Shown: piece after piece, positions 1-64,000 of the stretch | How the letters are laid out: the number at the start of each line of letters is the position of its first letter | Numbering within the stretch: position 1 is the first letter of the stretch | From: Sulfitobacter sp. HNIBRBA3233 | Lineage (GTDB): Bacteria > Pseudomonadota > Alphaproteobacteria > Rhodobacterales > Rhodobacteraceae | NCBI RefSeq assembly: GCF_040149665.1 | Contig: NZ_JBEFLP010000001.1 | Coordinates: 1,984,001-2,048,000 of the forward strand | Direction: 5' to 3' | DNA length: 64,000 nucleotides | Translations under genes and position numbers: made by a program | The notes under the pieces: model-generated | Seen by the model: the letters and a program-made list of their open reading frames with translations, nothing else | The model's database searches: none | What the model was told of the DNA's origin: nothing

Positions 1-54
1 GTGCACCCCCCGACGATATGGCGGCGGCGCGCGACGGGTGATAAGGCGGAAACC

Positions 55-1254
55 ATGGAACCGTTGCTGTCCCCGACCGCGCCCGCGCGCTTTGCCCTGC
101 ACCCGCAGGCGCGGGTATTTGCCGGCGACATCGCGCTGGCCCCCGCCCCCGCGCCCGAGGACCGCTGGATCGGTCCGGCCCCGCTGGCCCAGCGGCTGGC
201 GGCGGTGATGGGGGCGGTGGCGCAGGGCGTGCCGTTCTGCCTGTCCGACACCCGCCCCGCCGGTTTGCACAGGCTGGGACCGGACCGGTTTGCCACGCTG
301 ACCGGCGGCAGTGCCGGCCGGCCCAAGGTGGTGGCCCGCAGCCAGGCGAGCTGGACCGCAAGCTTCGAGATCGCCGCGACGCGGTTCGGGATCGGACCGC
401 GCGACAGCGTGGCGGTCATCGGTGATCCGGTGCATTCGCTGGCTCTCTACGCGGCGGTCGAGGCGATGCATCTGGGGGCCGGTTTCCACGCGCTGGGCGA
501 TCTGGCGCCGCAGGCTCAGGCCGCGCGGATGCGTGCCGCCGGAACAAGCGTGCTTTACGCCACGCCGACGCAGCTGCGGGTGCTGGCGGCCCGCAATACG
601 GATCCGCTGCCCGGTCTGCGGCTGATCCTGTGCGGCGGCGGCACGCTCGATGCCGTGACGCGCGGGGCGGTGGCGGCGATGTGCCCCAAGGCCGATATGC
701 ATGTTTTCTACGGCGCGGCGGAGACGAGTTTCATCACCCTTGCCGATGCGCAGACACCGCCGGGCAGCGTGGGCCGCGCCTATCCCGGGGTCGAGATGCG
801 GCTGACCGGAGATACCATCGCGGTGCGCAGTCCCTACCTGTTCGACGGCTATTTGCAGGGCGAAAGCGCCCATACCCGCTGGCTGGACGGTGGCTGGCTG
901 ACGCTGGGCGAATACGGCAGGCGCGATGCGGCGGGGTATCTCTATCTGCGCGGGCGCGCGGGGCGGATGATTACCGTGGCGGACCGCAGTGTGTCGCTCG
1001 ACGAGATCACGGACCACCTCGCGCCGCTGGCGCATCCGCGACACCTTGCGGTGATGGCCCGCGCGGACGGGTTGCGCGGGCACCGGATCGCGGTGGCGGT
1101 CAGCGGCGTGGCGGACGACGCGCTGGCACAGCGGCTGTCCGAGGCCTGCCGCGCCGAATTTGGCGTGGGGCCGCAGGCTGTGCGCGCCTTCGATCCCTTC
1201 CCGCTGCTGCCCTCCGGCAAACCCGATCTTGCTGCGCTGGAGCGTCTGGTATGA
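55..1254 (+). CDS. AMP-binding acyl-CoA ligase, YhfT-like, beside biotin transport genes
   Basis: A 399-residue adenylate-forming enzyme, shorter than the roughly 500-550 residues usual for acyl-CoA ligases. It shows a degenerate phosphate loop (TLTGGSAGRPKV), the acid motif YGAAETS, and a C-terminal end with the usual catalytic lysine (LLPSGKP). The ATG at 55 is preferred over the GTG at 1 because AAGGCGG lies just upstream. Its stop overlaps the thiolase start (ATGA), so the two are translationally coupled, and both converge on bioMNY. In Bacillus the ligase yhfT and thiolase yhfS sit with the biotin transporter gene yhfU (bioY). I infer activation of a fatty or dicarboxylic acid related to biotin synthesis; the substrate is unproven. 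Confidence 0.75.
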   Translation: MEPLLSPTAPARFALHPQARVFAGDIALAPAPAPEDRWIGPAPLAQRLAAVMGAVAQGVPFCLSDTRPAGLHRLGPDRFATLTGGSAGRPKVVARSQASWTASFEIAATRFGIGPRDSVAVIGDPVHSLALYAAVEAMHLGAGFHALGDLAPQAQAARMRAAGTSVLYATPTQLRVLAARNTDPLPGLRLILCGGGTLDAVTRGAVAAMCPKADMHVFYGAAETSFITLADAQTPPGSVGRAYPGVEMRLTGDTIAVRSPYLFDGYLQGESAHTRWLDGGWLTLGEYGRRDAAGYLYLRGRAGRMITVADRSVSLDEITDHLAPLAHPRHLAVMARADGLRGHRIAVAVSGVADDALAQRLSEACRAEFGVGPQAVRAFDPFPLLPSGKPDLAALERLV

Positions 1255-2345
1255 GCGCGCATGTCCTTGCGGCCTGCCGCTCGGCGGTGGCACCGCGCGG
1301 CGGGGCCTTTGCGGCACTCGGGCTGGCCGATCTGGGCGCGCCGGTGCTGCGGGCGGCGCTGGCGCACTCGGGAATCGCGTCGGACGCGGTGGACGAGGTG
1401 ATCGTGTCGAACGCCATCGGCGGGGGCGGCAACCCTGCACGGCTGGTGGCGCTGGCCGCCGGTCTGCCCGAAGGCATCGCGGGCCTGAGCATCGACCGGC
1501 AGTGCGCAGGGGGCCTCGACGCGCTGCTGCTGGCGCGGCAGATGATCCTCGCAGGGGATGCCGATGTGGTGATCGCGGGCGGGGTGGAAAGCTATTCGCG
1601 CAGGCCGCTGCGCCTGCGCACCTTCGCGGACAACCGCCCGGCCGAGCCCTATGACCAGCCGCCGTTCACGCCGTGGCCCGACCGCGACCCCGATATGACC
1701 AACGCTGCCGAGGCGCTGGCCGTGGCCGCCGCGATCCCGCGCGCGCGACAGGACGCATGGGCGGTCGACAGCCACGCCAAGGCACGGGCGGCCACCTTCT
1801 CCGACGCGGAAATCGTGCCTTTGCAGGGGCTGGCGCGCGACGCTTTCACCCGTAACCTGACGCCTGCCCTGGCAGCGCGCGCCAAGGTGCTGGCGGGCAG
1901 CGTGACAGCGGCAAATACGGCGGTCGCCGCCGATGCCGCGGCTTTTTGCGTGGTCGTCTCGGACAGATACCGCAGCGACGGTGCGGTGGAGATCCTTGGC
2001 GGCGCAACCGTCGGGGACACGCCCGAACTGCCCGGCATCGCGCCTGTTGCCGCCAGCCGCCGCGCCTTGCAGCGCTGTGGCCTGACGGTGGAGGACATTG
2101 ATCTGGCCGAAGTGATGGAAGCCTACGCCGTGCAGGCGATTGCCTGTGTCGATGCGCTGGGGCTGGATCCTGCGCGGGTCAACGCGGGCGGCGGGGCGCT
2201 GGCGCGCGGACACCCCATCGGGGCGTCCGGTGCGATCAACGCGGTGCGTCTGTTCCACGACCTGCGCGGGCGCGGTGGCGGCACGGGGCTTGCCACCATC
2301 GCCGCCGCAGGCGGGATCGCCAGCGCGGTGATCCTACGCGCGTGA
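1251..2345 (+). CDS. Thiolase-family protein (YhfS-like) with altered active site
   Basis: A 364-residue thiolase-fold protein. The acyl-accepting cysteine is present (C85 in DRQCAGG), as is the GHPIGASGA histidine loop (H321). Two other canonical positions differ. The C-terminal CxGGG loop reads AAAGG, so the second catalytic cysteine is alanine (about residue 351), and the NEAF-type loop reads MEAYAVQ. It could still form an acyl-enzyme, but ordinary thiolysis or Claisen chemistry is doubtful. The start overlaps the ligase stop by four bases. The last 12 bases overlap the convergent bioY end. A role with bioY in making or recycling a pimeloyl-type precursor is inferred from context only. 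Confidence 0.75.
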   Translation: MSAHVLAACRSAVAPRGGAFAALGLADLGAPVLRAALAHSGIASDAVDEVIVSNAIGGGGNPARLVALAAGLPEGIAGLSIDRQCAGGLDALLLARQMILAGDADVVIAGGVESYSRRPLRLRTFADNRPAEPYDQPPFTPWPDRDPDMTNAAEALAVAAAIPRARQDAWAVDSHAKARAATFSDAEIVPLQGLARDAFTRNLTPALAARAKVLAGSVTAANTAVAADAAAFCVVVSDRYRSDGAVEILGGATVGDTPELPGIAPVAASRRALQRCGLTVEDIDLAEVMEAYAVQAIACVDALGLDPARVNAGGGALARGHPIGASGAINAVRLFHDLRGRGGGTGLATIAAAGGIASAVILRA

Positions 2346-2879
2346 CCCGATGCTTTGCGGACGCGCACGGTAGAGACCGTGGGTAATCAGCCCGGTCAGC
2401 ACCGCCTTGATGATATCGCCGGGAACGAATGCCGTGACCAGCAGCGCCGCCTCTGTCCAGGCGCGGTCGAGCATGATGGAAAGACCGGTGATCCCGAAAA
2501 GATAGAGCACGACAACGCCCCCTGCGATCGCCGCGAGGCCCGCGCCCCAGCCAACGGCCATGCCGTGCAACCGCTCCATCACCAGCCCGGTGGCGAATGC
2601 GGCGAAGGGAAAGCCCACGACGAAACCGACCGTTGGCGAGGCGAAGACACCCAGGCCCCCGCGCCCGCCCGCCAACAACGGCAGACCCAGCGCGACAAGA
2701 CCCACGAACAACAGCGCCGCCAGCCCGCCGTTGCGCGCCCCCAGAACCGTACCGCACAGCATGACACCAAGGCTCTGCGCCGTGATCGGCACGCCGAAGG
2801 CCAGCGTAAGTTGCGGGATCAGGCCCAGCGCCGCGATCAGCGCGGCGAAAAGGGCGATTCGTGTAAGGCTGTGTTCCAT
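2334..2879 (-). CDS. bioY: Biotin ECF transporter substrate-binding subunit BioY
   Basis: A 181-residue integral membrane protein of the BioY family: about six hydrophobic segments, the N-terminal motif AFGVPITAQSLGVMLCG, and FASPTVGFVVGFPFAA in the middle. BioY is the biotin-binding S component and works with BioN and BioM. It is the last gene of bioM-bioN-bioY, 14 bp after bioN. No obvious BioR-type operator was found upstream of bioM. Confidence 0.93.
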   Translation of the reverse strand: MEHSLTRIALFAALIAALGLIPQLTLAFGVPITAQSLGVMLCGTVLGARNGGLAALLFVGLVALGLPLLAGGRGGLGVFASPTVGFVVGFPFAAFATGLVMERLHGMAVGWGAGLAAIAGGVVVLYLFGITGLSIMLDRAWTEAALLVTAFVPGDIIKAVLTGLITHGLYRARPQSIGSRA

Positions 2880-2893
2880 ATCAGGATCCTGTC

Positions 2894-3496
2894 TCAGTCA
2901 TTCATACCACCACGGGCGCGCAGCGCATCGGCCACATCGTCCGCGTCTTTCAGCGCCAGCGCCATGAAGGGCACGATGACCCTCCAGCCCGGTTTGCGGC
3001 GCGACCGGGCGCGCCACGCATCGGCAAGGGCGGCGCCCTTCTGCGTCAGAACCGGGGTAAAGCGGATCACCAGCGCAACCGCAAGCTCGATTGCGCGCGG
3101 ACGCACCCCCAGCCGCACGAAAGGGCGCAGGAGCCGGCGCACCACCGCCATCATCGCATCGAGCCGCGTTGTCATCGTCACCAGATTGGCCAGCGCGACA
3201 GCGCTGAGCATCCGCAGGCCGACGACAGCCCCTTCGGCCCATGTGCCGGTGATCCCGTGCCAGAGCGCGAGAAGCACGACAAACGGCCAGAGCGGGCGCA
3301 GACGGCCCAGCCCGTACCGCAGGAACACGGCCCCCGGCAGCGCGTAGAGCGTCAGCACCCCCAGCGCCACGACCGCCTGCGCGCGCACATCCTCCAGCGC
3401 GAACAGACCCAGCGTCGCGGCGCAGAGCGCCGCCAGCTTGACCCCGGCGGGCCAGTCGTGGGCGCGGGTCCTAACCGGCGACGTCAGTGAGATCAT
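2894..3496 (-). CDS. bioN: Biotin ECF transporter transmembrane subunit BioN (EcfT family)
   Basis: A 200-residue membrane protein of the EcfT/CbiQ family, with several transmembrane segments and the cytoplasmic coupling region ALADAWRARSRR that docks on the ATPase. I start at the internal ATG at 3496 (MISLTSPVR) because a purine-rich GGGGGCGAG lies before it. A start ten codons earlier is open but adds unlike sequence. The start lies 26 bp inside the end of bioM, which suggests coupled translation. It links BioY to BioM in the transporter. Confidence 0.9.
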   Translation of the reverse strand: MISLTSPVRTRAHDWPAGVKLAALCAATLGLFALEDVRAQAVVALGVLTLYALPGAVFLRYGLGRLRPLWPFVVLLALWHGITGTWAEGAVVGLRMLSAVALANLVTMTTRLDAMMAVVRRLLRPFVRLGVRPRAIELAVALVIRFTPVLTQKGAALADAWRARSRRKPGWRVIVPFMALALKDADDVADALRARGGMND

Positions 3497-4202
3497 CGCT
3501 CGCCCCCAGTTCTTCCATCCGCGCACGAAAGGCTTGGGCGACCTCGCCCGCGGCGCCCTGCTGCACGATCCGCCCGCTGTCGAGCCAGAGCGCGTGGTCG
3601 TAGCCCGTCACCGACGCGGGATCGTGGGTGATCTGCACCAGCGCCACATCGATGCGGTCCAGCACCCGGCGCAACTGCATCGCTGTCGGGATATCGAGAC
3701 CCGCAAAGGGTTCGTCCAGCACGATCAGCCGGGGCTGCATGGCAAGGATCGCCATCAGGCAGACCAGTTGCTTCTGACCGCCCGACAGCGATTGCACCGG
3801 CGCGTCCCGCCACGCGGTTTTGCCGAAACGCGCAAGGATCGCGTCCACCCCCCGTGCGGCGGTGGCCCGGTCCTGTCCCATCTGCATAAGCCCGAAGGCG
3901 AGCTCCTCGGACACGGTGGGGAAAATGATCTGGTGATCAGAGTTCTGGAACAGGATCCCGACTGCGGCGAGCGCACCGCGCCGGTCGCGGCCCACGTCGA
4001 TGCCCGCAATGGCCACCTGGCCCCCATCGGGGCGTTGCAGCCCGGCGATGACCCGCGCCAGCGTGGTCTTGCCCGATCCGTTGCGCCCCAGCACGGCGAT
4101 CCGCCGCGCATCCGTGCGCAGGGTCACGTCGCGCAGCACCGCGCGCCCGTCGAGGGTCAGATCGACATCGCGAAGATCGAGAAGACTGTCAGATGCGGTC
4201 AC
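3471..4202 (-). CDS. bioM: Biotin ECF transporter ATP-binding subunit BioM
   Basis: A 243-residue ABC ATPase with Walker A GRNGSGKT (residues 39-46), Q-loop LFQNSDHQ typical of ECF ATPases, signature LSGGQ (139-143), Walker B LIVLDEP and the switch histidine in QITHD. It powers biotin uptake with BioN and BioY. First gene of the bioMNY group; 93 bp separate it from the COQ9-family gene on the same strand, so it may have its own promoter or be read through. Confidence 0.92.
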   Translation of the reverse strand: MTASDSLLDLRDVDLTLDGRAVLRDVTLRTDARRIAVLGRNGSGKTTLARVIAGLQRPDGGQVAIAGIDVGRDRRGALAAVGILFQNSDHQIIFPTVSEELAFGLMQMGQDRATAARGVDAILARFGKTAWRDAPVQSLSGGQKQLVCLMAILAMQPRLIVLDEPFAGLDIPTAMQLRRVLDRIDVALVQITHDPASVTGYDHALWLDSGRIVQQGAAGEVAQAFRARMEELGASDDLTDVAG

Positions 4203-4295
4203 GGGGGCACGGGCCTTGCAAGCGGAAGGGTCGCGCTGACCTAGCAGGCCCGCCGCCGCCCGAAAAGCGAAAGCTGCCCTGCCCGTCCGCCCGCG

Positions 4296-4991
4296 CTAGC
4301 GCCGCGACCAGCTGCCCGGCAGGCCCTGCCGCTTGAACTTCTGCGGGGCCTTGATCTGGCCCAGCAGCCAGTTCGGGCCGGTCATCAGGCGGCTCAGGAC
4401 CGGGTTGTTGTTAACGCCCGCCTTGATCTTTTCGATCTGCATGATGTCGTCGATACGGCGGTCGAGGAACGCCCACGTCGCCTCGTGCCCCTCGCTCTGG
4501 TCGCCGAGCCAGAACAGCACGGTGGCGGAATAGACCGCGCTGAGAGTGGCGCGCTTGGTGTACCAGTTCACGTCATCGGAGGTGTCGCCCAACGCGTCCC
4601 AGATCGCGTCCGCCGTGCCCCAGATCGCCCGCGCCCCGTCCGGTGCATAGACCGGCAGCGCAAAAAGCGTGGTGCCCCGGCGCACGGCTTCCTTGTCGTC
4701 GACTGCTTCGAGCCGGAAGCGCACCGCCGCCGCCACACGGTCGCGAAAGCGCATGTCGGCGAGATCGGCTTCGGCCAGCCTTGCCAGCATCGCCTCGTCG
4801 CCCTTGCGGTGGTAATAGAGCGCAAGGTCCACCGGCCCGCGGGGAAAGAGGCTGCGCGCGACGGTGTTGTCCACATCCGCCTCGTTCACCGCAGCGTCAA
4901 AGGTGGTCTGCGACCAGCCGTCGAATGCCACGTGCATCATCGCGGCATCGAGAATCCGGTCCTTGGGGGGCAGTGGCGATTCGTCGGTCAT
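4296..4991 (-). CDS. COQ9 family protein
   Basis: A 231-residue protein of the COQ9 family, which binds lipid and assists ubiquinone biosynthesis. It has the TetR-like N-terminal helices (ILDAAMMHVAFDGWSQTTFDAA), the central lipid-pocket region, and a basic amphipathic C-terminus (about 200-231) expected to contact membrane. The ATG at 4991 is chosen over one 19 codons upstream because AAAGGAG lies just before it. It is divergent from rpsU, an arrangement common in Alphaproteobacteria. Confidence 0.9.
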   Translation of the reverse strand: MTDESPLPPKDRILDAAMMHVAFDGWSQTTFDAAVNEADVDNTVARSLFPRGPVDLALYYHRKGDEAMLARLAEADLADMRFRDRVAAAVRFRLEAVDDKEAVRRGTTLFALPVYAPDGARAIWGTADAIWDALGDTSDDVNWYTKRATLSAVYSATVLFWLGDQSEGHEATWAFLDRRIDDIMQIEKIKAGVNNNPVLSRLMTGPNWLLGQIKAPQKFKRQGLPGSWSRR

Positions 4992-5071
4992 TGCGGGTCT
5001 CCTTTGGGAGCAGCCTATAGCGCGGGCGGGGTATTGGGTACTGGACAAACTAGCACGGCTTTGGTATCAGG

Positions 5072-5122
5072 CCACCTCCTGCAAATCCTTGCAACTCAAC
5101 TTAGAAAGGTGGTGAAAACCAC
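5072..5122 (+). promoter_or_regulatory. rpsU leader with alternative base-pairing around the ribosome binding site
   Basis: CCACCT at 5072-5077 is complementary to the AGGTGG ribosome-binding segment at 5107-5112. A second possible fold, GTGGT-GAAA-ACCAC (5109-5122), ends directly at the start codon. The two folds are mutually exclusive. This could set rpsU translation, but it is inferred from complementarity alone. Confidence 0.4.
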
Positions 5123-5329
5123 ATGCAGGTTAGTGTTCGCGATAACAACGTCGATCAAGCGCTGCGCGCCCTGAAGAAGAAACTTCAGCGCGAGGGTGTG
5201 TTTCGTGAAATGAAGCTCAAGCAACATTTCGAGAAACCGTCCGAGAAGAAAGCACGCGAGAAAGCCGAAGCGATCCGCCGTGCCCGCAAGCTGGCACGCA
5301 AGAAAGCACAACGCGAAGGTATGATGTAA
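5123..5329 (+). CDS. rpsU: 30S ribosomal protein S21
   Basis: A 68-residue, very basic protein matching bS21 along its length ([20 protein letters not shown]; arginine/lysine-rich C-terminal helix). S21 joins the small subunit late, near the platform that carries the anti-Shine-Dalgarno sequence. AAAGGTGG precedes the ATG. The gene is divergent from the COQ9-family gene and is followed by an intrinsic terminator, so it is probably a single-gene transcript. Confidence 0.97.
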
Positions 5330-5361
5330 ATCATCCCCGCAGCTTTCATTTACGAATAGAG

Positions 5362-5391
5362 CCCCCGATGCCTTGCCGCTTCGGGGGTTTT
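5362..5391 (+). terminator. Intrinsic terminator of rpsU
   Basis: A 7-bp stem, CCCCCGA (5362-5368) with TCGGGGG (5381-5387), is followed by TTTT, 32 bp after the rpsU stop. It also lies just past the end of the convergent minus-strand gene. Confidence 0.8.
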
Positions 5392-5405
5392 GCTTTGTCC
5401 GCCGG

Positions 5406-6134
5406 TCAGTCGGCGGTGATCCATGCCTTCGCAGCGGCGAAATCGTTGCCCCCGAAATACCGCGCTTCCTTGCCGATCAGGCGTTTGACCACCTGCACGA
5501 CCATCCCTTTCCAGCGCGCGTTGCCGACGATGGCGGCCCTGTCCAGCTGGCCTGCGTGGTCGCGCACCAGCCGGAAATGCGCCGCCAGCGCGGTCAGCCC
5601 CTGCCAGCCGTCGAACTGCCGGATATCGAGCAGCAGGCGAAAGCGGTCGTTGGCGCGGATGAACGCGTTCAGGTCTTCGGTTTCGGCCTCGTAGACATCC
5701 GCATCGATCTTGCCCAGCAGCGCGATGTGCAGCACGCCGCCGCCCAGATCGGTCTGGTGGATGGCCCCCAGAGATTCGGAGAGCCAGCGCCGCGCGTCGT
5801 CCTCGGCCCCCTTGGCAAAGACCGAGACCGGACAGGGCATGAAGATCGAAAAGCCGCGGATCAGCCGCGCGATGCCCTCCTTTGCCGTGACGATGGCCAC
5901 CCGGTCGAAGCCGTTCCAGCGCGACAGGCCGAGGCGGGCATCGTCCCAGAGCGCGCCCATGGTGAAATCGGACAGGTCCGCGTCCAGCACCACCAGCATC
6001 CGCACCTTGTCGACCCGCGCCAGCGCCGCGTCGAGTGCGGGGATTAGAACATCGCTGTAGTCGTTGTCGGTGACGGGGCCGGTCATGTGAATTTCCAGCA
6101 GGTCGTCCTGCACCGCAGTCTTGACGTCGATCAT
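5406..6134 (-). CDS. Tandem SpoIIAA-like (STAS-fold) protein
   Basis: A 242-residue protein made of two similar halves, roughly residues 1-115 and 125-242. Each resembles the SpoIIAA-like domain seen in proteins of unknown function (HMTGPVTDNDYSDVLIPALD in the first, HIALLGKIDADVYEAETEDLNAFI in the second). No transmembrane segment or catalytic motif is seen. The ATG at 6134 is preferred because AGGAGGATCC precedes it. It is divergent from the MBL-fold gene, with an FNR-like palindrome between them. The family may bind lipids or act in signalling, but its function is not established. Confidence 0.75.
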   Translation of the reverse strand: MIDVKTAVQDDLLEIHMTGPVTDNDYSDVLIPALDAALARVDKVRMLVVLDADLSDFTMGALWDDARLGLSRWNGFDRVAIVTAKEGIARLIRGFSIFMPCPVSVFAKGAEDDARRWLSESLGAIHQTDLGGGVLHIALLGKIDADVYEAETEDLNAFIRANDRFRLLLDIRQFDGWQGLTALAAHFRLVRDHAGQLDRAAIVGNARWKGMVVQVVKRLIGKEARYFGGNDFAAAKAWITAD

Positions 6135-6191
6135 CGTGGATCCTCCTGTTTTGCGATTCTCCGACAGTATCACCCGCTGCACGCGCGAACC

Positions 6192-6205
6192 TTGATCCAC
6201 ATCAC
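6192..6205. promoter_or_regulatory. Candidate FnrL/Crp-Fnr family operator
   Basis: TTGATCCACATCAC matches the FNR consensus TTGAT-N4-ATCAA at 9 of 10 defined positions. It sits in the 159-bp gap between the divergent SpoIIAA-like gene and the MBL-fold gene, 58 bp from the first start codon and 89 bp from the second. It could control either one in response to oxygen. Confidence 0.45.
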
Positions 6206-6293
6206 ATCGCCCCTGCCCCGGACGCGCAGCTTGCGCGGGGGCGAATATCGGCTAGCGTCGGCGGGGTCTGCAAAAGGGAACGGGGGAAAGCGG

Positions 6294-7139
6294 GTGCTGT
6301 GCAAAATCGGTGAAGTCGAGGTCTGGCGTATTCTGGACATGAACGGGCCGTTCCTGACGCCGGAAGACCTGTTTCCGAACGCGGGGCCGGATGTGGCCCG
6401 GATCTTCGCCGATCTGGTGCCCGGGGGGCTCTGTGCGCAGACCGGCAAGCTGATCCTGCCGATACAGGGCTTCTTGCTGAAAACGCCCGCGCATCTGATT
6501 CTGGTCGATGCCTGCGTGGGCAACGACAAGACGGTGCCGGGTCTGCCCGACTGGCACCAGCGGTCGGACACGCGGTTCATGGCGGCGCTGACCGCCGCGG
6601 GGGTGACGCCGGACGATGTGGATTACGTGCTCTGCACCCATCTGCACACCGACCACATCGGCTGGAACACCCGGCTGGAGGACGGGCGTTGGGTGCCGAC
6701 CTTCCCCAATGCGCGCTACCTGCTGCCCGCAGCGGACGAGGAGGTGCCACGGGTGCGCGGAAGCGATTTCTACCGCGAGAGCGTTCTGCCGGTCATCGAG
6801 GCGGGACAGGCGGAGATGGTCACCGAGGGTCACGCGCTTGGCGACGAGGTGACGCTGATCCCGACACCGGGCCACACGCCGGGCCATGTGTCGGTGCGGG
6901 TGCGCAACGGCGGGGCCGAGGCGATCATCACCGGCGACGCCCTGCACACCACGGCCCAGTGCTTCCATCCCGAATGGCATTTCAAATTCGATGTCGACGC
7001 GCCGCGTGCCGTCAGTTCGCGCATCGCGCTGCTGCAGGACGCCTGCGAGAGCGGTGCGACCGTGTTGGGCAGCCACTTCGCGCTGCCGTCGCTGGGGCGG
7101 GTGCGCGCGGACGGCAAGGGGTTCCGCTGGGAGCCCTGA
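6294..7139 (+). CDS. MBL-fold metallo-hydrolase
   Basis: A 281-residue metallo-beta-lactamase-fold enzyme with the dinuclear metal motif HLHTDH (residues 116-121), the metal ligand GHTPGH, the bridging aspartate in ITGDALH, and the late histidine in GSHFALP. The layout resembles the family that includes AHL lactonases and other small hydrolases; the substrate cannot be read from sequence. The start is taken as GTG at 6294, preceded by GGGGGAAAG. The longer frame upstream has no family resemblance. Confidence 0.8.
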   Translation: MLCKIGEVEVWRILDMNGPFLTPEDLFPNAGPDVARIFADLVPGGLCAQTGKLILPIQGFLLKTPAHLILVDACVGNDKTVPGLPDWHQRSDTRFMAALTAAGVTPDDVDYVLCTHLHTDHIGWNTRLEDGRWVPTFPNARYLLPAADEEVPRVRGSDFYRESVLPVIEAGQAEMVTEGHALGDEVTLIPTPGHTPGHVSVRVRNGGAEAIITGDALHTTAQCFHPEWHFKFDVDAPRAVSSRIALLQDACESGATVLGSHFALPSLGRVRADGKGFRWEP

Positions 7140-7143
7140 CCGC

Positions 7144-7602
7144 TCAGACCGGCAGGGCGGTCGTCCTGAACACGGTTCTCAGCGCGAAACTGGACTGCAT
7201 GCCCTGCACGCCGGGCAGCCGGGCGAGGTGTTGGCGGTGGATCCGCGCGAAATCCTCGGTATTTTCCGCCACCACCTTGAGCAGATAGTCGGCGGAGCCC
7301 GCCATCAGGTGACATTCCAGCACATCCGGGATGCGGGCGACCGATTTCTCGAAGGCGTCCAGCAGCTCGTCCGCCTGCCCCTGAAGCGTGATCTCGACGA
7401 AAACCGTGGTCGGCACGCCCAGCTTGCGCGAATCCAGAAGCGCCACGTAGTCGCGGATGTAGCCTTCGGTTTCCAGTCTTTGCACCCGCCTGTGGCAGGC
7501 CGAAGGAGACAGGTGCACCTTCTCGGAGAGTTCCGCATTCGACATCCGGCCGGCGCGTTGCAGGGCCGCAAGAATGCTTCGGTCTATGGTATCCAGCGCC
7601 AT
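7144..7602 (-). CDS. Lrp/AsnC-family regulator, probable AldR
   Basis: A 152-residue Lrp/AsnC protein with an N-terminal winged HTH (MSNAELSEKVHLSPSACHRR) and a C-terminal RAM ligand-binding domain with the family's GSADYLLKVV segment. It is divergent from alanine dehydrogenase, the usual arrangement for AldR, which activates ald in response to alanine. The ATG at 7602 (MALDTIDRS) is used rather than one seven codons upstream, because Lrp proteins begin just before the LDxxDxxIL motif. Direct control of ald is inferred from position. Confidence 0.85.
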   Translation of the reverse strand: MALDTIDRSILAALQRAGRMSNAELSEKVHLSPSACHRRVQRLETEGYIRDYVALLDSRKLGVPTTVFVEITLQGQADELLDAFEKSVARIPDVLECHLMAGSADYLLKVVAENTEDFARIHRQHLARLPGVQGMQSSFALRTVFRTTALPV

Positions 7603-7744
7603 TCGTGACAATCCCTTGCGCAAATCGGTCGATTCTTCGCAGACTATTCGAAAAGGCAGGGGGGCGGCGACCCGTAATCGACGCCAAATTGCGCGCTATC
7701 GGGCGTATATCCCGATCATCACATCATCGACGGGAGGATACGTC

Positions 7745-8863
7745 ATGAAGATCGGTTGCCCCAAGGAAATCAAACCACAGGAATTTCGCGTCGGGATCAC
7801 CCCGAACGCCGCCCGCGAGGCCAGGTCGCACGGGCACGAAGTACTGATCGAGACCGGCGCGGGGGCCGGTGCGGGGTTCGAGGACATCGCCTATACCGAG
7901 GCGGGCGCGCAGATCATCGACACCGCCGAGGAAATCTTTGCCAGCGCGGATATGATCGTGAAGGTGAAGGAGCCGCAGGCGGTGGAGCGCAAGATGCTGC
8001 GCGAGGGACAGGTGCTGTTCACCTATCTGCACCTCGCCCCCGATCCGGCGCAAACCAAGGATCTGCTCGACAGCGGCTGTACCGCCATCGCCTATGAGAC
8101 CGTGACAGACCGCAGCGGCGGCCTGCCCCTGCTGGCGCCGATGTCCGAGGTTGCGGGCCGTCTGGCCCCGCAGGTCGGCGCGTGGACCCTGCAAAAGGCG
8201 AACGGCGGGCGCGGTGTGCTGATGGGCGGCGTGCCGGGCGTCACCCCTGCCCGCGTGGTGGTGATCGGCGGCGGTGTCGTCGGCACCCACGCGGCGCGTG
8301 TCGCGGCGGGCATGGGCGCGGATGTCACCGTTCTGGACCGGTCGCTGCCGCGGATGCGCTATCTCGACGATACCTTCGCGGGCGTGTTCAAGACCAGCTT
8401 TGCCAGCGCGGGCAACACCATGGATCTGGCGCGCGAGGCGGATATGATCATCGGCGCGGTCCTGATCCCCGGTGCGGCGGCCCCCAAGCTGATCAGCCGC
8501 GAACAGCTGTCCGAGCTCAAACCCGGCGCGGCGCTGGTGGACGTGGCGATCGATCAGGGCGGCTGTTTCGAGACCTCGCACGCCACAACCCACGAGGACC
8601 CGATCTATGACGTGGACGGGATCATGCACTATTGCGTGGCCAACATGCCCGGCGCGGTGGCCCGGACCTCGACCATCGCCCTTGGCAACGCGACGATGCC
8701 CTTCATGCTGGCACTGGCCGACAAGGGCTGGAAGCAGGCCTGCGCGGAGGATGAACACCTGCTGGCCGGCCTGAACGTCCACGCGGGCAAGCTGACCTAC
8801 TATGCGGTCGGCAAGGCGCTGGGGCTCGATGTGGTATCGCCATCGCTGGCACTGAAGATGTGA
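7745..8863 (+). CDS. ald: Alanine dehydrogenase
   Basis: A 372-residue NAD-dependent alanine dehydrogenase. It opens with [20 protein letters not shown], has the Rossmann motif [14 protein letters not shown] (about 168-181) and the conserved [13 protein letters not shown] and [11 protein letters not shown] segments. It interconverts L-alanine and pyruvate plus ammonium. GGGAGG precedes the ATG. An AldR-type regulator is divergent. The enzyme would also regenerate the pyruvate used by taurine-pyruvate aminotransferase encoded 44 kb away, releasing taurine nitrogen as ammonium. Confidence 0.95.
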
Positions 8864-8904
8864 TCCCTCGGGGTGCGGGCGGCCCTCACCGGTCGCCCTA
8901 CCCC

Positions 8905-9792
8905 TCAGAGCAGCAGCGCCTCGGACGGCTTCGCCTTGTGCTCGGGCTCGACATGGATGGTGACGGCGCAGTTGCTGATCGCCTCTTTCAGCGCCGCCTC
9001 GACCCGGTCGCAGATCGCATGGGCGTCAAAAACCGTCATGTCCTCCGGCACGACCAGATGGAAATCGATGAAGGTGGCGGCCCCGGCGTGACGCGCGCGC
9101 AGATCATGCGCCTCGATCGCGCCGCCCGCATGCGTCTGCACAATGTCGCGCATCTGGGCCAGATCGCTCTCGGGCACCGATTCGTCCATCAGCCCGCCGA
9201 TGGAGGCGCGGATCACCACCCAGCCGGACCACAGGATGTTGACCGCCACCAGCGCCGCCAGCACCGGATCGAGCCACCACCAATCCGTGAGGACCGCCGC
9301 TGACACACCGACCGTCACCCCCAGCGATGACACCACATCCGCCATCAGATGCCGCCCGTCCGCCGTAAGCGCGGGCGACGAGAACCGCCGCCCCGCCCGC
9401 AGCAGCACGAAGGCCCAGACACCGTTGAGCGCGCCAGCGAAGAGGTTGATCGCCAGCCCCGCGAAAGGCGCGTCTATCGCCTGCGGCGCCATCAGCCCAC
9501 GGGCCGCCGAATGCAGGATCAGCGCCGCCGCGATGACGATCAGCACCCCTTCGAGCACCGCCGAGACATATTCCGCCTTGTGATGTCCAAAAGGGTGTTT
9601 GGCATCCGCAGGCCGCGCCGCCACGCTGAGCGCCACCAGAGCCGCGACGGCTGTCGCCACGTTCACGACGCTTTCCAGAGCGTCCGAAAACAAGGCGACC
9701 GATCCGGTGATCCACCAGGCCAGCGTCTTGATCGCGAGCACCACGAGGCCCACGGCGATGCTTGCTCTGGCGATGGTCAGGGCGGATGTCAT
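8905..9792 (-). CDS. Cation diffusion facilitator (CDF) family metal transporter
   Basis: A 295-residue CDF protein with about six transmembrane helices and a cytoplasmic C-terminal metal-binding domain (from about 205). Metal-site motifs are visible: FSDALES in TM2, HPFGHHKAEY between TM2 and TM3, and DWWWLDPV in TM5. CDF proteins export divalent metals such as Zn, Fe or Mn in exchange for protons; the metal is not predictable here. It is a single gene, with the mscL terminator upstream. Confidence 0.87.
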   Translation of the reverse strand: MTSALTIARASIAVGLVVLAIKTLAWWITGSVALFSDALESVVNVATAVAALVALSVAARPADAKHPFGHHKAEYVSAVLEGVLIVIAAALILHSAARGLMAPQAIDAPFAGLAINLFAGALNGVWAFVLLRAGRRFSSPALTADGRHLMADVVSSLGVTVGVSAAVLTDWWWLDPVLAALVAVNILWSGWVVIRASIGGLMDESVPESDLAQMRDIVQTHAGGAIEAHDLRARHAGAATFIDFHLVVPEDMTVFDAHAICDRVEAALKEAISNCAVTIHVEPEHKAKPSEALLL

Positions 9793-9831
9793 GTCGCTGT
9801 CCTTGTGAGTCAGCGCCCCGTCTACCCACGA

Positions 9832-9857
9832 AAAAGGGCGGGGAAAACCCCCGCCCC
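9832..9857 (-). terminator. Intrinsic terminator of mscL
   Basis: Read on the minus strand, GGGGCGGGGG-TTTT-CCCCGCCC is followed by a run of five T. It lies about 25 bp past the mscL stop. Confidence 0.8.
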
Positions 9858-9880
9858 GACAGACCCGGCCTGAACCTGCC

Positions 9881-10303
9881 TTACTTTTTCAGCGCATCGC
9901 GGATTTCCAGCAGAACGTCCAGCTCGCTCGGGCCGGTGTTGACGTCGGGTGCCACGTCGTCCGGCGTCTCGGCGGCGGCCTTGATGCGGTTGACCATCTT
10001 GACCAGCATGAACACGACAAACGCGATGATGAGGAAGTTGATCACGGCCATGATGAACTTGCCCACGGCAAAGACCGGCACGCCGGCTTCCGTCGCCGCT
10101 TCGATGGAGGCGAATTCGCCATCGCCCAGCACGTAGAACCAGCCTGAGAAGTCGATACCGCCGGTAAACAGCGCGATGATCGGGTTGATGATGTCACCGA
10201 CCAGCGATGTGACAATCGCGGTGAAGGCCGCCCCGACGATGATACCAACGGCCATGTCCATGACATTGCCCTTGGCGATGAAATCCTTGAATTCGTTGAT
10301 CAT
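9881..10303 (-). CDS. mscL: Large-conductance mechanosensitive channel MscL
   Basis: A 140-residue MscL: the N-terminal amphipathic helix [20 protein letters not shown], the pore helix [22 protein letters not shown], a periplasmic loop, TM2 ([17 protein letters not shown]) and a C-terminal helix. It forms an inner-membrane pentamer that opens during osmotic downshock. The length is normal. A strong terminator follows. Confidence 0.97.
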
Positions 10304-10449
10304 TGACGTTTTTCCTCTGCCATAAAGTCAGGTGGCAAATTCCCCTCGCCCCCCGCCGAACATCTGGTAGCAGAAAAATGCGCCGCTCAAAGACTGTTTT
10401 GCGGGGAAAAAGCGCCTAGGTCTTGCATTGGATTAAAGGAGCACACCCT

Positions 10450-11151
10450 ATGACAGACCTAAGCGCATTCCCGATCACCTCACGATGGAAACCCGTTAAC
10501 AGCGACGTTCTTCAACTCTATTCCTTCCCCACGCCCAACGGCGTGAAAGTCTCCATCGCGCTCGAGGAAACCGGCCTGCCTTACGAGGCGCACAAGGTCA
10601 CGCTGGCCGATGCGGACGTGAAAAGCGCGGAGTTCCTGTCGCTTAACCCCAACAACAAGATCCCCGCGATCATTGATCCCGATGGGCCGGAGGGCAAACC
10701 CGTGGGGCTGTTCGAGAGCGGCGCGATCCTGATCTATCTGGCCGAGAAAACCGGAAAGCTGCTGGGCGAGGGCCCCGAGGACAAGGCCAAGGCGATCCAG
10801 TGGCTGATGTTCCAGATGGGCGGGCTCGGGCCGATGCTGGGACAGCTGGGGTTCTTCTACAAGTTCGCGGGTTCCGAATGGGAGGACAAGCGCCCGCAGG
10901 AACGCTATATCAACGAGGCCAAGCGCCTGCTCGCGGTGCTGAACCTCGAACTCGCGGGCAAGGAGTGGATCACGGGCAGCCACTATACCATCGCCGATAT
11001 CGCCATCGCACCCTGGCTGCGCGCGCTGGATTTCTACGGCGCGAAAGAGGTGGTCGGCTGGGACGATCATACCAACCTGATCGACTATCTGGCCCGGTTC
11101 GAGGCCCGGCCGGCGGTCCAGAAAGGTCTGGTAACCCCGCCGCGCGACTAG
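10450..11151 (+). CDS. Nu-class glutathione S-transferase (YfcG/YghU-like)
   Basis: A 233-residue GST-fold protein. The thioredoxin-like N-domain carries PTPNGVKVSIALEETGLPY and the cis-proline motif NNKIPAI; the helical C-domain has FQMGGLGPMLGQ. These are hallmarks of the Nu class, which reduces disulfides and peroxides with glutathione. The ATG at 10450 has AAAGGAG upstream. Its last four bases overlap the end of the convergent methyltransferase gene. Confidence 0.88.
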   Translation: MTDLSAFPITSRWKPVNSDVLQLYSFPTPNGVKVSIALEETGLPYEAHKVTLADADVKSAEFLSLNPNNKIPAIIDPDGPEGKPVGLFESGAILIYLAEKTGKLLGEGPEDKAKAIQWLMFQMGGLGPMLGQLGFFYKFAGSEWEDKRPQERYINEAKRLLAVLNLELAGKEWITGSHYTIADIAIAPWLRALDFYGAKEVVGWDDHTNLIDYLARFEARPAVQKGLVTPPRD

Positions 11152-11783
11152 ATCCTGCGCGCCACGATAAAGCGGCTCATCGCCGGAAAGCTGCCGGTTT
11201 CGACGATGTCGAAACCGGCGGCGGCGATGGCGGCCTCGGCCCCTGCAAAACTCAGCCGCCGCACGAAGGGCGCCATGCCGATCGCCTGCATGGCAGGGAT
11301 CATCGCGGCAAAGGCAAAGCGCTTCACGCCCAGCGACGGATCGGCGAGGCAGGCGGTTTTCGAGATGAAATATCCCCCCGCGGGCAGTGTGGCATGGACC
11401 GCGCGCAAAAGGCCCTCCAGATCCTCGACCAGATGCAACAGGTTGAAGGCCAGCACCACATCCGCGCCATCCGTCTGGCCCAGCGTCTGCGCACCCGCGC
11501 CCACTTCGAACCGCAGCGCGTCCAGCCCGGCCTCTGCGGCTTTCGCCCGCGCGATGTAGATCATCTCGGCCGAGATATCCGTTCCCAGATAGGTGCCGCT
11601 ATGCGGGGCCAGACGCAGCGCCGTCGTCCCCGTCCCGCAGCCGATCTCGATGACCCGCTGGCCGGGATCCAGATAGGTGATGGTGCGCGCTATCGTATGG
11701 TCATAGGCCACTTCGTCCCCGATCGGGGAGGCCGCGTATTTCGCCGCACGCTTGTCCCAGAACGAAGACTGGTCTCTCCTCAT
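11148..11783 (-). CDS. Class I SAM-dependent methyltransferase
   Basis: A 211-residue methyltransferase with motif I VIEIGCGTGTTAL (about 45-57), an acidic residue ending strand 2 (YLGTDIS), and ADVVLAFNLLHLVEDLE as motif IV and post-motif. It is similar in size to UbiE-like enzymes, but the substrate is not predictable. It lies 25 bp after ytoQ on the same strand, so the two may be co-transcribed. Confidence 0.8.
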   Translation of the reverse strand: MRRDQSSFWDKRAAKYAASPIGDEVAYDHTIARTITYLDPGQRVIEIGCGTGTTALRLAPHSGTYLGTDISAEMIYIARAKAAEAGLDALRFEVGAGAQTLGQTDGADVVLAFNLLHLVEDLEGLLRAVHATLPAGGYFISKTACLADPSLGVKRFAFAAMIPAMQAIGMAPFVRRLSFAGAEAAIAAAGFDIVETGSFPAMSRFIVARRI

Positions 11784-11808
11784 CGCGGCACTCTCCCGGG
11801 GCGGGCGG

Positions 11809-12252
11809 TCAGGGCAGTTTGCCGGTCAGCACGTAGCGCAGGATATCGACCACCTGCTCCGGCTCGGACGCGACCGCAAGCGCCGCGGCGTCCACCTCCT
11901 TCAGCGCATGCGCGTGATCGGGCCCGTGCAGGATCACCAGCGATTTGCCCAGTGCCGCGGCATATCCCGCGTCGAAGGCGGCATTCCACTGCTTGTACTG
12001 GTCCCCGAAGCGCACCACGACCACATCCGCCTCCTCGATGCCCTTGCGGGTACGGATCGCATTGATCTGCGCGCCCTTCCGGTCGTGCCAGAACTTGTCC
12101 GGCTCGGCCCCGAGGATCGCAACCCCGCAATCGTCACTGGCCGCGTGATCCGTCACCGGGCTGTCGAACACGACATCGAGGTCCTGCGCCCCTGCCACGA
12201 TCCGCTCGCGCCAGTCGGTGTGGATTTCACCCGAAAGATACACTTTCAACAT
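11809..12252 (-). CDS. YtoQ family protein
   Basis: A 147-residue member of the YtoQ family (MLKVYLSGEIHTDWRERI; VVVVRFGDQYKQWNAAFDAG), related in fold to nucleoside 2-deoxyribosyltransferases but without an assigned function. The ATG at 12252 is used because a good GGAGGG ribosome site precedes it. It is downstream of pheT on the same strand, and the gap between them carries the 37-bp repeated element described separately. Confidence 0.82.
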   Translation of the reverse strand: MLKVYLSGEIHTDWRERIVAGAQDLDVVFDSPVTDHAASDDCGVAILGAEPDKFWHDRKGAQINAIRTRKGIEEADVVVVRFGDQYKQWNAAFDAGYAAALGKSLVILHGPDHAHALKEVDAAALAVASEPEQVVDILRYVLTGKLP

Positions 12253-12293
12253 CGTCGTTCCCTCCTGCGCCTTCCGGCCTTGCGATGCGCCGC

Positions 12294-12330
12294 CGGGGCT
12301 TCTCCATTTTGCCAATAAACTCAATTCCGC
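12294..12330 (-). repeat. Copy A of a 37-bp repeated intergenic element
   Basis: This segment matches 22139-22175 at 32 of 37 positions. It lies between pheT and ytoQ, 41 bp upstream of the ytoQ start. The minus-strand core includes GAGTTTA and GGCAAAATGGAGAAGCCCCG. The second copy sits in the same orientation upstream of dgcA. Its nature (promoter, leader or dispersed repeat) is unknown. Confidence 0.7.
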
Positions 12331-12356
12331 GCCCGCAGCCCGCGCGACGCCCGTGA

Positions 12357-14756
12357 TTATCCCCGCAACGTCCCGCCGGTGGCTTTCGCCACTTTCTCCA
12401 CGACCCGCTGGCCGATCGCCTCGATATCCGCGTCCTTCAGCGTGGCCTCGACCGGTTGCAGACGCACCGTGATGGCGAGCGATTTCTTCCCCTCGCCAAG
12501 GCTTCCGCCGATGAATTCATCGAAGACCCGCACGTCGCTGATCAGGGTCTTGTCGGCCCCCATCGCGGCATTGACCACGGTCAGCGCCTCGACATCGGCA
12601 TCGACCACGAAAGCGAAATCGCGCTCCACCGCCTGAAGGTCGCTCAGCTTCAGCGCCGGGCGCGTGGCACCGGATTTACGCGGCAAGGGTACCTCGTCGG
12701 GATAGAGCGTGAAGGCGACCACGGGGCCCTTCACATCCATCTCGCGCAGCACCTTGGGGTGCAATTCACCGAAGACACCCAGAACCTTCTTCGGGCCGAG
12801 GCAGATTTTCCCGTGACGGCCCGGATGCCACCAGCCTTCGGCGCCGCGCATGATCTGTACTTTCGCGGGCGCGCCCATGGCCGCAAGGATCGCTTCCGCG
12901 TCCGCCTTGGCGTCGAACACATCCACCGCCCGCGAAGCCCCCAGCACATCCTTGGGGCCTGTCCGGCCCACGAGGATGCCGGTGATCAGGCTGCGCTGCT
13001 CGCCCGGCTCGCCGCCGTCGAAAACGGGGCCAAGCTCGAACAGCGCCATATCCGCCTGCCCCCGCGCCTGATTGCGCGCGGCGGCCTGCAACAGGCCCGG
13101 CAGCAGATCGGGGCGCATGTGGCTCATGTCGCTGCTGATCGGGTTTTCCAGTTGCGTCGCCTGCGTGCCGCCACCGAACAGCGCCGCCGAGGCGCTGTCG
13201 ATGAAGCTGTAGCTCACGCATTCGTGGTATCCCAGCGCCGCCGCCGTGCGCCGTGCAGAGGTCGCACGGCGCTGCGCGGGCGACAGCACGGGGCGCGGCA
13301 CCCCGTCGCTCAGACGCGGCAGGGGCCGGCCCTGCAGTTTGGTCAGCGATGCGATGCGGGCGACTTCCTCGACCAGATCGGCCTCGCCCTGCACGTCGGG
13401 GCGCCAGCTGGGCACATGGGCCATGTCGCCCTCCAGCCGGAACCCCAGCGCGGTCAGCGTCTGGCGCTGGTCGCTCTCGGGGATTTCCATCCCAACGAGG
13501 CTGATCACGCGCTTGGCATCCAGACGGTAGGCGCGCGCGGTATCGGGCACGCGGCCCGCCACGACAACCTCGGACGCCTCACCGCCCGCATGATCGAGGA
13601 TCATCCGCGTGGCATGTTCGATCCCGTAGGGCGTCCATTCCGGGTCGATCCCGCGCTCGAACCGGTAGCGCGCGTCGGAGTTGATCTTGAGCGCGCGGCC
13701 CGTGTAGGCGGTACGCACCGGATCGAAATAGGCCGCTTCGATAAAGACATTCTCGGTCTCTTCCGTCACGCCGGAGGGCAGCCCCCCCATGACGCCCGCG
13801 ATGCTTTCCACCCCGTTCGCGTCCGAGATCAGGGTCATCCCCTCGGAGAAGGTATAGTCCTTCTCGTCCAGCCCCTTGAGCGTCTCGCCGCCCTTGGCGC
13901 GGTGGACGCGCAGGGTGTTGCCCGCGATCTTGTCCGCGTCGAAGACGTGCAGGGGACGGTTGCGATCGAAGGTGAAGAAGTTCGTCACATCCACGAGAAA
14001 GCTGATCGGGCGCAGACCGATGGCACGCAGCGCATCCTGCAACCACGCGGGGCTCGGCCCGTTCTTCACACCGCGGATGACGCGCCCGTAGAACACCGGA
14101 CAGGCGTCGAGCGTATCTTCGTCGATGGTCACGCTGACCGGACAGGCAAACGCGCCCTCGACCGCGTCGCAGTCGCGTTTCTTCAGCTTGCCCAGACCCC
14201 GTGCCGCAAGATCGCGGGCGATGCCGCGCACGCCCAGCGCATCGGGCCGGTTGGGTGTGATCGCGATCTCGATCACCGGATCGACCTTGGCCGGATCATT
14301 TTCGGCCAGCCAGTCGACAAAGCTGTCGCCGACCTTGCCCGAGGGCAGTTCGATGATGCCGTCATGTTCGTCCGACAATTCCAGCTCGCGCTCGGAGGCC
14401 ATCATGCCGAAGCTCTCGATCCCGCGGATCTTGCCCACGCCGATGGTGGTGTCGATGCCCGGCACGTAGACACCCGGTTTGGCGACCACGACGGTGATCC
14501 CCTCGCGCGCGTTCGGCGCGCCGCAGATGATCTGCTGCACGCCCTCGTCGGTCTGGACCTGACAGACGCGCAGGCGGTCCGCATCGGGGTGCTTTTCGGC
14601 GCTTTCAACGTAACCGAGCGTGAAATCGGCCAGCTTCGCGCCCCGGTCCTCGACGCCTTCGACCTCGAGCCCGAGATCGGTCAGCGCATAGGTGATCTCG
14701 TCCAGCGACGCGGTGGTGTCGAGGTGATCCTTGAGCCAGGAGAGGGTGAATTTCAT
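12357..14756 (-). CDS. pheT: Phenylalanyl-tRNA synthetase beta subunit
   Basis: A 799-residue PheT of normal bacterial length. Domains in order: N-terminal methionyl-like segment (MKFTLSWLKDHLDTT), OB-fold tRNA-binding domain (about 40-150), B3/B4 editing domain, B5 domain, catalytic-like core, and C-terminal ferredoxin-fold anticodon-binding domain (from about 705). With PheS it charges tRNA-Phe. It lies 64 bp downstream of pheS on the same strand. Confidence 0.97.
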   Translation of the reverse strand: MKFTLSWLKDHLDTTASLDEITYALTDLGLEVEGVEDRGAKLADFTLGYVESAEKHPDADRLRVCQVQTDEGVQQIICGAPNAREGITVVVAKPGVYVPGIDTTIGVGKIRGIESFGMMASERELELSDEHDGIIELPSGKVGDSFVDWLAENDPAKVDPVIEIAITPNRPDALGVRGIARDLAARGLGKLKKRDCDAVEGAFACPVSVTIDEDTLDACPVFYGRVIRGVKNGPSPAWLQDALRAIGLRPISFLVDVTNFFTFDRNRPLHVFDADKIAGNTLRVHRAKGGETLKGLDEKDYTFSEGMTLISDANGVESIAGVMGGLPSGVTEETENVFIEAAYFDPVRTAYTGRALKINSDARYRFERGIDPEWTPYGIEHATRMILDHAGGEASEVVVAGRVPDTARAYRLDAKRVISLVGMEIPESDQRQTLTALGFRLEGDMAHVPSWRPDVQGEADLVEEVARIASLTKLQGRPLPRLSDGVPRPVLSPAQRRATSARRTAAALGYHECVSYSFIDSASAALFGGGTQATQLENPISSDMSHMRPDLLPGLLQAAARNQARGQADMALFELGPVFDGGEPGEQRSLITGILVGRTGPKDVLGASRAVDVFDAKADAEAILAAMGAPAKVQIMRGAEGWWHPGRHGKICLGPKKVLGVFGELHPKVLREMDVKGPVVAFTLYPDEVPLPRKSGATRPALKLSDLQAVERDFAFVVDADVEALTVVNAAMGADKTLISDVRVFDEFIGGSLGEGKKSLAITVRLQPVEATLKDADIEAIGQRVVEKVAKATGGTLRG

Positions 14757-14820
14757 TTTATTACTCCTTTGACCGGTACGAAGCCGTGCCAGACGTTTTC
14801 ACAAGCTGAAATCGCCGCTG

Positions 14821-15894
14821 TCACCTGCTCAGCCCGCTATGCAAATTCGGCTGGTCCAGTGACGCGAAGCCGTAGTGGCGCAGCCAGCGCAGGTCTGAAT
14901 CGAAGAACGCCCGCAGGTCGGGGATGCCGTATTTCAGCATCGCGATCCGGTCGATGCCCATGCCAAAGGCAAAGCCCTGCCATTCGTTGGGGTCGATCCC
15001 GCCCGCTTGCAGCACCTTGGGGTGGACCATGCCGGAGCCCAGCACTTCGAGCCAGCCGTCGCCTTCGCCGATGCGCAGCTGGCCGTCGACCCAGGAGCAC
15101 TGGATGTCGACCTCGGCCGAAGGTTCGGTGAAGGGGAAGTGCGAGGCCCGGAAGCGGGTCTTGATGCCGTCGATTTCGAAGAAGGCCGAGAAGAATTCCT
15201 CGAGCGTCCATTTCAGGTTCGCCATCGAGATGTCGCGGTCGATCGCGAGCCCTTCGACCTGATGGAACATCGGCGTGTGGGTCTGGTCGTAATCGGCGCG
15301 GTAGACACCGCCGGGGCAGATGATGCGCAGCGGCGCACCTTCGGCCTCCATCGTGCGGATCTGCACCGGGCTGGTGTGGGTGCGCAGCACGTGGGGCGGG
15401 CGGTCGTCGCCCTCGGCCCGCGCCATATAGAAGGTGTCCATCTCGGCCCGGGCGGGGTGGTGGCCGGGGATGTTGAGCGCGTCGAAGTTGTACCAGTCGG
15501 TATCGATGCGCGGGCCTTCGGCAACGGAGAAGCCCATTTCGGCGAAAATCGCGGTCAGCTCTTCGGTGACCTGGCTGACGGGGTGGATGGTGCCCGCAGG
15601 GCGCACGCGCCCCGGCAGGGTCACGTCCAGCCATTCGGCGCGCAGACGCTCGTCCAGCGCGGCATCGGCGAGCGCTGCTTTCTTGGCGGCGAGCGCGCTG
15701 TTGATCTCGTCCTTGAGCGCGTTCAGCGCGGGGCCTGCGGTCTGGCGTTCCTCGGGCGTCATCTTGCCCAGTTCGCGCATCTTCAGAGCGACTTCGCCCT
15801 TCTTGCCGACGGCGGCAAGACGGATATCCTCGAGCGCGGATTCGTCGCCCGCATCCGCAATCTGGCTGAGGTATTTCTGCTTCAGATCATCCAT
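14821..15894 (-). CDS. pheS: Phenylalanyl-tRNA synthetase alpha subunit
   Basis: A 357-residue catalytic subunit. It has an N-terminal coiled-coil (1-90), then class II motifs: [13 protein letters not shown], motif 2 around [19 protein letters not shown], and motif 3 [20 protein letters not shown]. It forms the alpha2-beta2 enzyme with PheT. Co-directional with rpmI, rplT and pyk further upstream. No phenylalanine attenuator was recognised in the 115 bp before it. Confidence 0.97.
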
Positions 15895-16009
15895 GCCCGT
15901 TTCCTCGTTTGTCCTTGGCGTTGCTAATCGCGGGTCTGTCCGATTGCAAGCGCGCTGGACAAGCCGCCCGCCCTGCCCCTAGCGTTGTACGATCCAAGGG
16001 GAGGACAGG

Positions 16010-16420
16010 ATGACAAACCACACCGGACGCTGCTACTGCGGCGAGATCACCTACAAGATTACCGGCGCGGCGCAATGGCAGGCCCAGTGCCACTGCCGCG
16101 AATGCCAGTATATCTCGGGCGGGGGGCCGAATTACTTCATGATCGTGGCGGCGGATGATTTCACCATCACCAAGGGCACGCCGACCCAGTTTGCCCGCGC
16201 CGATCTGGACAGCCCGCGCCGGCGCGATTTCTGCCCGACCTGCGGCACCCATCTGGTGACCCGCCTGCCCGACCGCCCTGCCGTGGTGGTCAAGGTCGGC
16301 ACGCTGGACGATCCGGCTGCCTATGCCGGACCGGCGGCGGCGATCTTTACCTGCGACGCGCAGCCCTATCACCGCATACCCGACGACCTGCCCGCCTTCG
16401 ACAAGCTGCCCCCGCGCTGA
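16010..16420 (+). CDS. GFA (glutathione-dependent formaldehyde-activating-like) family protein
   Basis: A 136-residue zinc protein of the GFA/CENP-V fold, with the cysteine sets CYCG (near residue 8), CHCREC (near 28) and CPTCGTH (near 80). The family was named for formaldehyde-glutathione adduct formation, but most members lack proven activity. It has GGGGAGG upstream and lies on the opposite strand inside the otherwise minus-strand pheS/rplT region. Confidence 0.83.
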   Translation: MTNHTGRCYCGEITYKITGAAQWQAQCHCRECQYISGGGPNYFMIVAADDFTITKGTPTQFARADLDSPRRRDFCPTCGTHLVTRLPDRPAVVVKVGTLDDPAAYAGPAAAIFTCDAQPYHRIPDDLPAFDKLPPR

Positions 16421-16450
16421 GATCGCGGCACACCACCCGCACCGGAAACG

Positions 16451-16483
16451 AAAAAGCCGCCCCCGAAGACCGGGAGCGGCTTT
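16451..16483 (-). terminator. Bidirectional intrinsic terminator between the GFA gene and rplT
   Basis: AAAGCCGC (16453-16460) pairs with GCGGCTTT (16476-16483), with further C/G pairing inside. On the minus strand the stem is followed by a T run. It sits between two convergent genes. Confidence 0.75.
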
Positions 16484-16505
16484 GATTTTACAGACCGGTG
16501 CCGGT

Positions 16506-16871
16506 TCAGGCGGCCAGCGCGTCCTGTGCGGACTTTACGATGGCGCCGAATGCTTCGGGCTCGTTCACGGCCAGATCGGCCAGAACCTTGCGGTCCACTT
16601 CGATCCCCGCCAGTGTCAGGCCGTTGATGAAGCGGCTGTATGTCAGCGCCTCGTCGTGGCTGCGCACGGCTGCGTTGATCCGCTGGATCCAGAGCGCGCG
16701 GAAGTTGCGCTTGCGGTTCTTGCGGTCACGGGTTGCGTATTGGTTGGCCTTGTCGACCGCCTGCGAGGCGACCTTGAAGGTGTTCTTGCGACGACCGTAG
16801 TAACCTTTGGCCGCCTTGACGATTTTCTTGTGGCGCGCGTGGGCGACTGTTCCACCTTTGGTACGGGACAT
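16506..16871 (-). CDS. rplT: 50S ribosomal protein L20
   Basis: A 121-residue basic bL20 ([40 protein letters not shown]). It is needed early in large-subunit assembly. It follows rpmI by 15 bp on the same strand, the normal order. The usual upstream partner infC is not adjacent here. Confidence 0.97.
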
Positions 16872-16886
16872 TTCAGGATCTCCTTA

Positions 16887-17087
16887 TCAGCGGTCGTAGG
16901 GCATGAAGCCCTTGATGATCTTTGCATCGGGCTCCGACAGGACTGTCGTGCCGCGTGCGTCGCGGATGAATTTCTTGCTCCGCTTGATCATGCCGTGGCG
17001 CTTGCCGGCCTGACCGCCGATGACCTTTCCGGTCGCCGAGATCTTGAAGCGCTTCTTGGCGCTCGACTTCGTCTTCATCTTGGGCAT
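16887..17087 (-). CDS. rpmI: 50S ribosomal protein L35
   Basis: A 66-residue basic bL35 ([38 protein letters not shown]). It is co-transcribed with rplT. A purine-rich AAGGAGAC site precedes the start. Confidence 0.97.
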
Positions 17088-17225
17088 TTCCGTCTCCTTG
17101 TCGTCTACGGTTTACGCACGACTCGGCATGCCACTGTCGGCCGGCCGTGCAGGAATGAGTTGGGCGTATAGGACGCGCCGCCGCGCGAGGCAAGAGCCGA
17201 TTTTGCCAGCCGCCGCCGTCCGCCG

Positions 17226-17453
17226 TCAGGGCATGTAGCGCGCGGCCACTTTCACGAAGACATCGGGGATTTCCTGAAGCGAGTAGCCGCCGGGTTTGCC
17301 CGCGATTGCGAAAACGATCAGGCCGCCCGCGATCAGGACGGTGATCGCCGAAGCCCGCGGCGCGCGCCGGTCGCTGATCGCCGACAGGATCGAGGGGATG
17401 GAAAGCGCGGCAATGATGATGCCAAGGACGAGGGCAAGATCGAGGTCCATCAC
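17226..17453 (-). CDS. Small membrane protein of unknown function
   Basis: A 75-residue protein with two hydrophobic helices, about 5-24 (LDLALVLGIIIAALSIPSIL) and 36-51 (AITVLIAGGLIVFAIA), joined by a basic loop (SDRRAPRAS), and a short soluble tail. It lies between pyk and rpmI, 29 bp after pyk on the same strand, so it is probably co-transcribed with pyk. I do not recognise a named family beyond 'small membrane protein'. Confidence 0.65.
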   Translation of the reverse strand: MMDLDLALVLGIIIAALSIPSILSAISDRRAPRASAITVLIAGGLIVFAIAGKPGGYSLQEIPDVFVKVAARYMP

Positions 17454-17482
17454 GGCACTCCGTTGGTCATATTGACCCCACG

Positions 17483-18928
17483 TTACTCTGGATCGGACGC
17501 AAAGATCAAACGCTCATCACAGGGGGCAACGCGCAGGATATTGGTGCTGCCGGGAACGTTGAAGGGCACGCCCGCCGTCACCACGACGAAATCGCGCTCT
17601 CCGGCGAAGCCCTCTTCGCGGGCGGCGCGCACGGCGCTGACCACCGCCTTCTTGAAGCGGTCCACCGTGCTGGTCACCGTGCAGTTGCACCCCCAGCTCA
17701 GCGCCAGCCGCCGGGCCGTGCTGCGCAGGGGCGTCAGCGCGATGATCGGCACGCGGGGCCGCTCGCGCGCGGTCAGCAAAGCGGTGGTGCCCGACTGGGT
17801 AAAGCAGCAGATGGCCGCGATATCGGTGGTCTCGGCGATCTCGCGCGCGGCGGCCACGATGGCATCGGCGACCGAGGTCAGACCCTCTGTGCGGCTCGAT
17901 TCGATGATCTGGCGGTAGGTCGGATCCTGTTCGACCTCGGTGGCGACGCGGTCCATGGTCTGCACGGCCTCGACCGGATAGCTGCCGGCGGCGGATTCGG
18001 CGGACAGCATGACCGCATCCGCCCCCTCGTAGATGGCCGTGGCAACGTCGGAGACTTCCGCGCGGGTGGGCATCGGGCTTTCGATCATCGATTCCAGCAT
18101 CTGCGTCGCCACGATCACCGGCTTGCCCACCGCACGGCACCGGCGCACCAGACGCTTCTGGATCGGCGGCACCGCCTGCACGGGCAGCTCCACCCCCAGA
18201 TCGCCGCGGGCGATCATGATCCCGTCGGACACGGCCAGAATGTCGTCGAACCGCTCAACCGCCGAGGGCTTTTCGATCTTCGACAGGATCGCCGCACGCC
18301 CTCCGGCCAGTTCGCGGGCCTCCTGCACATCCTCGGGCCGCTGTACGAAGCTGAGCGCGAGCCAGTCGACCCCGAGGTCGCAGACGAATTCCAGATCGGC
18401 GCGGTCCTTTTCGCTGAGCGCAGCCAGCGGCAGCACGACATCGGGGACGTTGACCCCCTTGCGGTTCGAGATCGTCCCGCCTGTGACCACCTCGCAATCG
18501 GCAAAATCCTTGCCGCAGTCGCGGACTTTCAGGCGTATCTTGCCGTCATTGACCAACAGGCTGGCCCCCGGTTCGAGCACCGCAAAGATTTCGGGATGGG
18601 GCAGGCAGACGCGATTCACATCCCCCGGCGTCTCGTCGAGGTCGAGCCGGAAATCTGCGCCTTCGGCAAGTTCCTCGCTTTCGTCAGCGAAGGTGCCCAC
18701 ACGCAATTTCGGCCCCTGCAAATCCGCGAGAATCGCGATGGAGGATCCGGTCTCTTCCTCGATCTGGCGGATCATGCCGTGCTTGGCGCGGATTTCCTCG
18801 TGGCTGCCGTGGCTCATGTTCAACCGGAACACATCGGCGCCCGCGTGGTGTAGCGCGCCGATCATCTCGGGCGTCTCCGAGGCGGGACCTAGGGTGGCGA
18901 CGATCTTTACATTGCGCTTGCGTCTCAT
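17483..18928 (-). CDS. pyk: Pyruvate kinase
   Basis: A 481-residue pyruvate kinase. It opens with RRKRNVKIVATLGPAS, has the catalytic lysine region (AAILSKIEKPSAV) and the Mg-binding IMIARGDLGVELP, and ends in the C-terminal allosteric domain. It converts phosphoenolpyruvate and ADP to pyruvate and ATP. The ATG at 18928 is used because the family motif starts right after it; the 65 upstream codons are not pyruvate-kinase-like. Confidence 0.96.
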   Translation of the reverse strand: MRRKRNVKIVATLGPASETPEMIGALHHAGADVFRLNMSHGSHEEIRAKHGMIRQIEEETGSSIAILADLQGPKLRVGTFADESEELAEGADFRLDLDETPGDVNRVCLPHPEIFAVLEPGASLLVNDGKIRLKVRDCGKDFADCEVVTGGTISNRKGVNVPDVVLPLAALSEKDRADLEFVCDLGVDWLALSFVQRPEDVQEARELAGGRAAILSKIEKPSAVERFDDILAVSDGIMIARGDLGVELPVQAVPPIQKRLVRRCRAVGKPVIVATQMLESMIESPMPTRAEVSDVATAIYEGADAVMLSAESAAGSYPVEAVQTMDRVATEVEQDPTYRQIIESSRTEGLTSVADAIVAAAREIAETTDIAAICCFTQSGTTALLTARERPRVPIIALTPLRSTARRLALSWGCNCTVTSTVDRFKKAVVSAVRAAREEGFAGERDFVVVTAGVPFNVPGSTNILRVAPCDERLIFASDPE

Positions 18929-19109
18929 CGGGGCAGTTCTCTCTAGTTTGTTAGCGGTCACATCACCCGCGAAGCGGCAGATTGTCCAGCCCCGCGGGGC
19001 CGCGTGACCGCAGTAAATCACGTCGCGGCAGCGGACGCACCCCCGTCGTTCGGTTGACCGCCCTTCCCGGCGCCCCCATCTTGGGCTGACATGGACAGGA
19101 GCCAACCAG

Positions 19110-19427
19110 ATGAGCACACCCACACAGCAGGAAATCGAACTTCAGGCCGCCGCCTTCCGGCGTCTGCAAAAGCACCTGATGGAAGACCGCACGGACGTGC
19201 AGAACATCGACCTGATGAACCTCGCCGGATTTTGCCGCAACTGCCTGAGCCGCTGGTATCAGGAAGCCGCCGCCGAACGCGGGATTGAGATCGGCAAGGA
19301 AGAGGCGCGCGAGCTTTTCTACGGCATGACGATGGACGAATGGAAAGCGGGCTACCAGACCGACGCCAGCGCCCCGCAGGAAGAAGCGTTCAAGAAAGCG
19401 TTCGAGGAAAACGTCGGCAAAGGCTGA
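19110..19427 (+). CDS. DUF1244 family protein
   Basis: A 105-residue protein with the DUF1244 signature: FRRLQKHLMEDRTDVQNIDLMNLAGFCRNCLSRW broken by two cysteines, then GMTMDEWKAGYQ. Family members are small helical proteins with no established function. AGGAG precedes the ATG. It is convergent with the D-amino-acid transaminase gene. Confidence 0.85.
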   Translation: MSTPTQQEIELQAAAFRRLQKHLMEDRTDVQNIDLMNLAGFCRNCLSRWYQEAAAERGIEIGKEEARELFYGMTMDEWKAGYQTDASAPQEEAFKKAFEENVGKG

Positions 19428-19428
19428 A

Positions 19429-19480
19429 GCGCCGCGCCTCACCTGGCGCCTTGCCTGCAGAGCGTTTTGGGGCGCGGCGC
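19429..19480. terminator. Possible terminator hairpin between convergent genes
   Basis: A perfect 10-bp stem, GCGCCGCGCC (19429-19438) with GGCGCGGCGC (19471-19480), has a 32-base loop. It lies just after the DUF1244 stop. There is no T run and the loop is long, so this is weak as an intrinsic terminator. I see nothing else in the gap to 19617. Confidence 0.35.
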
Positions 19481-19617
19481 GTCTCGCCGGACTGTCTGAC
19501 GCCAGCGGCGACGCCACAGGCGCCTGACACTCTGGATCACCGACTTGGATGTCGCGCGGACCGCCAGCGCGGGAGGACACCGAGCGGGCCGCGCGCCCGC
19601 TCGGGCAGCAAGTGGGG

Positions 19618-20478
19618 TCAGACAGCCGCCTTGCGCATCTCGTCGAGATAGATCTCGCGCAGGCGCAGCGCCACGCGTCCGGGCGTGCCATCGCCCAGCG
19701 ACACGCCGTCGATCTCGACCACCGGCATCACGAAGGCCGACGCGGATGTGGTGAAGGCCTCGTCCGCCGCCTGCGCCTCTTCGATGGTAAAGCTGCGCTC
19801 TTCGACCTCCATCTGCGCCTCGCGGGCAAAGCGCAGGACGGCGGCGCGGGTGATCCCGTGCAGGATCTCGTTGCCCAAGTGCCGCGTGATGATCCGGTTG
19901 CCCTTGACGATATAGGCGTTGTTGGAGGTTCCTTCGGTCACGAAACCGTCCTCGACCATCCACGCATCGTCGCAGCCCGCCTTCTTCGCCATCATCTTGC
20001 CCATGGACGGATACAGCAGCTGCACCGTCTTGATGTCGCGGCGGCCCCAGCGGATATCCTCGATGCTGATGACCTTGGCGCCTTTCTTGGCCGCCGGGCT
20101 GTCGGCCAGACCGGGTTTGTTCTGGGTGAACAGCACGATGGTCGGCTCGGTATCGTCAGCGGGAAAGACGAAATCGCGGTCGCCATCCGATCCGCGCGTG
20201 ATCTGCAGATACACCAGACCCTCATCGATCTCGTTCAGGCGCACCAGTTCGCGGTGCACCTCCAGCAGGTCTTCCTTGGAAATCGGGTTCTTCATGTCCA
20301 GCTCGTTCAACGACCGGCTGAGCCGCACCGCATGGCCGTCGAAGTCGATCAGCTTGCCGCCCAGCACGCTTGTCACCTCATAGACGCCATCGGCCATGAG
20401 AAAGCCCCGGTCAAAGATCGAAACCTTGGCCTCGGTTTCGGGAAGGTAGTCGCCGTTCACGTAAACTGTGCGGGTCAT
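19618..20478 (-). CDS. dat: D-amino-acid transaminase
   Basis: A 286-residue class IV aminotransferase of the D-alanine aminotransferase type. The N-terminus is VYVNGDYLPETEAKVSIFDRGFLMADGVYEV; the PLP lysine lies in the RRDIKTVQLLYP segment; GFVTEGTSNNAYIV and GITRAAVL are family motifs. It transfers amino groups between D-amino acids and keto acids, for example D-alanine and 2-oxoglutarate to D-glutamate. It lies downstream of dgcN, dgcA and an exonuclease gene on the same strand, which supports D-amino-acid metabolism for the group. Confidence 0.88.
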   Translation of the reverse strand: MTRTVYVNGDYLPETEAKVSIFDRGFLMADGVYEVTSVLGGKLIDFDGHAVRLSRSLNELDMKNPISKEDLLEVHRELVRLNEIDEGLVYLQITRGSDGDRDFVFPADDTEPTIVLFTQNKPGLADSPAAKKGAKVISIEDIRWGRRDIKTVQLLYPSMGKMMAKKAGCDDAWMVEDGFVTEGTSNNAYIVKGNRIITRHLGNEILHGITRAAVLRFAREAQMEVEERSFTIEEAQAADEAFTTSASAFVMPVVEIDGVSLGDGTPGRVALRLREIYLDEMRKAAV

Positions 20479-20494
20479 CGTGGTTTCCTTTTCG

Positions 20495-21115
20495 TCATGT
20501 CGGGGCCAGCCCGGTGATATCGGCGGCGCTCAGCCTGCCGGTGTTCAAAAGGTGGCTCAGCGCGGTGGCCACAGCCGCCGCATCGGCGCGCGCGTCATGG
20601 GCAGGGCCCGGCGCGTCGAGCCCGAAATGGCCACAGATCGTATTGCTGCGCAAGCGGTGCACCGTCTCCAGATCCTCGCCCGCCGTAACCAGAAGCGGCG
20701 GCGCGTTGCGAAACTGCGCCGCGGGGATCGGGCTGGTGAGCCCCTGCACGAACAGCGAGGGCGCAAAGGTCAGAAGCTCGTCCTTGCCCCAGCCGAGCAA
20801 AAGGCTGCCGCGCGCGAAATCCGACAGGGCGGCAAGGGCGTCGGCCAGCGCCAGCCCCTCGGCCTGCAACTGCGCATCGGTGATCCCGCAGAGCCGCGTC
20901 AGCAGCGGGTCGACCGGCGCGATCTGCCCGTCGCGGTCGCGGGGCGACACATACCAGCCCACGGGGTCCGAAACCGCGAAGGGCGCGCCGAGCGACAGGT
21001 GGACGGCGCCGATCTGCACGCACAGCGGGTCGGGATCGTCCGGCCCGCACCAGAATCGCGCCGGCGCACCGGGTGCCGTCAGGAATTCGCAGTCATAGAC
21101 CGTGACGAAATCCAT
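20495..21115 (-). CDS. DEDDh-type 3'-5' exonuclease-like protein
   Basis: A 206-residue protein with an exonuclease-like fold: first acidic motif TVYDCEF near residue 8, and C-terminal HDARADAAAVATAL carrying the histidine and last aspartate of the DEDDh class. It might act on RNA or DNA ends. The ATG at 21115 is separated from the dgcA stop by one base, and the dat start is 16 bp downstream, so it sits inside the D-amino-acid group with no obvious link to it. Confidence 0.65.
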   Translation of the reverse strand: MDFVTVYDCEFLTAPGAPARFWCGPDDPDPLCVQIGAVHLSLGAPFAVSDPVGWYVSPRDRDGQIAPVDPLLTRLCGITDAQLQAEGLALADALAALSDFARGSLLLGWGKDELLTFAPSLFVQGLTSPIPAAQFRNAPPLLVTAGEDLETVHRLRSNTICGHFGLDAPGPAHDARADAAAVATALSHLLNTGRLSAADITGLAPT

Positions 21116-21116
21116 C

Positions 21117-22082
21117 TCACCCCCAAAGCGCCGCAACCGGCGGATGCACACCGTCGCCGTCGAACACCAGCGGCGGGTCGCGGTCCTCGGCCAGCAACAG
21201 CGGACCGTCCAGGTCAACGACTTTCGCGCCCTGCGCGACCAGTGTCGCGGGTGCCATCGCCAGCGACGACCCGACCATGCAGCCGACCATCACGTCATAT
21301 CCCTCGGCCAGCGCCGCCTTTCGCAAGGCCAGCGCCTCGGTCAGGCCCCCCGTCTTGTCGAGCTTGATGTTGACCACATCATACTTGCCCTTCAGCCCGG
21401 CAAGACTGTTGCGGTCGTGGCAGCTTTCGTCGGCGCAGACAGGCACCGGACGCTCGATGCCCAGCAGCGCATCATCCTCCCCCGCAGGCAGCGGCTGTTC
21501 GACCAGCGCAACCCCCAGGCGCACAAGGTGCGGCGCAAGGTCGGCATAGACATCGGCGCTCCACCCCTCGTTCGCGTCGACGATGATGGTGCTTTGCGGT
21601 GCGCCCGCGCGCACGGCCTCGAGACGCGGCATGTCGTCGGGGGTGCCCAGCTTGATCTTCAACAGCGGCCGATGGCTGTGTTTCGCGGCCTGCGCACGCA
21701 TCGCATCCGGCGTATCCAGAGACAGCGTATAGGCTGTCACCTCCGGCCCCGGCGCGTCCAGCCCGGCCAGGTCCCAGACCCGCTTGCCCGCGCGCTTGGC
21801 CTCCAGATCCCACAGCGCGCAATCGACGGCGTTGCGCGCCGCCCCCGCTGACAACAGGTCATAGAGCGCGGCACGGTCCAGATCCGACGGCAGGCTCTCG
21901 ATCTCGGCGGTCACACTCTCCAGCGTCTCGTCGTAGCGCGCGTAGGGCACGCATTCGCCCCAACCGCTTGCCGTGCCATCGCTGATGCGCACTGTCAGCA
22001 CCTTCGCCTCGCTGCGCGATCCGCGCGAGATGGTGAACACCTGCGCCAGCTTGAACACGTCACGGGTGACTTCGATCCGCAT
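21117..22082 (-). CDS. dgcA: Enolase-superfamily epimerase, probable N-acetyl-D-glutamate racemase DgcA
   Basis: A 321-residue enolase-superfamily protein of the dipeptide-epimerase group. It has the catalytic KxK pair (LLKIKLGT), metal ligands in IIVDANEGWS, VEQPLP and ADESCH, and the second-face lysine in VNIKLDKTGG. It is paired with the DUF1611 protein DgcN, the partnership described for marine bacteria in which DgcN acetylates D-glutamate and DgcA converts the product to N-acetyl-L-glutamate. The ATG at 22082 follows GAAGGAG. L-Ala-D/L-Glu epimerase activity is the alternative. Confidence 0.82.
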   Translation of the reverse strand: MRIEVTRDVFKLAQVFTISRGSRSEAKVLTVRISDGTASGWGECVPYARYDETLESVTAEIESLPSDLDRAALYDLLSAGAARNAVDCALWDLEAKRAGKRVWDLAGLDAPGPEVTAYTLSLDTPDAMRAQAAKHSHRPLLKIKLGTPDDMPRLEAVRAGAPQSTIIVDANEGWSADVYADLAPHLVRLGVALVEQPLPAGEDDALLGIERPVPVCADESCHDRNSLAGLKGKYDVVNIKLDKTGGLTEALALRKAALAEGYDVMVGCMVGSSLAMAPATLVAQGAKVVDLDGPLLLAEDRDPPLVFDGDGVHPPVAALWG

Positions 22083-22138
22083 CACTTTCTCCTTCGCCGC
22101 CCCGATCACCGGTCCGCCGAGGTCAGGCGCACCGGCGT

Positions 22139-22175
22139 CGGGGCTTCTCTATTTTGCCCTTAAACTCGATCCCGC
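22139..22175 (-). repeat. Copy B of a 37-bp repeated intergenic element
   Basis: This matches 12294-12330 at 32 of 37 positions. It lies in the 114-bp gap between dgcN and dgcA, 56 bp upstream of the dgcA start, in the same orientation relative to the downstream gene as copy A. Confidence 0.7.
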
Positions 22176-22196
22176 ACCCTCCACGGGCGCGACAGA

Positions 22197-23198
22197 TCAA
22201 AGCGCTTCCAACGCCTCCGCCAGACGCTCGGCCCCGTGGCGGAACGGATCCACCGCGGGCAGGCCCATTTCTTCCTCGACCTTGGCAAGATAGGCGCGCG
22301 CATCCGCATCGCTCATGTGCTGGGTATTGACCGAAACGCCCACGACCTCGCAGGCGGGGTTCGCCACCCGCGCCAGCGTCAGCGCCACATCGCGCACCGC
22401 CTCGAGGCTCGGAGGGGTATAATCGGGCAGACCCCGCATATGGCTGCGCGTGGGCTCATGGCACAGGATCAGCGCATCGGGCTGCCCGCCGTGGATCAGC
22501 GCCAGCGTCACCCCCGAATAGCTGACGTGAAACAGCGATCCCTGCCCCTCGATGATGTCCCAGTGGTCGTCGTCGTTGTCGGGCGTAAGGTATTCGATCG
22601 AACCGGCCATGAAATCCGCGATCACCGCATCCAGCGGCACGCCCTCGCCGGTGATCAGGATGCCGGTCTGGCCGGTCGCGCGAAAGCTCGACTTGAGGCC
22701 GCGCTCCTTCATCGCGGCGTCCAGCGCCAGCGCCGTATACATCTTGCCCACCGAACAATCTGTGCCCACGGCCAGCACCCGCTTGCCGCTGCGCTTCACG
22801 CCGTTGGCGATGGGGTATTTTACCGACGGGATGCGCACATCGTGCAGCGTCCGCCCGTTGGCCGCCGCCGCCGCGGCCAGATCGGCCTCGTCGCGCAACA
22901 GGTTGTGCAGCCCCGAGGCCACGTCGAATCCCATCTCGACCGCCTCGATCAGGACGGATTTCCACGCCGCCGAGATCATGCCGCCGCGGTTCGCCACGCC
23001 GATCACCAGCGTCTTGGCACCGGCGTCCCATGCCTCGGCGAGGGTCATGTCGGTCAGGCCGACGTCGGCCTTGCAGCCCTCCATCCGGAACTGGCCGACG
23101 GCGTTGTCGGGGCGCCAGTCCTTGATCCCCTGCGCGACTTTCGCGGCAAGCTGGTCCGGCGCATCGCCGAGGAAGAGCAAATAGGGTGTCTTGATCAT
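22197..23198 (-). CDS. dgcN: DUF1611 protein, probable D-glutamate N-acetyltransferase DgcN
   Basis: A 333-residue DUF1611 protein. It has a P-loop-like segment, AVGTDCSVGKMYTALAL (about 146-162), and downstream IIEGQGSLFH and LCHEPTRSHMRG. DUF1611 proteins of this type have been assigned as D-glutamate N-acetyltransferases acting before DgcA. The ATG at 23198 is used; upstream codons are unlike the family. It is the first gene of the minus-strand group dgcN-dgcA-exonuclease-dat and is divergent from L-malyl-CoA lyase. The function rests on family and partner, not on a visible acetyl-CoA motif. Confidence 0.8.
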   Translation of the reverse strand: MIKTPYLLFLGDAPDQLAAKVAQGIKDWRPDNAVGQFRMEGCKADVGLTDMTLAEAWDAGAKTLVIGVANRGGMISAAWKSVLIEAVEMGFDVASGLHNLLRDEADLAAAAAANGRTLHDVRIPSVKYPIANGVKRSGKRVLAVGTDCSVGKMYTALALDAAMKERGLKSSFRATGQTGILITGEGVPLDAVIADFMAGSIEYLTPDNDDDHWDIIEGQGSLFHVSYSGVTLALIHGGQPDALILCHEPTRSHMRGLPDYTPPSLEAVRDVALTLARVANPACEVVGVSVNTQHMSDADARAYLAKVEEEMGLPAVDPFRHGAERLAEALEAL

Positions 23199-23344
23199 GG
23201 TCCGAATCTCCGCGCGTATTTCAGTCGCGCGCAGATTGCGCGATGTTGCACGCAATTCAATCGCATATCCCGCGCCACAGGCAGACTGGTTGCAAGAAAC
23301 CTGCGCAACGGCGTCGATCTGTGCATAATTTGTGCGCGAGCTGT

Positions 23345-23377
23345 CATGCTGCACCTGCAAAACCGGCTTGCAGCATG
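23345..23377. promoter_or_regulatory. Inverted repeat in the dgcN / malyl-CoA lyase divergent promoter region
   Basis: CATGCTGCA (23345-23353) and TGCAGCATG (23369-23377) form a perfect 9-bp inverted repeat with a 15-bp spacer. It is in the 246-bp region between the two divergent genes, 68 bp from the malyl-CoA lyase start. It could be an operator; no regulator is encoded beside it. Confidence 0.4.
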
Positions 23378-23444
23378 CAGCGCAATTTTATAATCCGCAG
23401 GGGCAAATAATCGAAACATTATGTCCCGCAAAGGATCGCACCCC

Positions 23445-24401
23445 ATGAGCTTTCGCATTCAGCCTACGCCGCCTGCCCGTCCGAACCGCTGCCAGTTGTT
23501 CGGCCCGGGATCGAACAAGAAACTCTTCGAGAAAATGGCGGCTTCGGCGGCTGACGTGATCAACCTTGATCTGGAGGATTCGGTCGGACCCAACGACAAG
23601 GACCTCGCCCGCGCCAACGTGATCGAGGCGATCAATACCGTCGACTGGGGCAAGAAGACGCTGTCGGTCCGCATCAACAGCCTGGACACGCCTTACTGGT
23701 ACCGCGATGTCGTCGACCTGCTCGAACAGGCGTCGGAGCGGCTGGATATGATCATGATCCCGAAAGTGGGCTGCGCGGCAGATGTCTATGCCGTGGACGC
23801 GCTGGTCACGGCGATCGAGGCGGCCAAGGGACGCAGCAAGCGGATCGCGCTGGAAGTCATCATCGAAAGCGCTGCGGGCATCGCCCACGTCGAGGAGATC
23901 GCCGCCTCCTCTCCCCGTCTGGAGGCGATGAGCCTCGGCGCTGCCGATTTCGCGGCCTCGATGGGCATGCAGACCACCGGCATCGGCGGGACGCAGGAAA
24001 ACTACTATATGCTGCACGAGGGTGCGAAATACTGGTCCGATCCGTGGCACTGGGCGCAGACCGCGATTGTCGCCGCCTGCCGGACGCACGGCATCCTGCC
24101 GGTCGACGGGCCTTTCGGCGATTTTTCGGACGACGAGGGCTGCCGCGCGCAGGCGCGCCGCTCCGCCACGCTGGGCATGGTGGGCAAATGGGCGATCCAC
24201 CCCAAGCAGATCGCGATCAGCAACGAGGTCTTCACCCCCTCCGACGAAGCCGTGGCGGAAGCCCGCGAAATTCTCGAAGCGATGGAAACCGCGAAGCGCA
24301 ACGGCGAAGGCGCGACTGTCTACAAGGGACGGCTCGTCGATATCGCGTCGATCAAGCAGGCCGAGGTCATCGTGCGCCAGCACGAGATGATCACCGCCTG
24401 A
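23445..24401 (+). CDS. mcl1: L-malyl-CoA/beta-methylmalyl-CoA lyase
   Basis: A 318-residue member of the CitE-like lyase family. Visible motifs are VINLDLEDSV (acidic Mg ligands), ALEVIIESAAGIAHVEEI, GAADFAASMG and the C-terminal GKWAIHPKQI. The length and the AENYYML-type insert (GTQENYYMLHEG) fit Mcl1 of Rhodobacteraceae, which cleaves malyl-CoA to acetyl-CoA and glyoxylate and joins glyoxylate with propionyl-CoA in the ethylmalonyl-CoA pathway. The ATG at 23445 follows AAGGA. Confidence 0.93.
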   Translation: MSFRIQPTPPARPNRCQLFGPGSNKKLFEKMAASAADVINLDLEDSVGPNDKDLARANVIEAINTVDWGKKTLSVRINSLDTPYWYRDVVDLLEQASERLDMIMIPKVGCAADVYAVDALVTAIEAAKGRSKRIALEVIIESAAGIAHVEEIAASSPRLEAMSLGAADFAASMGMQTTGIGGTQENYYMLHEGAKYWSDPWHWAQTAIVAACRTHGILPVDGPFGDFSDDEGCRAQARRSATLGMVGKWAIHPKQIAISNEVFTPSDEAVAEAREILEAMETAKRNGEGATVYKGRLVDIASIKQAEVIVRQHEMITA

Positions 24402-24415
24402 TCCGCAAACGTGAA

Positions 24416-24443
24416 ACGGCCCGCCTGACCAAGGGCGGGCCGT
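24416..24443 (+). terminator. Hairpin after malyl-CoA lyase
   Basis: A perfect 10-bp stem, ACGGCCCGCC with GGCGGGCCGT, has an 8-base loop and lies 15 bp after the stop. No T run follows, so termination is likely but not certain. Confidence 0.5.
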
Positions 24444-24488
24444 ACACAGGATGAAAATTCTGTTGCGCTAATGAACACCGCGCATCGT

Positions 24489-24635
24489 CTACATCACAAA
24501 ATTCCGTTGGTGCGCATGCCATCCCGCCCCGGGCACGGGATCCGCCTGCGAAGACATGTCTACTTTGGCCATGAAAAAGCTGAGCGCAACCATCGTTCCG
24601 ACCAGCCCCGCCAGCAGATAGTTGATCATGACCAT
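24489..24635 (-). CDS. Possible 48-residue single-span membrane protein
   Basis: From the ATG at 24635 this reads as MVMINYLLAGLVGTMVALSFFMAKVDM followed by a short polar tail: one hydrophobic helix (about 4-22) and little else. AAGGGG lies 9-14 bp upstream, a fair ribosome site. No family is recognised. It stands alone between malyl-CoA lyase and the broken Lrp gene. Confidence 0.5.
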   Translation of the reverse strand: MVMINYLLAGLVGTMVALSFFMAKVDMSSQADPVPGAGWHAHQRNFVM

Positions 24636-24795
24636 ATCGGACCCCTTTTTCGACACAATGCCGCCACATTCCGTTTGCACAGCCTGCGGCACCGCGCGGG
24701 GCTAAGCAAATAAAACAGGGTAAACAGTGTGTTTCCTGCGCCGCATCAGCCTTGATTACGCCATAATTCAGGTTCTGTTGCCAGAGGGGAAACGA

Positions 24796-25248
24796 TCAGC
24801 CCCTTTCGTCCTTGGAGGACCCCATCACCACATAGGACACGATCGACGACACCTGGGGCACCGCGCCCAGCCGGTCGGTATGGAATCTCTTGTAGCTGGC
24901 AAGGTCGGCACATTCGATCCGCTACAGATATTCGATGGTGCCGGTGATGTTGTGGCACTCCACGACTTCGGGCGCACGGCCGATGGCCCGCTCGAATGCC
25001 TCTTGCGCCGCTTTCGAATGGTCGCGCAGCCCGACGCCGACATAGGCCACAAAGCCGAGCCCGCGCTGGTTGCGGTCGAGCACCGCGCGGTAACCCTTGA
25101 TCACGCCACGACGTTCAAGATCCTGAACCCGCCGCAGGCTGGCCGAGGGCGACAGGCCCACCCGTTCGGCCAGATCCAGATTGCTGATCCGGCCGTCCCG
25201 CGCGAGGACGCGCAATATCTCTTCGGATTTGGCGTCTATATCGGCCAT
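24796..25248 (-). pseudogene. Lrp/AsnC-family regulator interrupted by an in-frame stop
   Basis: Read through, the frame gives a normal 150-residue Lrp/AsnC protein: winged HTH (ISNLDLAERVGLSPSASLRR), then a RAM domain. A TAG at codon 109 (24922-24924) interrupts the RAM domain exactly where the family has a hydrophobic residue (EYL-stop-RIECADLASYK). The remaining 41 codons continue in the same frame with good family resemblance (HTDRLGAVPQVSSIVSYVVM) to a natural stop at 24796. A single base change would restore it, so this is a recent lesion or a sequencing error. It is divergent from a LysE-type exporter, which it probably regulated. Confidence 0.85.
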
Positions 25249-25320
25249 AAATTGCACACTTTCAGAGTTTTCATCAAATTCTGCAATTTCATGCCGCAAG
25301 GATCAACCGATCATTGCGCC

Positions 25321-25914
25321 ATGACAGTCGAAACACTCACCGCGCTGGCGATCTTTGCCTTTGTCAGCTCTGCCACGCCGGGGCCCAACAACCTGATGCT
25401 GATGGCATCGGGGGCGAATTTCGGCTTCCTGCGCACGATCCCGCATATGCTGGGCATCTCGGTGGGGTTTGCCGTCATGGTGGTGCTGGTGGGCGCCGGG
25501 CTGGTGCAGATCTTCGACCGCTTTCCGGTGATCTATACGATCCTCAAGATCGCGAGCGTGCTCTACATGCTGTTTCTGGCGTGGAAGATCGCCCATGCAG
25601 CACCCGTGCGCAAACGCGAGGACGGGGGGCGCCCGATGACCTTCCTTCAGGCTGCCGCCTTCCAGTGGGTCAACCCCAAGGCCTGGGCCATGGCGCTCAC
25701 GGCGATCACGGTCTACGTGGGCGACACCGGACTGGGGCTGCTGGCTGTCGCCGCGATCCTGTTCGCGCTGGTCAATCTGCCATCGGTCACGATCTGGACG
25801 GTGGCCGGCCAGCAGTTGCAGCGTGTCCTGACCAACCCCGTGCGCCTGCGCGTCTTCAACTGGACGATGGCGGTCCTTTTGATCGTCTCTCTCTATCCGG
25901 TCCTCGGGCTCTGA
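25321..25914 (+). CDS. LysE/RhtB family amino-acid exporter
   Basis: A 197-residue membrane protein with about six hydrophobic segments and the LysE-family N-terminal motif [21 protein letters not shown]. The [12 protein letters not shown] segment in the second half is also characteristic. These proteins export amino acids or related metabolites. An Lrp-type regulator is divergent but carries a nonsense codon, so control of the exporter may be altered. The ribosome site is weak: AAGGA is about 20 bp from the ATG. Confidence 0.87.
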
Positions 25915-25973
25915 TTGCATTGCCTGCGCGGGCAGGCCATATACACATGCAATCAGGCAGCGCGGAGCGTCCA

Positions 25974-26936
<963 letters not shown>

Positions 26937-26977
26937 TCCGTCCGCTGCTGACGCAGGCGCCTGGTGCGCTGTATCTT

Positions 26978-27409
26978 GTGGCGCGCCCGGCGCAGGACAA
27001 TCCGCGCGCCGATCTGGACCGCATCCGCGCGGCGGGCATCGACACGGTTGTGTCCCTGCTGGAACGCCACGAGGCAGCGGCACTGGGCCTGCAGGACGAG
27101 GCGCTGCTGTGCGACCGGGCGGGCCTGCGGTTTCTGAACCATCCGATCCCCGACATGGCCTTGCCCGAGGCGGCCTCCTTCAATCGTCTGGTTGACGATC
27201 TGGCCGCGCGGCTGCGCGCGGGCGAAAGCGTGGCGGTGCATTGCCGCGCCTCTATCGGGCGCACCGGCATGGTCTGCGCGGGCGTTCTGGGGCGGTTCGG
27301 CAGGGGCGCGGAGGACGCGATCGCAACCGTCAGCGCGGCGCGCGGCGTAACGGTGCCGGACACCGCAGAGCAGGCCGCGTTCATCCACGCCATGATCCCT
27401 ACCACCTGA
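26978..27409 (+). CDS. Dual-specificity/tyrosine phosphatase-like protein
   Basis: A 143-residue cysteine phosphatase with the P-loop HCRASIGRTG (C89, R95) and a general-acid candidate in HPIPDM. The GTG at 26978 is the first standard start in frame. Recognisable-looking coding sequence ([20 protein letters not shown]) continues upstream into the accA stop codon region, where only a CTG at 26933 could serve. The true N-terminus may therefore overlap accA. The substrate is unknown. Confidence 0.75.
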   Translation: MARPAQDNPRADLDRIRAAGIDTVVSLLERHEAAALGLQDEALLCDRAGLRFLNHPIPDMALPEAASFNRLVDDLAARLRAGESVAVHCRASIGRTGMVCAGVLGRFGRGAEDAIATVSAARGVTVPDTAEQAAFIHAMIPTT

Positions 27410-27848
27410 TCCGGAAACGCGGCCCGGGCGGCGGCAGATCGTCAAAGCCCATGGCGCGGTAGACCGCTGCCGCCGGTGCGTTGCCGGGATGGGTGCCGAC
27501 TGTCATGTATCGGCAGCCGGCCTCCCGTGCCAGCGCGACCGAAGCGTCGATCAGGGCGCGGGCGACGCCCTGTCCCCGCGCCTGCGGCACGACGTAAAGA
27601 TGGTGCATGTCCATCCCGCGCACACCGAACTGAAGCTGCGCCAGCGGGACCAGTGCGGCGTAGCCGACCACGCTGTCGTAACGCGCCAGAAGCACCCGCA
27701 GCCATGGCGCAGGCCCGAGCACATCACGCTCCAGCGCCGCGCGGGTGATCTGTGCGGCGTCCCCGTGGTGTCGTGCAAGCGCGCGGACCATTTCAAGAAG
27801 GGGGTCGATATCCTGCGGCCTGACCGCGTCAATTCTGAGGGGAAGCAT
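27399..27848 (-). CDS. GNAT family N-acetyltransferase
   Basis: A 149-residue GNAT protein. The acetyl-CoA-binding motif A appears as HHLYVVPQARGQGVARALID (RGQGVA loop), and motif B as GNAPAAAVYRAMGF. The substrate is unknown. The ATG at 27848 is preferred over one 15 codons upstream because the domain begins immediately after it. The 3' end overlaps the convergent phosphatase gene by 11 bp. The 193 bp upstream to the GntR gene hold nothing I recognise. Confidence 0.82.
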   Translation of the reverse strand: MLPLRIDAVRPQDIDPLLEMVRALARHHGDAAQITRAALERDVLGPAPWLRVLLARYDSVVGYAALVPLAQLQFGVRGMDMHHLYVVPQARGQGVARALIDASVALAREAGCRYMTVGTHPGNAPAAAVYRAMGFDDLPPPGPRFRIRW

Positions 27849-28041
27849 GGATCGGGGCTCCGGAAGGGGGGCCGCCAGGGGGGCGAACACCAAAACCGCC
27901 CCGATGGCGGTACGATGACGTCAAAAAGAAGGGATCGTCCGCGCGCGTTTCAGCGGGCGTAATAACGGGAGTGGCGAAGGGGCACGGACGCGTTCATGCC
28001 CGCAAAGCTGTCACAGGCGGACAAACCGGTCAATCGCGGTG

Positions 28042-28692
28042 TCAGCTGGCCAGCATCCGCAAGCCTTGCGTCACATCCGACCGGACCGCCAGCCGCAAGC
28101 CCGGCTCATCCCCCGCCTTCAGCGCCGAGATGATCAGACGGTGGAACTGTGGCGGCTCCGTGCGCCGCAGCCGCCCGTAGAGCGCGCGCATCGTCGGCCC
28201 CATCTGCAGCCAGACGGTTTCGGCCATCGCCAGCATCGCGGGCGCCTGCGCACGCAGGTAGAGGGTGCGGTGGAATTCGAGGTTCGTGCGGATATAGCTC
28301 ACAGCATCGCGCTGGGACACGGCCTCGGCCACCTTGGCGTTGATGTTCTGCAACCGCTCGATCAGCGCCAGATGCGCACGCGGCAGCGCACGGGAGGCCA
28401 GCTCGACCTCCAGCAGGGCGCGCAGCGCGGCCAGCTCCTCGATCCGTTCGCCGCTGAGTTCCGGGGTCGAGATGCGGCCCGAGTTCGACATGGTCAGCGC
28501 GCCCTCGGCCACCAGCCTGCGCACCGCTTCGCGGGCGGGGGTCATCGACACCTCGAATTCCTTCCCGATCCCGCGCAGGGTCAGCGGCTGTCCGGGCGCC
28601 ATGTTGCCGTGCATGATCCGCGTTCTGAGCTGACGGAACACGCGGTCGTGCGCCAGTGGCGTGGGGTCTATGGGGCGCGGTGCGATGCTCAT
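28042..28692 (-). CDS. GntR-family (FadR/FCD subfamily) transcriptional regulator
   Basis: A 216-residue regulator with an N-terminal winged HTH (LRGIGKEFEVSMTPAREAVRRLVAEGAL) and an all-helical FCD ligand domain (LRALLEVELASRA; EFHRTLY; the C-terminal histidine set). Ligands of the subfamily are often carboxylic acids; this one is not predictable. A perfect 12-bp palindrome just upstream of the start suggests autoregulation. No metabolic operon is adjacent, so its targets lie elsewhere. Confidence 0.88.
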   Translation of the reverse strand: MSIAPRPIDPTPLAHDRVFRQLRTRIMHGNMAPGQPLTLRGIGKEFEVSMTPAREAVRRLVAEGALTMSNSGRISTPELSGERIEELAALRALLEVELASRALPRAHLALIERLQNINAKVAEAVSQRDAVSYIRTNLEFHRTLYLRAQAPAMLAMAETVWLQMGPTMRALYGRLRRTEPPQFHRLIISALKAGDEPGLRLAVRSDVTQGLRMLAS

Positions 28693-28699
28693 GCACCGG

Positions 28700-28711
28700 T
28701 TGTGATCACAA
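28700..28711. promoter_or_regulatory. Palindromic operator upstream of the GntR gene
   Basis: TTGTGATCACAA is a perfect palindrome 7 bp before the GntR start codon, overlapping where the ribosome site must be. GT-N(0-3)-AC palindromes are typical of FadR-subfamily operators, so binding by its own product is likely. Confidence 0.6.
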
Positions 28712-28764
28712 ACGCCCCGACGGTCAAGCGTGACGACACGCAAGCCCACTGCATAGCGCGCGCC

Positions 28765-29106
28765 TCAGCCGTCCTTCAGCGGATCGTGCCCCCAGTTCAT
28801 CAGCGAATAGCGCCAGTCCGACGTCTCGACGCCCTCGTCGGGGCCACCCTGCGACAGATGCCGTTTGATGTAGCCTACGACCGTCGCCATATGGTCCCAC
28901 TGGTCGTCCGCCAGATCGTCCTTGTTGGTGCGCTTGATCTTCACGATGCGACGGCCCGATTTATGGCCCGTCGATTCGCCGGTGTCGCTGTCACCCACGG
29001 ATCTGGACTCTTCCGTGTCCAGCCAGTCGTCGAGTTCCTGCGGGGCCATGTTCACCAGATCGCGCCATTCGTCCCAGATTTCATCGCGGGATTTGGATGA
29101 TGACAT
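28765..29106 (-). CDS. DUF3140 family protein
   Basis: A 113-residue, charged, soluble protein resembling DUF3140 (DEIWDEWRDLVNMAPQELDDWL; VVGYIKRHLSQG). It contains no membrane segment or catalytic motif. The family is of unknown function. It is located between the GntR regulator and a YgjP-type metallopeptidase gene on the same strand. Confidence 0.75.
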   Translation of the reverse strand: MSSSKSRDEIWDEWRDLVNMAPQELDDWLDTEESRSVGDSDTGESTGHKSGRRIVKIKRTNKDDLADDQWDHMATVVGYIKRHLSQGGPDEGVETSDWRYSLMNWGHDPLKDG

Positions 29107-29160
29107 GGTCCTGTTCCTTGCAGCTGTTACGGTCTGGAAGGGAACGCGCGGGATTGCGGA

Positions 29161-29856
29161 TCAGTTCGCCGCGAATTTGTACCGGTGCAGCCCGCTGCCA
29201 TTCTCGCGCAGCCAGCGGCGCGGCGCGCGGTAGTCGCCATAGATCGCCTCGACCTGCGCCCAGAAGGCGGGCGAATGGTTCATTTCGGCCAGATGCGCCA
29301 CCTCATGGGCGGCGACGTAATCCAGCACCTCGGCGGGGGCCATGATCAGCCGCCACGAGAACATCAGCCCCCCGTCCGAGGTGCACGAGCCCCAGCGCGA
29401 CCGGGTGTCGCGCAGGCTGAGCCGCGCGTAGGGCCGCCCGAGCCGTGCCGCGTAATCGTCGCAGGCCCCCGCAAGGCGGTCGCGGGCAAGCTCCTTGAGA
29501 TGCGCCATCAGACGCGGGCCGACGCGGGCCGCATCGCCCGGCACATGCACGGCAGATGCCGAAATCTCGACCCGCCTGCCGCTGCCCGCGCGCACGGGGA
29601 TCAGCCGCCCGCCCAGAGGGATCTCGGCCCCGTGGCCGACCGCGATGTCGTCGCCGCGCGCGTCGAGATGCTTGCGAATCCAGTCTTCCTTGGTGCGCGC
29701 GAAATCCAGCGCCTCGTCCACGGGCAGGCGTTTGGGCAGCGTCAATGTCACCCGCCCGTCCAGTTGCGAGATCCGCAGGCTGATGCGGCGGGCCTGCCCG
29801 GAGCGGCGCAGGATCAGGGGAATCGGCGGATTGCCAAGCTGATATTGGTCGGACAT
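29161..29856 (-). CDS. YgjP-like M48-type metallopeptidase domain protein (DUF45)
   Basis: A 231-residue protein with the zinc motif HEVAHLAEMNHSPAFW (HExxH plus a third histidine) and the upstream SRWGSCTSDGGLMFSWRL block typical of YgjP/WLM-like metallopeptidases. Substrate unknown. It is divergent from the TIGR02300 gene, with 109 bp between them. Confidence 0.85.
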   Translation of the reverse strand: MSDQYQLGNPPIPLILRRSGQARRISLRISQLDGRVTLTLPKRLPVDEALDFARTKEDWIRKHLDARGDDIAVGHGAEIPLGGRLIPVRAGSGRRVEISASAVHVPGDAARVGPRLMAHLKELARDRLAGACDDYAARLGRPYARLSLRDTRSRWGSCTSDGGLMFSWRLIMAPAEVLDYVAAHEVAHLAEMNHSPAFWAQVEAIYGDYRAPRRWLRENGSGLHRYKFAAN

Positions 29857-29965
29857 TGCTACCTATCGCCGGGGCCTCACGGCGTGAGGGGTGGACAGCA
29901 CCCCCTGCATATGGCAATTGCGCTGAATCATCTAGACACGAGCACCAGTTTAAGAGGGGAAATTC

Positions 29966-30301
29966 ATGCCCAAAGAAGAATGGGGAACCAAGCGCCTGTG
30001 CCCCACCACGGGCAAGCGTTTCTACGACCTGAACGCCGACCCGGTCATCAGCCCCTACACGGGCGAAGTGGTCGAAGTGGACCAGTCGAAATCCCGCATG
30101 ATCGCAGCCGACGCCGAGGATGCCGTAACGGCCAAAGCCAAGAAAGCCGAAGGCAAGACGGACGACGATGAAGATCTGGTTGATGACGACGATGTCGATG
30201 TCGATCTGGACGACGATCTTCTGGACGACGACGAAGACGACGACGATACAGTTCCGCTCGAAGAAATCGCGGACGTGGCGTCTGACGACGACGATAGCTG
30301 A
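29966..30301 (+). CDS. TIGR02300 family 'FYDLN' acidic protein
   Basis: A 111-residue alphaproteobacterial protein. The N-terminus has the defining MPKEEWGTKRLCPTTGKRFYDLN, which resembles a small zinc-ribbon half with one cysteine. The C-terminal half is almost entirely aspartate and glutamate (about 65-111). No function is established. It is a single gene with GAGGGG upstream, followed by the tRNA-Ala region. Confidence 0.88.
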   Translation: MPKEEWGTKRLCPTTGKRFYDLNADPVISPYTGEVVEVDQSKSRMIAADAEDAVTAKAKKAEGKTDDDEDLVDDDDVDVDLDDDLLDDDEDDDDTVPLEEIADVASDDDDS

Positions 30302-30307
30302 TTTGGT

Positions 30308-30345
30308 CGGGCGGGGTGCGTTTTTTCGCTTGATCCCGCCCCGCC
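30308..30345 (+). terminator. Possible terminator after the TIGR02300 gene
   Basis: GGCGGGG near 30309 can pair with CCCCGCC near 30338, with a loop containing a T6 run. It is close to the stop at 30301, but the T run is in the loop rather than after the stem, so confidence is low. Confidence 0.3.
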
Positions 30346-30406
30346 GAGCGCTTAGATCACGGCGCACCGGCCCTTTCGGGGGCAACCCTTCGGCCTACGC
30401 CGGAAC

Positions 30407-30482
30407 GGGGCATTAGCTCAGCTGGGAGAGCGCCTGCATGGCATGCAGGAGGTCAGCGGTTCGATCCCGCTATGCTCCACCA
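30407..30482 (+). tRNA. tRNA-Ala (anticodon GGC)
   Basis: A 76-nt cloverleaf with acceptor stem GGGGCAT/ATGCTCC, D-arm TAGCTCAGCTGGGAGAGC, anticodon stem CCTGC/GCAGG with loop ATGGCAT (anticodon GGC), T-arm GCGGTTCGATCCCGC, discriminator A and an encoded CCA. The sequence from its variable region onward, together with the flank, is duplicated 172 bp downstream. Confidence 0.95.
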
Positions 30483-30784
30483 AGGGTTTTTCGCAAAGCG
30501 AAAAGCCCGTCGTCCCGACAGTGTCTTCGCACAGCGAAGATCACGAGAGGGACAAACGTTTCCCAACAAAACCAGTGACTTTCACACGCTGACCGACGCG
30601 CGTCGGCTGTGCCGCCACGCTGGGTCAGCGGTTCGATCCCGCTATGCTCCACCAAGGGTTTTTCGCAAAGCGAAAAGCCCGTCGTCCCGACAGTGTCTTC
30701 GCGCAGCGAAGATCACGAGAGGGACAAACGGTTCCCAACAAAAACAGTAACTTTCATACGCTGACCGACGCGCGTCGGCTGTGC
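30451..30784 (+). repeat. Tandem duplication of the tRNA-Ala 3' half plus downstream flank
   Basis: Two units of about 162 bp, 30451-30612 and 30623-30784, are offset by 172 bp and differ at only a handful of positions. Each holds the tRNA 3' segment, a hairpin TTTTCGC-AAA-GCGAAAA, a second hairpin CTTCGC-NNN-GCGAAG, a long-range GTCCC/GGGAC pair and the perfect palindrome CCGACGCGCGTCGG. No open reading frame in the region looks real. The rest of the gap, to 30935, holds one further hairpin. Confidence 0.9.
30623..30654 (+). pseudogene. Truncated 3' half of tRNA-Ala
   Basis: These 32 bases are identical to the last 32 bases of tRNA-Ala(GGC) at 30451-30482, including the T-arm, acceptor 3' strand and CCA. 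There is no 5' half, so no functional tRNA can form. It is the front end of the second repeat unit. Confidence 0.9.
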
Positions 30785-30860
30785 TTCACCCCGCCCACTA
30801 GGCGGACGCCTGCGCGCGACACGGCGGCCCCAGCGATCGCTTGCCGCCGCGCGTGGTGCT

Positions 30861-30897
30861 AGGGCGGGGGCTCCGGCATAGCGCCTGCCCCCGCCCT
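30861..30897 (-). terminator. Strong hairpin downstream of the oxidoreductase gene
   Basis: A perfect 11-bp stem, AGGGCGGGGGC (30861-30871) with GCCCCCGCCCT (30887-30897), lies 38 bp past the stop of the minus-strand gene. No T run follows. Confidence 0.5.
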
Positions 30898-30935
30898 TCC
30901 CAGACGTTATCGTTATGCCGGCTAGAATGCGCCGT

Positions 30936-32048
30936 TTAGCTCCAAGGGGTGACGAGGTACTTCTCGCCGGTCTTCATCGCGCGGTAGTCGGTCACCGCCT
31001 CCTTGGTCAGCATCTCTTCGAGATTGACGCGCTTCTTGTAGTGGCTCGCGAAGGTCGTGGTCAGGTTCTCGAGCACGCGCTTGCGCATCCGGCCCACGGT
31101 TTCCGCACCGGCCGCTTGCAGGAACGGGAACAGCAGCCACCCGGAGAGCGTCCAACCGAAGCCATAGCTCGGCGACAGGATCGTCGGACCGGTGTCCAGA
31201 CGTCCGTAGATGAACATGCGCTTTGGCTGGTTGGAGCCATAGCGCGAGTATTCGGTCATCTTGGTGACCGCGACCTGTTCCATCGCCTTGAACACGCTGT
31301 CGACAGTCTTCCCGCCGCCGATCGGATCAAAGCCGTAGAAGGCATCGGTGTCGTCGATCGCCGACCGCAGTTGCTGCGCGAAATCGTCATCCGATGAATT
31401 GACCACATGGGTCGAGCCGAGCTTCCTGAGCAGATCGACCTGATCGTCCTTGCGCACGATATTGACCAGACCAAGGCCGTCCTCCTTGCAGATGCGCGTC
31501 AGCATCTGGCCAAGGTTCGACGCGCCGACGGTGTGCAGGATGGCGTCCTGCCCGTCGCTTTTGGCGTTCTCCGCAAAGCCCAGCGCGGTCATCGGGTTGA
31601 CGAAGGCGCTTGCGCCGTCCTCGGCCGAGTGATCGCCCAGAGGCAGGCACATAGCAGCCTCGGCCATGCAATACTGGCTGTAGGCATTGCCGGGCACGCA
31701 GGCCACGCGCTGGCCCATCAGCGCCTTGGCGGCGTCGCTGTCACCGGTGGCGACAACCGTTCCCGCGCCTTCGTTTCCGGCAGGCAGTTTCAGGCCGTGT
31801 CGTGCCTTGGACCCTGAATTGAACGGCTCGGGCATGGTCGCCACGTATTTGCCGGGCGAATAGTCGGCGTTTTCCAGATCGGCCGCGCCGGCAAGAATGG
31901 CAAGGTCGGACGGGTTGATTGGCGCCGCCTCCATCTTCACCAGAACCTGATTGCCTGTGGGATCGGGAAAGGTCACATCCTCGATCGCGACCGTGAGTGT
32001 GCCATCGCTTTCGAGGGTGGTGAACAGTTGCTTGCCGGTGGTGCTCAT
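30936..32048 (-). CDS. MDR-superfamily zinc-binding-type dehydrogenase/quinone oxidoreductase
   Basis: A 370-residue medium-chain dehydrogenase/reductase-type protein. The N-terminal GroES-like part has VLVKMEAAPINPSDLAILAG and the GNEGAGTVV block; the Rossmann part is around ILHTVGASNLGQML. The usual structural-zinc cysteine cluster is not seen, which favours a quinone-reductase-like or enoyl-reductase-like member. The ATG at 32048 is preferred because the upstream codons are unlike the family. Substrate unknown. Confidence 0.78.
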   Translation of the reverse strand: MSTTGKQLFTTLESDGTLTVAIEDVTFPDPTGNQVLVKMEAAPINPSDLAILAGAADLENADYSPGKYVATMPEPFNSGSKARHGLKLPAGNEGAGTVVATGDSDAAKALMGQRVACVPGNAYSQYCMAEAAMCLPLGDHSAEDGASAFVNPMTALGFAENAKSDGQDAILHTVGASNLGQMLTRICKEDGLGLVNIVRKDDQVDLLRKLGSTHVVNSSDDDFAQQLRSAIDDTDAFYGFDPIGGGKTVDSVFKAMEQVAVTKMTEYSRYGSNQPKRMFIYGRLDTGPTILSPSYGFGWTLSGWLLFPFLQAAGAETVGRMRKRVLENLTTTFASHYKKRVNLEEMLTKEAVTDYRAMKTGEKYLVTPWS

Positions 32049-32213
32049 CTTGGGCTCTCCAAACTGGGTTTTCCGGTCGGAGGGCATCGGTTCGACGCTC
32101 CGACAGGATGTGTCGAAAATGCCCGGACACCCGCGATGCATGGCAGCCGGACAGCAGAGGCCCACCTGACCATAGCCCGCTACCGGGGCGCAACCGCTAA
32201 CTCATCAGGGTCC

Positions 32214-32250
32214 GTCCGCCTGCGTGGCGCACGGACCGCGCCACGCGGAC
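32214..32250 (-). terminator. Hairpin after dctM
   Basis: GCGTGGCGC (32222-32230) pairs with GCGCCACGC (32238-32246), extended by GTCC/GGAC around a bulge. It starts 13 bp past the dctM stop on the minus strand. There is no T run. Confidence 0.5.
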
Positions 32251-32263
32251 GGGTCCTGCCCGC

Positions 32264-33547
32264 CTATTGCAGGAAGTTCGGCAACCACAGCGCGATGCCC
32301 GGAAAGGCGATCAGCGCAAAGGCCATGGCCAGCATCGTCAGGCAGTAGGGCAGCGCGCCCAGCATCACCTCGTTCAGGCTGCCGGATTTACGCGCGCCCT
32401 GCACAACGTAGAGGTTCAATCCCACCGGCGGCGTGATCAGCGCCATTTCGATCAGAACGATCATCAGGATCCCGAACCAGATCGTGTCATAGCCCTGCGC
32501 CACCACCAGCGGCACGATGATCGGGATGGTGACAACCATCAGCGACAGCGTCTCGATGAAGAAACCCAAAACGATGTAGAGCACCACCACGACCATGATG
32601 GTCCAGAGCGGCGTCAGGCCGAGCCCCTCCATGAAGCTGGTCAGTTCGCGGCCCAGTCCGGCGGAGGCGAGCGTGAAGTTCAAAAAGGATGCGCCGATGA
32701 CGATCAGCATGATCATGGCGGTGATCTTTACCGTGCCCGTCAGGCTTTGCATCATCATGTCCACCGAGACGCCCCCGAAGGCCAGCGCGATGATCAACGC
32801 CCCCGCGACGCCGACGGCGGCGGCCTCGGTCGGGGTGGCCCAGCCCTGATAGATCGAGCCGACGATCAGGCCGAACAGGATCAGGATCGGCACCAGATCG
32901 ACCAGCGCGCGCAACATCTGCCCGAAGGGGAAGGTGCGGCGCTGGCCCCCCAGATGCGGCCAGATGATGCACAGGATCGCGGTGACGGCCATGAAGGCGA
33001 GCGCCAGCAGGATGCCCGGCACAAGACCGGCAAGGAACAGCTGCGGAATGGAGGACTGCGTGAGAAAGCCGTAGACGATCAGGTTGATCGACGGCGGGAT
33101 CATGATGCCCAGCGTGCCGCCTGCCGCGATGGCGCCGGAGAAGAGCTTGGGGTCATAGCCCAGTTTTTCGGCCTGCGGCATGGCAACGGTCGCCACGGTG
33201 GCGGCGGTCGCGACCGACGACCCGGAGGTGGCCGAAAACATCGTCGCCGTCGCCACGTTGGCGTGGACCAGCCCGCCGGGCAGCCAGCTGACCCAGCGGT
33301 CCAGCGCGGCGTAGGTGCGCGTGGCCACACCGGAGCGCACGAGGATCTCGCCCAGCAGGACAAAGAAGGGAATCGCGATCAGCGTGGCCGAGTTGGAGGA
33401 GGACCACACCATGTTGCCCAGCCCCCGTGTCAGCGGAAAGCTGGAAAAGAACGCGTCGATCCCGAAGCCCAGCAGAAACAGAACGATCCCCACCGGAATG
33501 GAGAGCGCCAGAAGCCCCAGAAGGCCGACAGAGACATAGAGGATCAT
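32264..33547 (-). CDS. dctM: TRAP transporter large permease (DctM)
   Basis: A 427-residue membrane protein of the DctM family with about 12 hydrophobic segments and the conserved LVHANVATATMFSATSGSSVATAATV and GGTLGIMIPPSINLIVYG blocks. It is the ion-coupled translocating subunit. The ATG at 33547 overlaps the dctQ stop by four bases. The substrate is not shown by sequence; neighbours are discussed under dctP. Confidence 0.93.
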   Translation of the reverse strand: MILYVSVGLLGLLALSIPVGIVLFLLGFGIDAFFSSFPLTRGLGNMVWSSSNSATLIAIPFFVLLGEILVRSGVATRTYAALDRWVSWLPGGLVHANVATATMFSATSGSSVATAATVATVAMPQAEKLGYDPKLFSGAIAAGGTLGIMIPPSINLIVYGFLTQSSIPQLFLAGLVPGILLALAFMAVTAILCIIWPHLGGQRRTFPFGQMLRALVDLVPILILFGLIVGSIYQGWATPTEAAAVGVAGALIIALAFGGVSVDMMMQSLTGTVKITAMIMLIVIGASFLNFTLASAGLGRELTSFMEGLGLTPLWTIMVVVVLYIVLGFFIETLSLMVVTIPIIVPLVVAQGYDTIWFGILMIVLIEMALITPPVGLNLYVVQGARKSGSLNEVMLGALPYCLTMLAMAFALIAFPGIALWLPNFLQ

Positions 33548-34092
33548 TGCAGCGTCTCCTGTTCGGCGAAGGCGCCGGCAAAGCTTTCGGTTTCCGCGTG
33601 GCGGCCCTTCAGCAGAAGGCTGAGGGCCGCGAAGGTCACCAAGCAGCACATGAGTGCGAACCAGACCCAGCCCGCGAACCACGGCACCTGCACCCAGGCC
33701 AGCGGCGTCTCGAGCGGGGTATTGGCGCGCGATCCCATGGTGACGGAGCGCGCGACAACCGGCCAGGACTTGATCGCGATCAACACGATCACGCCCGACA
33801 TCACGACCATCGAGAAGACGTCGAACAGTGCGCGGCCGAAGCTGCCCGCGCGGGTGCGCAGCAGGTCGATCCGCACATGCCCCAGTTCGACAAGGGCGTA
33901 GGACATACCCCAAGAGGTCGCGAGCGCCATGGCATAGCCCGCGATCTCTTCGGTGCCACCAAGGGACGTGCCGAACCGGCGCATCAGGATATCCGCAAGC
34001 ACGAAGGCCGCGCAGAGCAGCAAGCCGAAACCGACCACGAGCGCCACGCCCCTGTTCAGTCGCCTCAGGAAATCAATCAGTCGCAGTTCCAT
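33544..34092 (-). CDS. dctQ: TRAP transporter small permease (DctQ)
   Basis: A 182-residue DctQ-family membrane protein with four hydrophobic helices and the LADILMRRFGTSLGGTEEIAGYAMALATSWGMSYAL region split across helices two and three. It forms the membrane complex with DctM. It overlaps dctM by four bases and lies 36 bp after dctP. Confidence 0.9.
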   Translation of the reverse strand: MELRLIDFLRRLNRGVALVVGFGLLLCAAFVLADILMRRFGTSLGGTEEIAGYAMALATSWGMSYALVELGHVRIDLLRTRAGSFGRALFDVFSMVVMSGVIVLIAIKSWPVVARSVTMGSRANTPLETPLAWVQVPWFAGWVWFALMCCLVTFAALSLLLKGRHAETESFAGAFAEQETLQ

Positions 34093-34128
34093 CGCACGCC
34101 CCCTGTTGGATTTGCCGTGTTGGCCGCC

Positions 34129-35160
34129 TTATTCGATTGTCACACCGACAACCTGACCGACGCTGTCGTTCCAGCGCTGTGCCCAGTCACCGCCCGCGCG
34201 CTCGGCCCATTCCGGCAGAACTTCGCTTTTCAGGATTTCCTGAGCACGGGCGAAATCCTCGTCCGACACTTCCACGAGGGTCATGCTGCGCGCCTCGCCG
34301 GCGGGGCATTCACCGTTGCCGGTCAGGCAGGCGATATCATTGACCAATGCGTCCTGCGCGCTGTCCCACGCGGGATCTTCGAAATTCGCCTTGATCTCGC
34401 TCTGGATCAGTTCCTGCGTTTGCGCGTCGAGGCTGTTCCACTTGTCGAGGTTCATCGCTGTCACGACGCTGTCCCAGCCGCCCAGAGGGATCGGCATCAG
34501 GTGCGTGGACACTTCCCACCAGCCTGCGGAATAGCCCGAACCGGCACCGGTCACAGCGCAGTCGACAACGCCGTTCTGCAACGCGCCCGGCACTTCGGCG
34601 AAGCTGACGTTGACGCCCTCGGCGCCCAGCGCTTCGAGCAGTTTCGCGGTCATCCGGCCCGATGCGCGGACCTTGAGACCTTCGAGATCGGCAAGCGTCT
34701 CGACCTCGTGATTGCAGAAGACGACCTGCGGCGGATAGGGCGCGATCGCCAGAACGTGGCTGTTGAAACGGTCATGGTAGATGTCGGTGACCATGGGCCG
34801 TGCGGCATCGACCATCGCGCGCGCCTCGTCTGCGGTCAGCGCCAGCAGCGGCACGTCCAGCCCTTCGAGTTCGGGCGCATCGGCCACGGCGTAGTCGGCC
34901 ACGGTCATCGCCACGTCATAGACCCCCTGCCCCAGCAGCGGATAGATATCGCCGAGACCAAGGCTCATCTGGTTGTGGGTCGTCAGTTCGACCTCGATCT
35001 TGCCATCCGACGCGGCTGGCAGGGTTTCGGACCAGAAAGGGGCTTCGTACTGGTTATGCAGCGGCAGGCTGGACCAAGAGCCTACGACCGAAAGCGTTTC
35101 CGCGCTGATCGGTGTGGCAAGGGCCGTCGTGGCGGCAAGCAGAGAAAGTGTCTTTTTCAT
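34129..35160 (-). CDS. dctP: TRAP transporter periplasmic solute-binding protein (DctP)
   Basis: A 343-residue DctP-family protein with a cleavable signal peptide (residues 1-20, ending PISA). The conserved carboxylate-binding arginine region appears as DLEGLKVRASGRM (about 173-185), which implies a carboxylate ligand. It lies between the DUF1445 gene and dctQ on one strand, so it probably feeds the pathway that includes the DUF1445 protein. Candidates from context include 5-oxoproline-like or small dicarboxylic acids, but this is inference. Confidence 0.9.
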   Translation of the reverse strand: MKKTLSLLAATTALATPISAETLSVVGSWSSLPLHNQYEAPFWSETLPAASDGKIEVELTTHNQMSLGLGDIYPLLGQGVYDVAMTVADYAVADAPELEGLDVPLLALTADEARAMVDAARPMVTDIYHDRFNSHVLAIAPYPPQVVFCNHEVETLADLEGLKVRASGRMTAKLLEALGAEGVNVSFAEVPGALQNGVVDCAVTGAGSGYSAGWWEVSTHLMPIPLGGWDSVVTAMNLDKWNSLDAQTQELIQSEIKANFEDPAWDSAQDALVNDIACLTGNGECPAGEARSMTLVEVSDEDFARAQEILKSEVLPEWAERAGGDWAQRWNDSVGQVVGVTIE

Positions 35161-35194
35161 TTGGTGTCTCCTTGTTGGATCTTTTTTTGGTGAA

Positions 35195-36016
35195 TTAGGG
35201 TCTGTAGATCGTCGTCTCGGCGTCTTCGGCCACGTCGGCGATCAGCATATGTCCGGGGGAATGGGTAATGACCAAGGGCAGTTTCGCCTGCAACAGCACG
35301 TTCTGCGGGGTCACGCCGCAGGCCCAGTAGACCGGGCGCTCGCCCTCCCGGATCTCTACGGGCTCGCCCCATTCCGGGGAGTCGATGTCGGATATCCCGA
35401 TGTCCGCCGGATCGCCCTGCCCGATGGGCGCACCGTGGGCCTGCGGGTACTGCGCGCTGATCCGGTAGGCATCGGCGACCCGCCCTTCGGCGATGGGACG
35501 CATGGTGATGACCATCTTGCCGCCGAAGGGGCCGGCGGGCATCAGATCGATATTGGATTTGTACATCGGCACGTTGCGCCCCGCTTCGAGGTGGCGGACG
35601 GGGATGCCGTTTCGCACCAGTGCGTTCTCGAAGGTGAAGGAACACCCCAGCGCCACGGTCACCAAATCGTCCGACCAGATGTCGGCGATATCCGTCACCT
35701 CATCCGTCATTTCGCCCTCGCGGAAGACGCGGTAGCGCGGCACGTCATGGCGGATGTCGATATCCTCTCCCAATGTGGGAAGCATCGGATCGCCGGTGTC
35801 GGACACGCCGACGACAGGACAGGGTTTCGGGTTCCGCTGGCAGAAGCGCAGGAAATCCAGCGCATAGCGTTCGGGCAGGATTGCAAGGTTGCACTGCAAC
35901 TTGCCCGGTGCCAGCCCGGCGGTATGGCCCGCATAATGACCCGCGCGGATCGCCCTGCGCACGTCGGGCGCGGACAACCCCTTGAGGTCGGCGTAGGGAA
36001 CGGTCTGGACGGTCAT
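35195..36016 (-). CDS. DUF1445 family putative hydro-lyase
   Basis: A 273-residue protein of the DUF1445/YcsI family (VRRAIRAGHYAGHTAGLAPGKLQ; CSFTFENALV; WACGVTPQNVL). Most bacterial members are annotated only as putative hydro-lyases, and the mammalian relative acts as a D-glutamate cyclase making 5-oxo-D-proline. First gene of the run DUF1445-dctP-dctQ-dctM, with an AT-rich promoter region upstream. The ATG at 36016 is preferred over one nine codons earlier on family alignment. The true reaction here is unknown. Confidence 0.85.
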   Translation of the reverse strand: MTVQTVPYADLKGLSAPDVRRAIRAGHYAGHTAGLAPGKLQCNLAILPERYALDFLRFCQRNPKPCPVVGVSDTGDPMLPTLGEDIDIRHDVPRYRVFREGEMTDEVTDIADIWSDDLVTVALGCSFTFENALVRNGIPVRHLEAGRNVPMYKSNIDLMPAGPFGGKMVITMRPIAEGRVADAYRISAQYPQAHGAPIGQGDPADIGISDIDSPEWGEPVEIREGERPVYWACGVTPQNVLLQAKLPLVITHSPGHMLIADVAEDAETTIYRP

Positions 36017-36070
36017 GGCAGCACCTCTCGCAACGTAGCTCAAGCATCACACGGCCATGCAATCCAATCA

Positions 36071-36106
36071 AATGATCATTTCTGATCAACACTGATAAAA
36101 TTCAGT
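36071..36106. promoter_or_regulatory. Cluster of palindromes upstream of the DUF1445-TRAP operon
   Basis: Within an AT-rich 95-bp gap are AATGATCATT (36071-36080), a second TGATCA (36083-36088), and ACTGA-N6-TCAGT (36091-36106). This is a likely binding region for the LysR regulator encoded immediately upstream. Confidence 0.5.
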
Positions 36107-36111
36107 AATGC

Positions 36112-37002
36112 CTATCTGCTGTGCTCGGCGTCCCATGCCTGCGCCACCCGCTGCGCGATGCCCGCGCTGTTCTGAACCAGAAAACTGCGCGGTTCAGACA
36201 GGTAGGAGGCGGTAAAGGCCAGCGCTTCGGGGACGAAACCGGGGTCGAACTCGATCAACTCTCCGGCCTTCAGCATCGGCTCGGCGAGGGCGCGCGGGTA
36301 CGGGCCGACAGCGATGCCCGCCGCGATGACCTTGAGGCTGGCCGAGAGGGAGGCAGAAGTATAGACCCGCACGCCCGGCCCCAGCCTGCGCGCGAGTTCC
36401 GACATCAGTTCCTGATAGGGCCGTGTCATGCTGGAGTAGGAGATCACCGGAATCGCGGTCAGATCGGTCTGCGGGTTCTGGGCCGAGCGGTACCAGTGCA
36501 GTGCAAACGGCGGCAGCGCCACATTCTCGACCGAGAATTCGGACACCGGCCCCATCAGGAACGCGAGATCCAGCCGCCGCTCCAGCAGGGCCGACCGCAG
36601 GTTGAGCGAAATATCCACCGTCAGGTCCACGTTCACCCGTGGATAGATTTCCGCAAAGGCCTTGAGGAAATCGGGCAGCCACGACTGGGCCACCGTCTCG
36701 GAGGCGCCCACGCGGAACAGGCCCTCGGTTTCCCTCGGATTGGCGACGCGCTGCTTTATCTCTTCCTCGACGAAGAGCATCTGTTCGGCATAGCCCAGGA
36801 GCAGCGTTCCGTGTTTGGTAAGCACCAGCGGCCCCGGTCCGCGTTCGATCAGCGGCACGCGCAATTCGTCCTCCAGCGTGGCGATGCGCGAGGAAACCGC
36901 GGGCTGTGACAGGTTCAGACGTTCTGCCGCGCGGCGAAAGCCGCCCAGACGGGCGACCAGAAAGAACGTGCGCAGCTGGTCAAATGTCATCTGGCGCGCC
37001 AA
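36112..37002 (-). CDS. LysR-family transcriptional regulator
   Basis: A 296-residue LysR protein with an N-terminal winged HTH (FDQLRTFFLVARLGGFRRAAERLNLSQPAVSSRIATLE) and an effector-binding domain (from about 90). It is transcribed in the same direction as its neighbours, not divergently. Its first 23 bases overlap the end of the glycerate kinase gene. It probably controls the DUF1445-TRAP operon from the palindrome cluster 6 bp after its stop codon. Confidence 0.9.
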   Translation of the reverse strand: MARQMTFDQLRTFFLVARLGGFRRAAERLNLSQPAVSSRIATLEDELRVPLIERGPGPLVLTKHGTLLLGYAEQMLFVEEEIKQRVANPRETEGLFRVGASETVAQSWLPDFLKAFAEIYPRVNVDLTVDISLNLRSALLERRLDLAFLMGPVSEFSVENVALPPFALHWYRSAQNPQTDLTAIPVISYSSMTRPYQELMSELARRLGPGVRVYTSASLSASLKVIAAGIAVGPYPRALAEPMLKAGELIEFDPGFVPEALAFTASYLSEPRSFLVQNSAGIAQRVAQAWDAEHSR

Positions 37003-38254
37003 TGAGAATCGCGCGGAAATCGTTCACATTTGTGCCGGTCGGCCCCGGCACGAACAGCGCGTCCGCCGCATGGAACGCGCCCCATGCATCGTTGTCGGCA
37101 AGCATGCGCGCGGGGTCATGCCCCGCGGCACGGATCGCCGCCGCCGTGCCCCCGTGGGCGAAGGCCCCGGCGTTGTCCTGCGATCCGTCTATGCCGTCGG
37201 TGTCGGCGGCCATCGCGTAGATGCCCCGCTGCCCTTCGATTCCCAACGCGAACGACAGAAGGAAGGCGGTGTTGCGCCCGCCGCGTCCGTCACGGTTGCG
37301 CAGCGTCACCGTCGTCTCGCCCCCCGACAGAATCACCACCGGCGCTGTGAACGGGCGGTTGTGCCGGACGACTTCGCGGGCGATGGCGGCGTGCATTTGG
37401 CCGATGACGTCGGCCTCGCCCTCGATCGCGTCGGACAGGATGACGGCGGGCACGCCCATCTGTGCGGCGCGCGCGGCCGCCGCCTCAAGCGACAGGCGCG
37501 CGGAGGCAATGATGCGGACCTCGTTGCGGGCAAAAACCGGATCGTCGGGCCGTGGCGCACGCGCGGCATCCGCGCCGAGATGCGCGACCAGCGCGGGCGG
37601 CAGAGCGATGCCGCGCGTTTCGATCAGGGCGCGGGCGCCTTCCAGCGTTACGGCATCGGGCACGGTGGGGCCGGAGGCCACCTGCGCGGGATCGTCGCCG
37701 GGCACATCGGACACGATCAGGCTGACCACCCGCGCCGGATGCGCCGCCGCCGCCAGGCGCCCGCCCTTTATCATGCTCGCGTGTTTGCGGATCGCGTTCA
37801 TCACGCCGATGGGCGCCCCCGAAGCCAGCAGCGCGTCGTTCAGCGCGCGTTCATCCGCCAGCGTCAGACCCTCGGGTGGGGCCGGCAAAAGGGCCGAGCC
37901 GCCTCCGCAGACCAGCGCCACGACCAGATCGTCGGGGCCGAGGCCCGCAACGGCGTCGAAAAGCGCCTCTGTCGCTGCCAGACCGGCGGCATCGGGGACG
38001 GGATGCGCGGCTTCCATCACGCGGATGTGCCGTGTCGGGCAGGCGTAGCCGTAGCGCGTGACAACAACCCCTTCCACCGGCGCGCCCCACAGATCCTCGA
38101 ACGCGGCGGCCAGTTGCGCCGCGCCCTTGCCCGCGCCCACGACCACGGTGCGCCCAGCCGGTCTGGGCGGCAGGTGCGGGCGCAGGGCGGTGCGTGCATC
38201 CGCCGCTGCCACGGCGGCCTCGAACAGCGTGGTCAGGAACGCGCGCTCGGTCAT
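36980..38254 (-). CDS. Glycerate kinase type-2 family (MOFRL) protein
   Basis: A 424-residue glycerate-2-kinase-like protein. It has the N-terminal VVVGAGKGAAQLA block, VALVCGGGSALLPAPPEGLTL, and the C-terminal MOFRL domain with LSGGETTVTLRNRDGRGGRN and ADTDGIDGSQDNAGA. The family phosphorylates D-glycerate to 2-phosphoglycerate. Its start overlaps the end of the synthetase gene by four bases, so it is coupled to it. Confidence 0.87.
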   Translation of the reverse strand: MTERAFLTTLFEAAVAAADARTALRPHLPPRPAGRTVVVGAGKGAAQLAAAFEDLWGAPVEGVVVTRYGYACPTRHIRVMEAAHPVPDAAGLAATEALFDAVAGLGPDDLVVALVCGGGSALLPAPPEGLTLADERALNDALLASGAPIGVMNAIRKHASMIKGGRLAAAAHPARVVSLIVSDVPGDDPAQVASGPTVPDAVTLEGARALIETRGIALPPALVAHLGADAARAPRPDDPVFARNEVRIIASARLSLEAAAARAAQMGVPAVILSDAIEGEADVIGQMHAAIAREVVRHNRPFTAPVVILSGGETTVTLRNRDGRGGRNTAFLLSFALGIEGQRGIYAMAADTDGIDGSQDNAGAFAHGGTAAAIRAAGHDPARMLADNDAWGAFHAADALFVPGPTGTNVNDFRAILIGAPDDI

Positions 38255-39744
38255 CCGCCGAACACCTCGCGCAGCGCGTTCTTCTGCACCTTGCCCATGG
38301 TGTTGCGGGGCAGTTCGGTGACGATCTCGTAGTGGCGGGGCTGTTTGAAGCGGGCGAGCGCACCGGCCACGGCGGCCTGCACGGCCTCAAGATCGATGCG
38401 GTCCCCCGGAGCCTGAACCAGCACGGCCAGAGGCACCTCGCCCAGATCCGCGTGGGGCACACCGATCACCGCGCTTTCCAGCACGCCGGGCTGTTCGTCG
38501 AGCACCAGTTCGATTTCCTTGGGGTAGACGTTGTAGCCGCCCGAGATGATCAGATCCTTGCCGCGCCCGACGATGGTGACATAGCCGTCCGCGTCCTGCA
38601 CGCCGAGATCGCCGGTGATGAAGAACCCGTCGGGGCGGATTTCCTCGGCGGTTTTCTCGGGCATGTTCCAGTAGCCGTAAAAGACGTTCGGGCCGCGCAC
38701 CTCGATCGTGCCGGTTTCGCCTTGGGGCAGTTCGGTGCCCTGCGCATCGCAGACCCTGAGTTCGACATCGGGCAGCGGCAGGCCCACGGTGCCGGCGCGG
38801 CGGTCGCCGTCGTATGGGTTGGAGGTGCTCATGTTGGTTTCGGTCATCCCGTAGCGTTCAAGGATGCGGTGGCCCGTGCGCCCCTCGAACTGGCGATGGG
38901 TTTCGGCCAGCAGCGGGGCCGAGCCGGAAATGAAGAGCCGCATGTTGGCGGTCAGATCCCGGTCGAAGCGGTCATCGTCCAGAAGACGGGTGTAGAAGGT
39001 CGGCACGCCCATCATCGCGGTGGCGCGCGGCATCCAGTCGATCAGCGCATCGATGTCGAGCTTGGGCAGGAAGACCATCGCGCCGCCCGCGATCAGCATC
39101 ACGTTGCTGGCCACGAACAGCCCGTGGGTGTGAAAGATCGGCAGCGCGTGCAACAGCACATCGTCGGCGGTGAAGCGCCAGAGATCGGTCAGCGTCTGGG
39201 CGTTCGAAATCAGGTTGCCCTGGCTCAGCATCGCGCCCTTGGACCGTCCGGTCGTACCGGACGTATAAAGGAAAGCCGCGAGATCATCTGCCCCGCGTTC
39301 GACGGTTTCGTAGCTGTCGGATTGATCGTCCGCGATATCGCTGAGGCTGCCACCGGCCCCCGACAGCGTCGCGAAAGCGGCACCGGCTTTCGACGCGACA
39401 TCCGCCAGATCGGGCCGCGCGGGATCGCCGACCAGAAGGGCGGCGCCGCTGTCCTCGACGAAATAGCTGAGTTCGGCCGCCGTGTAGGCAGTATTGAGCG
39501 GCAGAAAGATCGCACCCGATTGCGCACAGGCGGCGTAGAGCGCCAGCATGTCGGGGCATTTTTCGACCTGTACCGCCACCCGGTCGCCCGTCGCCACGCC
39601 GAATGCCGCAAGGGCGTGCGCCAGCTGCGCCGCCCGGCGCAGAAAGGCCGCGTGGGTGATTACCTCGCCATCCGGCAGGTGAAGGAACGGCGTCTGCCGG
39701 CCCGCGTGCGGGGCAAACAGCGTGTCGTATAGCGGGTTGGTCAT
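38251..39744 (-). CDS. Malonyl-CoA synthetase-like acyl-CoA ligase (MatB-like)
   Basis: A 497-residue adenylate-forming ligase of MatB size. Motifs are LYTSGTTGRSKGAML (P-loop), RYGMTETNMSTSNPYDGDRRAGTVG (a block characteristic of MatB), TGDLGVQDADGYVTIVGRGKD and the C-terminal catalytic lysine in RNTMGKVQKN. It would activate malonate or methylmalonate to the CoA ester. It heads the minus-strand run of synthetase, glycerate kinase and LysR. A related short acid cannot be excluded. Confidence 0.85.
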   Translation of the reverse strand: MTNPLYDTLFAPHAGRQTPFLHLPDGEVITHAAFLRRAAQLAHALAAFGVATGDRVAVQVEKCPDMLALYAACAQSGAIFLPLNTAYTAAELSYFVEDSGAALLVGDPARPDLADVASKAGAAFATLSGAGGSLSDIADDQSDSYETVERGADDLAAFLYTSGTTGRSKGAMLSQGNLISNAQTLTDLWRFTADDVLLHALPIFHTHGLFVASNVMLIAGGAMVFLPKLDIDALIDWMPRATAMMGVPTFYTRLLDDDRFDRDLTANMRLFISGSAPLLAETHRQFEGRTGHRILERYGMTETNMSTSNPYDGDRRAGTVGLPLPDVELRVCDAQGTELPQGETGTIEVRGPNVFYGYWNMPEKTAEEIRPDGFFITGDLGVQDADGYVTIVGRGKDLIISGGYNVYPKEIELVLDEQPGVLESAVIGVPHADLGEVPLAVLVQAPGDRIDLEAVQAAVAGALARFKQPRHYEIVTELPRNTMGKVQKNALREVFGG

Positions 39745-39787
39745 GGCGGGACTCCTGAAATTTCCCGCATCTTAGACCAGCCTTTCG

Positions 39788-42700
39788 TCAGTGAAAATCG
39801 CGAGATTTCGGGATAACGCGCACATCGCGCGGATGCTTGCGCCCGCCGCCCACATGATTGGGCAGGGGATGTGTGGGATGGTCGCCGCGCGCGGCGGGTC
39901 CCGGCACCCGGTCTGCCGCCAGCGTGTCGAGCCGGTCGGTGCGGTCCTCAAGCCGGTCCGCGACGATGTGGATCACCCGCCCGTCCGTCTGCACCCGTCC
40001 GTGCACGACCAGCAGGCGCGCCTGCATGATGGTGGCGCGGCAGGTTTCGAACATCTTCGGCCAGATCACCAGATTGGCGACCCCGGCCTCGTCCTCGAGC
40101 GTGATGAAACACACGCCCTTGGCGCTGCCGGGTTTCTGCCGCACCAGCACCAGCCCCGCCAGCGACACCCGCGCCCCGTGCGCAAGATGGATCAGATCGT
40201 GCGTGCAGACATAGCCCTGCTTGCGCAGGCTGGGGCGGAAAAACCGCATCGGGTGCGCCTTCAGCGACAACCGCAGCGTCTGGTAATCCGCGACCACATG
40301 TTCGGCCTGCGCCATGGCGGGCAGCGTCACCGCGGGCTCCGCCCCCTCGCCCGCCGCTTCGGCGTGCTCGAAAAGCGCCAGCGCGGGCGCATCGCGCAGC
40401 CCCTGCGCCTGCCACAGCGCCTGCCGCCGGTCGATCCCGACTGAGCGGAAGGCGTCCGCCGCCGCCAGCTTGCCGATGGTGCCGCGATCGAGCCGCGCGC
40501 GCGCCTTGAGGTCGGCCACATCCGCAAAGGGCGCATCGCGCGCCGCCATGATCCGCAGCCCCGCGTCCTGCCGCATCCCGTCGATCTGGCGAAACCCCAG
40601 CCGCAGGGCAAAACCGTCCGCGCAGGGTTCGAGCGTGCAATCCCAGTCGGAGTAGTTCACATCGACGCCGCGCACCTCGACCTCGTGCTCGCGTGCGTCG
40701 CGCACGATCTGGGCAGGTGCGTAGAACCCCATCGGCTGGCTGTTGAGCAGGCCACAGGCGAAAGCCGCCGGATAGTGGCACTTCATCCAGCTCGAGACAT
40801 AGACCAGCTTGGCAAAGCTGGCCGCGTGGCTTTCGGGAAAGCCGTATTCACCGAAGCCCTTGATCTGGTTGAAGCACCGCTCGGCGAACTCCTGTGCGTA
40901 GCCACGGTCGACCATCCGGCCCACCATCTTTTGCTGGAGCAGCTCGATGGTCCCGCGCGAGCGGAAGGTGGCCATCGCCTTGCGCAGTTCGTTCGCCTCC
41001 TTGGGGGAAAACCGTGCTGCGTCGATGGCGATCTTCATCGCCTGTTCCTGAAAGATCGGCACGCCCAGCGTGCGCCCGAGGATCTTCAGCAGCTCATCCT
41101 GCGGATGGTCGGGGCCGGGCGCGGGATAGCTGACGCCTTCGATCCCCTGCCGGCGGCGCAGGTAGGGATGGACCATATCGCCCTGGATCGGACCGGGGCG
41201 CACGATGGCGACCTCGATCACCAGATCGTAGAACCGGCGCGGGCGCAGCTTCGGCAGCATCGCCATCTGCGCGCGGCTTTCCACCTGGAACACACCCAGA
41301 CTGTCGCCCGCGCAGAGCATGTCGTAGGTTTCGGTATCGTCGGCGGGGATGCTGGCAAGGTCGTGGTCGATGCCGTAATGGCCCCGCAGAAGGTCGAAGA
41401 CCTTGGCGATGCAGGTCAGCATTCCCAGCGCGAGGATGTCCACCTTGAAGATGTCCAGCGCGTCGATGTCGTCCTTGTCCCACTCGATGAAACTGCGGTC
41501 GGGCATGGCGCCGTTGCCGATGGGCACGATCTCGGTCAGGGGGCGTTCGGTCAGAATGAAACCGCCGACATGCTGGCTGAGGTGGCGCGGCATGCCGGTC
41601 ATCTGGCGGGCGATGGCAATCACCCGCCGCAGGTAGGGATCGGTCAGGTCCATGCCCGCGTCGCGCACGCGGTCGTCGCCCATCTGTCCTTCGAAGCTGC
41701 CCCAGACCGTGCTGGCGAGCTTGCTTGTCACATCCTCGCTCAGCCCCATGGCCTTTCCCACCTCGCGGATCGCGGAGCGCGGGCGGTAGTGGATCACCGT
41801 GGCGCACAGGCCCGCCCGGGCGCGGCCGTATTTGGCATACATGTACTGGATGACTTCCTCACGACGCTCGTGTTCGAAATCCACGTCGATATCGGGCGGC
41901 TCGTCGCGCTCTTCGCTGAGGAACCGTTCGAACAGAACGTCGTGTTCGGCCGGATCGACAGAGGTTATCCCGAGGCAGAAACACACCACCGAGTTCGCCG
42001 CCGATCCCCGTCCCTGGCACAGGATCGGCGGTTCGGCCTCTTCGCGGGCGAAGCGGACGATATCGTGGATGGTCAGGAAGTAGCGTGCGATTTTCTTCGT
42101 CCGGATCAGCGCGAATTCCTTTTCGATGATCGCACGGATGCGGTCGGCCACGCCCTCGGGATAGCGCCGCGCCGCGCCCTGCCACGTCAGGCGTTCGAGT
42201 TCTTCCATGGCCGTGCGGCCCTCGGGCACGATTTCGTGGGGGTATTCGTATTTCAGATCGTCGAGGCTGAAGGTCACCTCGTCGGCAAGCGCGCGGGTGG
42301 CGCGGATGGCGTGGGGCCAGGCCGCGAACAGGCGGCACATCTCGTCGGGGGATTTCAGGTAGCGTTCGGCGTTGGCCTCCAGCAGAAAGCCCGCCGCGTC
42401 GATGGTGGTGCCGTGCCGGATGCAGGTCATCACGTCCTGCAGGGGCCGGCGCGACGGATCGTGGTAGAGCACGTCGTTGGTGGCCAGCAGACCCAGCCCG
42501 TGATGCTGCGCCAGCGCGTCGAGCCGGTTGATGCGCGCCACATCATCCCCGCGGTAGAGATAGGCCGCCGCGATGTGGCGCAGTCCCGGCAACGCGCGCA
42601 CCAGCCGTGGCAGCCCCGCCGCGAACACGTCCAGATTTTCGGACGGCAGGACGATCAGGGCGATACCCTCTCCATGCTGCGCGAGCATGTCCAGGGTCAG

Positions 42701-43102
42701 ATGGGTCTCGCCCTTTTGCTGCCAGCCGCCGTCCGCGTCGGCCATCTTGCCCCGCGACAGCAGGGTGGACAGCCGCGCATAGGCGGCGCGGTCGCGCGGA
42801 TAGGCAAGAAACCGGGTGCCGCACAGCAACTCCAGCCGCGCACCGATCAAGGTGCGCAGGCGGGCGGTCTTCGCCTCGGTATGGATACGCACGACGCCCG
42901 ACAGCGTGTTGTGGTCGGCGACACCGATGCAATCGTAGCCCAGCAGGTTGGCGGTCGCGGTCAGATCGACAGCGTCGGAAGCCGCGCGCAGGAACGAAAA
43001 GCAGGTGGCGAGACCCAGTTCGACGTACTCGGCCGGGGCATTCCAGTGGAACGGGTCATCGCCGTCGATGGTGCGGCGCTTGTGTCCTTCTTGTTGTGGC
43101 AT
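39788..43102 (-). CDS. dnaE2: Error-prone DNA polymerase DnaE2 (ImuC)
   Basis: An 1104-residue C-family polymerase of the DnaE2 class: N-terminal PHP domain (YVELGLATCFSFLRAASD; GVADHNTLSGV), catalytic palm with CQGRGSAANSVVCFCLGIT and the acidic PPDIDVDFEHERREEV, finger region (FQEQAMKIAIDAARFSPKEANELRKAM), helix-hairpin-helix and a C-terminal OB domain (VSLAGLVLVRQKPG). It carries out SOS mutagenesis with ImuA and ImuB, encoded just upstream. The long C-terminal tail after about 1050 is poorly conserved. Confidence 0.95.
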   Translation of the reverse strand: MPQQEGHKRRTIDGDDPFHWNAPAEYVELGLATCFSFLRAASDAVDLTATANLLGYDCIGVADHNTLSGVVRIHTEAKTARLRTLIGARLELLCGTRFLAYPRDRAAYARLSTLLSRGKMADADGGWQQKGETHLTLDMLAQHGEGIALIVLPSENLDVFAAGLPRLVRALPGLRHIAAAYLYRGDDVARINRLDALAQHHGLGLLATNDVLYHDPSRRPLQDVMTCIRHGTTIDAAGFLLEANAERYLKSPDEMCRLFAAWPHAIRATRALADEVTFSLDDLKYEYPHEIVPEGRTAMEELERLTWQGAARRYPEGVADRIRAIIEKEFALIRTKKIARYFLTIHDIVRFAREEAEPPILCQGRGSAANSVVCFCLGITSVDPAEHDVLFERFLSEERDEPPDIDVDFEHERREEVIQYMYAKYGRARAGLCATVIHYRPRSAIREVGKAMGLSEDVTSKLASTVWGSFEGQMGDDRVRDAGMDLTDPYLRRVIAIARQMTGMPRHLSQHVGGFILTERPLTEIVPIGNGAMPDRSFIEWDKDDIDALDIFKVDILALGMLTCIAKVFDLLRGHYGIDHDLASIPADDTETYDMLCAGDSLGVFQVESRAQMAMLPKLRPRRFYDLVIEVAIVRPGPIQGDMVHPYLRRRQGIEGVSYPAPGPDHPQDELLKILGRTLGVPIFQEQAMKIAIDAARFSPKEANELRKAMATFRSRGTIELLQQKMVGRMVDRGYAQEFAERCFNQIKGFGEYGFPESHAASFAKLVYVSSWMKCHYPAAFACGLLNSQPMGFYAPAQIVRDAREHEVEVRGVDVNYSDWDCTLEPCADGFALRLGFRQIDGMRQDAGLRIMAARDAPFADVADLKARARLDRGTIGKLAAADAFRSVGIDRRQALWQAQGLRDAPALALFEHAEAAGEGAEPAVTLPAMAQAEHVVADYQTLRLSLKAHPMRFFRPSLRKQGYVCTHDLIHLAHGARVSLAGLVLVRQKPGSAKGVCFITLEDEAGVANLVIWPKMFETCRATIMQARLLVVHGRVQTDGRVIHIVADRLEDRTDRLDTLAADRVPGPAARGDHPTHPLPNHVGGGRKHPRDVRVIPKSRDFH

Positions 43103-43393
43103 CAGGTGGCAGCCCTATGCGGTTGGTGGAACATGTAAGACCGGAGGCTCCTCCCTTGCGGCGCCCTGCGGCCCCCGCCCGAGACGGTCCTCGCACCGGT
43201 CTGCAGCACCGGCGGCGGGTCAGAGGGAACGGCCGTGCCGCCTGCGGGACCGGGCGGCGGGAAGGCCGTAGCCGAAGCGCGATGCCGCCCCGCCCCGGCG
43301 CTGCCGTCCAGGCGGTCTGGCGCTGATCCGTCGGCAGCGCGGGACGCCCTGCGGGAGGGCGGGTGGGGTGTCGGCGCAGCCGCACGTCACCCG
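43103..43393. other. Intergenic gap between imuB and dnaE2
   Basis: This 291-bp gap is unusually long inside an SOS cassette whose genes are often tightly packed. It is very GC-rich. I see no SOS box, terminator or convincing small gene in it. Confidence 0.5.
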
Positions 43394-44935
43394 TCATCCG
43401 AAAACACCCTGCAGGAACCAGCGGGGAGCGCCGCCGCGGCGATCCTCCAGTATCCCCTCGCGAAACATCCAGAAGCGCCGCCCGTCCTGCACCTCGACCC
43501 GGTAGTAGTCGCGCAGCCGCGTTCCCGCGCGGTCGCGCCACCATTCCGGCGCGATCCGCTCGGGCCCCTCGAACCGCGCCACCAGATGCACCACCCGTCG
43601 CCAGCGGAACCGCGCGGGCGGCCCGTCAGGCACGGCATAGAGCACGACGATCTCCTCGGGCGGATCGAATATCCGCAAAGGGCGCGCGCGCGCGATATCC
43701 GGCGGCGGCGCGGCCTGCGTGGCCAACGCGGGCACGCGGTGCTCCACCCGCTCGGGCTTGTGGCTCGCTACCCACGCCGACCAGCTGACCTTCGCCGGCC
43801 CCAGCCTTGCCGTCAGCCGGTCCAGCAGCGCCGCCACATCCGCGCCTGCGTCCCGCGCACCGTCCAGCCGGTCCTGATGCAGCGACAGCGGCTCGCTGCG
43901 CAGCGCCTCCAGTGTCACCAGATCGAACCCGAACCCCGGGTCGATCCCGTCGAGTTTACCCGCCACCAGCCGCACCAGATGCGCCGCGTCGCGGCTGGGA
44001 CCGGCTGTCGCCACGTTGCGGGACCGCCATTCGCCATCGACGCGGTAGATCGTCAACCGCAACAGCCGCGCACCGCGCTCCGCACGCGCCAGTTGCGCGC
44101 ACAGATCCTCCGCCAGCCCCTGAAGCCACGGCTCGGGGTCGATCACCGGCTCAGCCATGCGCACGCGCGCCATGAATACCTGCGCCTCCGCCGGCGCATC
44201 CAGCGGATCGGCGGTGCGGCCCGTGGCACGGTCGAGCAGGATCAGCGGGTTCGCATCCGCCGCCATCCCCGCAAAACGCCGCATCAGGCCGACACGCGGC
44301 ACCGCCGCCAGCGCCGCGACGGTCTTCAACCCCAAGCGGTCGAGCAACCGCACCGTCTGCGCATCCAGCCGCAGCGCCGCCACCGGCAAGGGCCCGAGAG
44401 CGTCCTCCACATCTTCCGCACCGCAGGTCGCGCCCTGCGGGCCGAAGCGCGCCAGCATCTGCGCCGCGCCACGCGTGGGCGCCATCGCCAGCCGCGCGCG
44501 CAGCCCCTGCATGGCAAACCGCGCGCCCATGTCGCGCAGCATCTGCGCCTCGCCCCCGAAAAGATGCGTGGCCCCGGTCACGTCCAGCACGATCCCGTCC
44601 TCTTCGGCCACGGTCCACGGACACCAGCGCCGCGCCCAGAACGCCAGCCGCCCCAGCATCTCGCGATCTCCCGACGGGTCGGCGGGTTCCACATGCAGGT
44701 CGGGATGGATCGCCTGCACATCCACCACCCGCGCGCCCGTGACGATCCCGCGCCCGCGCGCGGCTGCGCTGGCCGCATGGACGACCGGCCCGTGCGGGCC
44801 CTCCCGCGACAGAACGACGGGCACGGCATCATCGGGCAGGGTCCGCTGCGCCGAAGTGATGCGCCGCCAGCGATCCATCGCCAGATCCGGAAAGAACGCG
44901 GATACGATACGCGCCGCGCGCGCGGCGACCGTCAT
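43394..44935 (-). CDS. imuB: ImuB, Y-family polymerase-like mutagenesis protein
   Basis: A 513-residue Y-family-like protein of the ImuB group. The N-terminus (RIVSAFFPDLAMDRWRR) resembles DinB but lacks the catalytic acidic residues, as known for ImuB, which works as a hub joining DnaE2 to the beta clamp. The little-finger-like region lies around 240-370. It lies 12 bp after imuA on the same strand; dnaE2 follows after 291 bp. Confidence 0.92.
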   Translation of the reverse strand: MTVAARAARIVSAFFPDLAMDRWRRITSAQRTLPDDAVPVVLSREGPHGPVVHAASAAARGRGIVTGARVVDVQAIHPDLHVEPADPSGDREMLGRLAFWARRWCPWTVAEEDGIVLDVTGATHLFGGEAQMLRDMGARFAMQGLRARLAMAPTRGAAQMLARFGPQGATCGAEDVEDALGPLPVAALRLDAQTVRLLDRLGLKTVAALAAVPRVGLMRRFAGMAADANPLILLDRATGRTADPLDAPAEAQVFMARVRMAEPVIDPEPWLQGLAEDLCAQLARAERGARLLRLTIYRVDGEWRSRNVATAGPSRDAAHLVRLVAGKLDGIDPGFGFDLVTLEALRSEPLSLHQDRLDGARDAGADVAALLDRLTARLGPAKVSWSAWVASHKPERVEHRVPALATQAAPPPDIARARPLRIFDPPEEIVVLYAVPDGPPARFRWRRVVHLVARFEGPERIAPEWWRDRAGTRLRDYYRVEVQDGRRFWMFREGILEDRRGGAPRWFLQGVFG

Positions 44936-44947
44936 GGCGCCCCCCGG

Positions 44948-45772
44948 TCACCCGGCGGCCCCCGCCGCCAGATGCGCGGGACCGGCATCGCCGCCCCCTG
45001 CGCCGCGGGGCAGAAACCGCAGGCGGTCCGCCGCTTCGCGCGCCGCCGGATCATGGGCGGCAATCCATGTGCCCGGAGCACGCCCGCGCGCGCGAAACAG
45101 CTCTGCCTCCCACAGCGGCGCACCGGGCGCGCGGGGGTCGTGGGGATGCGGCATCGAGGGAACCGACCCGATGCGCCAGCGCTCGCGCGCCGCCGAAAGC
45201 CCTTCGGCCACGCCCGAGCGGATCATCCACACCGGCACACCGGAGGCTTCGGAGCGCAGCGCAAGCCGCTTTGTGGCGGTGAAATCCAGAACCGGCGGCG
45301 CGCCATGCACCTCGCCGACCACGGCGCAAAGCCCTGCGCAGGCCGCCCCCTCCTCCATCGCCCAGAGCACGTCGCGCGGATGGCTGACCTCTACCCGCAG
45401 AAGGGTCACCCCCTTCAGCGCCGCCCCGTAAAGCCGCCCGTTCTCCTGCCGCGACTTGCGGTCCGACACCCACAGCACCGGCGCCTTGCTGCGCGGCAGA
45501 CAGGCCAGTACAAAGCCAGTCACGGCCGCGTCGAAAGGCTGCGCCGAAAGCGCGTCTTTCAGCACCGCCTGCCCCGCGGCGGGACCGGGCACATCCTGCA
45601 CCGCGCGCTTGTGTTTGAGCGCGACAATCCGCCCCTGTTCGAGAGCGGCCATATCCCCCGATGCCGGGCGTGCAAAAGCATCCCCCGCTGCCGGGCGCAC
45701 CAAAGGCCCGTCCAGCACGAAACGCCCGGAAAAGTCGCCCGCCAAGGGGCCGAAAGAAGAATCGCCAGTCAT
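44948..45772 (-). CDS. imuA: ImuA-like SOS mutagenesis protein
   Basis: A 274-residue protein in the ImuA position, with a RecA-like core: FVLACLPRSKAPVLWVSDRKSRQENGRLYGAALKG, LRVEVSHPRDVLWAMEEG and FTATKRLALRSEASGVPVWMIR. A canonical P-loop is not obvious, which is common in this family. First gene of imuA-imuB-dnaE2, with a perfect SOS box 15 bp upstream of the ATG at 45772. The frame remains open 66 codons upstream, but that would run through the SOS box. Confidence 0.88.
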   Translation of the reverse strand: MTGDSSFGPLAGDFSGRFVLDGPLVRPAAGDAFARPASGDMAALEQGRIVALKHKRAVQDVPGPAAGQAVLKDALSAQPFDAAVTGFVLACLPRSKAPVLWVSDRKSRQENGRLYGAALKGVTLLRVEVSHPRDVLWAMEEGAACAGLCAVVGEVHGAPPVLDFTATKRLALRSEASGVPVWMIRSGVAEGLSAARERWRIGSVPSMPHPHDPRAPGAPLWEAELFRARGRAPGTWIAAHDPAAREAADRLRFLPRGAGGGDAGPAHLAAGAAG

Positions 45773-45787
45773 ACATCCCTCCTTTTT

Positions 45788-45802
45788 GTTCTTCTTTTGT
45801 TC
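45788..45802 (-). promoter_or_regulatory. LexA (SOS) box upstream of imuA
   Basis: GTTC (45788-45791), seven bases, then GTTC (45799-45802) is a perfect alphaproteobacterial LexA site. It lies 15 bp from the imuA start codon. The divergent helicase gene starts 134 bp away on the other side. Confidence 0.9.
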
Positions 45803-45936
45803 TATATGTAAATCCCGTTTCTGACGAGTCCCTTTTGCCTGTGACGCTGGGGAGCCATGCAAAATCACTCGTGTACAAATGCCCCCAAAGCCGTTAGGGG
45901 CAGGCCAAACCATATCCCCCCTTTCAGGAATATCCC

Positions 45937-48123
45937 TTGATTCAAACGATTGCAGATGCGCTCGCCGCACAAGGCTATGATGCGCTCACCCCCGTTCAGG
46001 AGGCCGTCACAGACCCCTCCCTCGAAGACCGCGACCTTCTGGTCTCTGCCCAGACCGGGTCCGGCAAAACAGTCGCCTTCGGCATGGCGATCGCGCCCAC
46101 GCTGCTGGGCGATGCGCCCAAATTCGGCCCTGCCGGCGCGCCGCTGGCGCTGGTCATCGCGCCCACCCGCGAACTGGCCATGCAGGTCGCGCGCGAATTC
46201 GGCTGGCTCTACGGCCCCGCCGGTGCCGTGGTCACCACCTGCGTCGGCGGCATGGACACCCGCACCGAGCGCCGCGCGCTGGACCGCGGCGCGCATGTGG
46301 TCGTCGCCACCCCGGGCCGCCTGTGCGACCACATCAAGCGCGGCAACATCGACCTTGGCGATATCCGCGCCGTGGTGCTGGACGAAGCGGACGAGATGCT
46401 GGACCTCGGGTTTTCCGAAGACCTCGAGTTCATCCTGACCGAAACGCCGCAAACCCGCCGGACGCTGATGTTTTCGGCCACCGTGCCACAAGGCATCGCC
46501 AAGCTGGCCGAAAAATACCAGGACAATGCCGAGCGCGTTTCGGTCGTGTCACAGGACAAGCAGCACGCCGATATCGAATACCGCGCGCTGACCGTTCATC
46601 CGCGCGACACGGAAAACGCGATCCTCAACATCCTGCGCTTCTACGAGGCCAAGAACGCCATCGTCTTTTGCAACACTCGTGCCGCCGTGGCGCGTCTGAC
46701 CACACGGCTGACCAACCGCAACTTTTCGGTCGTCGCCCTATCGGGTGAACTGACGCAATCGGAACGGACCAACGCGCTGCAAGCGCTGCGGGACGGACGG
46801 GCGCGGGTCTGCGTCGCGACGGATGTCGCCGCGCGCGGCATCGACCTGCCCAACCTCGAACTGGTGATCCACGCCGATCTGCCGACGGGGTCGGACACGT
46901 TGCTGCACCGTTCGGGCCGGACGGGCCGCGCGGGCCGCAAAGGGGTCTCGGCGCTGATCGTGCCTCCCAAGGCCACCGGCAAGGCAAAACGTCTGCTGAA
47001 ATGGGCCAAGCTAGACGTTGAATGGGCCGCACCGCCTTCGGCTGCCGAAGTGAACAAGGCGGATGAGGAACGTCTGCTGGGCGATCCTGCGTGGGACGCG
47101 CCGGTGCCCGAAGACGCCGCCGAGATCGTCGCCACGCTAGCCGAGCGCTATTCGGCCGAGCAACTGGCCACCGCTTTCGTTTCGCTGTTCCGCGCCCGCG
47201 GATCGGCCCCCGAAGAGCTGTCCGATCCCGGCCAGCGCCCGGAGCGCGAGGAACGCGACCACCGTGCGTTCGGACCATCGGTCTGGTTCAAGGTTTCTGT
47301 CGGGCGCGAGGACGGCGCGGGTCCGCGTACCCTTTTGCCGATGCTGTGCCGTGTCGGTGATCTGGGACGCGACGATCTGGGCGCGATCCGCGCGATGCCG
47401 CGCCATTCCTACGTCGAGGTCGCAGAAAGCGCTGTGTCGCGCCTTCAGGAGGCGCTCGGCCCCGACATGCAGGCCGAGGAAGGCGTGGTTCTGACCAAGC
47501 TCGACAGCAAGCCCGATTTCGGCCCGCAGGGCGGACGCCCGGACCGTGGTCCGAAAGGGCCGCGCCCCGATCGCGGGCCCAAGCCGGACCGCGCACCACG
47601 CCCGCAGGAGGCGAAAGCCTTTGACCCCGATGCAGCGGCGGCCCCGCCCGCCAAACCCCGCGCCCCGCGCGACGATGCACCGGCTGCGACCCAGATCCGC
47701 AAACCTGCTCCGGCCAAGGGCAAGCGGGACGCAACGCGCCCGCCCAAATCCCACAAGACCGACCGCACCCCGATGAAGCCCGGCGCCAAGCCGAAAGGCA
47801 AAGCGCCCTACGGCGAGGCGCGCACCGACGCGGCCACCCAGAGAACCGGCGACGGCAAGCCAAAGCCCGCGTGGAAGAAGGACCGCCCCGAGGGCGGAAA
47901 ACCCGCCGAGGCGCGGCGCAAGCCAGAGGGCGGCAAACCGGCGAAATCGGGGGCAAAGCCCGTCTGGAAAAAATCCGGCCCCGACACCCCCAAGGCCGAG
48001 GGCAAGCCCAAGTTCAACCGCGCGGCGGATACCTCGAAACGCTTTGTGCCCCCCGGCAAATCCGGCAAGCCCGGCAAGCCTGCCGCACGTGGCGGCAACG
48101 CCCCGCCAAAGCGCAAGGACTGA
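45937..48123 (+). CDS. DEAD-box RNA helicase with DbpA-type RNA-binding domain and long basic tail
   Basis: A 728-residue helicase. Motifs: Q motif, Walker A AQTGSGKT (about 39-46), PTRELA, DEAD (VVLDEADEMLD), SATVPQG, and the C-terminal-domain motifs ATDVAARGIDLP and HRSGRTGRAG. A DbpA-like RNA-binding domain follows at about 450-525 (WFKVSVGREDG; YVEVAESAVSRL). Residues from about 530 form a proline/lysine-rich disordered tail with repeated PDRGPK-like and GGKPA-like units. The start is TTG at 45937 with AGGAA upstream. Likely roles are ribosome assembly or RNA turnover. Confidence 0.93.
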   Translation: MIQTIADALAAQGYDALTPVQEAVTDPSLEDRDLLVSAQTGSGKTVAFGMAIAPTLLGDAPKFGPAGAPLALVIAPTRELAMQVAREFGWLYGPAGAVVTTCVGGMDTRTERRALDRGAHVVVATPGRLCDHIKRGNIDLGDIRAVVLDEADEMLDLGFSEDLEFILTETPQTRRTLMFSATVPQGIAKLAEKYQDNAERVSVVSQDKQHADIEYRALTVHPRDTENAILNILRFYEAKNAIVFCNTRAAVARLTTRLTNRNFSVVALSGELTQSERTNALQALRDGRARVCVATDVAARGIDLPNLELVIHADLPTGSDTLLHRSGRTGRAGRKGVSALIVPPKATGKAKRLLKWAKLDVEWAAPPSAAEVNKADEERLLGDPAWDAPVPEDAAEIVATLAERYSAEQLATAFVSLFRARGSAPEELSDPGQRPEREERDHRAFGPSVWFKVSVGREDGAGPRTLLPMLCRVGDLGRDDLGAIRAMPRHSYVEVAESAVSRLQEALGPDMQAEEGVVLTKLDSKPDFGPQGGRPDRGPKGPRPDRGPKPDRAPRPQEAKAFDPDAAAAPPAKPRAPRDDAPAATQIRKPAPAKGKRDATRPPKSHKTDRTPMKPGAKPKGKAPYGEARTDAATQRTGDGKPKPAWKKDRPEGGKPAEARRKPEGGKPAKSGAKPVWKKSGPDTPKAEGKPKFNRAADTSKRFVPPGKSGKPGKPAARGGNAPPKRKD

Positions 48124-48175
48124 GCGTTTCGGGCGTCAGGTCGACGCGGGCAACCGCAACGCGAGAGACAAAAGG

Positions 48176-48208
48176 AAAAAGGCCGGAGCATCCGCTCCGG
48201 CCTTTTTT
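48176..48208 (+). terminator. Bidirectional terminator between the helicase gene and tauC
   Basis: GGCCGGAGC (48181-48189) pairs with GCTCCGGCC (48194-48202) around a 4-base loop, flanked by an A run before and T6 after. It serves both convergent genes. Confidence 0.9.
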
Positions 48209-48232
48209 CGGTTCCGCCGTGGTCGGGCGCGA

Positions 48233-49507
48233 TCAGGCTTTGCCTTTCCAGGGCACCAGAAACCGCTCCATCCCGCGCATCAGCATGTCGATGCCGAAGC
48301 CGATCACGCCGATCAGGATGATCCCAAGGATCACGATATCGGTATTCTGGAATTTCGAGGCGACCATGATCATCATCCCCGCCCCCTTTTCCGCCGCGAC
48401 CAGTTCCGCCGCAACCACGGTGCCCCAGCACACCCCCATCGCCACCCGCGCCCCGGTGAAGATTTCAGGCAGCGAGTTCGGGATGATCACGTAGCGCATG
48501 ATCTGCCATTTCGACGCGCCCAGCGAATAGGCCGCGTGCACCTTCGAGATGCTGACCCCCGACACGCCGGACCGCGCGGCGATGGCCATGATCCAGAGCG
48601 CGGCGAGAAACAGCAGGATGATCTTTCCGGTCTCGCCGATGCCTGCCCAGATGATCACCAGCGGGATCAGCGCCAGCGGCGGCACGGGCCGCATGAATTC
48701 CACGATCGGATCGAACCAGCCGCGGAACCAGTTGCTCAGCCCCATGGCATAGCCCAGCGGGATACCGACGATCGCGCCACAGACAAAGCCCGCGATCACG
48801 CGAAACAGCGACCACCCCAGATGGCCCAGCAGTGACGTGCCGCGAAACCCTTCGTCCAGAACCGTCGCCGTGCGTTCCAGCACCGCTTCGGGCGATGGCA
48901 GGTAGAGGGGCTCCATCTGCCAGCCATTGTAGGGTTCGAAATTGGGCGTGCCCTTGTCGGAGATCGTGACCGATCCGCCGTCGACCTGAACGGTCGAGCC
49001 CGGCCGCACGCTTTGTCCGTTGATCGCGACCACCTTGGCGCCGTCGCTTTTCTTGAAGTCGTCGTTGCTGTCGAAGCTGACCAGACGGTTACGGTACTGC
49101 GCCACCGTGATGCTGTCGTTCTTGGCGAACCCGTCGCCGGGGGGCACTTCGACCGGATCGGGGTTTTCCTCGCGGTCGTGAACGATGACGGTAACCTCCG
49201 CCGTGTCGCGCTGGCCATTGGCCTCGACCGTGTATTCGAAAGAGGTCTGCCCCGCGAAGGGCCCCGGCGCGTGCAGGAATCCCGGCAAGAGCGACGAGCC
49301 GGTGAACATCCCCCACAACAGGAACAATGTCAGGATCGACAGGATCCCGGCGGCCCGGTTCGGACGCACCGCGCTTTCGTCGCCGAAGGTCACCGTCTTC
49401 AGCGAGGTATAGTCGCGCACGCCGACGCCCCCCAAAAGCCGGGTCAGGATCAGGTATCCGCCGACGAAAATGCCGCCGTAGATGGCGAGGATGATCAGGC
49501 CGGTCAT
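48233..49507 (-). CDS. tauC: Taurine ABC transporter permease TauC with an extra cadherin-like insert
   Basis: A 424-residue permease, much longer than the roughly 270 residues usual for TauC. Residues 1-25 and about 50-72 are extra hydrophobic helices. Residues about 86-195 are soluble and resemble a bacterial cadherin-like repeat (TSFEYTVEANGQRDTAEVTVIV, then AINGQSVRPGSTVQVDGGSVTIS). The standard permease domain follows from about 205, with the EAA loop near VHAAYSLGASKWQIMRYVIIP. It moves taurine with TauA and TauB and overlaps tauB by four bases. The insert presumably faces the periplasm. Confidence 0.88.
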   Translation of the reverse strand: MTGLIILAIYGGIFVGGYLILTRLLGGVGVRDYTSLKTVTFGDESAVRPNRAAGILSILTLFLLWGMFTGSSLLPGFLHAPGPFAGQTSFEYTVEANGQRDTAEVTVIVHDREENPDPVEVPPGDGFAKNDSITVAQYRNRLVSFDSNDDFKKSDGAKVVAINGQSVRPGSTVQVDGGSVTISDKGTPNFEPYNGWQMEPLYLPSPEAVLERTATVLDEGFRGTSLLGHLGWSLFRVIAGFVCGAIVGIPLGYAMGLSNWFRGWFDPIVEFMRPVPPLALIPLVIIWAGIGETGKIILLFLAALWIMAIAARSGVSGVSISKVHAAYSLGASKWQIMRYVIIPNSLPEIFTGARVAMGVCWGTVVAAELVAAEKGAGMMIMVASKFQNTDIVILGIILIGVIGFGIDMLMRGMERFLVPWKGKA

Positions 49508-50310
49508 GCGCTTTCCTCCTGACGGCCCATGATCTCTTCTTCCATGTCCCAGATCATCGACAGGATTTCCTCCCGCTTCGGCGCGAATTCGGGGTGTTTC
49601 TTGATCTCGCGCAGGTCGGCATTCACGCCCGCCTCCGCGAACGGCAGGCGGTATTCCTTGTGAATGCGGCCCGGCCGCGGGGCCATCACGATCAGCCGCT
49701 CGCCCAGCAGCAGGGCCTCTTCGACCGAGTGGGTGATCAGGATGATCGTCTTACCGGTCTCTTTCCACAGCTTCAGAACGAGGCTCTGCATCTTTTCGCG
49801 GGTCAGCGCGTCCAGCGCGCCCAGCGGTTCGTCCATCAGGATCACGTCGGGATCGTTGGCCAGACAGCGGGCAAGGGCCACGCGCTGCTGCATCCCGCCC
49901 GACAGCTCATAGACCGCCTTTTCCTTGAAGTCCTGAAGCCCCACCACGTTCAGCAACCGGTTCACGATCTCGGCCTTGTCGTTCTTGGGCATCCCCTTCA
50001 TCGAGGGGCCGAAGCCCACGTTCTCGCGGACGCTCATCCATTCGAACAACGCCCCTTGCTGAAACACCATGCCGCGTTCGGCGTCGGGGCCTTTGATCTC
50101 GTGACCGTTCAGGGTCATCGTGCCTTCGGTCGGGGCCAGAAATCCCGCCACGATGTTCAGCAGCGTGGTCTTGCCGCAGCCGGAAGGGCCAAGCACGCTG
50201 AGCAATTCGCCCGCCTTGAGATCAAGGGAAACATCCTTGAGCGCCTGCACCGAGCCGCCATCCGGCAGGTCGAAGCGCATCGACAGATTCTGAATGGAAA
50301 GTCCTGACAT
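49504..50310 (-). CDS. tauB: Taurine ABC transporter ATP-binding protein TauB
   Basis: A 268-residue ABC ATPase of the nitrate/sulfonate/taurine family: Walker A GPSGCGKT (41-48), GMVFQQGALFEWMSV as the Q loop, signature LSGGMQQRVALAR, Walker B DVILMDEP and H-loop ITHSVEEAL. The ATG at 50310 is used because the family begins there. It energises TauC; 110 bp separate it from tauA. Confidence 0.93.
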   Translation of the reverse strand: MSGLSIQNLSMRFDLPDGGSVQALKDVSLDLKAGELLSVLGPSGCGKTTLLNIVAGFLAPTEGTMTLNGHEIKGPDAERGMVFQQGALFEWMSVRENVGFGPSMKGMPKNDKAEIVNRLLNVVGLQDFKEKAVYELSGGMQQRVALARCLANDPDVILMDEPLGALDALTREKMQSLVLKLWKETGKTIILITHSVEEALLLGERLIVMAPRPGRIHKEYRLPFAEAGVNADLREIKKHPEFAPKREEILSMIWDMEEEIMGRQEESA

Positions 50311-50420
50311 GACCCTGCTTTCTGGCTGCATCCGAAGCGGCCTCTGGACCCTTGGCCGGGTCGCTTTTGTCTTGGGGGAAAGGGCCCGGCGCGGGGCCGG
50401 ACCCTTCCGCGATCGTCAGA

Positions 50421-51422
50421 TCACTCGGCAGCCGCCTGCAGCGGGCCGGTGTTGACGGTGCCCGCGTAGCTGTCGAGCTTGCTGTCGATGGAGCCGGCAT
50501 CCACGAAGACCTGCGCAACACCGCCCATGAACTCGGCGCTGCCACCACCCAGCCATTTCTGGCTCAGCTGTTCCTCGACCGAGGGGAAGACGAATGTGGC
50601 CATGGTTTCTTTCGTGGCCTCTTCGTCCATACCGGCGTCCTTGGCGATGACCGGCAGCATTTCGTCCATGTGCTCGCCCGAGTTCCACATCTCGTTCGCC
50701 TCGGCGGTCACCCGCAGGAAGGCTGCAACGTCTTCACCGTTCTCGGCGACGTAGGACGCCGGCGCGGAGGTCACGTCGAAGACGAGAATGCCCAGCTCTT
50801 CCTTCTCGGCGCCGGTCAGAAGAACGTTGCCGTTCTCTTTCATGCGCCGCAGTGCGCCACCCCAGCCGCAGGCCATGTCCACGGCGCCCTGGCTGAGCGC
50901 TGCGGCGCCTTCTGCCGGTGCCATATCAACGACCGACAGGCTGGCCAGATCGACGCCGAAATGGTCCATCTGCTTGAGAAAGCCGTAATGCGCGGCGGTG
51001 CCCAGCGGCACGGCGACCTTCTTGCCCGCCAGTTCGTCCGCGCTGTTCTTGTCGATCTCCAGCGCCGAGGCGACGACGCAGTTGTCATTCTCGGAATAGC
51101 TGACGGCGACATCGATCGCCTGAAGGTCCTGCCCGCCCGAGGTCGCCACCACGAAAGGCGGCACACCCTGGCTGACGGCGATCTGGACGTCGCCCGACGC
51201 CATCGCGGCGGACATCGCCACGCCACTGTCGAAGCTGACCCAGTTGATCTTCTTGCCCATGGCTTCTTCGTATTTGCCTTCCGCCTTGGCGTACTGGAAC
51301 GGCATCGGCCATTCGAGGAAATAGGCAACGGTGATTTCTTCGTGCGCATCGGCGAAGGCTGCTGTGGCTGTCAGGGACATCACGGCCCCGGCGACGAACG
51401 CGCTTACGGTTTTCTTCATCAT
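50421..51422 (-). CDS. tauA: Taurine ABC transporter substrate-binding protein TauA
   Basis: A 333-residue periplasmic binding protein with a signal peptide (about 1-24, ending AAFA). It resembles TauA/SsuA-type proteins (ITVAYFLEWPMPFQYAKAEGKYEE; GDVQIAVSQGVPPFVVATSGG; GKKVAVPLGTAAHYGFL). It delivers taurine to TauBC. First gene of tauABC, divergent from tpa across a 573-bp region. Confidence 0.92.
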   Translation of the reverse strand: MMKKTVSAFVAGAVMSLTATAAFADAHEEITVAYFLEWPMPFQYAKAEGKYEEAMGKKINWVSFDSGVAMSAAMASGDVQIAVSQGVPPFVVATSGGQDLQAIDVAVSYSENDNCVVASALEIDKNSADELAGKKVAVPLGTAAHYGFLKQMDHFGVDLASLSVVDMAPAEGAAALSQGAVDMACGWGGALRRMKENGNVLLTGAEKEELGILVFDVTSAPASYVAENGEDVAAFLRVTAEANEMWNSGEHMDEMLPVIAKDAGMDEEATKETMATFVFPSVEEQLSQKWLGGGSAEFMGGVAQVFVDAGSIDSKLDSYAGTVNTGPLQAAAE

Positions 51423-51995
51423 TGTTGTTGGTCTCCCAGTTGGTTTATTGCCCCGCCACCCAGTGTGGGGCGGGGAGTGTGATCGCGTGACCGCAACCGC
51501 CGACAGTATCCTAAGGCAGGTGCAGTGTGATGCAACAGAGTTGCCGGTACGTCAGTTTTGCTGCACCCATTTTCGGCAACGCAGGCGCCGCCATCTGTCC
51601 GTGAAAGACCATTCGCATCCCATTCCGACACTCAACGCGCGCCGAGCGCACCTGAAACGCCCGAATTTACAGCAGAGCCCGAAATTGCGGCAAACGGCTT
51701 CACCCGCAGCAGTGTCGGCGGATGGTGCCGAATTCAAACTGCCAGTTCTTACCCGAGCATGAGTCCAGATACCGCGCTTACGTTCAGCGATCAGGGGCAA
51801 TGCACCGCCCGTGCCGGCTGAAATCACCGCCCCGACGCAGAGCGCAGCCCCGCGCACCATGCACCCCGCGGGGGCTGGCCCTATTCTTAGCCGCTGACTG
51901 GCCCTACTTTTCATCACTGTTTGCTTGTCTGCTATGGTATCGGTCAAAAAAGACCCCTACGAATTCCCACACTGACGCAGTCGAAAGGTCATTCC
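51423..51995. other. Non-coding region between tauA and tpa
   Basis: The right-hand 120 bp hold the TauR repeats and the tpa promoter. The left-hand part (51423-51560) must hold the tauABC promoter, but I found no TauR-like repeat there. The middle (about 51560-51860) is less GC-rich than its surroundings and has open frames on both strands that do not look like genes. It may be a decayed insertion or dispersed repeat. Confidence 0.5.
51875..51907 (+). promoter_or_regulatory. TauR operator upstream of tpa
   Basis: Direct repeats CTGGCCCTAT (51875-51884) and CTGGCCCTAC (51898-51907) are 23 bp apart, two helical turns. They resemble the CTGGAC-YTAA repeats reported for TauR of Rhodobacter capsulatus. 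A candidate -10 (TATGGT, 51933-51938) lies 25 bp downstream, which fits activation from just upstream of the -35 region. Confidence 0.8.
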
Positions 51996-53390
51996 ATGGA
52001 CGGAACATTCAACGAAAATGACATCTCGCGCATCGTCGAGGCCGACCGCGCGCATATCTGGCACCACCTGAGCCAGCACAAACCCTATGAAACAACCGAT
52101 CCGCGCATCATCGTGGAAGGTCGCGGCATCCATGTCTGGGACCAGCACGGCAAGAAACACATCGACGCGGTCGCGGGTGGTGTCTGGACCGTCAACGTGG
52201 GCTACGGGCGCGAATCGATTGCGAATGCGGTGCGCGACCAGCTGGTGAAGATGAACTTCTTCGGGGGAACCGCAGGGTCCATCCCCGGTTCGATCTTCTC
52301 GGAAATGCTGATCGACAAGATGCCGGGGATGAGCCGGGTCTACTACGCCTCTTCCGGGTCGGAAGCGAACGAGAAGGGCTACAAGATGGTCCGCCAGATC
52401 GCCCACAAGCGCTATGGCGGCAAGAAGTACAAGATCCTCTACCGTGACCGCGACTACCACGGCGGCACCATCGGCACGATGGCAGCGGGCGGGCAGGACG
52501 AGCGCAACGCGCAATACGGCCCCTTCCCCGACGGTTTCGTGCGCGTGCCGCACTGCCTTGAATACCGCAAACACGAACAGGACGGCGCGCCCGACGAAAA
52601 CTACGGCGTCTGGGCCGCCAACCAGATCGAGGAAGTGATCCTGCGCGAAGGCCCCGACACGGTCGGCGGTCTGTGCCTTGAGCCCGTCACGGCGGGCGGC
52701 GGTGTCATCACACCCCCAGACGGCTATTGGGAGCGGGTGCAGGAGATCTGCAAGAAATACGATATCCTTCTGCACATCGACGAAGTCGTCTGCGGTCTGG
52801 GCCGCACCGGCACATGGTTCGGCTACCAGAACTACGGCATCCAGCCCGATATCGTGACCATGGCCAAGGGTGTCGCCTCCGGCTACGCCGCGATTTCGTG
52901 CTGCGTGACCACCGAAGCGGTCTTCGAGATGTTCAAGGACGATGCAAGCGATCCGCTCAATTACTTCCGCGATATTTCGACCTTCGGGGGATGCACCGCC
53001 GGACCGGCGGCCGCGATCGAGAACATGAAGATCATCGAACGCGAGGGGCTGCTGCAAAACACGCTCGATATGGGCGACTACATGCTGGGCCGTCTGGAAG
53101 ATCTGAAAGGCAAGCACAGCGTCATCGGTGACGCGCGCGGCAAGGGCCTGTTCCTCGGTCTGGAACTGGTCGAGGACCGCGAGACCAAATCGCCGATGCC
53201 CGAAAAGCTGGTTGGCGCGGTCGTCGCGGATTGCATGAAGCAAGGTGTCATCATCGGCGCGACCAACCGGTCCCTGCCGGGCAAGAACAACAGCCTGTGT
53301 TTCTCGCCCGCGCTGATTGCCACCAAGGACAACATCGACGAGATCGTGGATGCCGTCGACGGCGCACTGGGGCGCGTTTTCGCCGTCTGA
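51996..53390 (+). CDS. tpa: Taurine-pyruvate aminotransferase
   Basis: A 464-residue class III aminotransferase. It has the PLP-site motifs ASSGSEANEKGYKMVR and YHGGTIGTMAAGG, LLHIDEVVCGLGRTG (aspartate contacting PLP) and the Schiff-base lysine in IVTMAKGVASGY. Tpa transfers the amino group of taurine to pyruvate, giving sulfoacetaldehyde and L-alanine. GAAAGG precedes the ATG at 51996. It is transcribed away from tauABC and is controlled from the TauR repeats upstream. A terminator follows. Confidence 0.94.
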   Translation: MDGTFNENDISRIVEADRAHIWHHLSQHKPYETTDPRIIVEGRGIHVWDQHGKKHIDAVAGGVWTVNVGYGRESIANAVRDQLVKMNFFGGTAGSIPGSIFSEMLIDKMPGMSRVYYASSGSEANEKGYKMVRQIAHKRYGGKKYKILYRDRDYHGGTIGTMAAGGQDERNAQYGPFPDGFVRVPHCLEYRKHEQDGAPDENYGVWAANQIEEVILREGPDTVGGLCLEPVTAGGGVITPPDGYWERVQEICKKYDILLHIDEVVCGLGRTGTWFGYQNYGIQPDIVTMAKGVASGYAAISCCVTTEAVFEMFKDDASDPLNYFRDISTFGGCTAGPAAAIENMKIIEREGLLQNTLDMGDYMLGRLEDLKGKHSVIGDARGKGLFLGLELVEDRETKSPMPEKLVGAVVADCMKQGVIIGATNRSLPGKNNSLCFSPALIATKDNIDEIVDAVDGALGRVFAV

Positions 53391-53413
53391 GAACAGGCCT
53401 TCTGAGAGTTCCT

Positions 53414-53440
53414 GGCCCTGCGCACCGCGCGGGGCCTTTT
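53414..53440 (+). terminator. Intrinsic terminator of tpa
   Basis: GGCCCTGCGC pairs with GCGCGGGGCC (one G-T pair), with loop ACC and a TTTT tail, about 23 bp after the tpa stop. It separates tpa from the lipoprotein gene and tauR. Confidence 0.8.
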
Positions 53441-53650
53441 CGTTTATAGAGACGCGCACAGGCGGTGTTCCGCCGAAGCGGGCAAAGCCCCTTGGGATGC
53501 CTGCGGGGATTGCTATGCAGGGTCGTCTTGCCCGAACAGGACTGTCTACGGCGCGCCCAACGGGATCTTTGCGCGATTTTTTTCGATATCGCGTGAACCT
53601 TCAGGGTCCGCCAAACGTTAATAAATGAAACTCAATTCGGGAGACTACTC

Positions 53651-53914
53651 ATGAAAAAGTTCCTTATCGCGATTCCAATGATTGCGGGCCTTGCAGCCTG
53701 TGAAGCTGGCAATCCAAACCAGGGCGCACTGACCGGTGCCGCACTGGGCGCAGCCGCAGGTGCGGCCGTATCCGGCGACGACGACAAGGTTGTCGGCGCG
53801 CTGATCGGCGGCGCAGCAGGCGCGGCGGCTGGCAACTACATCGGTCGCACACAGAGCGGCCAGTGCGTCTACCAGAACTCCGCAGGCCAGCGTTACACGG
53901 CTGCTTGCCCATAA
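53651..53914 (+). CDS. Small glycine-zipper lipoprotein
   Basis: An 87-residue protein with a lipoprotein signal peptide (lipobox LAAC, cysteine at 17) and two glycine-zipper stretches (GALTGAALGAAAGAAVSG and GALIGGAAGAAAGNYIG), ending in a short segment with two cysteines. Likely an envelope lipoprotein; function unknown. GGGAG precedes the start and a strong terminator follows, so it is its own transcription unit, placed between tpa and tauR with no evident tie to taurine. Confidence 0.85.
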   Translation: MKKFLIAIPMIAGLAACEAGNPNQGALTGAALGAAAGAAVSGDDDKVVGALIGGAAGAAAGNYIGRTQSGQCVYQNSAGQRYTAACP

Positions 53915-53936
53915 ACCGACGCTCTCACGCTGTCGG

Positions 53937-53964
53937 AAAAGGCCCCCTCTCCGGGGGCCTTTTT
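53937..53964 (+). terminator. Intrinsic terminator after the lipoprotein gene
   Basis: GGCCCCC (53941-53947) pairs with GGGGGCC (53953-53959), flanked by AAAA before and TTTTT after, 26 bp past the stop. Confidence 0.9.
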
Positions 53965-54022
53965 GCGTTTGGTAGCCCGCGGTGAACGCTGCCGGCGGCT
54001 GCAGTGGCCTATTCACAGGGAA

Positions 54023-54054
54023 TTAGGTCCAGATTGCATCGCGAGTAAGTCCAC
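54023..54054 (-). promoter_or_regulatory. TauR operator upstream of tauR
   Basis: On the minus strand, CTGGACCTAA (54023-54032) is an exact match to the published CTGGACYTAA form, and GTGGACTTAC (54045-54054) is a partial second copy, 22 bp apart. They lie 14-45 bp before the tauR start, where binding would block transcription, so autoregulation is likely. Confidence 0.7.
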
Positions 54055-54067
54055 AGTACTGATAGCT

Positions 54068-55555
54068 ATGGCGCTACCTGTCGAAACCTTTTTCCTGCGG
54101 CCCGATGCACAGGGCACCCTGCAATCGCAGATTCAGCAGATGATCGCCCAAGGTATCCTGTCGGGGCGCTTCCAGCCGGGGGAAAAACTGCCCTCGACGC
54201 GAAAGCTGGCGAACCATCTTGGCGTCAGCCGCATCACCGTGACGATTGCCTATACCGAACTGCTGGCGAACGATTACCTGACCTCGCGCGGGCGATCGGG
54301 GTATTTCGTTTCGCAGAACGCGCCCACGCCCCCCGACTTTTCGCCGACGCCCGACACGCAGGACGCTGTCGACTGGACCCGCGCCATCGGCCAGCGGTTC
54401 AGCGGCGGCGTGACCCCGACAAAACCGCAGGACTGGTCGCAGTACCGCTATCCCTTCGTCTACGGTCAGGCGGACCAGTCGCTGTTCGATCACGCGAACT
54501 GGCGGCTGTGTGCGCTTCAGGCGTTGGGGCAGCGGGATTTCAACTCCATGACATCGGATTACTACGATCAGGACGATCCCACGCTGATCGAGTTCATTGC
54601 GCGCCACACGCTGCCGCGGCGGGGCATTACCGCGCGGCCCGAGCAGATCCTGATCACATTGGGAGCGCAGAACGCCCTGTGGCTGACCGCGCAGGTGCTG
54701 CTGACCCAGCGCCGCCATGCCGCGCTGGAAGATCCCTGTTACCACGCGTTGCGCGATATCCTCATCCAGTCACGCTGCCATGTGATCCCCGTGCGGGTCG
54801 ACCGCGACGGCATCCCGCCCGAAGCGATACCGCCCGATACGGATGTCATCTTTACGACGCCCAGCCACCAGTGCCCGACCAACGCGACCATGCCGACGGA
54901 CCGCCGCCGCGCCCTGCTGGAGCGCGCGAGGCAACTGGATGCGCTGATCGTCGAGGACGATTACGAATTCGAGACATCCTTTCTGCGCCCCCCATCTCCG
55001 GCGCTGAAATCGCTCGATACGGACGGGCGGGTGATCTACGTCGGCAGCTTTTCCAAATCGCTGTTTCCGGGACTGCGGCTGGGCTATCTGGTCGGGTCCG
55101 AGCCTTTCATCCGCGAGGTCCGCGCCCTACGGGCCAGCGTGTTGCGCCACCCGCCCGGCCATATCCAGCGCACCGCCTCGTATTTCCTGTCGCTGGGGCA
55201 TTACGATGCGCTGGTCCGCCGGATGGGCACCGCCTTGCACGAACGCCGCGAACGGATGGAGGACGGCATCCTTGCCTACAACTTGCATATCGCGGGACAG
55301 GGTGCCCATGGCGGGTCGTCCTTCTGGATGCGCGCACCCGACAGCATCGACACCGAAGTGCTGGCCGCGCGCCTGCGTCCGCGCGGCGTTCTGATCGAAC
55401 CGGGCCGGTCGTTTTTCGGCGGGGACCGGCAACCGCGCAATTTCTACCGGCTTGGATATTCCTCGATTCCCGCAGCGCGCATCCTGCCCGGTCTGGAAGA
55501 ACTGGCCCGCGGGATCGCGGAGATGCGCGGCGCTGGCCATAACGCGGCTGGATAA
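54068..55555 (+). CDS. tauR: MocR-family regulator TauR
   Basis: A 495-residue MocR/GabR-type regulator with an N-terminal GntR winged HTH (about 15-80; LPSTRKLANHLGVSRITVTIAY) fused to a fold-type-I aminotransferase-like domain (about 120-480). The PLP-binding lysine is in YVGSFSKSLFPGLRLGY. TauR activates taurine genes in Rhodobacter. The ATG at 54068 is chosen because the HTH follows and the TauR repeats lie just upstream. Its last 23 bases contain half of the xsc operator. Confidence 0.92.
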   Translation: MALPVETFFLRPDAQGTLQSQIQQMIAQGILSGRFQPGEKLPSTRKLANHLGVSRITVTIAYTELLANDYLTSRGRSGYFVSQNAPTPPDFSPTPDTQDAVDWTRAIGQRFSGGVTPTKPQDWSQYRYPFVYGQADQSLFDHANWRLCALQALGQRDFNSMTSDYYDQDDPTLIEFIARHTLPRRGITARPEQILITLGAQNALWLTAQVLLTQRRHAALEDPCYHALRDILIQSRCHVIPVRVDRDGIPPEAIPPDTDVIFTTPSHQCPTNATMPTDRRRALLERARQLDALIVEDDYEFETSFLRPPSPALKSLDTDGRVIYVGSFSKSLFPGLRLGYLVGSEPFIREVRALRASVLRHPPGHIQRTASYFLSLGHYDALVRRMGTALHERRERMEDGILAYNLHIAGQGAHGGSSFWMRAPDSIDTEVLAARLRPRGVLIEPGRSFFGGDRQPRNFYRLGYSSIPAARILPGLEELARGIAEMRGAGHNAAG

Positions 55556-55565
55556 CTGGCCCTAA
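55533..55565 (+). promoter_or_regulatory. TauR operator upstream of xsc
   Basis: CTGGCCATAA (55533-55542) and CTGGCCCTAA (55556-55565) are 23 bp apart, the same spacing as at tpa. The first repeat is within the end of the tauR coding sequence. xsc starts at 55638. Confidence 0.75.
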
Positions 55566-55637
55566 CGCCCGAAATGACAAGCGCTTACACTCGGTCAAAC
55601 GCCCGATTCCCCGCCCTTTTTTCCAAGGAAGCCCGAC

Positions 55638-57416
55638 ATGAAGATGACCACCGAAGAAGCCTTCGTCAAAACGCTGCAACGCCATGGCATCCAACATGCT
55701 TTCGGGATCATCGGGTCGGCCATGATGCCCATTTCCGACATTTTCCCGAAGGCCGGGATCACCTTCTGGGATTGCGCCCACGAGGGCTCTGGCGGCTTCA
55801 TGGCGGACGGCTATACCCGCGCCACCGGCAAGATGTCGATGATGATCGCGCAGAACGGTCCGGGCATCACCAATTTCGTGACGGCGGTGAAAACCGCCTA
55901 CTGGAACCACACGCCGCTGCTGCTGGTCACGCCGCAGGCGGCGAACAAGACGATCGGTCAGGGCGGTTTCCAGGAGATGGAGCAGATGAACCTCTTTGCC
56001 GATTGCGTCGCCTATCAGGAAGAGGTCCGCGACCCGTCCCGCATCGCCGAGACGCTGAACCGCGTGATCATTCAGGCCAAGCGCGCCTCTGCCCCCGCAC
56101 AGATCAACGTGCCGCGCGATTTCTGGACGCAGGTGATCGACATCGAGATCCCCGAAATCGTCGAGTTCGAACGCCCCTCGGGCGGCGAGAAGGCGCTGGA
56201 CGCCGCCGCCAAGATGCTGTCGGAGGCAAAGTTTCCCGTCATCCTGAACGGTGCAGGCGTGGTACTGGCCAAGGGCGGGATCGAAGCGTCGAAGACGCTG
56301 GCAGAGCGGCTCGATGCGCCGGTCTGCGTGGGCTACCAGCACAACGATGCCTTCCCCGGCAGCCATCCGCTTTTCGCAGGTCCGCTGGGCTATAACGGGT
56401 CGAAGGCGGGGATGGAGCTGATCTCGAAGGCGGATGTGGTTCTGTGCCTCGGCACGCGCCTGAACCCGTTCTCGACCCTGCCGGGCTACGGCATCGATTA
56501 CTGGCCGAAAGACGCCAAGATCATTCAGGTCGACATCAACCCAGACCGGATCGGCCTGACCAAGAAAGTGACCGTGGGCATCGTCGGCGATGCGGCAAAA
56601 GTCGCCCGTTCCCTGACCGAGAAACTGTCGGACAGCGCGGGCGACATCGACCGCGAGGAGCGCAAGGCGATGATCGCGCAGACGAAATCGGCATGGGCGC
56701 AGGAACTGACCTCGATGAACGAGGAACAGGACGATCCCGGCACCACCTGGAACGAACGCGCCCGTGCGGCCAAACCCGACTGGATGAGCCCGCGCATGGC
56801 GTGGCGCGCGATCCAGTCGGCGCTGCCGACCGAGGCGATCATTTCGTCGGACATCGGCAACAACTGCGCCATCGGCAACGCCTATCCCTCCTTTGACAAG
56901 GGCCGCAAATATCTGGCACCGGGCCTGTTTGGCCCCTGCGGCTACGGCCTGCCCGCCATCGTCGGCGCCAAGATCGGCTGCCCAGACGTGCCGGTCGTGG
57001 GCTTTGCCGGTGACGGCGCCTTTGGCATTGCGGTGAACGAATTGACAGCCATCGGCCGCGGCGAGTGGCCCGCGATCACGCAGATCGTTTTCCGCAACTA
57101 CCAGTGGGGCGCGGAGAAGCGGAACTCGACCCTGTGGTTCGACGACAATTTCGTCGGCACCGAGCTGGACGAGGAAGTGTCCTACGCCGGGATCGCCCAA
57201 GCATGTGGCCTGCAGGGCGTCGTGGCCCGCACGCAGGAAGAGCTGACCGAGGCGCTGAACAAGGCGATCGAGGACCAGATGAAACACGGCAAGACCACCC
57301 TGATCGAAGCGATGATCAATCAGGAACTCGGAGAGCCGTTCCGCCGCGATGCCATGAAAAAACCGGTGCCAGTGGCGGGTATCGATCCGGCAGACATGCG
57401 CGAACAGACAGTATGA
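55638..57416 (+). CDS. xsc: Sulfoacetaldehyde acetyltransferase
   Basis: A 592-residue thiamine-diphosphate enzyme of normal Xsc length. It has the N-terminal glutamate region (CAHEGSGGFMADGYTRATGK), the IGQGGFQEMEQM block and the ThDP/Mg motif GFAGDGAFGIAVNEL... about residues 454-485. Xsc converts sulfoacetaldehyde and phosphate to acetyl phosphate and sulfite, the C-S bond cleaving step of taurine degradation. AAGGAAG precedes the ATG. The stop overlaps the acetate kinase start by four bases. Confidence 0.96.
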   Translation: MKMTTEEAFVKTLQRHGIQHAFGIIGSAMMPISDIFPKAGITFWDCAHEGSGGFMADGYTRATGKMSMMIAQNGPGITNFVTAVKTAYWNHTPLLLVTPQAANKTIGQGGFQEMEQMNLFADCVAYQEEVRDPSRIAETLNRVIIQAKRASAPAQINVPRDFWTQVIDIEIPEIVEFERPSGGEKALDAAAKMLSEAKFPVILNGAGVVLAKGGIEASKTLAERLDAPVCVGYQHNDAFPGSHPLFAGPLGYNGSKAGMELISKADVVLCLGTRLNPFSTLPGYGIDYWPKDAKIIQVDINPDRIGLTKKVTVGIVGDAAKVARSLTEKLSDSAGDIDREERKAMIAQTKSAWAQELTSMNEEQDDPGTTWNERARAAKPDWMSPRMAWRAIQSALPTEAIISSDIGNNCAIGNAYPSFDKGRKYLAPGLFGPCGYGLPAIVGAKIGCPDVPVVGFAGDGAFGIAVNELTAIGRGEWPAITQIVFRNYQWGAEKRNSTLWFDDNFVGTELDEEVSYAGIAQACGLQGVVARTQEELTEALNKAIEDQMKHGKTTLIEAMINQELGEPFRRDAMKKPVPVAGIDPADMREQTV

Positions 57417-58480
57417 GGCCAGGCGGCGCGCCGATCCTCGTTCTGAACGCGGGTTCCTCGTCGATCAAGGCAGTCGCCTTTGACGGGGATCTGCGCGCCG
57501 TGGCCCGTACCGAGGCCGCCGGTATCGGCACCGGCGGCTTTCGCGACCACGCGACCGCGCTGACCGAAGTCATGTCGCGCATGACCGCCGAGGGGCTGCC
57601 CCTTGCGGGTCTGAGGGCGGTCGCCCACCGTGTCGTGCACGGCGGAACGCGGCTGACGCAGGCGGTGCGGATCACCCCCGCCGTCCGCGCGGAAATTGCC
57701 GCCTGTATCCCCCTCGCGCCGCTTCACAACCCCCACCACCTTGCCGCGATCGACTGGGTCGCGCAGGCCGCGCCCGATCTGCCGCAATGCGCCAGTTTCG
57801 ACACCGCCTTCCATGCCACCGCCCCCGAGGTCGCGCGCCGCTATGCGCTGCCGCAGGACGCGGCGACAGCCGGACTGATGCGCTACGGCTTTCACGGCAA
57901 CAGCTATGCCGCAATGGTCGATACCTTGCGCCACTCGGAGGGGGGGATGCCGCGCAGGCTGCTCGCGCTGCATCTGGGCAACGGCGCATCGGCCTGCGCT
58001 ATTCTGGAGGGGCAGTCCGTCGCGACGACCATGGGGTATTCGCCACTGGCGGGGCTGACGATGGGCACCCGCAGCGGCGACATGGATCCCGGCGCGGTGC
58101 TGGAACTGGCCCGCCGGTTGGGGGTGGACGCGGCGGAAACCCTGCTGAACCAGCGCAGCGGCCTTCTGGGTCTTTCGGGCCTGACCAGCGACATGCGCAC
58201 ACTCGAAGCCAGCGACACCCCGCAGGCGCGTTTCGCGATTGCGCATTTCTGCTACTGGGCCGCGCGCCACGCCGCTGGCCTGATCCCCGCGATGGGCGGC
58301 ATCGACGCCATAGCCTTCACCGGCGGAATAGGTGAGAATGCGCAACAGATACGCGACGATATCCGCAGCTATCTCCACTGGGTCGGCGATGTGCCCGTCC
58401 ATGTGATCCCCGCCGCGGAAGAAGCCTTTATCGCCCGCCAGACCGACACCTTGATGAAAGAGACCCCGGATGAGCCATAA
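57413..58480 (+). CDS. ackA: Acetate kinase
   Basis: A 355-residue acetokinase, at the short end for the family. Motifs: LVLNAGSSSIKAVAF at the start, VAHRVVHGG, AFDTAFH-type loop (SFDTAFHATAPEVARRYALP), YGFHGNSY, HLGNGASACAI and FTGGIGENAQQIR. It converts acetyl phosphate and ADP to acetate and ATP. Coupled to xsc by an ATGA overlap, it would harvest the acetyl phosphate that Xsc makes. Many Roseobacter xsc loci use phosphotransacetylase instead. The 3' end overlaps soeA by 11 bp. Confidence 0.92.
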   Translation: MRPGGAPILVLNAGSSSIKAVAFDGDLRAVARTEAAGIGTGGFRDHATALTEVMSRMTAEGLPLAGLRAVAHRVVHGGTRLTQAVRITPAVRAEIAACIPLAPLHNPHHLAAIDWVAQAAPDLPQCASFDTAFHATAPEVARRYALPQDAATAGLMRYGFHGNSYAAMVDTLRHSEGGMPRRLLALHLGNGASACAILEGQSVATTMGYSPLAGLTMGTRSGDMDPGAVLELARRLGVDAAETLLNQRSGLLGLSGLTSDMRTLEASDTPQARFAIAHFCYWAARHAAGLIPAMGGIDAIAFTGGIGENAQQIRDDIRSYLHWVGDVPVHVIPAAEEAFIARQTDTLMKETPDEP

Positions 58481-61295
58481 GCAACCCGACCTGGATCTCA
58501 GCCCCGACGTCTCGGACGAGGTGCGCAAGACGACCTGCTACATGTGCGCCTGCCGCTGCGGCATCAACGTACATATGAAAAAAGGCAAGGTCGCCTATAT
58601 CGAGGGCAACCGCGATCATCCCGTCAATCAGGGCGTACTCTGCGCCAAGGGCAGCGCGGGCATCATGCAGCACAACGCGCCCTCGCGCCTGCGCGCGCCG
58701 ATGAAACGGGTGGGGGATCGCGGCGAGGGCAAGTTCGAGGAAATCAGCTGGGACGAGGCCTATGACATCGCGGCGGGCTGGCTGAAACCCATCCGCGAAA
58801 ACGATCCGTCGAAGCTCGCGTTCTTTACCGGCCGCGACCAGTCACAAAGCTTTACCTCGCTCTGGGCGCAGAGCTTTGGCACCCCGAATTACGCCGCCCA
58901 CGGCGGCTTTTGTTCCGTGAACATGGCGGCAGCGGGCATCTACACCATGGGCGGCGCATTCTGGGAGTTCGGCCAGCCCGATTGGGACCATACCAAGCTT
59001 TTCATGCTGTTCGGCGTGGCCGAGGACCACGACAGCAACCCCATCAAGATGGGGATCGGAAAGATCAAGGCGCGCGGCGCGCGGGTGATCGGGGTGAACC
59101 CGATCCGCACCGGCTATAACGCCGTCGCCGACGATTGGGTCGGGATCACGCCCGGCACGGACGGGCTGTTCATCCTGTCGATGATCCATTGCCTGATGAA
59201 AGCCGGGAAGATCGATTTCCACTACCTCGCGCAGTATACGGACGCAGCAGTGTTGCTGAACGGCGATGAAAAATCGCCCGACTACGGGCTGAAGCTGCGC
59301 GACGAACAGGGCAAGGATCTGGTCATTGACCGCACCACCGGCAAACCTGCGCCCTTCGACCGCAAGGGCGTGCGCCCCGATCTGACCGCCACCCACCGCG
59401 CGCAGGGGGTCACTCACCGCCCGGTGTTCCACCGGATGCTCGAGATGTATCTCGACCCGCGTTACGCGCCCGAAGCGGTCGCCGAGACCGTCGGCATCTC
59501 CGCCGCGCGAATCCGCAGGCTGGCCGCGGAACTTGCCCGCGTGGCATTCGACGAGGCGTTCGAGCTGGATCAGGAATGGACCGATTTCCGCGGCGAGACC
59601 CACCAGAAGATGACAGGCCGGCCCGTGAGCTTTCATGCGATGCGCGGCATCTCGGCCCATGCCAACGGCTTCCAGACTTGCCGCGCCCTGCACACGCTGC
59701 AAATCCTGCTCGGCACGGTCGAGGTGCCCGGCGGCTTCCGGTTCAAACCGCCCTACCCCAAGCCCGCGACCGCCCACCCGCGCCCGCATACCGGCATGAC
59801 CCCGGGGGCGCCGCTGAACGGGCCGCATCTGGGGTTCGTTCACGGGCCCGAAGATCTGGCTCTGAAAGAGGACGGCAGCCCCGCCCGCATCGACAAGGCA
59901 TTCACCTGGGAAAACCCGATGTCGGTGCACGGCCTGATGCACATGGTCATCTCCAACGCACACGCGGGCGATCCCTACAAGATCGACACGCTTTTCATGT
60001 ATATGGCGAACATGTCGTGGAATTCATCGATGAACACCACGGGCGTTCAGGAGATGCTGACCGACCGCGACGAGAGCGGCGAATACGTCATTCCGCACAT
60101 CATCTACTCCGATGCCTACAGCTCGGAAATGGTGGCCTACGCCGATCTCATCCTGCCGGACACCACCTATCTGGAACGACACGACTGCATCTCCCTGCTC
60201 GACCGGCCGATCTGCGAGGCCGATGCCGTGGCCGACGCGATCCGCTGGCCGGTGGTCGAACCGGATCGCAACGTCAAGGGGTTCCAGTCCGCCCTGTGCG
60301 ATCTGGGGGCCAGACTGGGCCTGCCTGCATTCGTCAACGCGGACGGCAGCCAGAAATACGCCGACTACGCCGATTACATCATTCACCACGAACGCCGTCC
60401 CGGCATCGGCCCGCTTGCCGGGTGGCGCACGGGGGAGGCGGGGCTGCAGGCCGGGCGCGGCGGCGTCAACGAAAGCCAGATCGAGAATTACATCGCCAAC
60501 GGCGGATTTTTCGCAGAACACATTCCGGATGCCGCGAAATACTACAAACCGTGGAACATGGCCTATCAGGGCTGGGCCGTTAAGATGGGTCTCTTCGACG
60601 CGCCGCAGCCCTATCTCTTCACGCTCTATTCCGAACCCCTTCGGCGCTTCCAGCGCGCCGCCGAAGGCCACGGCGACCGCCAGCCCCCCGACCATCTGCG
60701 GGCGCGGATCATCGAGAAGATGTCGCCGCTGCCGATCTGGTACGAGACCGACCAGCACGGCAACGACGGCTACACGATCAGCGCGCTCACCCAACGCCCG
60801 ATGGCGATGTACCACTCCTGGGGCAGCCAGAACGCGTGGCTGCGCCAGTTGCACGGGCGCAACCCGATGTATCTGCCAACGAAACTGATGCGCGCCAACG
60901 ATCTCGCCGATGGCGACTGGGCCGAGATTACCTCGCCCCACGGCAGCATCACCGTGCCGGTCATGGAAATGGCCGCCCTGAACGAAAACACGATCTGGAC
61001 ATGGAACGCCATCGGCAAGCGCAAGGGCGCATGGGCGCTGGACAAGGACGCGCCGGAGGCGACCAGGGGCTTCCTGCTCAACCATCTGATCCACGAGCTG
61101 CTGCCGCCCAGGGGCGACGGGTTGCGCTGGGCCAATTCCGATCCGATCACCGGTCAGGCCGCGTGGTTTGACCTCAAGGTCGCTCTGCGCAAGGTTGCGG
61201 CCCCCGCTGACGGCCAGAGCAGGCCCGCGATGCCGCCGCTGGCGTCGCCCGTGGGCACCGGCCCCGACAAACTCGCATGGAAGGTCGGCGAATGA
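58470..61295 (+). CDS. soeA: Sulfite dehydrogenase molybdopterin subunit SoeA
   Basis: A 941-residue molybdopterin oxidoreductase. An N-terminal [4Fe-4S] motif CYMCACRCG with the fourth cysteine in GVLCAKGS binds the proximal cluster; the molybdopterin domain and a C-terminal dinucleotide-binding domain (about 790-900) follow. No Tat signal is present, as expected for the cytoplasmic SoeABC type. It oxidises sulfite to sulfate. Placement after xsc and ackA, and before soeB and soeC, supports this over other members of the family. Confidence 0.9.
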   Translation: MSHKQPDLDLSPDVSDEVRKTTCYMCACRCGINVHMKKGKVAYIEGNRDHPVNQGVLCAKGSAGIMQHNAPSRLRAPMKRVGDRGEGKFEEISWDEAYDIAAGWLKPIRENDPSKLAFFTGRDQSQSFTSLWAQSFGTPNYAAHGGFCSVNMAAAGIYTMGGAFWEFGQPDWDHTKLFMLFGVAEDHDSNPIKMGIGKIKARGARVIGVNPIRTGYNAVADDWVGITPGTDGLFILSMIHCLMKAGKIDFHYLAQYTDAAVLLNGDEKSPDYGLKLRDEQGKDLVIDRTTGKPAPFDRKGVRPDLTATHRAQGVTHRPVFHRMLEMYLDPRYAPEAVAETVGISAARIRRLAAELARVAFDEAFELDQEWTDFRGETHQKMTGRPVSFHAMRGISAHANGFQTCRALHTLQILLGTVEVPGGFRFKPPYPKPATAHPRPHTGMTPGAPLNGPHLGFVHGPEDLALKEDGSPARIDKAFTWENPMSVHGLMHMVISNAHAGDPYKIDTLFMYMANMSWNSSMNTTGVQEMLTDRDESGEYVIPHIIYSDAYSSEMVAYADLILPDTTYLERHDCISLLDRPICEADAVADAIRWPVVEPDRNVKGFQSALCDLGARLGLPAFVNADGSQKYADYADYIIHHERRPGIGPLAGWRTGEAGLQAGRGGVNESQIENYIANGGFFAEHIPDAAKYYKPWNMAYQGWAVKMGLFDAPQPYLFTLYSEPLRRFQRAAEGHGDRQPPDHLRARIIEKMSPLPIWYETDQHGNDGYTISALTQRPMAMYHSWGSQNAWLRQLHGRNPMYLPTKLMRANDLADGDWAEITSPHGSITVPVMEMAALNENTIWTWNAIGKRKGAWALDKDAPEATRGFLLNHLIHELLPPRGDGLRWANSDPITGQAAWFDLKVALRKVAAPADGQSRPAMPPLASPVGTGPDKLAWKVGE

Positions 61296-61380
61296 ACCAA
61301 ACCCGTCCCGCCTCCAATTTGCCGAAAAACTCCGGGGTCCGGGGCAGCGCCCCGGTCCGACGCCCGCAAGGAGCACCCGC

Positions 61381-62139
61381 ATGACCGAACTGCCCGCCAC
61401 CACCGCCAAAAAGCTCGGCCTTGTGATCGACCTCGATACCTGCGTGGGCTGTCACGCCTGCGTGATCTCCTGCAAGGGCTGGAACACGGAAAACTACGGC
61501 GCGCCACTGTCGGATCAGGACCCTTACGGCGCGGACCCGTCGGGGACATTCCTGAACCGTGTGCACAGCTACGAGGTGACGCCGGCGCAGGGCACGGCGC
61601 AACTGGTTCACTTTCCCAAATCCTGCCTGCATTGCGAAGATGCGCCCTGCGTCACCGTCTGCCCCACCGGTGCCAGCTACAAACGCGCCGAGGACGGCAT
61701 CGTGCTGGTCAACGAGAGCGACTGCATCGGCTGCGGCCTGTGCGCCTGGGCCTGCCCCTACGGCGCGCGCGAAATGGATGTCGCCGAAGGCGTGATGAAG
61801 AAATGCACGCTTTGCGTCGATCGCATCTACAACGAAAACCTCCCCGAAGTGGACCGCACACCGGCCTGTGTGCGCACCTGTCCCGCCGGTGCGCGCCATT
61901 TCGGCGATCTCGGTGATCCCAACAGCGCCGTCAGCCAGCTCGTGGCCGAGCGCGGCGGTGTCGACCTGATGCCCGAACAGGGCACCAAGCCGGTCAACAA
62001 ATACCTGCCGCCCCGCCCGAAGGACACGCTGTCGCAGACGGCGGAGGAGATCGACATCCTCGCGCCCTTCCTCGAGCCCGTGGCGCAGGACACAAAGGGC
62101 TTTCTGGGCTGGCTCGACAAGACGCTGGAGAAACTCTGA
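61381..62139 (+). CDS. soeB: Sulfite dehydrogenase iron-sulfur subunit SoeB
   Basis: A 252-residue ferredoxin-like electron-transfer protein with four cysteine clusters (CVGCHACVISCKGWN; CLHCEDAPCVTVCPTGA; CIGCGLCAWACPYGA; CTLCVDR...CVRTCPAGA), enough for four [4Fe-4S] centres, as in DmsB/NrfC-like subunits. It passes electrons from SoeA to SoeC. The ATG at 61381 follows AAGGAG; 85 bp separate it from soeA. It overlaps soeC by one base. Confidence 0.93.
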   Translation: MTELPATTAKKLGLVIDLDTCVGCHACVISCKGWNTENYGAPLSDQDPYGADPSGTFLNRVHSYEVTPAQGTAQLVHFPKSCLHCEDAPCVTVCPTGASYKRAEDGIVLVNESDCIGCGLCAWACPYGAREMDVAEGVMKKCTLCVDRIYNENLPEVDRTPACVRTCPAGARHFGDLGDPNSAVSQLVAERGGVDLMPEQGTKPVNKYLPPRPKDTLSQTAEEIDILAPFLEPVAQDTKGFLGWLDKTLEKL

Positions 62140-63011
62140 TGCATCCCGCGCCTTCCGTCATCATCTTCTCCACCTTCTCGGGGCTCGGCTTCGGTCTGCT
62201 GGTGTTCCTCGGTCTTGGGATGCCCGGCGCCACCGGCTGGACCGCTTTCGCGTTTTTCACGATCGCCTATCTTCTCGCGGTGGGCGGGCTTGTTTCCTCC
62301 ACCTTCCATCTCGGCCATCCGGAACGCGCGCTGAAGGCCTTCACACAGTGGCGGACAAGCTGGCTCAGCCGCGAGGCATGGTGCGCCGTCGTGGCGCTGC
62401 TGGTGATGGCAGTCTACGGGGCGGGGCTGGTCTTTTTCGGCCAACGCTGGACGATCGTCGGGCTGATCGGGGCGGCGGCATCACTTGCGACTGTCTTCAC
62501 GACCTCGATGATCTACGGGCAACTGCGCACCGTGCCGCGCTGGCACACCCCGCTGACGCCCGCGAATTTCCTGTCCCTGTGCCTTGCCGGCGGGGCGCTT
62601 CTGTCGGGGCAGGTTGTCTGGGCGGTGCTGCTGCTGGTTCTGGCGGCTGCGGTACAGGCGTTCACGTGGATCCGCGGCGACGGCGCTTTGGCCGCAAGCG
62701 GCACCGATATGGACAGTGCGACGCGGCTGGGCCAGATGGGCCGCGTGCGCGCCTTCGAGCCTCCGCATACGGGCACCAATTACCTGCTGCGCGAATTCGT
62801 CTTTGTCATTGGCCGCAAGCACAGCCGCAAGCTCAGGCTCATCGCGCTTGTCCTGATGGCCGGCGCGCCCATCGTTCTGCTGATGCTGCCTTTCAACCAT
62901 TTCATGGCGCTTCTGGCCGTCGTCGCGCATATCGCGGGCGTGCTCTGCGCGCGCTGGCTGTTCTTTGCGGAAGCCGAACATGTGGTTGGGCTCTACTACG
63001 GTAAAAGATGA
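62139..63011 (+). CDS. soeC: Sulfite dehydrogenase membrane anchor SoeC (DmsC/NrfD-like)
   Basis: A 290-residue integral membrane protein with eight or so hydrophobic segments and the DmsC-type motif SSTFHLGHPERALKAFTQWRTSWLSREAW. It anchors SoeAB and passes electrons to quinone. It overlaps both neighbours: soeB by one base and the acetyltransferase gene by four. Confidence 0.9.
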   Translation: MHPAPSVIIFSTFSGLGFGLLVFLGLGMPGATGWTAFAFFTIAYLLAVGGLVSSTFHLGHPERALKAFTQWRTSWLSREAWCAVVALLVMAVYGAGLVFFGQRWTIVGLIGAAASLATVFTTSMIYGQLRTVPRWHTPLTPANFLSLCLAGGALLSGQVVWAVLLLVLAAAVQAFTWIRGDGALAASGTDMDSATRLGQMGRVRAFEPPHTGTNYLLREFVFVIGRKHSRKLRLIALVLMAGAPIVLLMLPFNHFMALLAVVAHIAGVLCARWLFFAEAEHVVGLYYGKR

Positions 63012-63478
63012 TCCTTCCCGACATCATCCTGCGGCCCGCAGATCCTGCGGATGCAGCGGCGCTGACGCGGCTTGTCTACCGGTCCAAGCGGTCCAACGGC
63101 TACGACGACGCCTTCATGGCGGCCTGCGCCGAGGAATTGCGCATCCGCCCGGGCGATGTCCTGACAATGCGCTTCTGGCTGACGGAACGCGCGGGCGTGC
63201 CGCTGGGCTGCGCGGCGCTGCGCAGACGCGACAAGGTGACCGGCACAGTGCACGCATTCTTCATCGATCCGGATCACAAACGGATGGGGCTTGGCAGGAT
63301 GCTCTGGCGCCGCCTGCACCGCGAGGCGCTGGGCATGGGGCTGGCGCGGCTCACGCTCGATGCCGATCCGGCGGCGGTGCCATTCTACATGTCGCTGGGA
63401 TTCAACTGGATCGCCGATGTCCCTTCGGGCTCTGTGCCCGGACGCCACCTGCCGCGCCTTGCGCGCAACCTGCCCTGA
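63008..63478 (+). CDS. GNAT family N-acetyltransferase
   Basis: A 156-residue GNAT protein with the acetyl-CoA motif VHAFFIDPDHKRMGLGRMLW and the following LARLTLDADPAAVPFYMSLGF. It overlaps soeC by four bases and so ends the soe operon. The substrate is unknown; no link to sulfur metabolism is visible beyond position. The 96 bp downstream hold nothing recognisable. Confidence 0.83.
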   Translation: MILPDIILRPADPADAAALTRLVYRSKRSNGYDDAFMAACAEELRIRPGDVLTMRFWLTERAGVPLGCAALRRRDKVTGTVHAFFIDPDHKRMGLGRMLWRRLHREALGMGLARLTLDADPAAVPFYMSLGFNWIADVPSGSVPGRHLPRLARNLP

Positions 63479-63574
63479 GCTGTCGCGCGAAAGGCTCTCT
63501 TCCGGCCCCGTAGCCCGCCCGAAACCCGCGCGGGAGGAGGCTGCCCCCCACCCGCAGGTTCCCGCGATAAGGCG

Positions 63575-64000
63575 CTAGATCAGCCCCGCGTGGCGCAGAC
63601 CTGCGTCCACCAGCGCGCGGGTGCTGTCGCTGAGACCGGTCAGGGGCAGACGCACCTCTTCCGAACACAGCCCCAGACGCGACATCGCGTATTTCACACC
63701 GACAAGACCCGGCTCGGCAAAGATCGCCTTGTGCAGCGGCATCAGCAGGTCCTGAATGTTCAGCGCCGTTGCGTAGTCGCCCTTGGCGCAGGCTGCCTGC
63801 ATCTCTGCCAGCAGCTTCGGTGCGACATTCGCCGTCACCGAGATGCAGCCGACCCCGCCCTGCGCGTTGAAGCCGTGGGCTGTCGCATCCTCGCCCGACA
63901 GCTGGATGAAATCGCGCCCGCAGGTCAGGCGTGTGTCACAGACGCGCGCCAGATCGCCTGTCGCGTCCTTGACGCCGACGATCCGCTCCAGCTTGGCCAG
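63575..64000 (-). CDS. dapA: 4-hydroxy-tetrahydrodipicolinate synthase (DapA), truncated by the window edge
   Basis: The C-terminal 141 residues of a DapA-family protein; the 5' part lies beyond 64000. The Schiff-base lysine motif GVKDATGD is at the edge, followed by [29 protein letters not shown] and a typical C-terminal helical region. Genuine DapA makes the first lysine/diaminopimelate intermediate. A related aldolase of the same family is possible because the N-terminus is not visible. Confidence 0.88.

Follow-up and report, generated by a model that had tools for sequence, protein, structure and literature searches.

The window analysed here, a 64,000-nucleotide stretch of a Sulfitobacter genome (G000 below), carries copies of a short sequence in gaps between genes. 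The first copy sits between pheT (12357–14756, minus strand, assigned from domain matches), which precedes it, and ytoQ (11809–12252, minus strand, PF11071), which follows it. Its 21-bp core, GAGTTTA-TT-GGCAAAATGGAG, occupies 12302–12322 on the minus strand and is extended to 12294–12330 by partly conserved edges, GCGGAATT upstream and AAGCCCCG downstream. The second copy, with the core GAGTTTA-AG-GGCAAAATAGAG at 22147–22167 (minus strand; 22139–22175 with its edges, GCGGGATC upstream and again AAGCCCCG downstream), follows a DUF1611 gene (22197–23201, minus strand, start chosen by us), which we take to be dgcN, and precedes a dgcA-like gene of the enolase superfamily with MR_MLE domains (21117–22082, minus strand, ATG start also chosen by us). 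The initial annotation described a 37-bp element occurring twice in the same orientation, 40–56 bp before the starts of ytoQ and dgcA and beside unrelated genes, and this description is borne out: the two copies are identical at 32 of 37 bases on the same strand, identity drops to 10/20 and 12/20 bases in the flanks on the two sides, the distances are 41 bp to the ytoQ start at 12252 and 56 bp to the dgcA-like start at 22082 if the ATG is used, and the domain families of the flanking genes differ, so that no gene duplication is involved.

A chance pair is ruled out by shuffles and by pattern counts against controls. The window was searched for 37-base pairs with at least 32 matches and an exact 10-mer seed, which returned, besides the pair, a repeat at a tRNA, and nothing in 12 dinucleotide-preserving shuffles. 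A pattern derived from the pair (26 specified bases, at most three mismatches) matched only the two copies in the window, where 0.00 were expected, and 18 places in the whole genome, against none for the reversed control. A third copy within the window, missing from the initial annotation, has the core GAGTTTTTCGGCAAATTGGAG, with one mismatch, at 61312–61332 (minus strand). Its gap, in which it lies antisense, is bounded by two plus-strand genes judged by eye from their translations: a molybdopterin-oxidoreductase-like one that ends at 61295 and a 4Fe-4S-protein-like one with its start at about 61381. Upstream of this core (locus L078), at 61333–61355 on the minus strand, is a GC stem-loop, CCGGGGC-GCT-GCCCCGG, followed by a second C-run, ACCCCG, that abuts the core.

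The early guess of a dispersed repeat family proved right as far as it goes, and the outcome in which the pair has no further copies clearly fails, with many found in the genome and in relatives. The pattern GAGTTT-N3-GGCAAAAT-N-GAG has 55 exact, 7 one-mismatch and 3 two-mismatch matches in G000 (reversed control, 0), so that 3.9 Mb hold 62 copies at no more than one mismatch. The element has a left block (GAGTTTA in G000; many other genera have GAGTATTT), a free spacer of 2–4 nt and a right block (GGCAAAATGGAG in G000, CCAAGATGAAG elsewhere). The expectation that Rhodobacteraceae commonly carry a GAGTATTT repeat was tested by a genome survey. Related versions were found in 47 of the 121 genomes sampled from the order and in 33 of 58 genera, with 7 reversed-control matches overall, and reach at most 100 copies in any sampled genome with the single pattern used. 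The same pattern has no match in 44 of 62 members of the genus and 74 of 121 members of the order, which reflects either other dialects or absence. The element is a short extragenic DNA element scattered across many Rhodobacteraceae. We found no published description of it in the literature searched, though the family is large and much sequenced. A phage origin was considered and rejected: the 57 viral contigs with a pattern match all have a G+C of about 0.3–0.4, so that chance matches in AT-rich DNA are likely.

All 64 copies examined in G000 (of the 65 with at most two mismatches, C1:327730 being left out) lie outside called genes, in both orientations, and the element mostly adjoins gene 3′ ends; with a crude gene caller, 2 of 46 copies fell inside a gene in G107 and G196, for which 32 of 100 and 14 of 52 copies, respectively, entered the statistics. 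Only 26 of the 64 have a downstream gene in line with the copy, while tandem genes flank 19 in antisense, convergent genes another 19 and divergent genes 2. Divergent gaps account for 2/55 exact copies in G000 against 39/151 background gaps (p = 1.5e-4; 8% of the background DNA is non-coding). The p-values for G010 (0.012) and G107 (0.051) rest on a different background, which double-counted some loci and consisted partly of the copies' own. The element lacks a clear strand preference: tandem gaps of four genomes hold 46 sense and 36 antisense copies. A replication-fork signal was also tried, with origin and terminus inferred from GC skew over twenty 12-kb stretches; of the 46 main-contig copies at no more than one mismatch, 30 are oriented along the inferred fork (p = 0.054), which is too weak.

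The GC stem-loop seen at the third copy is a frequent companion, often directly before the left block and variable in sequence. Stems of at least 5 bp occur within 36 nt upstream in 25 of 64 copies, against a shuffle mean of 6.0, and keep their pairing while the sequence changes; this count near the core gives a clear signal, where stem-loop energies over fixed windows give only weak ones. After the stem comes a C-run or AT, then GAG and TTTA or TATTT, in sense and antisense copies alike. Among the 41 copies with a stem of 5 bp and a closing C-run, which are related and not independent, the second C-run equals the C-run of the stem in length in 36, as if two pairings competed. Folding of the core region itself is no better than in shuffled sequence (mean z +0.17 in G000 and +0.50 in G010), and neither wobble pairs nor mismatch types tell which strand folds.

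What stays and what changes between genomes is best seen at 16 orthologous copies, at 14 loci, in G000 and G010 (L009/L231 and L068/L214, with common genes in other arrangements, were left out). The 16 frozen core positions show 3 differences in 256 comparisons, position 17 differs in 2 of 16 copies, the free spacer differs in 22 of 32 comparisons, and the two dialect positions differ in 31 of 32. Upstream of the core, 27 of 128 comparisons differ over the first 8 bases, and further flanks differ at 56–73%. Within G000 and within G010 the spelling is uniform, G186 has mixed spellings, and spacers are diverse within one genome. Genomes keep their own dialect, even at shared sites. The dgcA gap, fetched in relatives by protein and not by element, shows the same: seven of nine relatives with exact pattern matches carry their own genome's right block there (G010, G012, G011, G033, G019, G021 and G004, the last with its final base changed; for G019 and G021 the comparison is with one and two other copies), and in G015 and G007 the gap mismatches the few exact copies elsewhere in those genomes. 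Conservation upstream of the two genes is partial: a related element is present at the dgcA gap in many Sulfitobacter, but at the ytoQ gap in few of 70 genomes, where the strict pattern occurs in three (G000 included) and about five more look related by eye. In several Sulfitobacter the dgcN–dgcA gap is only a few bases long and lacks the element; single sites come and go between genomes.

How is this combination to be explained? We favour, with a confidence just short of even, a functional recognition site for a putative sequence-specific factor that reads it in trans, mainly at the DNA level. The reader would be a protein, perhaps with an RNA, co-evolving with its sites, and its role at gene borders might be that of an insulator, a roadblock or a nucleoid site. 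A co-evolving reader is favoured because dialects differ in place at shared sites, which is hard to explain otherwise, while copying or conversion is disfavoured because it would have fixed positions 12 and 18 yet left the spacer four bases away mixed. The pattern of frozen, free and shifted positions suggests, as far as sequence comparison goes, a better fit to such a reader than to copying. The 55, 7 and 3 matches at zero, one and two mismatches, without a decay tail, also count for a recognition site, though most copies come from pattern searches, which favour intact ones. Sites of the nucleoid- and chromosome-organising proteins Noc, SlmA and MatP number tens per chromosome and show little regard for transcription direction; the element resembles them in both respects, but is longer, asymmetric, extragenic and attached to stem-loops, and occurs also near the GC-skew-inferred terminus. 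If the favoured explanation holds, the element would point to a factor in Rhodobacteraceae that reads DNA or RNA and might be retrieved by using the core as bait.

An extragenic repeat of the REP or MITE kind, selfish or mobilised, that was copied into harmless gaps and owes its placement and homogeneity to recent copying, we consider unlikely, although the short, extragenic copies with attached stem-loops and inverted pairs, their patchy presence at a given gap and flanks that, between sister species, change from the edge of the core outwards (L334 versus L340) would all suit it. PF01797, the REP-associated Y1 transposase and the one family searched, has a match in 13 of 121 genomes and none in G000, and among nine genomes with at least 25 copies only G101 and G104 have it. 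Recent copying also agrees poorly with 14 loci common to G000 and G010, diverse spacers within a genome, few decayed copies and dialects that shift in place. REP, BIME and REPIN sequences with their RAYT (TnpA-REP) are likewise short, dispersed, extragenic and genome-specific in sequence, with stem-loops and inverted pairs. The element differs in that its core, GAGTTTANNGGCAAAATRGAG, lacks a palindrome, variation falls on the stem, dialects at shared loci shift in place, and the constant GTAG or CGTC tag at the stem foot, as given in PMC3733652, is absent by eye from the copies inspected. That source reports CGTC REPs from all alphaproteobacterial orders, and ordinary REPs may coexist with the element.

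Rather improbable is an RNA element whose stem-loop and single-stranded tail would signal termination, processing or stability in transcripts. Pairing kept despite changing stem sequence, the matching C-run lengths in 36 of 41 (related) stem-bearing copies and a tail at the ribosome-binding position before dgcA in several relatives speak for it. Intrinsic terminators also place GC stem-loops at gene ends. Unlike those, the element has no T-run directly 3′ of the stem in the copies looked at, and many copies are antisense (36, against 46 sense, in tandem gaps); at gathering score, Rfam matches only a tRNA in the window, leaving the element there without a match.

A small RNA may also be what carries the dialect. 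Four Sulfitobacter genomes (G000, G080, G010 and G084) have two cores, inverted and tail to tail, around a segment of 137–153 bp that contains a stem-loop of changing sequence and a 26-nt stretch identical across the four except for one base in G000. The stretch is followed by a right-block-like sequence in the local dialect: CAAAGTGGAGAAG in G000, CAAAGTGAAGAAG in G080, CCAAGTGAAG in G010 and CCAGATGAAG in G084. Between G000 and G080 the segment is flipped, with both flanking genes unmoved. No Rfam family reaches its gathering score at this RNA-like locus, and a search of plasmids with the segment gave five weak matches only. It is conceivable, at long odds, that an RNA-guided or RNA-containing factor reads the dispersed cores, shifts dialect through mutation of this one RNA and can recombine at cores; should the enclosed RNA carry the specificity, it would define a guided system of a new type.

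An element that serves DNA uptake or transfer, as the DUS of Neisseriaceae do, and is spread and homogenised by biased recombination is very improbable. The analogy is to species-level dialects of one motif, highly uniform within a genome, which are documented for DUS in PMC3630211, and the extragenic position and inverted pairs would agree with it. However, that text gives thousands of DUS against 62 copies of the element (at most one mismatch), the element has two blocks, a free spacer and attached stem-loops, and DUS are linked to uptake and transformation, to which the element is not known to be linked.

The promoter of an alternative sigma factor proposed in the initial annotation can practically be dismissed, since the first two copies do each precede a gene start but divergent gaps are avoided and 38 of the 64 copies are antisense in tandem gaps (19) or convergent (19), with only 2 divergent. 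A small ORF starting at an ATG in the core was also rejected, the base being G or A (ATG/ATA) in G000 and G080 having AAATAAAG. The leader suggested as another role is not a general one, given the sense and antisense counts in tandem gaps of four genomes, but some copies in the dgcA gap of relatives do lie just upstream of the start codon.

The two stretches of the window singled out in the initial annotation lie on the same strand and are identical at 32 of 37 bases, identity dropping towards background beyond their edges, and they stand 41 and 56 bp from the gene starts, as reported there. They contain copies (12302-12322 and 22147-22167, both minus strand) of a short motif in which a left and a right block flank a free spacer. 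The suggestion of a dispersed repeat family is borne out: a pattern search with GAGTTTNNNGGCAAAATNGAG over the whole genome of the window (G000) found 55 exact copies and, at one, two and three mismatches, 7, 3 and 14 more, of which the 14 look random; the reversed pattern gave 0 matches. We examined all but one of the 65 copies carrying no more than two mismatches, and in these 64 core positions 0-20 are almost invariant, except for the free spacer (7 and 8) and position 17, which is G or A, and the edges are partly kept, with GCGGGATT upstream and AAGC downstream. A third copy in the window (61312-61332), with a GC stem-loop to 61355, is antisense and sits between a molybdopterin-oxidoreductase-like and a 4Fe-4S-protein-like gene. 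The main contig carries a single copy (two mismatches) in the ~520 kb at ~2.05-2.57 Mb, a stretch picked after looking, which lies in the part where GC skew puts the inferred origin.

The core is spelled differently from genome to genome. A pattern permitting several spellings matched 18 of 62 genomes of the genus, the right block reading ..GGCAAAATRGAG in G000, ..GGCCAAATGAAG in G010, ..GGCAAAATAAAG or GAAG in G080, and ..GGCAAAATGAAG in four genomes (G011, G012, G066 and G077). Across the order, 47 of 121 genomes, spread over 33 of 58 genera, contain GAGTATTT-N(1-9)-ARAWGAAG; copy numbers are highest in G107 (100), G135 (84) and G104 (61), and the reversed control gave 7 matches in total. 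Three loci among the matches listed (L454, L455, L468) look coding, so some low counts are spurious. Spellings are mixed within G186, and G013, which belongs to the genus but lacks the G000 dialect, has 10 copies of the order-wide pattern, one read as GAGTATTTTTGGCGAAAAGAAG.

What these dialects mean is best seen where two genomes share a site. A search allowing up to two mismatches found 50 copies in G010; of the 30 distinct ones examined, 16, at 14 loci, have neighbouring genes in common with a G000 copy. In the matches listed, the neighbour is shared on one side only for L010/L236 and the L011-L012/L220 pair. Frozen core positions of these 16 differ in 3 of 256 comparisons and position 17 in 2 of 16, while the spacer differs in 22 of 32 and the two dialect positions, 12 and 18, in 31 of 32. 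Differences amount to 27 of 128 in the 8 bases 5' of the core and to 56-73% in the flanks beyond. Both members of the L220 pair have an identical core, so the choice of matching leaves the core counts unchanged. The spacer, four bases from a dialect position, is mixed inside each genome, less so in G010 (position 8 is A in 77%), and since it stays mixed beside a shifted dialect position, copying or gene conversion explains the shift poorly; selection by a putative reader with a changed preference would, judging from these sequences, explain it better. We give most weight to the element being a DNA recognition site, which a putative factor would read. It may instead act at the RNA level, in DNA uptake or otherwise. 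REP-type mobility is unlikely, given the lack of a Y1 transposase in G000 and the dialect shifts in place at shared sites. We found no published description of the element in the literature searched, where most subscription journals were outside coverage.

By a simple gene caller written for this analysis all 64 G000 copies are extragenic, two having a 6-bp overlap with a called start; 24 are tandem sense, 19 tandem antisense, 19 convergent and 2 divergent. In the background, 304 kb chosen independently of the copies (the window and twenty stretches, 92% coding by the caller), gaps of at least 30 bp number 85 between tandem genes, 27 between convergent and 39 between divergent genes. Relative to it the exact copies shun divergent gaps (2 of 55, p = 1.5e-4), and enrichment of these 55 in convergent gaps is not significant (p = 0.085). 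Copies elsewhere divide into 18 tandem, 10 convergent, 3 divergent and 1 within a called gene in G107 (n=32), 10, 2 and 2 in G196 (n=14, one of the divergent also within a called gene), and 17, 11 and 1 with 1 undecided in G010 (n=30). Placement and orientation in these four genomes are unlike those of a promoter, and that earlier proposal falls. Nor do they resemble those of a purely sense RNA signal: tandem gaps pooled over the four hold 46 sense and 36 antisense copies.

Perfect stems of at least 5 bp, up to 36 nt upstream of the core, accompany 25 of 64 G000 copies (mean 6.0 in mononucleotide shuffles), 6 of 30 in G010 (1.8) and, in a wider search, 24 of 32 in G107 (8.3). Pairing is maintained while the stem sequence changes, in orthologous copies too (L061/L230, L087/L213). 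A second C-run adjoining the core equals the stem C-run in length in 36 of 41 stem-bearing copies from G107, G000 and others (rank correlation 0.80, n=41, the copies being related), as though either C-run could serve as partner to a single G-run.

A pattern search for close inverted pairs (<300 bp) in the fetched DNA of G000, G010, G107, G196 and the G012 group gave 11, every one tail-to-tail and none head-to-head. One such pair encloses a small-RNA-like segment common to four genomes (L011:1501-1695, L139:2149-2331, L188:5944-6132 and L220:1501-1679). It has a TTAAC-rich start, a run of 26 nt that is identical except for one base in G000, a stretch that resembles the right block and is spelled in each genome's own dialect, and a stem-loop of variable sequence. 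Its fold z-scores are -1.7 to -3.6, Rfam gave no match at gathering score, and a peptide is unlikely because the reading frame is lost in G080. The segment lies in opposite orientations between species: that of G000 is inverted with respect to that of G080, scoring 82 in a reversed alignment and 13 in a direct one, with both neighbours unmoved (84% and 86% identity), and, judged by the one shared neighbour, G010 is as G080 and G084 as G000. A recombinase, or rare template switching at short inverted repeats, could be the source of the inversion.

Conservation before dgcA and ytoQ, a point raised in the initial annotation, holds in part, as seen in loci fetched independently of the element. Of the 9 relatives with exact pattern matches, 7 carry their own right block in the dgcN-dgcA gap, counting G004, where its last base is altered, and G015 and G007 do not; in several others the gap is only a few bases long or has other spellings. 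Before ytoQ the strict pattern occurs in 3 of 70 genomes, G000 itself included, and the gaps at L288, L290, L310, L317 and L321 resemble the element by eye. Individual positions are thus kept among close relatives, not family-wide. Loci L334 and L340 (G012 and G077) are near-identical upstream and through the core, then divergent as far as the next start codon, the change starting at the core edge. Elsewhere in the window (30407-30784) the 3' part of a tRNA-Ala gene recurs 172 bp downstream (1.9 copies, 96% matches), an arrangement that looks like an att-type duplication.
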